Positions 1 to 21,224 of a stretch of DNA of 21,224 bases are shown here, one piece after another. The stretch covers positions 1 to 21,224 of the IMG/VR virus record IMGVR_UViG_3300046010_008287, one strand, 5' to 3'. This DNA is from a virus. Within the stretch, counting starts at the first letter, position 1. Every line of letters begins with the position of its first letter. The position numbers were made by a program, and so were the translations under genes. Below the pieces are notes generated by a model, which made no database searches, was not told the DNA's origin, and saw nothing but the letters and a program-made list of their open reading frames with translations.

Positions 1-570
1 TTGTTCACTTCCTTCATTACCTTGAGCTAGCCAAATGTCATAAGCAGATGCACCGCATATATCAGCACAATCTGCACCTGTAGCTCTTATTATAACGGTT
101 TCACCACCAGTTATTTCTACATTATCAGTAAATGTAGTTCCTCCGTCAGTGCTAAATTCAACACTATTATCTTCGTTTGTTAAAGAAAATGCTTCAATAC
201 CCATAGGGATAGTTTTAATTATTATTTTTGGAATTTTTATTTGTTGATTACAAAGCGTATTTAAATAGCTTGTAAATAACTGAAGATAGTTAGTATCATT
301 TAACTGATCTTCTGTATTATAATTGGGATCATTAACTCCTGCAAAAGGACGTTGATTATATATACAATCTAAACCTTCTCCAGTTGATGGATTATATTTA
401 GATAAAAGATACTGAATTATTACTGTCTTAGATAACTCAACTGGATTACAATCTACCCCTCCTATTAATTTATCATAATAAGAATCCCCACTATTTCCAA
501 TACAATCATACTTACTTGAAACGTAAGTATTAAATGGATTTCCGTATAAGGTACTTGGTATTTGTCCCAT
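1..570 (-). CDS. Partial tail or neck-type structural protein, N-terminal 190 residues
   Basis: An uninterrupted reading frame of 190 codons begins with ATG at 570 and leaves the window at base 1, so only the N-terminal part is present. I do not recognise a domain. The visible part starts MGQIPSTLYGNPFNTY, has scattered cysteines (for example DCIGNSGD and DCNPVE) and then a beta-rich stretch with glycine and threonine turns, which is common in phage tail and adhesion proteins. Its start codon shares one base with the stop of the preceding gene (TAATG), so translation is probably coupled to it. Position at the end of the head-to-tail block suggests a tail, neck or fibre component; this is inference from order only. 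Confidence 0.75.
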   Translation of the reverse strand, partial: MGQIPSTLYGNPFNTYVSSKYDCIGNSGDSYYDKLIGGVDCNPVELSKTVIIQYLLSKYNPSTGEGLDCIYNQRPFAGVNDPNYNTEDQLNDTNYLQLFTSYLNTLCNQQIKIPKIIIKTIPMGIEAFSLTNEDNSVEFSTDGGTTFTDNVEITGGETVIIRATGADCADICGASAYDIWLAQGNEGSEQ

Positions 571-1154
571 TAGCAATTACAATCACAAGTTGAATCACAA
601 AGTTCTGCAGCTTTATTATATTTTTCTTGCGCTGCGGCAATATCTCCGTTAGCTGCATCAACAACTGCACATCGAATTAAAATTAAAATTTTTTCTATTT
701 TTCTGATTACATCGTGGCAATCTCCACCTTCACAATTACAATTGATTACTGTGCCTAATAAATTAGCCATGCAACAATCAATTGCACAAGTTCCTAAAGC
801 ATATGTAGAAGCAATATAATCTACTTCTTCTTCATTGCTTTTAAATTCAAATTTAAATAACCCATTAAAATTAATAATGCTTTCTATTAATGCATCTAAT
901 TCATCATCTCCTGCATCATATAATTGATTAGTATTAGTAGTTAAAGAAGTAACACTAAAATTAATAGCTCCTGTATCAGTAGTATTTACATCAGGATCTC
1001 CTTCATAAATTTTAGTTTCTACTTCACCATTTACTAAATAAACATTAATATAAACTGCTCCTCCAGTTGTTGGAGAAATTCCTCCTCCTGACAAGTAAAA
1101 ATATCCACTTGTACAATTAGGACTAAGATTTAATAAACTTGCAGATGTAGGCAT
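570..1154 (-). CDS. Cysteine-rich small virion-associated protein (unknown function)
   Basis: This 194-residue protein has two parts. Residues 1-125 are beta-rich, low in charge at the start and acidic later. The last 75 residues contain eleven cysteines in CC, CNC and CDCNC clusters around a helical stretch (VIRKIEKILILIRCAVVDAA). A cysteine-rich tail with a helical hairpin is seen in small structural proteins of Bacteroidota phages near tail genes, but I cannot name the family. The cysteines could bind a metal or form disulfides in the mature particle. A TAnnTTTG promoter element lies 16 bases upstream of the ATG and a terminator precedes it, so it probably begins a new transcription unit with the following gene. 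Confidence 0.75.
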   Translation of the reverse strand: MPTSASLLNLSPNCTSGYFYLSGGGISPTTGGAVYINVYLVNGEVETKIYEGDPDVNTTDTGAINFSVTSLTTNTNQLYDAGDDELDALIESIINFNGLFKFEFKSNEEEVDYIASTYALGTCAIDCCMANLLGTVINCNCEGGDCHDVIRKIEKILILIRCAVVDAANGDIAAAQEKYNKAAELCDSTCDCNC

Positions 1155-1170
1155 TTAATTTTATTTATTA

Positions 1171-1178
1171 CAAATATA
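1171..1178 (-). promoter_or_regulatory. Candidate Bacteroidota-type -7 promoter element
   Basis: On the minus strand this reads TATATTTG, an exact match to TAnnTTTG, 16 bases before the ATG at 1154. A TTTG lies 16 bases further upstream, slightly closer than the usual 17-23, and sits inside the terminator hairpin of the previous gene. The arrangement terminator then promoter would let the 194-residue gene and the gene after it be expressed separately from the abundant-protein gene upstream. Confidence 0.45.
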
Positions 1179-1182
1179 AGAT

Positions 1183-1212
1183 AAAAAGCCCCACCAAATT
1201 GTGAGGCTTTTT
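1183..1212 (-). terminator. Rho-independent terminator after the 358-residue gene
   Basis: On the minus strand AAAAAGCCTCAC and GTGGGGCTTTTT form a 12-pair stem with a six-base loop, ending in a T run. One pair is a G-T wobble on the minus strand but a C-A mismatch on the plus strand, so the hairpin is best suited to leftward transcription. It closes the gene at 1225-2301. Confidence 0.8.
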
Positions 1213-1224
1213 AATTAATTAAGA

Positions 1225-2301
1225 TTAGTTAGATCCTAGGATTACTTGAGAAGTACCAATAGTAGTAATTCCTAATACATCATCCATAACAGTGTTAGCA
1301 TCATCTGTTGCGTTAGACAATGCAGTAGAACCTTTACCCCAATAAATACGAACATTATTCAATTCTGCAGCACGAGCAATACCAGTAGAGGTAGGATGAT
1401 CATGAGCATAAGAAATATCAATAACATCATATTTATATGTAGGTTGAGCAAATTCAGGAAATGATGTTGGGAAATACATACGGTTAAAGTTACCATATTT
1501 TGCACGCATTGATTTTTCATCAGAAATTGCTTGCCAGTAGTTTCCTTGATGTGAATCATAACCAGTAATTGATTGTGTATCTGCAAGAGCAGTTCCATCA
1601 GAATAGGTCAAAGTAATATCAAAGATAGTACCTGGGTGACGAGCAGTAATAGTAAAGGCAGTAGTATTATCAGCTACAGTAAACATTTTGTTTAACAAAG
1701 TATTTCTTCCCAAAAGTTCATATACTGCAGTACAAAGACCTGCTACAGTGTTACCATGGTTATAAGCTCCATTTGCTTCTGGAACTTCAATGTTAAAGAT
1801 CATACGACCTGCAGAGTGATTACCTACTAAAGGAAATGCAAATTTTGTTGATCCAGTAGCTGCACTAGTACCAGTAGAGATATCTAAAGAAGTAGATCCA
1901 GGATTTACAAAAGACTCATAACAAGTAGGTACAGAACGCAATGCTATACGAACCATAACAGGTTGATCTGCAGTAGTAATATTTGATACCATTACAGGAG
2001 TTACAGCAATTGAATGCAATTGAGTAGCAGTATATGCATAGTACTTAATTGCTTTAATGTCTGCAACATTAATAATAGGACTAGCAATTGGAAAACCAGA
2101 AGGCATTCCTTGAACTACTTGAATTCTTTTTGCTCCTGTATAAGCAGTAGACAACCAGTCTCCAGCGTCTACATCCCAAAATCCTAGTTCAACTGCAGAT
2201 GCAGTGCCAGTTAAATCTGCAAATACTGTTCCAGCTGCAGTTTGAATTGATGCGTCAGTAGTATTTGAAAAAAATACTTGACTTAAATTTGAAGGTGCCA
2301 T
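1225..2301 (-). CDS. Probable abundant virion protein (tail tube, sheath or head decoration type)
   Basis: A 358-residue protein, rich in Ala, Thr, Ser and Gly with alternating beta strands throughout and few lysines, as is typical for repeated virion surface or tube proteins. I see no catalytic motif, signal peptide or membrane segment. The start at 2301 is followed by MAPSNLSQVFF and preceded by an A-rich leader without a Shine-Dalgarno sequence. The gene is followed at once by a strong terminator (1183-1212), as is the major capsid gene. Such isolation often marks proteins made in large amounts. Whether it is a tail tube, a sheath-like protein or a capsid decoration protein cannot be told from sequence alone. 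Confidence 0.75.
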   Translation of the reverse strand: MAPSNLSQVFFSNTTDASIQTAAGTVFADLTGTASAVELGFWDVDAGDWLSTAYTGAKRIQVVQGMPSGFPIASPIINVADIKAIKYYAYTATQLHSIAVTPVMVSNITTADQPVMVRIALRSVPTCYESFVNPGSTSLDISTGTSAATGSTKFAFPLVGNHSAGRMIFNIEVPEANGAYNHGNTVAGLCTAVYELLGRNTLLNKMFTVADNTTAFTITARHPGTIFDITLTYSDGTALADTQSITGYDSHQGNYWQAISDEKSMRAKYGNFNRMYFPTSFPEFAQPTYKYDVIDISYAHDHPTSTGIARAAELNNVRIYWGKGSTALSNATDDANTVMDDVLGITTIGTSQVILGSN

Positions 2302-2336
2302 TTTTTTAATTTTTTAGGCGTTTAACATTAATTTAT

Positions 2337-3491
2337 TTATTCGCTTTCAAATGTTTCCATCGATTGCGTGTTATACCGTTGGGATTCTAATCCCTCTAGT
2401 ATGCTTTTAATTGTCATCTCTACAATCTCTTCGTGTGTGTGAAATGGTAATTCACTTCCAGTTCCAAGGTTGTAAGAGATAGCAATTGGTTTTCTCAAAT
2501 ACTTAATTATTGCTTTTTTGGCAATAAACATATTTGTTGTATATATATCCAAATAACTTTCTTCTATGTTGTAGAACGGCAAGTCGTAATCTGTTTTATT
2601 AAATGGATCATCTAATAAAGCATATATATCGTCATGCTGAGCAAATGTACAATAACAAATTCTATTATACAAAGGAATTTCAGAGTTTGTTCTAAAGTCT
2701 CTGGTTTCCGTTGAAAGTGTTATAAACTCGTTAAAGTAAGAAATAGCAGTTTGAGTATTATCTAATGGATTAACCCATACTGAATAAAAACATTTATTGT
2801 ACAATGGATCTAATTCATCAGAAACAACATCTAACGCAATATTAAATTTAAATTGCAAATACAAATGATTTGAATCTACATTAGGAGATATATGTTGAGT
2901 TATTCCTGCAGAATTTTGTTCAGGTAATGCTAATACTGGGTGAATGTCTGATATATAATTATCAGAATTCATTAACTTTTCATTAGTAGTTAAATCTATT
3001 GTATTGATTTTAGTCCAAGTTGTATTAGAACTTTTAAATACATATAGGTCTTTAAGTAAATATCCTTTAACAGGAGGATTTAAATCAAACTTTACATACC
3101 TTAAACTAGATACTATTTTTCTTTGTTCTGGAACAGCAGTGCAAGAATACTTAGTCTCTGCTCTAACTGATACAAGAAAAAGATAATCTAGTGGAAGAGT
3201 ATATCTATCCACATAAATAGGAGAATATTTAGAAGTATAAACTTCTCCATAAAATTGAGTATTATCTTGATGTTCTACAATCAAAGATTTAAGATCATCA
3301 ATTCTTTTTTGAGATTGTTCAAATCCTTTATTTTGACGATTAGATCTAGCATTAAATCGTTGTTTAACAAATCTAAGTTGAGCTAAGTTTAACTCATGAT
3401 CTATTTCTTCAGGTAATAAGTTGTCAACCTGGAAAGATGCAAGTTTTTGCACCCCCAGGTTAACAGCTATATGCATTTCATTTACAGTCAT
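2337..3491 (-). CDS. Probable head-tail connector or ring protein
   Basis: A 384-residue protein. The N-terminus (about residues 1-75) is helical, with the pattern NLGVQKLASFQVDNLLPEEID followed by LNLAQLRFVKQRF and a lysine/arginine-rich stretch. This pattern is familiar to me from conserved structural proteins placed after the capsid gene in Bacteroidota phages, where a connector or portal-ring role is likely. The rest is mixed alpha/beta with many aromatic residues and ends in an acidic helix. Its start overlaps the stop of the preceding 267-residue gene by one base (TAATG). The assignment rests on position and general resemblance, not on a diagnostic motif. Confidence 0.7.
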   Translation of the reverse strand: MTVNEMHIAVNLGVQKLASFQVDNLLPEEIDHELNLAQLRFVKQRFNARSNRQNKGFEQSQKRIDDLKSLIVEHQDNTQFYGEVYTSKYSPIYVDRYTLPLDYLFLVSVRAETKYSCTAVPEQRKIVSSLRYVKFDLNPPVKGYLLKDLYVFKSSNTTWTKINTIDLTTNEKLMNSDNYISDIHPVLALPEQNSAGITQHISPNVDSNHLYLQFKFNIALDVVSDELDPLYNKCFYSVWVNPLDNTQTAISYFNEFITLSTETRDFRTNSEIPLYNRICYCTFAQHDDIYALLDDPFNKTDYDLPFYNIEESYLDIYTTNMFIAKKAIIKYLRKPIAISYNLGTGSELPFHTHEEIVEMTIKSILEGLESQRYNTQSMETFESE

Positions 3492-4294
3492 TATTTAACT
3501 TCTTTAAGTTGTGCGCGCATTGCGTTTACAGCTCCAGAGTTTTTCTTATTCTTAAAATAAACAATTGCGTCTTTCATAGTTTCTCCGATTGTTTCATCTT
3601 GGTAAATGATTTGATTACCAATTTGACGAAGAACATTTTTTTCAATCATTTCTAAAATTTCAGAACGTAACTCTAAAGTGTCGTCTTTACAATACTTCAA
3701 AAAGCGTTCTGGATTAGAATCTTTTACATCATAAAGTTGGTTTTCAACTTCCATGTCAGTTAAATTATCTGGATTTCCTTTTGATAGTACACGCAACAAG
3801 GTACGCATTAAATCAAAGTTTCCAGTCAATTTAATAAATTCTTTATCAGCCTCTTTCTTAAGTTGAACTTTGTTGTTCTTTTTAAGAAGATCTTTTTGAG
3901 GATCATAAATATAAAACCGTTTTTCGGGAGAAGTTTTCATTTCATCTTCAGACATTGCAACTTGACGATGTTTAATTGCCCACTTGTATCTAATGTAATC
4001 CATTGGATTAATTGGCGTACCATCTTCAGTTGTTTCAATGTTTAACTCTACTCCTTCAAATGGAACTGTAATGCTTAAACTAGACCAGAAGTCTTTTGTT
4101 TTTGCAGGCCATTCGTTGTGTGTAGGTGGAACATCAACCAATTCTTTCAATAATTTTTCTTCTTCTTTACCTTCTACTCCTTTGAGTGGAAGTCTGTTTA
4201 CAAAGATGGATCCAATTTTAACTTTAGCTCCAGCTCTGATTTCTTTTGGAAGGTGATTAAGTACTTCCTTTCTTCTAATAATAATTGTTCTCAT
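3491..4294 (-). CDS. Conserved-looking head-module protein, function unknown
   Basis: A 267-residue, lysine- and glutamate-rich protein. It starts with a short basic strand (MRTIIIRRKEVLNHLPKEIRAG), contains a FYIYDP motif near the middle and ends in a helical, charged C-terminus. I cannot assign a family. It lies directly downstream of the major capsid gene and its terminator and is coupled to the connector-type gene by a TAATG overlap, so a role in capsid completion or head-tail joining is plausible. No TAnnTTTG element is visible between the capsid terminator and its start, so it may depend on read-through. Confidence 0.7.
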   Translation of the reverse strand: MRTIIIRRKEVLNHLPKEIRAGAKVKIGSIFVNRLPLKGVEGKEEEKLLKELVDVPPTHNEWPAKTKDFWSSLSITVPFEGVELNIETTEDGTPINPMDYIRYKWAIKHRQVAMSEDEMKTSPEKRFYIYDPQKDLLKKNNKVQLKKEADKEFIKLTGNFDLMRTLLRVLSKGNPDNLTDMEVENQLYDVKDSNPERFLKYCKDDTLELRSEILEMIEKNVLRQIGNQIIYQDETIGETMKDAIVYFKNKKNSGAVNAMRAQLKEVK

Positions 4295-4357
4295 AATTTT
4301 GTTCTTTTTATTTAATTATTTCCCAGATTAAGAATAACTAGGAATTTTTTATATTTA

Positions 4358-4389
4358 GAAAAAATGAGGGGAGGGTTAACTCCCCCCAT
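4358..4389 (-). terminator. Rho-independent terminator behind the major capsid gene
   Basis: On the minus strand ATGGGGGGAG pairs with CTCCCCTCAT (10 pairs, one G-T) around the loop TTAACC and is followed by TTTTTT. It lies 22 bases past the capsid stop codon and fits a role in setting the amount of capsid mRNA relative to the connector genes downstream. Confidence 0.85.
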
Positions 4390-4410
4390 CTTTTTATAAA
4401 CCAACACAAC

Positions 4411-5835
4411 TTAAGATGCAACACACTGAAGATCCAAGCTAGTATCGAAGCGACGAAGCAAAATACCAGCAGTCTTCAACATATGCACAGAAGCGCCATC
4501 AATATCACTTGCACGAGTGTCAGTTTCAGTAAATCCTTTTGGAACAACTGAACCTGCAACACACCAACGCAACAACTCACGACCTTTTTTGTTAACCATT
4601 TGCAAGTTGTTTTCACCATCATAAGTAGATTGGTCAACAAATACCATGCGATAAGATTCCAAAGGCAAACCAGAAACTGGGTGCTTTTTAGAAGCTTGAG
4701 CAACAGGACCGTGATCAAACAAAGGAGATTTAACTACGTTAACTCTATGACCATCAACATGCTCATAACTAGTGAAGTAACCAGTGATACCCAAGTTACG
4801 ACCAGAACCAGTAATAAAGGTAGGTTGAGTAGTTTGCAAATAAGAGTTAGAAGAGTAGTAAGTCTTCAAAGCGCGGTCAAACTCACGAGCTCCACCGATA
4901 CCAGTATAAAGAGTTACTTGCTTGTCAGTAGCATCAGTCATACCATAGAACAAATCACCAATAACTTCTTCAATTTTAGCTTGAGTCAAGTTAGAGTAAG
5001 TGTCTTTGTTAATGATTTGCTCCAACAAACCAGGACCAGAAACTACAGGTTGACCATTCTCATCCAACATAGTGCTAACACCATTTGCATCATGAGTTTT
5101 TTGACCATACCAATAGTACATTTCACACTCTTCTTTAAACTTCAACATGTGACGGTACTCTTCGTAATCCATCCACAATTTAGTCTTACTTCCTTCTTTC
5201 AAAGGCAATTCAAATTGAGCAACATAATCTTTAGCATTTCCAGAAAAATGGTAAGATTTACGTACAGTACCAATTTTGCTACGAACCAAACCAGGAGCAG
5301 TCCAGTTAGATGCATTACCACGAGAAAAGTCAATTCCTACGTTAGCATACATCATACCCCACAAAGCACCAGGAGAAGCATCAGCAACAGATACAGAAGC
5401 TGTATCAGGAGATACTAGACGCAAAGTGTACTTCCAACCTGAACCATCTGGTACTGGTTCACTCATAATACGAGCAAGAGTACCTGATTGAGATACCAAA
5501 GTGTAAGGAAAAATGAACCATTTATCAGGAAAAGTCAAGAAAAATGGAGCACCACCAGCACCTTGAACAGCAGCAGGAGCAGCAGAAACAACAGGACGAA
5601 CATTTATTTCGTGAGTTTTAACACGATATTCATATTCGTAGCGATCAATTGAACGAGTGTTTCCAACACCTTCAGTCAAGAAAGACAATGGAAATTTCTT
5701 TTCCTCACGACCAGCCAAGTGAGTAATGATAGGAGAGATCTCCTCTGGACGTTCCATAAGTGCGTTAACCAACGAGTTAGTGTCGGTCATTTGGGCATCG
5801 TTATAGTACGTTTTAAGAACTTGCATTAGAGCCAT
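4411..5835 (-). CDS. Major capsid protein
   Basis: A 474-residue protein whose length, composition and position fit the major capsid protein of a tailed phage with the HK97 fold. It follows portal and an acidic scaffold-like gene and is followed by a strong terminator. The N-terminus is helical and there are long beta-rich segments. The region around residues 230-250 (KFKEECEMYYWYGQ) followed by a flexible insert (ANGVSTMLDENGQP) resembles capsid proteins I associate with crAss-like and related Bacteroidota phages. It uses frequent, C-ending codons more than its neighbours, in line with high expression. No protease cleavage site or processing signal can be assigned. The start at 5835 (MALMQVLKTYYND) has an A/T-rich leader without Shine-Dalgarno pairing. 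Confidence 0.85.
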   Translation of the reverse strand: MALMQVLKTYYNDAQMTDTNSLVNALMERPEEISPIITHLAGREEKKFPLSFLTEGVGNTRSIDRYEYEYRVKTHEINVRPVVSAAPAAVQGAGGAPFFLTFPDKWFIFPYTLVSQSGTLARIMSEPVPDGSGWKYTLRLVSPDTASVSVADASPGALWGMMYANVGIDFSRGNASNWTAPGLVRSKIGTVRKSYHFSGNAKDYVAQFELPLKEGSKTKLWMDYEEYRHMLKFKEECEMYYWYGQKTHDANGVSTMLDENGQPVVSGPGLLEQIINKDTYSNLTQAKIEEVIGDLFYGMTDATDKQVTLYTGIGGAREFDRALKTYYSSNSYLQTTQPTFITGSGRNLGITGYFTSYEHVDGHRVNVVKSPLFDHGPVAQASKKHPVSGLPLESYRMVFVDQSTYDGENNLQMVNKKGRELLRWCVAGSVVPKGFTETDTRASDIDGASVHMLKTAGILLRRFDTSLDLQCVAS

Positions 5836-5873
5836 AATTATATTTATTTAAAGTTAATTGTTATATTGCTTAG

Positions 5874-6998
5874 TTACCCAAACAATGCTTTTAGATCCAG
5901 ATTATCTGCATCAAATTTCTTTCCTTTTTTATCGTTGGTTTGCATTGACCTTACACGCTCTTCGTTTTGTTTAATTTTTTCTTTTAAACTAACAGCACTT
6001 TCAGTCTTTGCTTTTACGTTAATAATATCTTTCAAGTTAAAGCCTTTATACATCAAATAATCCAAAGCTAGTTTAGCTTCTAGATTAGCTTCTGCATAAT
6101 CCTTATCTCTACGAGTCTGACCATTATCGCTAATAGGTTCAGAAATGTAATCAAAGAATTTAGCTTTTTCACGATCTGGGATACGGATACCAGCAAATTC
6201 TTTTCCTTCTTGAATTGTACTAGCTACACCCTCCCAAAATCTTTCGTTTTCTTCTTGAGCACGTTGTTGTTGCTCTTGTTGTTGACGAACTAAACCATCA
6301 CGTTCCTGCTTTTGAATAGTAGCAAGATTACGTTGAGCAACTTTAGCTCTGTCATACAACTTACCAGAATCTTCATAATCATTAATCATGTCTTTGATAA
6401 ATTCATCGTCATGACCTTTGGTTCTTAAAAATTCAGTAATCATATATTTCTGAGTACGAGAATCTTCTTGCTCTAACTCAATATTTTCAAAACTCGCTCT
6501 TGGATTGTAAGCATCAAAGAATTTTTCAGGATCCCCACCTGCTAAAACAAAATCCAAATGTTTTTGTACTAAAGGGAATTGTTTAAACAAACCATCAAGT
6601 TGATCTTCTGCAATGTTTTGTGCAATGTCTTTAGTAAATTCTGCTAGACCTTCTTCTGTCTCTGCATACTCTTTTTCCAATTCGTAACCAAGAGATTTAG
6701 CAATAGAAGAAATAATACCATCGTCACCATCACCGAAATTACCACTGTTGTCATCATCGTCAGAATCAGCAGTATCATCGTCATCAGAATCATCTGTGTC
6801 CAGTTTTTTAGATAATTTACTGGACTTTTTATCATCTTCTTCATCATCTAATGGATCAGATTTAATATCATCATTATCATCGCTGTCATCAGCGGCTGAA
6901 GCAACTTTTGCACCTTCGTCTGTGCTAATTGCTTCGATTCCATCCCCTAGAACATCGTCTAAAGTAATGTCTTCAAATTTAACTGTGGGTTTACTCAT
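5874..6998 (-). CDS. Acidic scaffold-like head assembly protein
   Basis: A 374-residue protein directly upstream of the major capsid gene. Residues about 37-93 are almost only Asp, Ser, Glu and Asn with runs of up to five acidic residues. A long helical and probably coiled-coil region follows (about 210-265, rich in Gln, Glu and Arg), and the C-terminus is lysine-rich (NDKKGKKFDADN). High charge, predicted coiled coil and place between portal and capsid genes are typical of scaffolding proteins, so that is the best inference; no protease motif is seen. A TATCTTTG promoter-like element ends only four bases before the ATG, so the mRNA could be leaderless if that promoter is used. Confidence 0.7.
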   Translation of the reverse strand: MSKPTVKFEDITLDDVLGDGIEAISTDEGAKVASAADDSDDNDDIKSDPLDDEEDDKKSSKLSKKLDTDDSDDDDTADSDDDDNSGNFGDGDDGIISSIAKSLGYELEKEYAETEEGLAEFTKDIAQNIAEDQLDGLFKQFPLVQKHLDFVLAGGDPEKFFDAYNPRASFENIELEQEDSRTQKYMITEFLRTKGHDDEFIKDMINDYEDSGKLYDRAKVAQRNLATIQKQERDGLVRQQQEQQQRAQEENERFWEGVASTIQEGKEFAGIRIPDREKAKFFDYISEPISDNGQTRRDKDYAEANLEAKLALDYLMYKGFNLKDIINVKAKTESAVSLKEKIKQNEERVRSMQTNDKKGKKFDADNLDLKALFG

Positions 6999-7002
6999 AT
7001 CA

Positions 7003-7010
7003 CAAAGATA
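7003..7010 (-). promoter_or_regulatory. Candidate -7 promoter element four bases before the scaffold-like gene
   Basis: TATCTTTG on the minus strand matches TAnnTTTG and is followed by TGAT and the ATG at 6998. No good TTG or TTTG is seen 17-23 bases upstream. The same arrangement, CTTTGTG then three bases then TG, recurs before the gene at 18941-19174. Confidence 0.35.
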
Positions 7011-7040
7011 TATTAAGGGTTTTAATTAAAAACTGTTTAA

Positions 7041-8957
7041 TTATTTTTTATAATTTGCTTTATTATATAACACTTTCATTTTAGAACTGTTACAAGTATA
7101 GCATTTTTTACCTCCAGTTTTATAAGCTCTAATTAATGTATGTGTAACAGGATCTAAAATATAGTTATTTTCAATATCGTAAGGTTTACCACCTAGTAAT
7201 TTAATTGGATCTATATTTCTTAAAATGTTAATTACATTTTTATCTTCCATTTTTTGCATATTAGCATTTGGAACATTTCTGATTACTCCTCTTTTTGCCC
7301 AAGGATTAAAATCCCATCTATCATGCGCTCTTAAATGTATGTTTCCATCTGCATCTATTTTTTTATGATATAAAAATCCTCCTCTTACTCCAAATTCATC
7401 TGCAGCACTTAATACATCTGTAAACCCTTCATCTTTTAAATAACCTGAAGCAGCTCCCCCTCTTCTTGCGTCATCAACATCAAATTTTTGTGCAAATCTA
7501 AATTCTTCAGGATTTTCATCCATCATTTTTTCTATATCTTTAAAAGTTTTATTTTTAAATTCAGGATTACCTGATAATTTTTCAGAAATAGCTTTTAAAG
7601 ATTTATCATACGCATCTTTAGAAATTATACCTTTTTTAAATTCTCTTGTTAATTTATTTGCTTCAATATTAGATACTAAATGACTTAATTTTCTATCACT
7701 CATATCATATCTAGCTGCATTTAATACATATTTATCATCACCAATTTTTGAAAATGTATTAAATAATTGAGGTTTATTCCAAGTAGTTCTCCAAGCATCT
7801 AATCTTGCTTCAGTAGGTATAGAAATTCCAGAAGGACTTTCTTTTGGATTAAATAGTGTTCTAACTTGTTTTTTAAATAACTCTTGTTTATATGGTTCTC
7901 CTTTTTTTATAGCATCTACTACACTTAATCTATCGTCTATCATAGCTTCCATAGTTTTAAGTTTTACATTAGTAGCATTTCCTTTTAATCCATGATACCC
8001 ATATTTAACTAAATTAATAGGAAACTGTGCTAATTTTTCTTTTACTCCATACCCTATTGGTTCAATTCCCCAATATAAACTTTCTGCTAATGCTTTTTTA
8101 CCAAGTTGTTTTCCTAATTTAACTGATGGTAAAACTCCTAAAGTGTGTAAACCTAATTCAGCGGCTCCTCCTAAAGTAGTATATGTTTCTTTTTCTGTTA
8201 AATCTTTTCCAACTCTTGCAACATCCATTACAGCAGAAACAGGATTAAATGCTCCTATTACATCGCTCATAGGAGATGATGTAGGATAGTTACCACTTAA
8301 GTTACCTTGTGGTACATAACCTCTTTGCATTAAAGATCCTACTGCATCAAGAGGTTGATCCATTGCATAAATAAACTGATTTTTTAATCTTTCTGTTCCT
8401 TCAGTTGCTGGTTTTATTTCTCCTTGATCTAATAAATCTTCTTTTATTTTTGCTAATTTATCTTCTTCAGCAATTTTCTTTTTAGTAGTAGCTGTCTGAA
8501 CTTTTTGTTTAGGAGTTACTCCCTTAACATCATCTTTTTTAGCTTCTTCTATTCTAGGATTAAATGTATAAGTATTATCTTGAGTAGCAAAGTTAGGTTT
8601 AAGTCCTTCCATTAATAAATCTTCATCGTAAAGATTACGTGTTTGTTTTTTAGGAGGATCTTTAGGGCCTCCATCTTTCATTAACTGTGGAGCAGTCTCA
8701 TTAAAAGACATTACCAAAGGTTTAGCTTCGGATTGTGCAGGCTGAGGTACTTTATAGTTAGGAGTAGTAGCAGGAGGAGTAGGAAAACTAATAGGTTCTG
8801 GTTGTTGAATGGGTTGTTGTTGCTGCTGTTGAGACTGAGCTTGCAATTGCTGTTCATATTGATCAAGTACTTGAGGATTTTGTAAAGCCTCTATTGTATT
8901 AGGATAACCTAATTGCTTTACTCGTTCTAATATCTGTCTTCTAGTAGCATTATCCAT
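7041..8957 (-). CDS. Large virion-type protein with Gln/Pro-rich N-terminus, function unknown
   Basis: A 638-residue protein between the Dps-like gene and the scaffold-like gene. Residues about 35-75 are a Gln/Pro-rich linker, after a short N-terminal helix that could be a docking segment. A less polar stretch (about 260-320) contains Gly/Ala/Leu-rich segments that could insert into or pass a membrane. The C-terminal 100 residues contain RWDFNPW, LLGGKPYDI and end with a Thr-Gly-Gly-Lys-Lys-Cys-x-x-Cys motif and a basic tail. Similar WDFNP and GGKPY patterns are known to me from large, uncharacterised proteins of Bacteroidota phages. An internal or ejected virion protein is possible. Start and stop are coupled to the Dps-like gene by TAATG. 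Confidence 0.7.
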   Translation of the reverse strand: MDNATRRQILERVKQLGYPNTIEALQNPQVLDQYEQQLQAQSQQQQQQPIQQPEPISFPTPPATTPNYKVPQPAQSEAKPLVMSFNETAPQLMKDGGPKDPPKKQTRNLYDEDLLMEGLKPNFATQDNTYTFNPRIEEAKKDDVKGVTPKQKVQTATTKKKIAEEDKLAKIKEDLLDQGEIKPATEGTERLKNQFIYAMDQPLDAVGSLMQRGYVPQGNLSGNYPTSSPMSDVIGAFNPVSAVMDVARVGKDLTEKETYTTLGGAAELGLHTLGVLPSVKLGKQLGKKALAESLYWGIEPIGYGVKEKLAQFPINLVKYGYHGLKGNATNVKLKTMEAMIDDRLSVVDAIKKGEPYKQELFKKQVRTLFNPKESPSGISIPTEARLDAWRTTWNKPQLFNTFSKIGDDKYVLNAARYDMSDRKLSHLVSNIEANKLTREFKKGIISKDAYDKSLKAISEKLSGNPEFKNKTFKDIEKMMDENPEEFRFAQKFDVDDARRGGAASGYLKDEGFTDVLSAADEFGVRGGFLYHKKIDADGNIHLRAHDRWDFNPWAKRGVIRNVPNANMQKMEDKNVINILRNIDPIKLLGGKPYDIENNYILDPVTHTLIRAYKTGGKKCYTCNSSKMKVLYNKANYKK

Positions 8958-9442
8958 TACTTCAAGAAAGTAAGTTTGTACTTAGCTTTATTAATATCTG
9001 CTTTAATCTCATCTAGTAAGTTATTGAATTCAGAAAATTTACTTTCTTTTTGTAAATCATTAACTTTATTTTTAAGTGTATCTAAAGCAGTCATACAATT
9101 AGTTACATCTTTAAATTTAGGACTAACATTAAAATCCATAAATGTCAACAATGTTTCTGCAATACCTTGGTAATTTTCTACAACTTCATCTGCTCTATTT
9201 CTAAGACTGTCATATAAGTCACCAAGAGTTTGATGAGCAGCATAAGAACCTTGACCAGTCATTCCCCAATGAAGAAGATGGATTTTATTAGCAACTTCTA
9301 ACATGCTTAATGCTAACTCTGCTACCAAGTTATCTAATCTACCTGACCCACGGAAACCTGCTTCTAAGTCTTTAATTACTTCGGTTCCATTCTTTTCTAA
9401 ACTATCTAAAGGAGTTAGATATTTTGATAGATCTTTTGCCAT
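8957..9442 (-). CDS. Dps-like ferritin family protein
   Basis: A 161-residue protein with the signature of Dps (DNA protection during starvation) ferritins. His58 in LLHWGMTGQG, His70 in YAAH, and Asp85 and Glu89 in ADEVVEN have the spacing of the Dps intersubunit ferroxidase site (H, +12 H, +15 D, +4 E). Dps proteins form 12-subunit cages that oxidise Fe(II) with peroxide and protect DNA. The protein is helical throughout and close to the family's usual length of about 160-190 residues. It sits in the head module, joined by TAATG overlaps to the portal gene before it and the large virion-type gene after it. It could protect host or packaged DNA during infection or serve as a structural or cargo protein. 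Membership in the family is well supported; the role is inferred. Confidence 0.85.
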   Translation of the reverse strand: MAKDLSKYLTPLDSLEKNGTEVIKDLEAGFRGSGRLDNLVAELALSMLEVANKIHLLHWGMTGQGSYAAHQTLGDLYDSLRNRADEVVENYQGIAETLLTFMDFNVSPKFKDVTNCMTALDTLKNKVNDLQKESKFSEFNNLLDEIKADINKAKYKLTFLK

Positions 9443-11652
9443 TATTCTGGGGTATTATTTTGAATAAGTTTATTATTAATTTCTTGCTCTTTAAGTTCTA
9501 ATTGCTTTTGTTTAATTTCAAAGTCTTTCATCATTTTTTCCAATGATGCAGAATTCTTTTTATCATCACCTTCAGCTGCAATAAGAGCAAGTTCAATTTG
9601 TAATTGACGATCTTTTTCTTTATCCAATTGTTGAGACTCAATTTGAGCTTGTTGAATTTGCATTTGTTGCTGTCCTTGTTGGGCTTGAGCATCTTGTTGC
9701 GCTTTTTGCAATTCTTCTTGAGCTTTCTCAGCTTGTCTAATTTTATCTTTAATTTGTGGGAAACTATCGCTTTCAAAGATTGAAATAGCTGCTGACATTG
9801 GAAGACCATTCTGTACAGCTGCTTGTGCAAATCCTCTAATAGCTTGAAGTTTCTCTACATCTTTACCAGCATCAGAGACAAAGATTCCATATTCAGATTC
9901 TAAGTGTCCTAATCCTTCAACATCCAATTCAGCTAATGTGTTGTCTGGCATTACAAACATTCCTTTCTTGCCGTTAATCCAAGCCACTTTAGAGTAGTCG
10001 ATTAATCCTTGCAATTCACGTTGCTCAAAGTTTGAGAACTTTCTAAATATATCCTCTGTTATATGAGAAGATTGGACAATGGCTTGTTGTGATGTTCCTT
10101 TACCTTCATACATTCCAACGGAACCTTGGCGTTGTCTATTAACACCACTCAATTTTTCCCACTCAACCATTATCGATTCTAAGAGGGTAAGATATTGTGA
10201 GATCGTCTTAATTGACATATCCAACACAGATTGGTGCTGGGGGGATAGTTGTATTCCCTCTTTGTTATAGTCTACCCAAGCAATACCTGTACCCTCTACA
10301 TAGTACATAAACTTATCCATGTCCCAATTTTTAGGGATCATATTAATATCGAATTGAGCAACAATATCCTTAGACCTGGCTATTGCTAACTCCATGCGGT
10401 ACTTGTAAATATTGTAATTTAGCTGATAAGGAATTCCAAGACTAACTAAAGAGATAGGTTGAGAATTAATATCAGAATATTTTCTTCCGTTAATTGGTAG
10501 TTTACAAATTGATGGGTTATCTAGACTAGTTCTTTGAATTGCTAATGGATTCATTTTAATATAGAATCTTCTATCAATTCTAATTCCTTCCCATACTTCA
10601 TTAACCCACTCCCACTCTAAAGTTGCTCCCATCTCTTGTTTCATCTCAGCAGTTAACTTAAAAGTTTCATCAACTTCTTTAACCTCTTGAGTTCCCGTAT
10701 TGGGATCTATATAATTTAAAAACCCAATTCTTTTTCTTGACTTCCAATACACCGTTACAATTTCTATCAATCTGTTACGATAGATATTATCATCAGCTCC
10801 AGATGCTTCTGCACGATACAAAAGATAAGCTTCTGCAGATGTATGAGTAGGAGATTCTAATTCTAAAATTTGTTCAGCAGTTAAGAACTCTCCATAAGCA
10901 TCAACTATAGTAGAGGCATGAGAAAATTTTCTAATGATTGCCCAATCTCCATCTTCTACAAAATCAATATCTGGGTCTTTATCAAAGTCAACATCTAGTG
11001 GATTAATGACTTCATAAAATGGTTCGTTACGTCTAACTCCTTTGTGTGAGTAACACTCCCCTGCAATTAAGAAATGAAAAAACTGCTTTTGAAACTTATC
11101 ATAAATTTCTTGTTGATTCATAATATAATTCAACGCATGTTGTCCTCTAATTGCTCTAGAATCTACATAAGATCTATTGAATTCTTCTTGAATTTGCTTA
11201 GGAAGCGGAACTTCTTGTTGTTCTCCTTCAACTTGTCCTTGTTGAATAAGAGCATTTAGGAATTGAGTACGAATGTTATTTAAAAGCAAGTTTTGTAGTT
11301 GCTCTTCTTTCTGACTAATAGCATCAGCATTTTGTACAGTTACTGTATACTCTAAAGGACGCTTAGATTTCTCTCCAAGAAGTAAATCAATAATGGGTTT
11401 AATGATTGGGTAGTTTCGTAGCTTAGTTGGGAAATTCTTTCTAGTTTTTCCGTAAGGTTTAAGTACATAGTTATAGTCTTCTTCATCTATTACACCATTA
11501 TAGTAGTCATACAAAGATCGCAAATATGCACGACGCTCACTGATACCAAATTTAGATAAATTAATAAATGCATCTACGCAATCTTTTTTCCACTTCTCAT
11601 CTTTCTGACTTAATGGAACTCTTTGTTTAGGTATATGGGCTTGTCCGTACAT
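9442..11652 (-). CDS. Portal protein
   Basis: A 736-residue protein in the place and size range of a large portal, the dodecameric ring through which DNA enters and leaves the capsid. It follows TerL directly. The N-terminus has the pattern FGISERRAYLRSLYDYYNG, and further on NYPIIKPIIDLLLGEKSKRP, like the clamp and stem-entry region of portals in large Bacteroidota phages. The middle has aromatic wing-like beta segments (WEWVNEVWEGIRIDRRFYIK). The last about 110 residues are a Gln/Glu/Lys-rich coiled coil, which fits an extended barrel or crown. Two TAnnTTTG elements lie in the 41-base gap in front of it. The length is above that of most portals (400-600 residues). Confidence 0.85.
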   Translation of the reverse strand: MYGQAHIPKQRVPLSQKDEKWKKDCVDAFINLSKFGISERRAYLRSLYDYYNGVIDEEDYNYVLKPYGKTRKNFPTKLRNYPIIKPIIDLLLGEKSKRPLEYTVTVQNADAISQKEEQLQNLLLNNIRTQFLNALIQQGQVEGEQQEVPLPKQIQEEFNRSYVDSRAIRGQHALNYIMNQQEIYDKFQKQFFHFLIAGECYSHKGVRRNEPFYEVINPLDVDFDKDPDIDFVEDGDWAIIRKFSHASTIVDAYGEFLTAEQILELESPTHTSAEAYLLYRAEASGADDNIYRNRLIEIVTVYWKSRKRIGFLNYIDPNTGTQEVKEVDETFKLTAEMKQEMGATLEWEWVNEVWEGIRIDRRFYIKMNPLAIQRTSLDNPSICKLPINGRKYSDINSQPISLVSLGIPYQLNYNIYKYRMELAIARSKDIVAQFDINMIPKNWDMDKFMYYVEGTGIAWVDYNKEGIQLSPQHQSVLDMSIKTISQYLTLLESIMVEWEKLSGVNRQRQGSVGMYEGKGTSQQAIVQSSHITEDIFRKFSNFEQRELQGLIDYSKVAWINGKKGMFVMPDNTLAELDVEGLGHLESEYGIFVSDAGKDVEKLQAIRGFAQAAVQNGLPMSAAISIFESDSFPQIKDKIRQAEKAQEELQKAQQDAQAQQGQQQMQIQQAQIESQQLDKEKDRQLQIELALIAAEGDDKKNSASLEKMMKDFEIKQKQLELKEQEINNKLIQNNTPE

Positions 11653-11658
11653 TACTTA

Positions 11659-11719
11659 CAAAATTAAATATAAAATGTCTTATATTAGCAAAGTTACTTA
11701 TAATTTTTATCAAACCAAT
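11659..11719 (-). promoter_or_regulatory. Candidate promoters in front of the portal gene
   Basis: Two minus-strand TAnnTTTG matches are present. TAACTTTG (11689-11696) overlaps the TerL stop codon and has a TTG 19 bases upstream, within the spacing known for Flavobacteriia. TAATTTTG (11659-11666) lies six bases before the portal ATG and has a TTTG 22 bases upstream, namely the one inside the first element. The first gives a short leader; the second would give an almost leaderless mRNA. Confidence 0.45.
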
Positions 11720-13664
11720 CATTTGTCGAATTATCATTGATTTGGACATAGACTTCTTTGTTATATAACTCTCGCATATGGTACATTGCTATCATTAGCG
11801 CCATAGATCGGTCAAAGTTACCTTTACGATTAAACTTAATTAACTCTTGCAATAACCCTGGGTCATAAATCTTATGCATATTAAGAGTGACGTTGCCGTC
11901 TTCATCAGATCCCCTACTATCTATTAGCCAATCCCTAATATAAAGTTCTCCTTGGTTCTTACGTTGCTCAGTCATGTGCATTCCATACTGACGCTTAACT
12001 GTTTTACTACGAAGATCACGTTTATCTAGCATTTCAAACTCTTCTTGCAATAAATGTAACTTCCTAAATCGCTTAGCATAAGGTATAACTTCACCTCGGT
12101 CATTCTCAAATCCTATTTTTGCGTTATAGTATTCTGCTAACATAAACAGATTTCTATTGTACTCGTCTTGAGTTTGTGGACGGCCTACATAAGATGCAAC
12201 AATTAAGTCATCTGGTTTAGATAGGTTATTTGGAACTTTAATAACGTATGCTGCTCCCAAAGATCCTGACGTACCCGCTTGCGCGTAAGGGTCATGCCCT
12301 ATTATGTACATGTTTTTTGGGGTAACTTGTTCAATATCAGTCTTATATGGGGTTTCATAGACTACAACTGCACCTGTTACGTCATCATCTTTCCTGTGTG
12401 GGAACTTAGTAATAGGTCTATGTGGGGAATTACCACGGAAATCTACCTTACCATCAGAGTTATAATACAATTCTCCTGCTACTCCTATAGCATCTAGGTT
12501 GTTTGCTATCACTCTATTGTACTGTTCTTTTAAAGATGTGACATCAAACGTATTTCCAGTGACTTGTAGTGTAGCTTCTTGTGGAGTAAAGGCATGTTCT
12601 GCTACATATTGGTCAAATGACTTAGCATCATTACCCTTTTTCTTCTTTTCTCGCTGTTCTAACTCGAATTCTATAGCTGCATTAGTGTCACTATTCCCAT
12701 CTTTGTCAATAAACCCATCTAAGTTCTTGTAAATAGGGTGAAAGAATCCACAATGTGTACCCATTGCACCTGCATCCCACTCATTTTCAAATGCTAAACA
12801 ATCATATGCATCAGGATGATAGAATAACTCTTCCAATCCTTCAAATCCAGGCCCTTCTTCTCCACCAGTTCCAAATGCTACCATAGTTCCAAGTGTTTTA
12901 GATCCTTGTTTCATAGTTGGCATAGCAACTTCCCAAGCTTTTAACAAACCTGTAAAGGATCCTGCTTCTTCAAAGAAAATTAACTCCCCTGCTTTACCAC
13001 GGACTTTATCTGGATCGTCTTTTAAGCTAACTGCTAATATTTGAGACTTAAAACCTAGGGTTACGTCAGCACCATTTACGTTCTTTTTGTATCCTGACTG
13101 CTTATGCATATCAGTATCTTTAATCCTTGGTTGAGTCCATGCAGTATTGTCATCTATAAACGAAAGAATATCCCATGTTTTAGACATAATACCATCACCA
13201 ATCAAATATTGTTTATCTGATGCAAATACAAAGTTTTTAGAATTACGTAAATGGTAGTAGTTTCTAGCTAACATAGCTGCGGCTTTGTACGAATAACCTT
13301 TACGTCGAGCCTTAAGTACTACAATATGCTTGTTAGTTTTACGTGCTTTTTCTATTGACTGAAAATAGTCGTAATCCCCATCATAAAATGCAGGGAAAGT
13401 TCTTTCACGTTGTGAGTATTCTTCTCCAGTTACTGGGTCAACTACGTCTACAACTCTATCTATAACACAATAGTTAAGATAAAAGTAATGGAACCCTGTA
13501 ATGTGAACTCCATCTACTTCATATCCGTACAAACATCTATGTTTTTCTTCATCCCAAAACTCATAGTACTTTTTAGAATTTTTGGCCTCATCGGTATAAT
13601 ACCCTTTGGTCAAAAATGTACTTGATGCTGGGGAAAATAAATGTGTATCTTTAAACTTCGTCAT
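11694..13664 (-). CDS. terL: Terminase large subunit (DNA packaging ATPase and nuclease)
   Basis: A 656-residue protein with the expected two-domain layout. The ATPase domain has a Walker A-like segment at about 119-126 (ARRKGYSY, a non-classical form common in TerL), a Walker B segment at about 226-234 with LIFFEEAG containing the catalytic Glu, and a coupling-type segment GTMVAFGTGGE at about 259-269. The nuclease domain has acidic residues in IIGHDPY (Asp458), GFENDRG (520-524) and NFDRSMALMIA (Asp618), which fit an RNase H-like metal site. It pumps DNA into the prohead through the portal and cuts the concatemer. It starts in the ATGA overlap with the putative small subunit gene upstream and is followed by the portal gene. 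Confidence 0.95.
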   Translation of the reverse strand: MTKFKDTHLFSPASSTFLTKGYYTDEAKNSKKYYEFWDEEKHRCLYGYEVDGVHITGFHYFYLNYCVIDRVVDVVDPVTGEEYSQRERTFPAFYDGDYDYFQSIEKARKTNKHIVVLKARRKGYSYKAAAMLARNYYHLRNSKNFVFASDKQYLIGDGIMSKTWDILSFIDDNTAWTQPRIKDTDMHKQSGYKKNVNGADVTLGFKSQILAVSLKDDPDKVRGKAGELIFFEEAGSFTGLLKAWEVAMPTMKQGSKTLGTMVAFGTGGEEGPGFEGLEELFYHPDAYDCLAFENEWDAGAMGTHCGFFHPIYKNLDGFIDKDGNSDTNAAIEFELEQREKKKKGNDAKSFDQYVAEHAFTPQEATLQVTGNTFDVTSLKEQYNRVIANNLDAIGVAGELYYNSDGKVDFRGNSPHRPITKFPHRKDDDVTGAVVVYETPYKTDIEQVTPKNMYIIGHDPYAQAGTSGSLGAAYVIKVPNNLSKPDDLIVASYVGRPQTQDEYNRNLFMLAEYYNAKIGFENDRGEVIPYAKRFRKLHLLQEEFEMLDKRDLRSKTVKRQYGMHMTEQRKNQGELYIRDWLIDSRGSDEDGNVTLNMHKIYDPGLLQELIKFNRKGNFDRSMALMIAMYHMRELYNKEVYVQINDNSTNDWFDKNYK

Positions 13665-14161
13665 TCGCTATACTTATTTGTTACAACTCCTCCACGATTT
13701 GGATTATCTTTCTCTGCTTGCTTTTTAACTAACTCTTCTAGTTTATCTAATCCTTCAACTACATCCCCCATTTTAGATAAATTAGCAACCAAGTCTTTTG
13801 CCTGGTAGATTAGTCGTCCATTCTCATCCATATCTGTTAGGTCAATAGTCTCAAAATACTTTTGAAGTTTAGTAACTGATATACGTGCAGCTTTAAGTAG
13901 TTTGATAGCATGCGTTTCAGATAGTAACATATACTTACTAACTGCTGCTTTAATCTTTGGGTTGACACATGTCATTTTTAAGTCAGCCAAAAGAATATCC
14001 TGCCTTTCATCTATTTCATAGGCTGCATAACTAGATCTATGGTCAACAAAAAAGTAAACAAATGCTAGTTCATTTACAGATAAACTTTTAAACTCTGGGA
14101 TAGTTAACGCATATGGAGATGGTTCAACTTTTCCTTCTGCTAGTGTTAGTAGATCTTTCAT
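13661..14161 (-). CDS. Putative terminase small subunit
   Basis: A 166-residue, mostly helical protein that ends in the ATGA overlap with the start of terL. The segment LSVNELAFVYFFVDHRSSYAAY, followed by a region of short helices (VNPKIKAAVSKYMLLSETHAIKLLKAARISV) and an acidic/lysine-rich coiled end, resembles proteins encoded just before terL in Bacteroidota phages. Small terminase subunits recognise the packaging site and regulate TerL; they are poorly conserved. There is no clear DNA-binding helix-turn-helix, so the call rests on position, size and coupling. It also overlaps the HU-like gene upstream by ATGA. Confidence 0.6.
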   Translation of the reverse strand: MKDLLTLAEGKVEPSPYALTIPEFKSLSVNELAFVYFFVDHRSSYAAYEIDERQDILLADLKMTCVNPKIKAAVSKYMLLSETHAIKLLKAARISVTKLQKYFETIDLTDMDENGRLIYQAKDLVANLSKMGDVVEGLDKLEELVKKQAEKDNPNRGGVVTNKYSE

Positions 14162-14397
14162 TTAGTTTCTTTATTTTTGTTTTCTAGTTTGCGCCTAGTT
14201 TTCTCATTCATGTGAGCTATGCGCTCTTTTTTTGCATGAAATTTTCCAAAATATGGAAGCTTAATTGTCTGAAAACCAGGCTGTTTAATAATTTCCGCTA
14301 CAAACTTAAATTGAGAAAAGATAACTTCTTCAATAGTGTGTATTGGAAGATTATGCTTTGTTGCCAGTTGGATTATCAGTTTCTTTTCCTTTTTCAT
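14158..14397 (-). CDS. Short HU/IHF-like DNA-binding protein
   Basis: A 79-residue protein with the N-terminal helical dimer part and the beta-sheet core of the HU/IHF family: an amphipathic helix pair (residues 5-42), then FQTIKLPYFGKFHAKKERI (42-60), in which LPYFGKF matches the family's typical G-x-F strand. HU/IHF proteins bend and compact DNA as dimers. The usual beta-arm with its conserved proline (RNPxTG) is absent; instead the protein ends in a charged Lys/Arg/Glu helix. So it may bind DNA without intercalation or through the basic tail. It overlaps the zinc-ribbon gene upstream by 47 bases and the terminase small-subunit gene by ATGA. HU/IHF-like genes near packaging genes are recurrent in Bacteroidota phages. 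Confidence 0.7.
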   Translation of the reverse strand: MKKEKKLIIQLATKHNLPIHTIEEVIFSQFKFVAEIIKQPGFQTIKLPYFGKFHAKKERIAHMNEKTRRKLENKNKETK

Positions 14398-14653
14398 TGG
14401 GTTTAGTTAATTGAATTTTTTTACCTGTAGATCCAATGACAGTTTTAGGCCATTTATTAAGTGGACAAGATGATGTTTGTCTTCTAGCTTTTTTAGCCAT
14501 TGGACATCCACATACTGAACACTTAAAAGTTTCATGAATAATAGATGGGCATGCATTGCAGGTTTCTATCCTTTTATCATATTCATCTTTTGGAGTAGGA
14601 GGACAACCTTCTTTAACATAATCCCATGTGTCTACAGTATAATTTTTAATCAT
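14351..14653 (-). CDS. Small zinc-ribbon protein
   Basis: From the ATG at 14653 this is a 100-residue protein with seven cysteines. C32 and C35 (CNACP) and C45, C48 and C50 (CSVCGC), plus C63 (SCPLNKW), make a compact zinc-ribbon arrangement. The pattern resembles small Cys-rich proteins of phages and bacteria that read CxxCP then CxxCGC then KCPxxKW; their function is unknown. A longer form from 14695 adds 14 residues but would overlap the 51-residue gene by 50 bases. The 14653 start is preferred because its ATG lies within the stop region of that gene (ATGATTAA, eight-base overlap). The last part overlaps the HU-like gene. Confidence 0.65.
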   Translation of the reverse strand: MIKNYTVDTWDYVKEGCPPTPKDEYDKRIETCNACPSIIHETFKCSVCGCPMAKKARRQTSSCPLNKWPKTVIGSTGKKIQLTKPNEKGKETDNPTGNKA

Positions 14654-14801
14654 CTGTAGGATGCTTGCCTTGATTTTCGAATTCATATTGTTCAATTATA
14701 CATTCATCTAAAGTTCCATTTGCATCCTGAATTGTCGTTACATAGAAATAACTTAAATCCCATATGCATACTATCTTTTTAGCTATATTAATCTTTGTCA
14801 T
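14646..14801 (-). CDS. Small protein of 51 residues, function unknown
   Basis: Reading the gap between the zinc-ribbon and winged-helix genes shows an open frame starting MTKINIAKKIVCIWD and ending GKHPTDD. Its ATG lies 14 bases inside the end of the winged-helix gene, and its stop overlaps the preferred start of the zinc-ribbon gene. The short coding overlaps at both ends and protein-like composition (a beta-rich centre, acidic C-terminus) support a true gene. I do not recognise it. Confidence 0.6.
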   Translation of the reverse strand: MTKINIAKKIVCIWDLSYFYVTTIQDANGTLDECIIEQYEFENQGKHPTDD

Positions 14802-15120
14802 CTGCTATAATGGCTATAACCCTGTTTTGCTTTACAAGCATTGGGTTTAGTTTATAGTTAGCTTTATCTTTAATAATAGCTTTTTTATCCTTCAATCTTT
14901 TAACGTAATTGTTTAGAGTATTGTGATCTTTAATCTCTAGTATCTCAGCTATCTTCTTTTTGTTAGCAGCTGAACAAAGATTTTGCTCTTCGTTATTTTC
15001 AACTAAAGCTGTAAGAACTTTAAGTTCATTTTCTGTGAGCTTAAATAATCCGTTAAAGAATGAAAGATATTTAAAGGTTGTCTGTGCTTTAATTTTGATC
15101 GCTTTCATCTTGCTTTGCAT
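14788..15120 (-). CDS. Winged helix-turn-helix DNA-binding protein
   Basis: A 110-residue protein with a winged-helix core. LTENELKVLTALVEN (28-42) is the first helix; KKKIAEILEIKDHNTLNNYVKRLKDK (54-79) is the helix-turn-helix with the recognition helix; AIIKDKANYKLNPML (81-95) is the wing. Winged helices with this layout occur in phage and plasmid regulators that control transcription or replication. The lysine-rich N-terminus may add to DNA binding. No effector domain is present. It overlaps the 87-residue gene before it by 32 bases, and the 51-residue gene after it by 14. A start four codons later (Met5) is possible. Its likely role is control of the late leftward operon, but the target is unknown. 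Confidence 0.75.
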   Translation of the reverse strand: MQSKMKAIKIKAQTTFKYLSFFNGLFKLTENELKVLTALVENNEEQNLCSAANKKKIAEILEIKDHNTLNNYVKRLKDKKAIIKDKANYKLNPMLVKQNRVIAIIADDKD

Positions 15121-15352
15121 TTAATAATTCTATTTTGGCTCTACCATCTATCAGTCTAATTTTGCAAGTCTTTGCGTGATTATTAAACTCGTCAATGTAT
15201 TCAGTGATTGATTCCCTGGTACAAAGAAAAGATAAGAATACTTCTAACTCTTTAGCTGATTTTAATAAAGCCTGTTTTGTATCTTTTACGAATGTTTCCT
15301 GATTACGCAACTCATCGTAATCTTTCAACGATATTGTTACCGTGCCGTCCAT
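15089..15352 (-). CDS. Small helical protein, function unknown
   Basis: An 87-residue protein, MDGTVTISLKDYDELRNQ at the start, then a helical, charged body with a single Cys-Thr and later Cys-Lys pair. The first 18 residues form a beta strand followed by KDYDEL, a pattern common in small phage proteins that start with an SLxDYxxL segment. The end overlaps the winged-helix gene by 32 bases in another frame, so the two are probably co-translated. No function can be assigned. Confidence 0.65.
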   Translation of the reverse strand: MDGTVTISLKDYDELRNQETFVKDTKQALLKSAKELEVFLSFLCTRESITEYIDEFNNHAKTCKIRLIDGRAKIELLNAKQDESDQN

Positions 15353-15376
15353 TGTACAAATTAATAGGCTTTTAGT

Positions 15377-15685
15377 TTACAGATTAGTAGTTCCTTGGAT
15401 AGCTTTGGATGGAATAACACCAAGTACCATGAACTCGTTAATAGCTGCATATTTCTTTCCATCAACTTCAAAGAAAAAACCTTCAGCTGTTGGATGAACT
15501 AGAATCTCATCTCCTACTTTAACTTGAGTACATTGTGGGCCTGCGGCAACAATTGTAGATGTTGGTTTTTTAGCTGCCATAGCAGCACCTTCTGATAATA
15601 AAATACCTCCGTCAGTTTCTTTTACTGATGGATCTGGAACCACAACCCAATCACGAGTTGGATTAAAATTGATTAAATTTGACAT
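15377..15685 (-). CDS. GroES-like co-chaperonin (Cpn10 family)
   Basis: A 102-residue protein with the Cpn10 layout: N-terminal strand (DWVVVPDP), mobile loop with GGILL at 26-30 in SVKETDGGILLSEGAAMAAK, closely like the GroES loop that docks to GroEL, then STIVAAGP, QVKVGDEILVHP (55-65), VDGKKYAAINEFMVLGVI near the end. GroES closes the GroEL folding chamber. Phage versions (T4 gp31 is the classical case) replace the host one to fold the phage capsid protein. No GroEL gene is seen here, so the host chaperonin would be the partner. It has its own promoter-like element (15707-15735) and lies between the lysis genes and the head module. The length matches the family (about 95-110). Confidence 0.85.
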   Translation of the reverse strand: MSNLINFNPTRDWVVVPDPSVKETDGGILLSEGAAMAAKKPTSTIVAAGPQCTQVKVGDEILVHPTAEGFFFEVDGKKYAAINEFMVLGVIPSKAIQGTTNL

Positions 15686-15706
15686 ATGTGTTAGTGTTTA
15701 TATGTG

Positions 15707-15735
15707 CAAATATAATCAAATCTTTTACATAACAA
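15707..15735 (-). promoter_or_regulatory. Promoter of the GroES-like gene
   Basis: On the minus strand TTG (15733-15735) and TATATTTG (15707-15714) are 18 bases apart, which matches the Flavobacteriia/Bacteroides consensus TTG-N17-23-TAnnTTTG. The element ends 21 bases before the ATG at 15685. This is the best-supported promoter of the window. Confidence 0.65.
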
Positions 15736-16150
15736 GAAACTTTAGAATAATTATTACAGACGTTACAGCAGTTGTTATTTGAAATGCTCGTAGTCTATTT
15801 GTTTTAATTTCTATAGTCTTTTGTAACTTCCCAATTTCGATTGCTTGGTCATCTACTTTTTTAGATAAAGTTAGTACTTTACCTTGGAGTTTTTCATTTC
15901 CCTCCATAAGAGCTTGTGTTAGTCTAAAGCTATCCATTTCTTTATTTTTTAAATAAGTGATTTGTAAATCTTTATCTTGAATCTCCAAATATAAGATTTC
16001 TTTCTCTTGAAGCAAACTAAGAATCTTAACTTCTTGCTCTTTATTAAGAATAAGATCTCCTTGATCAGTCCTTAAGATATATTGCCCATAAACTGTCCCT
16101 GAACTTGCTATCAGTATCAGGAAGAAACTTAATAATTTTACGAATTTCAT
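15725..16150 (-). CDS. Exported coiled-coil protein with C-terminal membrane segment (spanin-like candidate)
   Basis: A 141-residue protein. Residues 1-22 form a signal peptide (MKFVKLLSFFLILIASSGTVYG) with likely signal peptidase I cleavage near YG-Q; no cysteine for lipid attachment. Residues about 35-120 are Leu/Glu/Lys-rich and probably coiled coil. Residues about 122-140 (FQITTAVTSVIIILKFLVM) form a C-terminal membrane helix. An N-terminal export signal plus a periplasmic coil plus a C-terminal helix resembles a unimolecular spanin, but true u-spanins have a lipobox, which is missing. Its first 86 bases lie, in another frame, within the end of the upstream TM/coiled-coil gene, like Rz/Rz1 overlap. 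Role in outer-membrane disruption at lysis is inferred. Confidence 0.6.
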   Translation of the reverse strand: MKFVKLLSFFLILIASSGTVYGQYILRTDQGDLILNKEQEVKILSLLQEKEILYLEIQDKDLQITYLKNKEMDSFRLTQALMEGNEKLQGKVLTLSKKVDDQAIEIGKLQKTIEIKTNRLRAFQITTAVTSVIIILKFLVM

Positions 16151-16412
16151 CTTTTTTATTATTTAATTCAATTTGATTTTCTCTAAGCTCAATAAGATGT
16201 AGACTATCTACTGTTTCAATAGAATCTATTAATGCATCTAATTGTCTATTACTTTCTTCTAATTCTTTTATTGAATTCTCGTATTGATTAGGTTGAGGAA
16301 TAGGGTTAGGATCTGTTTTAGTAAACATCATTAAAACAAATAAAACTCCTAAGCCAATTAAAATAGCTAAAATAACTATCTTTTCTATCTTAGACATTAG
16401 CGTCTTCTTCAT
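16065..16412 (-). CDS. Inner-membrane spanin-like protein (i-spanin candidate)
   Basis: A 115-residue protein with an N-terminal membrane helix (about 10-30, IEKIVILAILIGLGVLFVLMM) and a long periplasmic coiled-coil region rich in Glu, Asn, Leu and Ile. This is the topology of Rz-type inner-membrane spanins, which with an outer-membrane partner fuse the membranes at the end of lysis. The gene overlaps the next one (15725-16150) by 86 bases out of frame, which is another common trait of Rz/Rz1 pairs. Met6 is an alternative start. There is no sequence-level identification. Confidence 0.6.
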   Translation of the reverse strand: MKKTLMSKIEKIVILAILIGLGVLFVLMMFTKTDPNPIPQPNQYENSIKELEESNRQLDALIDSIETVDSLHLIELRENQIELNNKKDEIRKIIKFLPDTDSKFRDSLWAIYLKD

Positions 16413-16656
16413 TTTGCTCTTCGTTATTATGTTTCTTATTAATCCATTTATCTACTGATGCAATACCAAAGCATGCTACTGTAAGTAGTTTAAAAGAATC
16501 AAAGATAAACTCATTTACTAGTAAAGGTCTATTTAAGATACCTGTTACTATGTCAACTATAGCAAAGATGATCATTACTATAAATGCACCAAACCCAATA
16601 ACTGCTTTTTCATTTACAGAGTTATTGTCATCAAACATTGTCCAAAACTTTTTCAT
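16390..16656 (-). CDS. Two-helix membrane protein, holin-like
   Basis: An 88-residue protein with two membrane helices (about 18-41, AVIGFGAFIVMIIFAIVDIVTGIL; about 50-69, FIFDSFKLLTVACFGIASVD) and a charged C-terminus rich in Glu, Asn and Asp. Small size, two helices and position between the two spanin-like gene pairs fit a class II holin, which opens the inner membrane for the endolysin. It could also be an antiholin. Start in the ATGA overlap with the previous gene; its end overlaps the 115-residue gene by 23 bases. Confidence 0.6.
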   Translation of the reverse strand: MKKFWTMFDDNNSVNEKAVIGFGAFIVMIIFAIVDIVTGILNRPLLVNEFIFDSFKLLTVACFGIASVDKWINKKHNNEEQNEEDANV

Positions 16657-17336
16657 TTTCTATATTGTGTTTTATATTTCCAAACTTTCTTTTTCTCCAC
16701 TTTAAGATGAGGTAAGTATTCTATATTCATCTCATTCTTAAATTTCCAAAGTGCTTTTTCATCTAACCCATATGTTGTAACAAAGTCTTTATACTTTTTA
16801 TAGTCACGTGGTAACATCTTAGCCATCACTATACCAAAGTCATCTGTAGCCATATAGTAATGTGACAAATCCATAAGATACACGTTAGTATTGTCAGGAT
16901 ATGTAGTATAGATTAATGTGGGTCCTAATGCCCATTTCCACAAGCTATCTTGTAGAGATGAGAACTGCGTATTAATACTATCCTTATTCGTCTCAATATA
17001 AACTACTTTCTCGTTGTACTTAGTAATTGTATCAATCTGAGTTTTAATTACTACTTCTTGTTTTAAAATTGTATCTGTCTGAATCTTGATAATTACTCTT
17101 TGCTTAATGATTGTATCTTGCTGCGTTTTAATTGTAGTCTTTAATGCATTAAGTTCAGCCTCCATGTCCTTATACTTTTTATTTATAAGGTCAGCTTGAT
17201 CTGTAGTCATAACTACTATCTTAGTTTCACCATCCTCATCAATAGTAGTATATGGATACTTCTTAATCCCCGATTGGGACATCAAGTTTCCAAGACTGCT
17301 TATCACGAGAAGCACGAACAGAATCAGCTTTTTCAT
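16653..17336 (-). CDS. Exported coiled-coil protein with 14-residue repeats
   Basis: A 227-residue protein. Residues 1-20 form a signal peptide (MKKLILFVLLVISSLGNLMS, cleavage near SQ). The mature part begins GIKKYPYTTIDEDGE and then has an extended coil (about 45-120). Residues 74-115 hold three degenerate 14-residue units with the pattern DTIxKQxxVIKxQx, at D74, D88 and D102. The C-terminal half contains aromatic-rich segments (YTTYPDNTNVYLMDLSHYYM) and a basic end. Its start lies 74 bases inside the end of the upstream TM/coiled-coil gene, so the pair is like inner and outer spanins, although there is no lipobox. It could instead be a lysis accessory or anchored surface protein. Confidence 0.6.
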   Translation of the reverse strand: MKKLILFVLLVISSLGNLMSQSGIKKYPYTTIDEDGETKIVVMTTDQADLINKKYKDMEAELNALKTTIKTQQDTIIKQRVIIKIQTDTILKQEVVIKTQIDTITKYNEKVVYIETNKDSINTQFSSLQDSLWKWALGPTLIYTTYPDNTNVYLMDLSHYYMATDDFGIVMAKMLPRDYKKYKDFVTTYGLDEKALWKFKNEMNIEYLPHLKVEKKKVWKYKTQYRK

Positions 17337-17556
17337 AGGTCTCTACTGCGGTTTCTAAAACTTCTACCTTCTCATTCAACTGTTTGTTTTCATGAGTTAA
17401 GGTTTGATTTTGTTTTGTTAATGTTGTATTTTTTTCCTCTAATGTTACATTTTCTTCTACTACCTCTACATGTCCATTACCTGCCATACCAATGCTTAGA
17501 ACTACTAAGCTTACTAAAGCAATTAGAACTCCGTATAGTAAAAGATTTTTCTTCAC
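17263..17556 (-). CDS. Inner-membrane coiled-coil protein (i-spanin candidate, second copy)
   Basis: A 97-residue protein that starts with GTG at 17556 in a GTGA overlap with the holin-like gene. The N-terminal membrane helix is at about 4-24 (NLLLYGVLIALVSLVVLSIGM). Then comes a coiled coil rich in Glu, Thr, Asn and Leu (TLEEKNTTLTKQNQTL). This is the same layout as the 115-residue protein at 16065-16412, and it too is overlapped out of frame by a signal-peptide gene (74 bases). The role as an inner spanin is inferred. Confidence 0.6.
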   Translation of the reverse strand: MKKNLLLYGVLIALVSLVVLSIGMAGNGHVEVVEENVTLEEKNTTLTKQNQTLTHENKQLNEKVEVLETAVETYEKADSVRASRDKQSWKLDVPIGD

Positions 17557-17831
17557 TTCTTACTAAGTAATATAATCTCACGTAAATCTCTGAGAGCTTG
17601 CGTGTTATTGTCTAAAGCACTTTGTATCTTTCCCGTATCTGTTTTGATATAGTCATTAAGTTCTTTTTGCAAGTCATCAACTTTCTTTTTTAAAGAATCT
17701 TCAGATGCTATTTGACGCTTTAGCATGAACCATAGTACTGCACCTAAACCCAGTACAATAACTCCAAGAGCTCCGTACTGAGTTAAGGTTTCAAATACTC
17801 CAAATGATGCAGGTGCCTGTAGTAATATCAT
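17553..17831 (-). CDS. Holin-like protein, long paralogue
   Basis: A 92-residue protein with one membrane helix (about 18-36, YGALGVIVLGLGAVLWFML) and a C-terminal charged coiled coil. The one-helix, basic/charged-tail layout fits BhlA/UviB- or XhlA-like holins. It is clearly a paralogue of the 58-residue protein just upstream: LQ, SFGxFExL, YGALG, LGAxxWF and KR line up, roughly half of the residues being identical, but this copy has an extra 35-residue tail. It starts in the ATGA overlap with the upstream copy. Confidence 0.65.
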   Translation of the reverse strand: MILLQAPASFGVFETLTQYGALGVIVLGLGAVLWFMLKRQIASEDSLKKKVDDLQKELNDYIKTDTGKIQSALDNNTQALRDLREIILLSKK

Positions 17832-18004
17832 TTATCTTTATCTTCTAGTTTACGACGCAGACGATCTTGTTCATCCATGTTTCTTTTGATAAAGAACCAT
17901 GCTAATGCACCAAGTGCTAGTGTTGCTAAACCTAAAGCACCATAGTTTGCTAACTGTTCAAATATTCCAAAACTAGGAACAGCTTGTTCTTGTAAAAATG
18001 TCAT
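17828..18004 (-). CDS. Holin-like protein, short paralogue (58 residues)
   Basis: Not long enough for a 60-residue cutoff, but clearly real: it starts at the ATG at 18004, one base after the stop of the endolysin-type gene, and its stop overlaps the start of the 92-residue gene (ATGA). The protein begins MTFLQEQAVPSFGIFEQ, contains one membrane helix (ALGLATLALGALAWFFI) and ends with a strongly charged tail (RRKLEDKDK). It aligns with the next gene over its whole length. A pair of duplicated holin-like genes next to an endolysin suggests holin and antiholin, or two holins. Confidence 0.75.
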   Translation of the reverse strand: MTFLQEQAVPSFGIFEQLANYGALGLATLALGALAWFFIKRNMDEQDRLRRKLEDKDK

Positions 18005-18005
18005 A

Positions 18006-18551
18006 TTAGAATTCTTTTAAAAGGGTGTATGTAAATTTCTTAAGACCTGACTTTTTACACTTACCAAGTAACTCTGCAAATTGTTTAGGATCATTAAGAA
18101 CCTGACATCCTGCAGACCATTTATCAATAAGCTTAGAAACCATCTTCTCATTAGCACGGTGAATGTTAATACCAAAGATACCAGTCTCAGTTACTGAAGA
18201 CTCTTCAGCTACATCATTCTTATTACCATCTCTAAATACAGTAACAGGAGCACACTGAGTTAATGCTTCGTACTTACTTTGGTGCATACCAACATGCCAG
18301 CAATCTTTCCATTGACCAGGCTTTAGCAATGCTGCACCTTTAGGGTTAAGCAAATTTTGCAACCAGTGAGTACCTGGATTAGTAGTACATGTGTACCAAG
18401 TAATCTCGTTATTATTAATAACTGCGATTAAATCATCAAATTGATTTTTAAGGTTAGCTTTAGAACGTATACCAACTAAGTGGAAGTTTGTAAAAGCGTA
18501 ACCATGTTTTGCGAACTCTGCTTTGAGTTCTTCTATAGAATATTGTTTCAT
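18006..18551 (-). CDS. Putative endolysin, L,D-transpeptidase-like catalytic motif
   Basis: A 181-residue protein. The key segment is GINIHRAN (His131) followed 14 residues later by WSAGCQV with Ser146 and Cys149, which matches the H-x14-17-[S/T]-x-G-C spacing of YkuD-type L,D-transpeptidases. There the cysteine attacks the peptide stem of peptidoglycan. Here the enzyme would cut or rearrange the cell wall. No signal peptide is visible, so a holin is needed for access, which fits the two holin-like genes directly downstream. The middle contains WYTCTTNPGTHWLQ and CWHVGMH, rich in aromatic and His residues. The usual family HG before the cysteine is replaced by AG, so it may be a diverged branch. 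A peptidase with other chemistry cannot be excluded. Confidence 0.65.
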   Translation of the reverse strand: MKQYSIEELKAEFAKHGYAFTNFHLVGIRSKANLKNQFDDLIAVINNNEITWYTCTTNPGTHWLQNLLNPKGAALLKPGQWKDCWHVGMHQSKYEALTQCAPVTVFRDGNKNDVAEESSVTETGIFGINIHRANEKMVSKLIDKWSAGCQVLNDPKQFAELLGKCKKSGLKKFTYTLLKEF

Positions 18552-18554
18552 CTT

Positions 18555-18941
18555 TTATATAATTAAATAATGTATGTAAATAGTATCATTTGTTGAATCA
18601 AGTATAGAATAATAAATACCAAAAAATCCATTATCAACAGTTTGAATAGTTGTAACTACATCTCCTGTACCTCCTGTATCACAAGTTAATAGTATGATTG
18701 AATCTTGTGTTACAAAATCTCCATTTACTAAAATAGATGAAGAAATTGTTCCATCTACTTCTATTTTACCTGCATTTGTAGTTATGTCAACCTCTCCACC
18801 AACTGCTACATAATTAGCTTTTGTTGTTGTACTACTAGCTAACAACTCTTCACGAATTTCATTAACATGCCAAACTTTAGCGTAGTTATTATCTAACTCT
18901 TTTTTCTTAAGTTCGTTATAATTATTTTTTGTAATCTTCAT
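18555..18941 (-). CDS. Small beta-rich protein, function unknown
   Basis: A 128-residue protein. The first 35 residues are helical and charged (LKKKELDNNYAKVWHVNEIREELL); the rest is beta-rich with many Thr, Val, Ile, Gly and Asp (GTISSSILVNGDF, GDVVTTIQTVDNGFFG). This could be a small virion or tail-tip-type protein. The start overlaps the stop of the 77-residue gene by one base (TAATG). I do not recognise the family. Confidence 0.65.
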   Translation of the reverse strand: MKITKNNYNELKKKELDNNYAKVWHVNEIREELLASSTTTKANYVAVGGEVDITTNAGKIEVDGTISSSILVNGDFVTQDSIILLTCDTGGTGDVVTTIQTVDNGFFGIYYSILDSTNDTIYIHYLII

Positions 18942-19174
18942 TAGTTCTCTTTGATTTTAGCACGAATAATGAAATGCTCTTTCTCCTGCTCAGCAGCCAT
19001 TACTCCCATTATACCTCTAAGCTCTTCGTAAGTAAACTCAATAGTAAGTTCATCTTTCTCATTAAACACTTGAACTACATGATCAGTAATTACTACTGCA
19101 GGTGAGTAGTTATCTTCAGTATTTAATACTGGGTCTTTATTGACCATAACACCAGTGTATAGAGTTGTAGGCAT
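18941..19174 (-). CDS. Small protein, function unknown
   Basis: A 77-residue protein starting MPTTLYTGVMVNKDP, beta-rich at first (VVQVFNEKDELTIEFTYEEL), then a short helix and charged end. I see no known motif. A TAACTTTG promoter-like element ends four bases before its ATG and overlaps the stop of the 32-residue gene. Confidence 0.65.
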   Translation of the reverse strand: MPTTLYTGVMVNKDPVLNTEDNYSPAVVITDHVVQVFNEKDELTIEFTYEELRGIMGVMAAEQEKEHFIIRAKIKEN

Positions 19175-19178
19175 AACA

Positions 19179-19186
19179 CAAAGTTA
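19179..19186 (-). promoter_or_regulatory. Candidate -7 promoter element four bases before a start codon
   Basis: TAACTTTG on the minus strand, followed by TGTT and the ATG at 19174. It is nearly the same context as the element before 6998. A -33 TTG is not evident. If used, the mRNA would be leaderless or nearly so. Confidence 0.35.
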
Positions 19187-19285
19187 CTATTTATTCTTAA
19201 ACTTATCAGTATAATACTGATTAATTTTTATGATAACAGTAATTGTTGCTGCTATTGATGCTACAAACATTAATATAATATCCAT
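19187..19285 (-). CDS. Very small membrane protein (32 residues)
   Basis: An ATG at 19285 opens a frame for MDIILMFVASIAATITVI followed by KINQYYTDKFKNK and a TAG stop. It has one membrane helix and a basic cytoplasmic-type tail, like many phage micro-proteins. It precedes the 77-residue gene by 12 bases. Single-helix miniproteins this short also arise by chance, so confidence is moderate. Confidence 0.45.
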   Translation of the reverse strand: MDIILMFVASIAATITVIIKINQYYTDKFKNK

Positions 19286-19319
19286 AAGTTGTTGATTTTA
19301 AATCCGTTACACTAAATCT

Positions 19320-19600
19320 TAAAAAGATACAATTATCCCCTTAGCGATTTTTTGTTGATTAAAGAGTTTTAAGTCACTGCCGTCTTTAGCCTTCGGTGGA
19401 ACATTTCTTTCAGCCTATAGTTATAACCCACCCCAGGACTTTTATCTCTTTAACATTTTCACGAACTATTGGGGACAACTCCTAATGCTTATGTCGTAAT
19501 GGATTGGTTACCTGTTCGTTAGCATTATTAGAACCCAACTTCTGACCTCTTACTTACCTTTTGGCCCTCAGAGGTGATCGTCAGTGATGACGGTTCGTGA
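19320..19600 (-). ncRNA. Candidate structured non-coding RNA, two domains, about 280 nt
   Basis: This gene-free stretch is higher in G and C than its flanks and folds on the minus strand into two closed domains. Domain 1: TCACGAAC (19593-19600) pairs with GTTCGTGA (19459-19466). Inside it are CGTCA/TGACG (19579-19592, loop TCAC, directly next to the closing helix), ACCTCT/AGAGGT (19570-19575 with 19545-19550), TTGGG/CCCAA (19534-19538 with 19469-19473) and TAATGCT/AGCATTA (19521-19527 with 19483-19489). Domain 2: TTAAAGAG (19446-19453) pairs with CTCTTTAA (19359-19366), with AAGTC/GACTT and GGTGG/CCACC within. A TATATTTG element (19603-19610) ends right before the first helix, and T-rich sequence follows at about 19320. 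No known RNA class was recognised; tRNA, tmRNA and RNase P signatures are not evident. Confidence 0.6.
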
Positions 19601-19602
19601 GA

Positions 19603-19610
19603 CAAATATA
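19603..19610 (-). promoter_or_regulatory. Candidate -7 promoter element of the structured RNA
   Basis: TATATTTG on the minus strand, an exact TAnnTTTG. The predicted start would be within a few bases of 19596-19600, where the first long helix begins. No clear TTG at 17-23 bases upstream. It lies between the stop codon of the 45-residue gene and the RNA. Confidence 0.4.
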
Positions 19611-19615
19611 CAACA

Positions 19616-19753
19616 TTAACCTTGACCCCTACTAATTTTTTTGTAATTTTTTGAAGTTTTGATTGATGAGTATTTAGTTTTAGCGTGAACTCCTGGACGC
19701 TTTCTTTTAGGTTTAGCAACGAATGACGTGCTAGATTGTTTTACTTTAGCCAT
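19616..19753 (-). CDS. Small basic protein (45 residues), conserved-type
   Basis: An ATG at 19753 opens MAKVKQSSTSFVAKPKRKRPG followed by VHAKTKYSSIKTSKNYKKISRGQG and TAA. The very basic sequence with KPKRKRPGVHAKTK, SKNYKK and RGQG at the end resembles small basic proteins I know from many Bacteroidota phages; their function is unknown, and a nucleic acid-binding role is a natural guess. A competing frame of 63 codons overlaps it and the structured RNA, but has no such features. It has a promoter element 20 bases upstream and is the first gene of the leftward block. Confidence 0.7.
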   Translation of the reverse strand: MAKVKQSSTSFVAKPKRKRPGVHAKTKYSSIKTSKNYKKISRGQG

Positions 19754-19773
19754 TGTAGATTTTAGTTAGATTC

Positions 19774-19781
19774 CAAAATTA
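19774..19781 (-). promoter_or_regulatory. Candidate promoter at the head of the leftward block
   Basis: TAATTTTG on the minus strand matches TAnnTTTG and lies 20 bases before the ATG at 19753. Upstream, TTTA is the nearest approach to a -33 element. It would start the long minus-strand transcription from the divergent control region. Confidence 0.4.
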
Positions 19782-19801
19782 CTAATAATGTCTGAAATAA
19801 A

Positions 19802-19859
19802 GTACCCTATCGGTGATATTTTAAGTTAGTGTTTAGAATAATGTACCTTAACGGGGATA
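19802..19859. repeat. Imperfect direct repeat of 17 bases in the control region
   Basis: GTACCCTATCGGTGATA (19802-19818) and GTACCTTAACGGGGATA (19843-19859) agree at 14 of 17 positions and start 41 bases apart, about four helical turns. They lie upstream of the leftward promoter at 19774-19781. This is the layout of a regulator binding site. Confidence 0.5.
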
Positions 19860-19910
19860 ATAACTATGTATTTAGTCCCTTTAATAACCAGTTATCTTGT
19901 AACAAATTTG

Positions 19911-20130
19911 TAGGTGGAAATGTTACGAAATAAGGGTAAACTATGTTTGAAGTTGTAACATTATAGTGGAAAATATTTTCTAGGAATTAGTTTATAGTGG
20001 AAAAAAATTTTTTAAAAATTATTTTTTTGGGGGAAATTTTTGCGAGCGGTTTCCTACATATTCAACGACCCCCGCTAGTTCTCGGATTGGCAATACCGCC
20101 ACCATTAAAACCATTTGTTATGTGGAAAAA
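19911..20130 (+). repeat. Recurring GTGGAAA motif in the control region
   Basis: TTATAGTGGAAAA occurs at 19961-19973 and again at 19992-20004, 31 bases apart. Related copies are TAGGTGGAAAT (19911-19921) and TTATGTGGAAAAA (20118-20130), the last containing the ATG of the small plus-strand gene. Four copies in 220 bases of gene-free DNA suggest an operator or an early promoter element of the phage. A TATGTTTG at 19942-19949, matching TAnnTTTG on the plus strand, lies among them. The rest of the stretch 19754-20119 contains no gene I can support. Confidence 0.45.
20001..20041. other. Runs of A and T (possible bent or easily melted DNA)
   Basis: Alternating A and T tracts (seven A, seven T, five A, seven T, then five G, three A and five T) span this stretch of the divergent region. 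Such DNA is intrinsically bent and melts easily, as at origins and strong promoters. No repeats typical of an origin are seen. Confidence 0.35.
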
Positions 20131-20272
20131 ATTCATTTCATCGTCAGGCAAGATGTCCTTGACAAAGAGAACCTTTAGTGCAACTGACATTAAAGAAGAA
20201 ACCTTTTGGTTTGACCCTTCGGATGCAGATTGGGACCAAGCCGTAGAGTTTGCAGAGAAATTAGGGCTTTAA
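20120..20272 (+). CDS. Small protein of about 50 residues, probably early
   Basis: From the ATG at 20120 the frame reads MWKKFISSSGKMSLTKRTFS and continues with an acidic, aromatic part (FWFDPSDADWDQAVEFAEKLGL), 50 residues in all. A longer form would need a GTG at 19997 and cross the A/T tracts with an unlikely composition, so it is not preferred. A start at 20153 (MSLTK) giving 39 residues is also possible. The stop codon is part of the following terminator hairpin. No function is recognised. Confidence 0.5.
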   Translation: MWKKFISSSGKMSLTKRTFSATDIKEETFWFDPSDADWDQAVEFAEKLGL

Positions 20273-20283
20273 GCCCTTTTTCT
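20263..20283 (+). terminator. Rho-independent terminator after the small plus-strand gene
   Basis: AGGGC and GCCCT (20263-20267 and 20273-20277) form a hairpin with loop TTTAA, followed by TTTTTCTTTG. The stem includes the stop codon of the 50-residue gene in its loop. It separates this gene from the next plus-strand genes. Confidence 0.7.
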
Positions 20284-20389
20284 TTGTTTACTTGATGTAA
20301 TAATAACTACGTTAACTACTTAATAATCAAGATATTAGTTAATGCCGAGAGGAAGAACGATTGGTTTCCATCTCTCTCCGCAATAACAA

Positions 20390-20439
20390 GTGGTGTAAAC
20401 TATAACTACCTAAAAATAGTTCATACTAGTTTATACCAC
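20390..20439 (+). promoter_or_regulatory. Long nested hairpin in the leader of the plus-strand genes
   Basis: GTGGTGTAAACTA (20390-20402) and TAGTTTATACCAC (20427-20439) form a 13-pair stem with one G-T pair. Within the loop AACTA (20404-20408) pairs with TAGTT (20417-20421). A short T-rich sequence follows (TTTACTTTT). It may be a terminator, an mRNA-processing site or a leader structure for the gene at 20475; the interval 20281-20474 otherwise has only a 14-codon frame. Confidence 0.55.
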
Positions 20440-20474
20440 TTTACTTTTAAACATTAACCAAAACCTAATAACAA

Positions 20475-20600
20475 ATGGAAGAGCAAAACTTTCTTTACTT
20501 CTACACCAATAACGGTGTAACATGTACCACAAATAGCGAGATCGTCGCTATAAAAAGATCAGATGTAGGATCTCACATCTTTAAACAAGAGATAAACTAA
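20475..20600 (+). CDS. Small protein of 41 residues, with hairpins in its coding sequence
   Basis: ATG at 20475 in an A-rich context (AATAACAAATG) opens MEEQNFLYFYTNNGVTCTT and ends FKQEIN. It is followed 23 bases later by the start of the next gene. Composition is protein-like, but the coding stretch also has three consecutive perfect hairpins (20502-20519, 20533-20551, 20561-20580), so it could instead be, or also be, a structured RNA. No function is recognised. Confidence 0.5.
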   Translation: MEEQNFLYFYTNNGVTCTTNSEIVAIKRSDVGSHIFKQEIN

Positions 20601-20623
20601 GTTTAACTAAACCTCATTTAACA

Positions 20624-20833
20624 ATGAAAAACTTAAAAAACGTTTTTGTAGCTATGATTAGTATTCTAGTTGTAGCTTGTGCTGCTTACATGTTCATCCC
20701 TGTAATGGGAATGATAATCACATTCTCAACTGATACTTATTTCAGTTTGATTAGTGGTGGAACAGGTGTACTTAATGCTATGATTGCATTAGTGTGCACA
20801 TTCGGTTATATCGCCTTAGAGTTTGGCGAATAA
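20624..20833 (+). CDS. Small membrane protein, function unknown
   Basis: A 69-residue protein with two membrane helices (about 7-33, VFVAMISILVVACAAYMFIPVMGMIITF, and about 48-67, GVLNAMIALVCTFGYIALEF). The segment LVVAC fits a lipobox formally, but the hydrophobic stretch goes on past the cysteine, so a membrane helix is more likely than a lipoprotein signal. Placed among probable early genes, it may modify the host envelope; this is a guess. The hairpin at 20844-20875 closes it. Confidence 0.65.
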   Translation: MKNLKNVFVAMISILVVACAAYMFIPVMGMIITFSTDTYFSLISGGTGVLNAMIALVCTFGYIALEFGE

Positions 20834-20843
20834 CAAAACTAAC

Positions 20844-20875
20844 AAGTGGGGTAATAGTAACATATTATCCCACTT
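20844..20875 (+). terminator. Strong hairpin between plus-strand genes (terminator or processing site)
   Basis: AAGTGGGGTAATA (20844-20856) and TATTATCCCACTT (20863-20875) form a 13-pair stem with one G-T pair and the loop GTAACA. The bases after it (TCTGACTTTGG) are only moderately T-rich, so termination may be partial. Same stem length and one wobble as the hairpin at 20390-20439. Confidence 0.55.
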
Positions 20876-20911
20876 TCTGACTTTGGATTTACTTAAATAC
20901 ATATAAATCAC

Positions 20912-21224
20912 ATGAAAAACACAATTAACAGTGGTTCTTTGGACATGATCCAAGAGAATCAAACCTTGCTTTTGTCTGCTAGGAAAGTGTCAGGCAACAA
21001 AATTCAATTAGAGTTCGCTGAGTTGATCAGAACATCAACTGCATCAGTAAATCCTCTTGGATTATTCAACAAATCAGATGATCGTTTCAACACAGGTAAC
21101 AAGGCACGTCGTGCTTGGTTGACTGCTGAGGCAAAAGATGCGTCTGCTATTCTAGGGTTAGATTTATCTGACTCTGCTAACTGGTCTGTAGATGGTATGG
21201 GACGTGAGGTCTTAGAACTTAATC
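20912..21224 (+). CDS. Partial protein, N-terminal 104 residues, function unknown
   Basis: ATG at 20912 opens MKNTINSGSLDMIQENQTLL and runs past the right edge without a stop. The visible part has an Arg-Ala-Trp-Leu-Thr segment after a Gly-Asn-Lys, then an acidic region with GLDLSDSANWSVDGMGRE. It has the composition of a soluble early protein, and codon use includes more CTT, TCA and GAT than the structural genes. I do not recognise a domain; single-stranded DNA-binding proteins are sometimes found in such early positions, but nothing here identifies one. Confidence 0.7.
   Translation, partial: MKNTINSGSLDMIQENQTLLLSARKVSGNKIQLEFAELIRTSTASVNPLGLFNKSDDRFNTGNKARRAWLTAEAKDASAILGLDLSDSANWSVDGMGREVLELN

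Follow-up and report, generated by a model that had tools for sequence, protein, structure and literature searches.

On the evidence of its own sequence and that of its relatives, the minus strand of this viral DNA encodes a structured RNA, read from position 19600 to 19326, that is a new family outside the catalogued RNA families. In the phages that carry it, the RNA opens the late operon or stands very close to its beginning. The window (the whole stretch that was analysed, a 21,224-base fragment of a virus record) has its late genes on the minus strand, including those for the terminase (phrog_6681), portal (phrog_6547) and major capsid protein (phrog_11589), and its terminase shares about 42% identity with those of crAss phages such as cr115_1. 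The crAss-like phages count among the most abundant known viruses, and late-gene switching in these and related phages is poorly understood. One RNA that heads the late genes in phages with different terminases provides a concrete handle on that switch.

Architecture of the RNA

The RNA is about 270 bases long in the window phage, and all of its features lie on the minus strand. The promoter element TATATTTG (19603..19610), of the Bacteroidota −7 type, is located two bases ahead of the first helix, P1, where the initial annotation had placed a TAnnTTTG element. Domain 1 (19459..19600) forms a four-way junction, in which P1 encloses P2, P3 and P4. P1 (8 bp, UCACGAAC/GUUCGUGA, 19600-19593 with 19466-19459) closes the domain, and the P2 hairpin (19579..19592) is stacked directly on it. 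These are followed by an invariant AUC, P3 (ACCUCU/AGAGGU with a variable apical part, 19545..19575), CAGAMGU, P4 (GUUGGG with CCCAAU, plus a variable upper helix, 19468..19539) and AYA, leading back to P1. The near-invariant core of the domain is GGGUCAGAMGUYGGGUU...UCCCCRAYA, and conservation peaks in the stretch AGGUCAGAAGUUGGGUU (19532..19548), from which a search pattern was taken. A five-base spacer, AAAAU, separates Domain 1 from Domain 2 (19359..19453), in which P5 (8 bp, UUAAAGAG/CUCUUUAA, 19453-19446 with 19366-19359) closes around P6 and a GGGUGG/CCACC hairpin.

Both closing helices had been proposed at these coordinates, five bases apart, and the two-domain description stands. The extent has to be revised, since the RNA does not stop at the second domain but includes a further conserved hairpin at its 3' end, P8 (GGGGAUA-AUUG-UAUCUUUU, 19340-19322), which is followed in the window by a T run. 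The general form of P8 at the end of the RNA is GGGGAUA-NNNN-UAUCC, and AGGGG is invariant in the alignment of about 20 relatives found by blastn. In four members (L111, L139, L168 and L169), the tip of Domain 2 carries about 100 inserted bases with conserved motifs of their own (GAUGAGAUUGAGAAUGUC).

Folding and covariation

Folding of the single sequence beats chance only modestly (z = −1.96; 6 of 200 shuffles were equally good), and the promoter word TAnnTTTG is neither rarer nor commoner in the window than expected (38 found, 31.8 expected by chance); the case for the RNA therefore rests on its relatives. Contigs with a related terminase yielded about 20 of these by blastn against the RNA region. 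Their alignment consists of long invariant stretches with variable helices between them, and RNAalifold detected compensatory change in 14 of 38 pairs. An exact-match scan of IMG/VR with the 17-base core RGGTCAGAMGTYGGGTT returned at least 119 stretches, nearly all of which were recognised by profile as relatives, including very diverged ones; because the scan depends on an exact core, diverged members are under-sampled.

The helices are retained in spite of sequence change. Among 106 unique sequences, at least five contiguous P1 pairs are formed in 97%, compared to 31% when the 3' strands are exchanged among them (at most 41% in any of 200 swaps). When 26 diverse members are aligned with anchors set by hand, 94.0% of the helix cells pair, against 70.6% after shuffling, with covariation of 0.645 against 0.175. 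For P1–P4 in 93 distinct phage sequences, fitted to the structure with cmsearch and a home-made model, R1 (whose E-values are rough), the corresponding values are 96.2% against 73.5% and 0.601 against 0.183, with no value as high in 500 shuffles, and there are 521 double-changed cells against 164. Sliding the partners by one base in this alignment reduces pairing to 42–46%. In alignment A3, the 5' ends are kept in register by a constant 16-base tag that contains no pairs; the P1 5' strands (but not the P2 strands) were chosen there by complementarity, and for this reason the swap test and the wider cmsearch alignment are given as well.

Compensatory changes on both sides are found in six of six P1 pairs and five of five P2 pairs. 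Among the 93 phage sequences, the outer pairs of P3 are nearly invariant and its inner pairs covary, and 99.6% of P4 cells are paired. When mutual information is calculated without reference to structure on the same model-fitted alignment, the pairs of P1 and P2 rank first, and the upper P4 helix is also recovered. Across Domains 1 and 2, 15 relatives have double changes in 18 of 32 pairs, including both-side changes in all six pairs of P5, a helix that is present natively in 87% and in 32% when its strands are swapped. Compensatory changes thus occur in independent helices (P1, P2 and P5), as would be expected of a new family, and this covariation is decisive for the existence of the RNA. Covariation among homologues was one of the checks named in the initial annotation, and its outcome supports that annotation. 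The case for the RNA is now stronger than what was first put forward.

Known RNA classes

None of the 4227 models in Rfam 15 matches the window at gathering score, nor does any match over the RNA in 21 related loci, in keeping with the earlier judgement, for which a cmscan search had been proposed as the check, that the class was unassigned. At E≤10, the only hit in the region was a spurious one to mir-155, on the opposite strand and with 17 bits against a threshold of 56. ARAGORN found no tRNA or tmRNA in the window, the Rfam model of phi29 pRNA had no match there, and blastn of the RNA against INPHARED phages gave chance-level matches only. No description of the RNA was found in the open-licence PMC literature. 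A 63-aa frame with a TTG start (19528-19719) overlaps the RNA, but is not credible as a coding sequence, since in this region the relatives show indels of varied length as well as compensatory changes.

Genomic setting and distribution

Relatives of the RNA were found in about 100 phage contigs and a few Bacteroidales genomes, a count that is a lower bound for the family. Each phage record has one copy. The carriers fall into at least two lineages that differ in their terminase: the crAss-like phages (phrog_6681) and a group with genomes of about 50 kb that encodes a phrog_38 TerL, a phrog_156 portal and a terminase small subunit (phrog_51/PF03592).

The RNA is found at the divergent boundary between early and late genes, on the late strand. 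Averaged over 98 phage loci, 97% of the coding DNA downstream and 12% of that upstream is on the strand of the RNA, and downstream same-strand coding reaches at least 90% in 80 of 86 loci. TerL is located downstream on the same strand, 1.3–6.3 kb away, in all 50 loci with a recognisable terminase (28/28 of phrog_38 type and 22/22 of crAss type). The position in front of the late genes, asserted in the initial annotation, is thus borne out, with upstream genes mostly on the other strand.

How general is the association? In a sample anchored on the terminase, and so independent of the RNA, the RNA was present in 18 of 20 loci of crAss type for which 7.5 kb or more of upstream DNA was available, and in 26 of 30 of phrog_38 type, for which the minimum was 4.7 kb. 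It was on the late strand in 43 of 43. Two of the four phrog_38-type loci without it (L087 and L154) have it just past the sampled flank. Where upstream DNA suffices, the RNA is therefore near-universal (18/20 and 26–28/30). R1 found no match in the gut crAss phages cr115_1, cr10_1, cr273_1 and ProJPt-Bp1 or in the first 50 kb of phi14:2, so the family is either missing or too diverged in some crAss-like phages.

The 45-aa basic protein encoded just upstream of the RNA in the window (19616..19753, minus strand) had been singled out as a neighbour, and it is indeed a common one in the crAss clade: its family (..RPGxHxKxK..SKxYxK..GQG) occurs at 35 loci, directly upstream of the RNA in most. It has no PHROG or Pfam match. 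It is absent from the phrog_38 group loci examined, which leaves its role as an obligate, N-like partner unsupported.

Promoters and downstream genes

An exact TAnnTTTG stands just before the RNA in 34 of 93 phage loci, compared to an expected 3.4%, and many of the others have TATATT at the same position. These elements fit Bacteroidota hosts, the host being deduced here from the promoter element.

The two ARRANGEMENTS, the phrog_38 group and the crAss-like phages, differ downstream of the RNA. In the phrog_38 group, the start of P8 lies about 20–36 bases ahead of the first start codon, which leaves no room for a terminator or a new promoter, and the RNA and ORF1 must consequently be on one transcript; TAnnTTTG after the RNA is at chance level (2 loci, 2.2 expected). 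In the crAss clade, the first ORF is about 55 or more bases away, and 15 of 39 loci, against 2.8 expected, have a TAnnTTTG no more than 100 bases past P8, so that late genes in these phages may also start without the leader. Because the layouts differ, a leader and a free RNA are both possible, perhaps depending on the lineage. The first ORF itself, which in the window (19187..19285, minus strand) starts with ATG and encodes a 32-aa, probably transmembrane peptide (MDIILMFVASIAATITVIIKINQYYTDKFKNK), differs from lineage to lineage, which argues against control of a single gene.

Chromosomal copies in rumen Bacteroidales

Scanning GTDB genomes with the core gave matches in few bacteria. Two rumen Bacteroidales MAGs contain 12 (L263–L274) and 17 (L248–L262) dispersed copies of Domain 1, a feature unique within the sampled family; only 1 of 61 sampled members of the family and 2 of 395 of the class have any copy. 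The Bacteroidales copies are intergenic, mostly face a convergent gene and are often followed by a GC-rich palindrome. They have kept Domain 1 and lack most of Domain 2. Pairing among these paralogues is 94.3% against 84.4%, with compensatory changes, including a switch in P4 from GGG/CCC to GGA/UCC in eight copies. As pairing has survived by compensatory change, the copies look functional rather than decaying.

Such multi-copy relatives might serve in defence, as RNA decoys. The full scenario, in which a widespread phage RNA takes over a conserved host machine for its late genes and some rumen bacteria have multiplied the core domain as decoys, is unlikely to hold in its entirety.

Possible functions

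How might the RNA act? What the comparisons establish is a conserved, covarying RNA, present in single copy on the late strand at the point of divergence in at least two terminase lineages, in one of which it is contiguous with the first late ORF. Tentatively, we favour the reading that it is the leader of the late (packaging and virion) operon, lying next to the promoter and working through a bound RNA polymerase or ribosome in a put-like manner. The put RNA of phage HK022 is a leader located just after the promoter that binds the RNA polymerase elongation complex, with an effect reaching at least 10 kb (PMC9378689). Like put, the present RNA is a phage RNA with compact stem-loop structure that lies close downstream of a promoter and forms the first part of a long operon (PMC9378689). 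However, put has about 70 nt and two stem-loops and belongs to an early operon in Proteobacteria, whereas this RNA, at about 270 nt, is about four times as long, is made up of a four-way junction and a P5/P6 domain, heads a late operon in Bacteroidota-type phages, and has no sequence or Rfam relation to put. GOLLD and ROOL are also large, covarying, phage-encoded RNAs of unknown function (PMC12286853), but they are larger and often near tRNA islands, unlike this RNA at the start of the late operon, which has no Rfam match. The pRNA of phi29 is likewise a phage RNA found in packaging-gene neighbourhoods. Put binds the β' zinc-binding domain of RNA polymerase and suppresses termination, and pRNA is present in proheads and needed for packaging.

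As a leader, the RNA might act as follows. Transcription would start within a few bases of P1. While the leader is being made, Domain 1 would fold compactly as a four-way junction and bind a conserved machine of the cell; the elongation complex of the host RNA polymerase is the likeliest candidate, the ribosome an alternative. The bound machine would then promote expression of the long late operon, as with phage put RNAs, and Domain 2 and P8 may time or release this action and present the first ribosome-binding site. The chromosomal Domain 1 copies would bind the same target, either as decoys or as domesticated regulators. A conserved partner is implied by the conservation of the family and by its near-invariant four-way-junction core, and a machine-binding role in late expression is favoured. 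What the phages share is the start of late transcription, not one gene or motor. Counting against the leader, the Bacteroidales copies stand outside an operon-leader position. Moreover, none of six intrinsic terminators predicted in L234, and just one in L239, is on the late strand, so an antiterminator would have few evident targets.

Alternatively, the RNA (about 270 nt) could act in trans as a free molecule that the phage transcribes from a dedicated promoter late in infection. It would bind and redirect a host or phage factor, for instance RNA polymerase, the ribosome or a regulator, and its location in the late operon would set only the timing. This is possible rather than probable, yet comes close to the leader in likelihood because of the second promoter that often follows the RNA in crAss-like phages and the bacterial copies, most of which are not upstream of a gene and nevertheless covary, suggesting that Domain 1 works away from any operon. 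The promoter directly ahead of P1 and the T run after P8 in the window also agree with a free RNA. Its fusion to the first late mRNA in the phrog_38 group does not, nor does a position at the late-operon start that is conserved across lineages though gene neighbours differ. Control of the first late ORF by a riboswitch-like or translational element is improbable: P8 is at the ribosome-binding site in the phrog_38 group, and its loop has an SD-like AGGAG in L082 and L124, but the first ORFs differ among lineages, the crAss clade has the wider spacing described above, and the host copies have no such ORF.

More improbable still is a role in DNA packaging like that of phi29 pRNA, which would explain why the RNA is found beside the terminase and portal genes. 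The RNA is conserved as an RNA, present once per phage and always a few kb from TerL, with two terminase families, all of which might be expected of a packaging component. The phrog_38 group, however, has a gene for a terminase small subunit, a protein that phages with a pRNA can do without, and the TerL and portal proteins of the two lineages match different PHROGs, so that one RNA would have to fit different motors. These two points make the packaging reading less likely; in addition, there is no match to the pRNA family, and chromosomal copies in bacteria would be senseless as packaging parts. Mimicry of ribosomal RNA, finally, is hardly credible. The AUCACC and GUYGGGUU motifs recall 16S motifs, the stretch GUCGGGUUAAGUCCC occurs in Bacteroidota 16S, and the mean local score of Domain 1 against 16S is 19.7, compared to 18.8 ± 0.3 for shuffles. 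The best native score (26), however, is below the shuffled maximum (27), the motifs stand in the opposite order in 16S, and the examined host 16S ends in GGAAUACCUCC, not GGAUCACCUCC; against Bacteroidota 16S and 23S alike, the shuffled maximum was not exceeded.

Additional observations

Directly 3' of the major capsid gene in the window, there is a strong terminator-like hairpin with a T run (4368-4387, minus strand), beyond which the late genes continue. The late operon of the window also encodes Dps-like (phrog_858; 8957-9442), HU-like (PF00216, below cut-off; 14158-14397) and Cpn10/GroES-like (PF00166; 15377-15685) proteins, all on the minus strand. In Cellulophaga phage phi4:1 (NC_021788.1), an unannotated intergenic stretch after a tRNA cluster (about 91,620–92,040; L200 3790-4210) has TACGTTTG ahead of it, repeated complementary blocks and a weak blastn match to L143. 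It matches neither R1 nor Rfam and was rejected as a member of the family; the stretch, also present in phi17:2, is possibly another structured RNA. One contig, L123, carries a GOLLD RNA (170 bits, 5084-5513, minus strand) at a separate place from the present RNA. In L237 (record G010), the crAss-like terminase match (TerL contig 76311-78290) contains six in-frame TGA codons, which suggests that TGA is read as sense in this phage.
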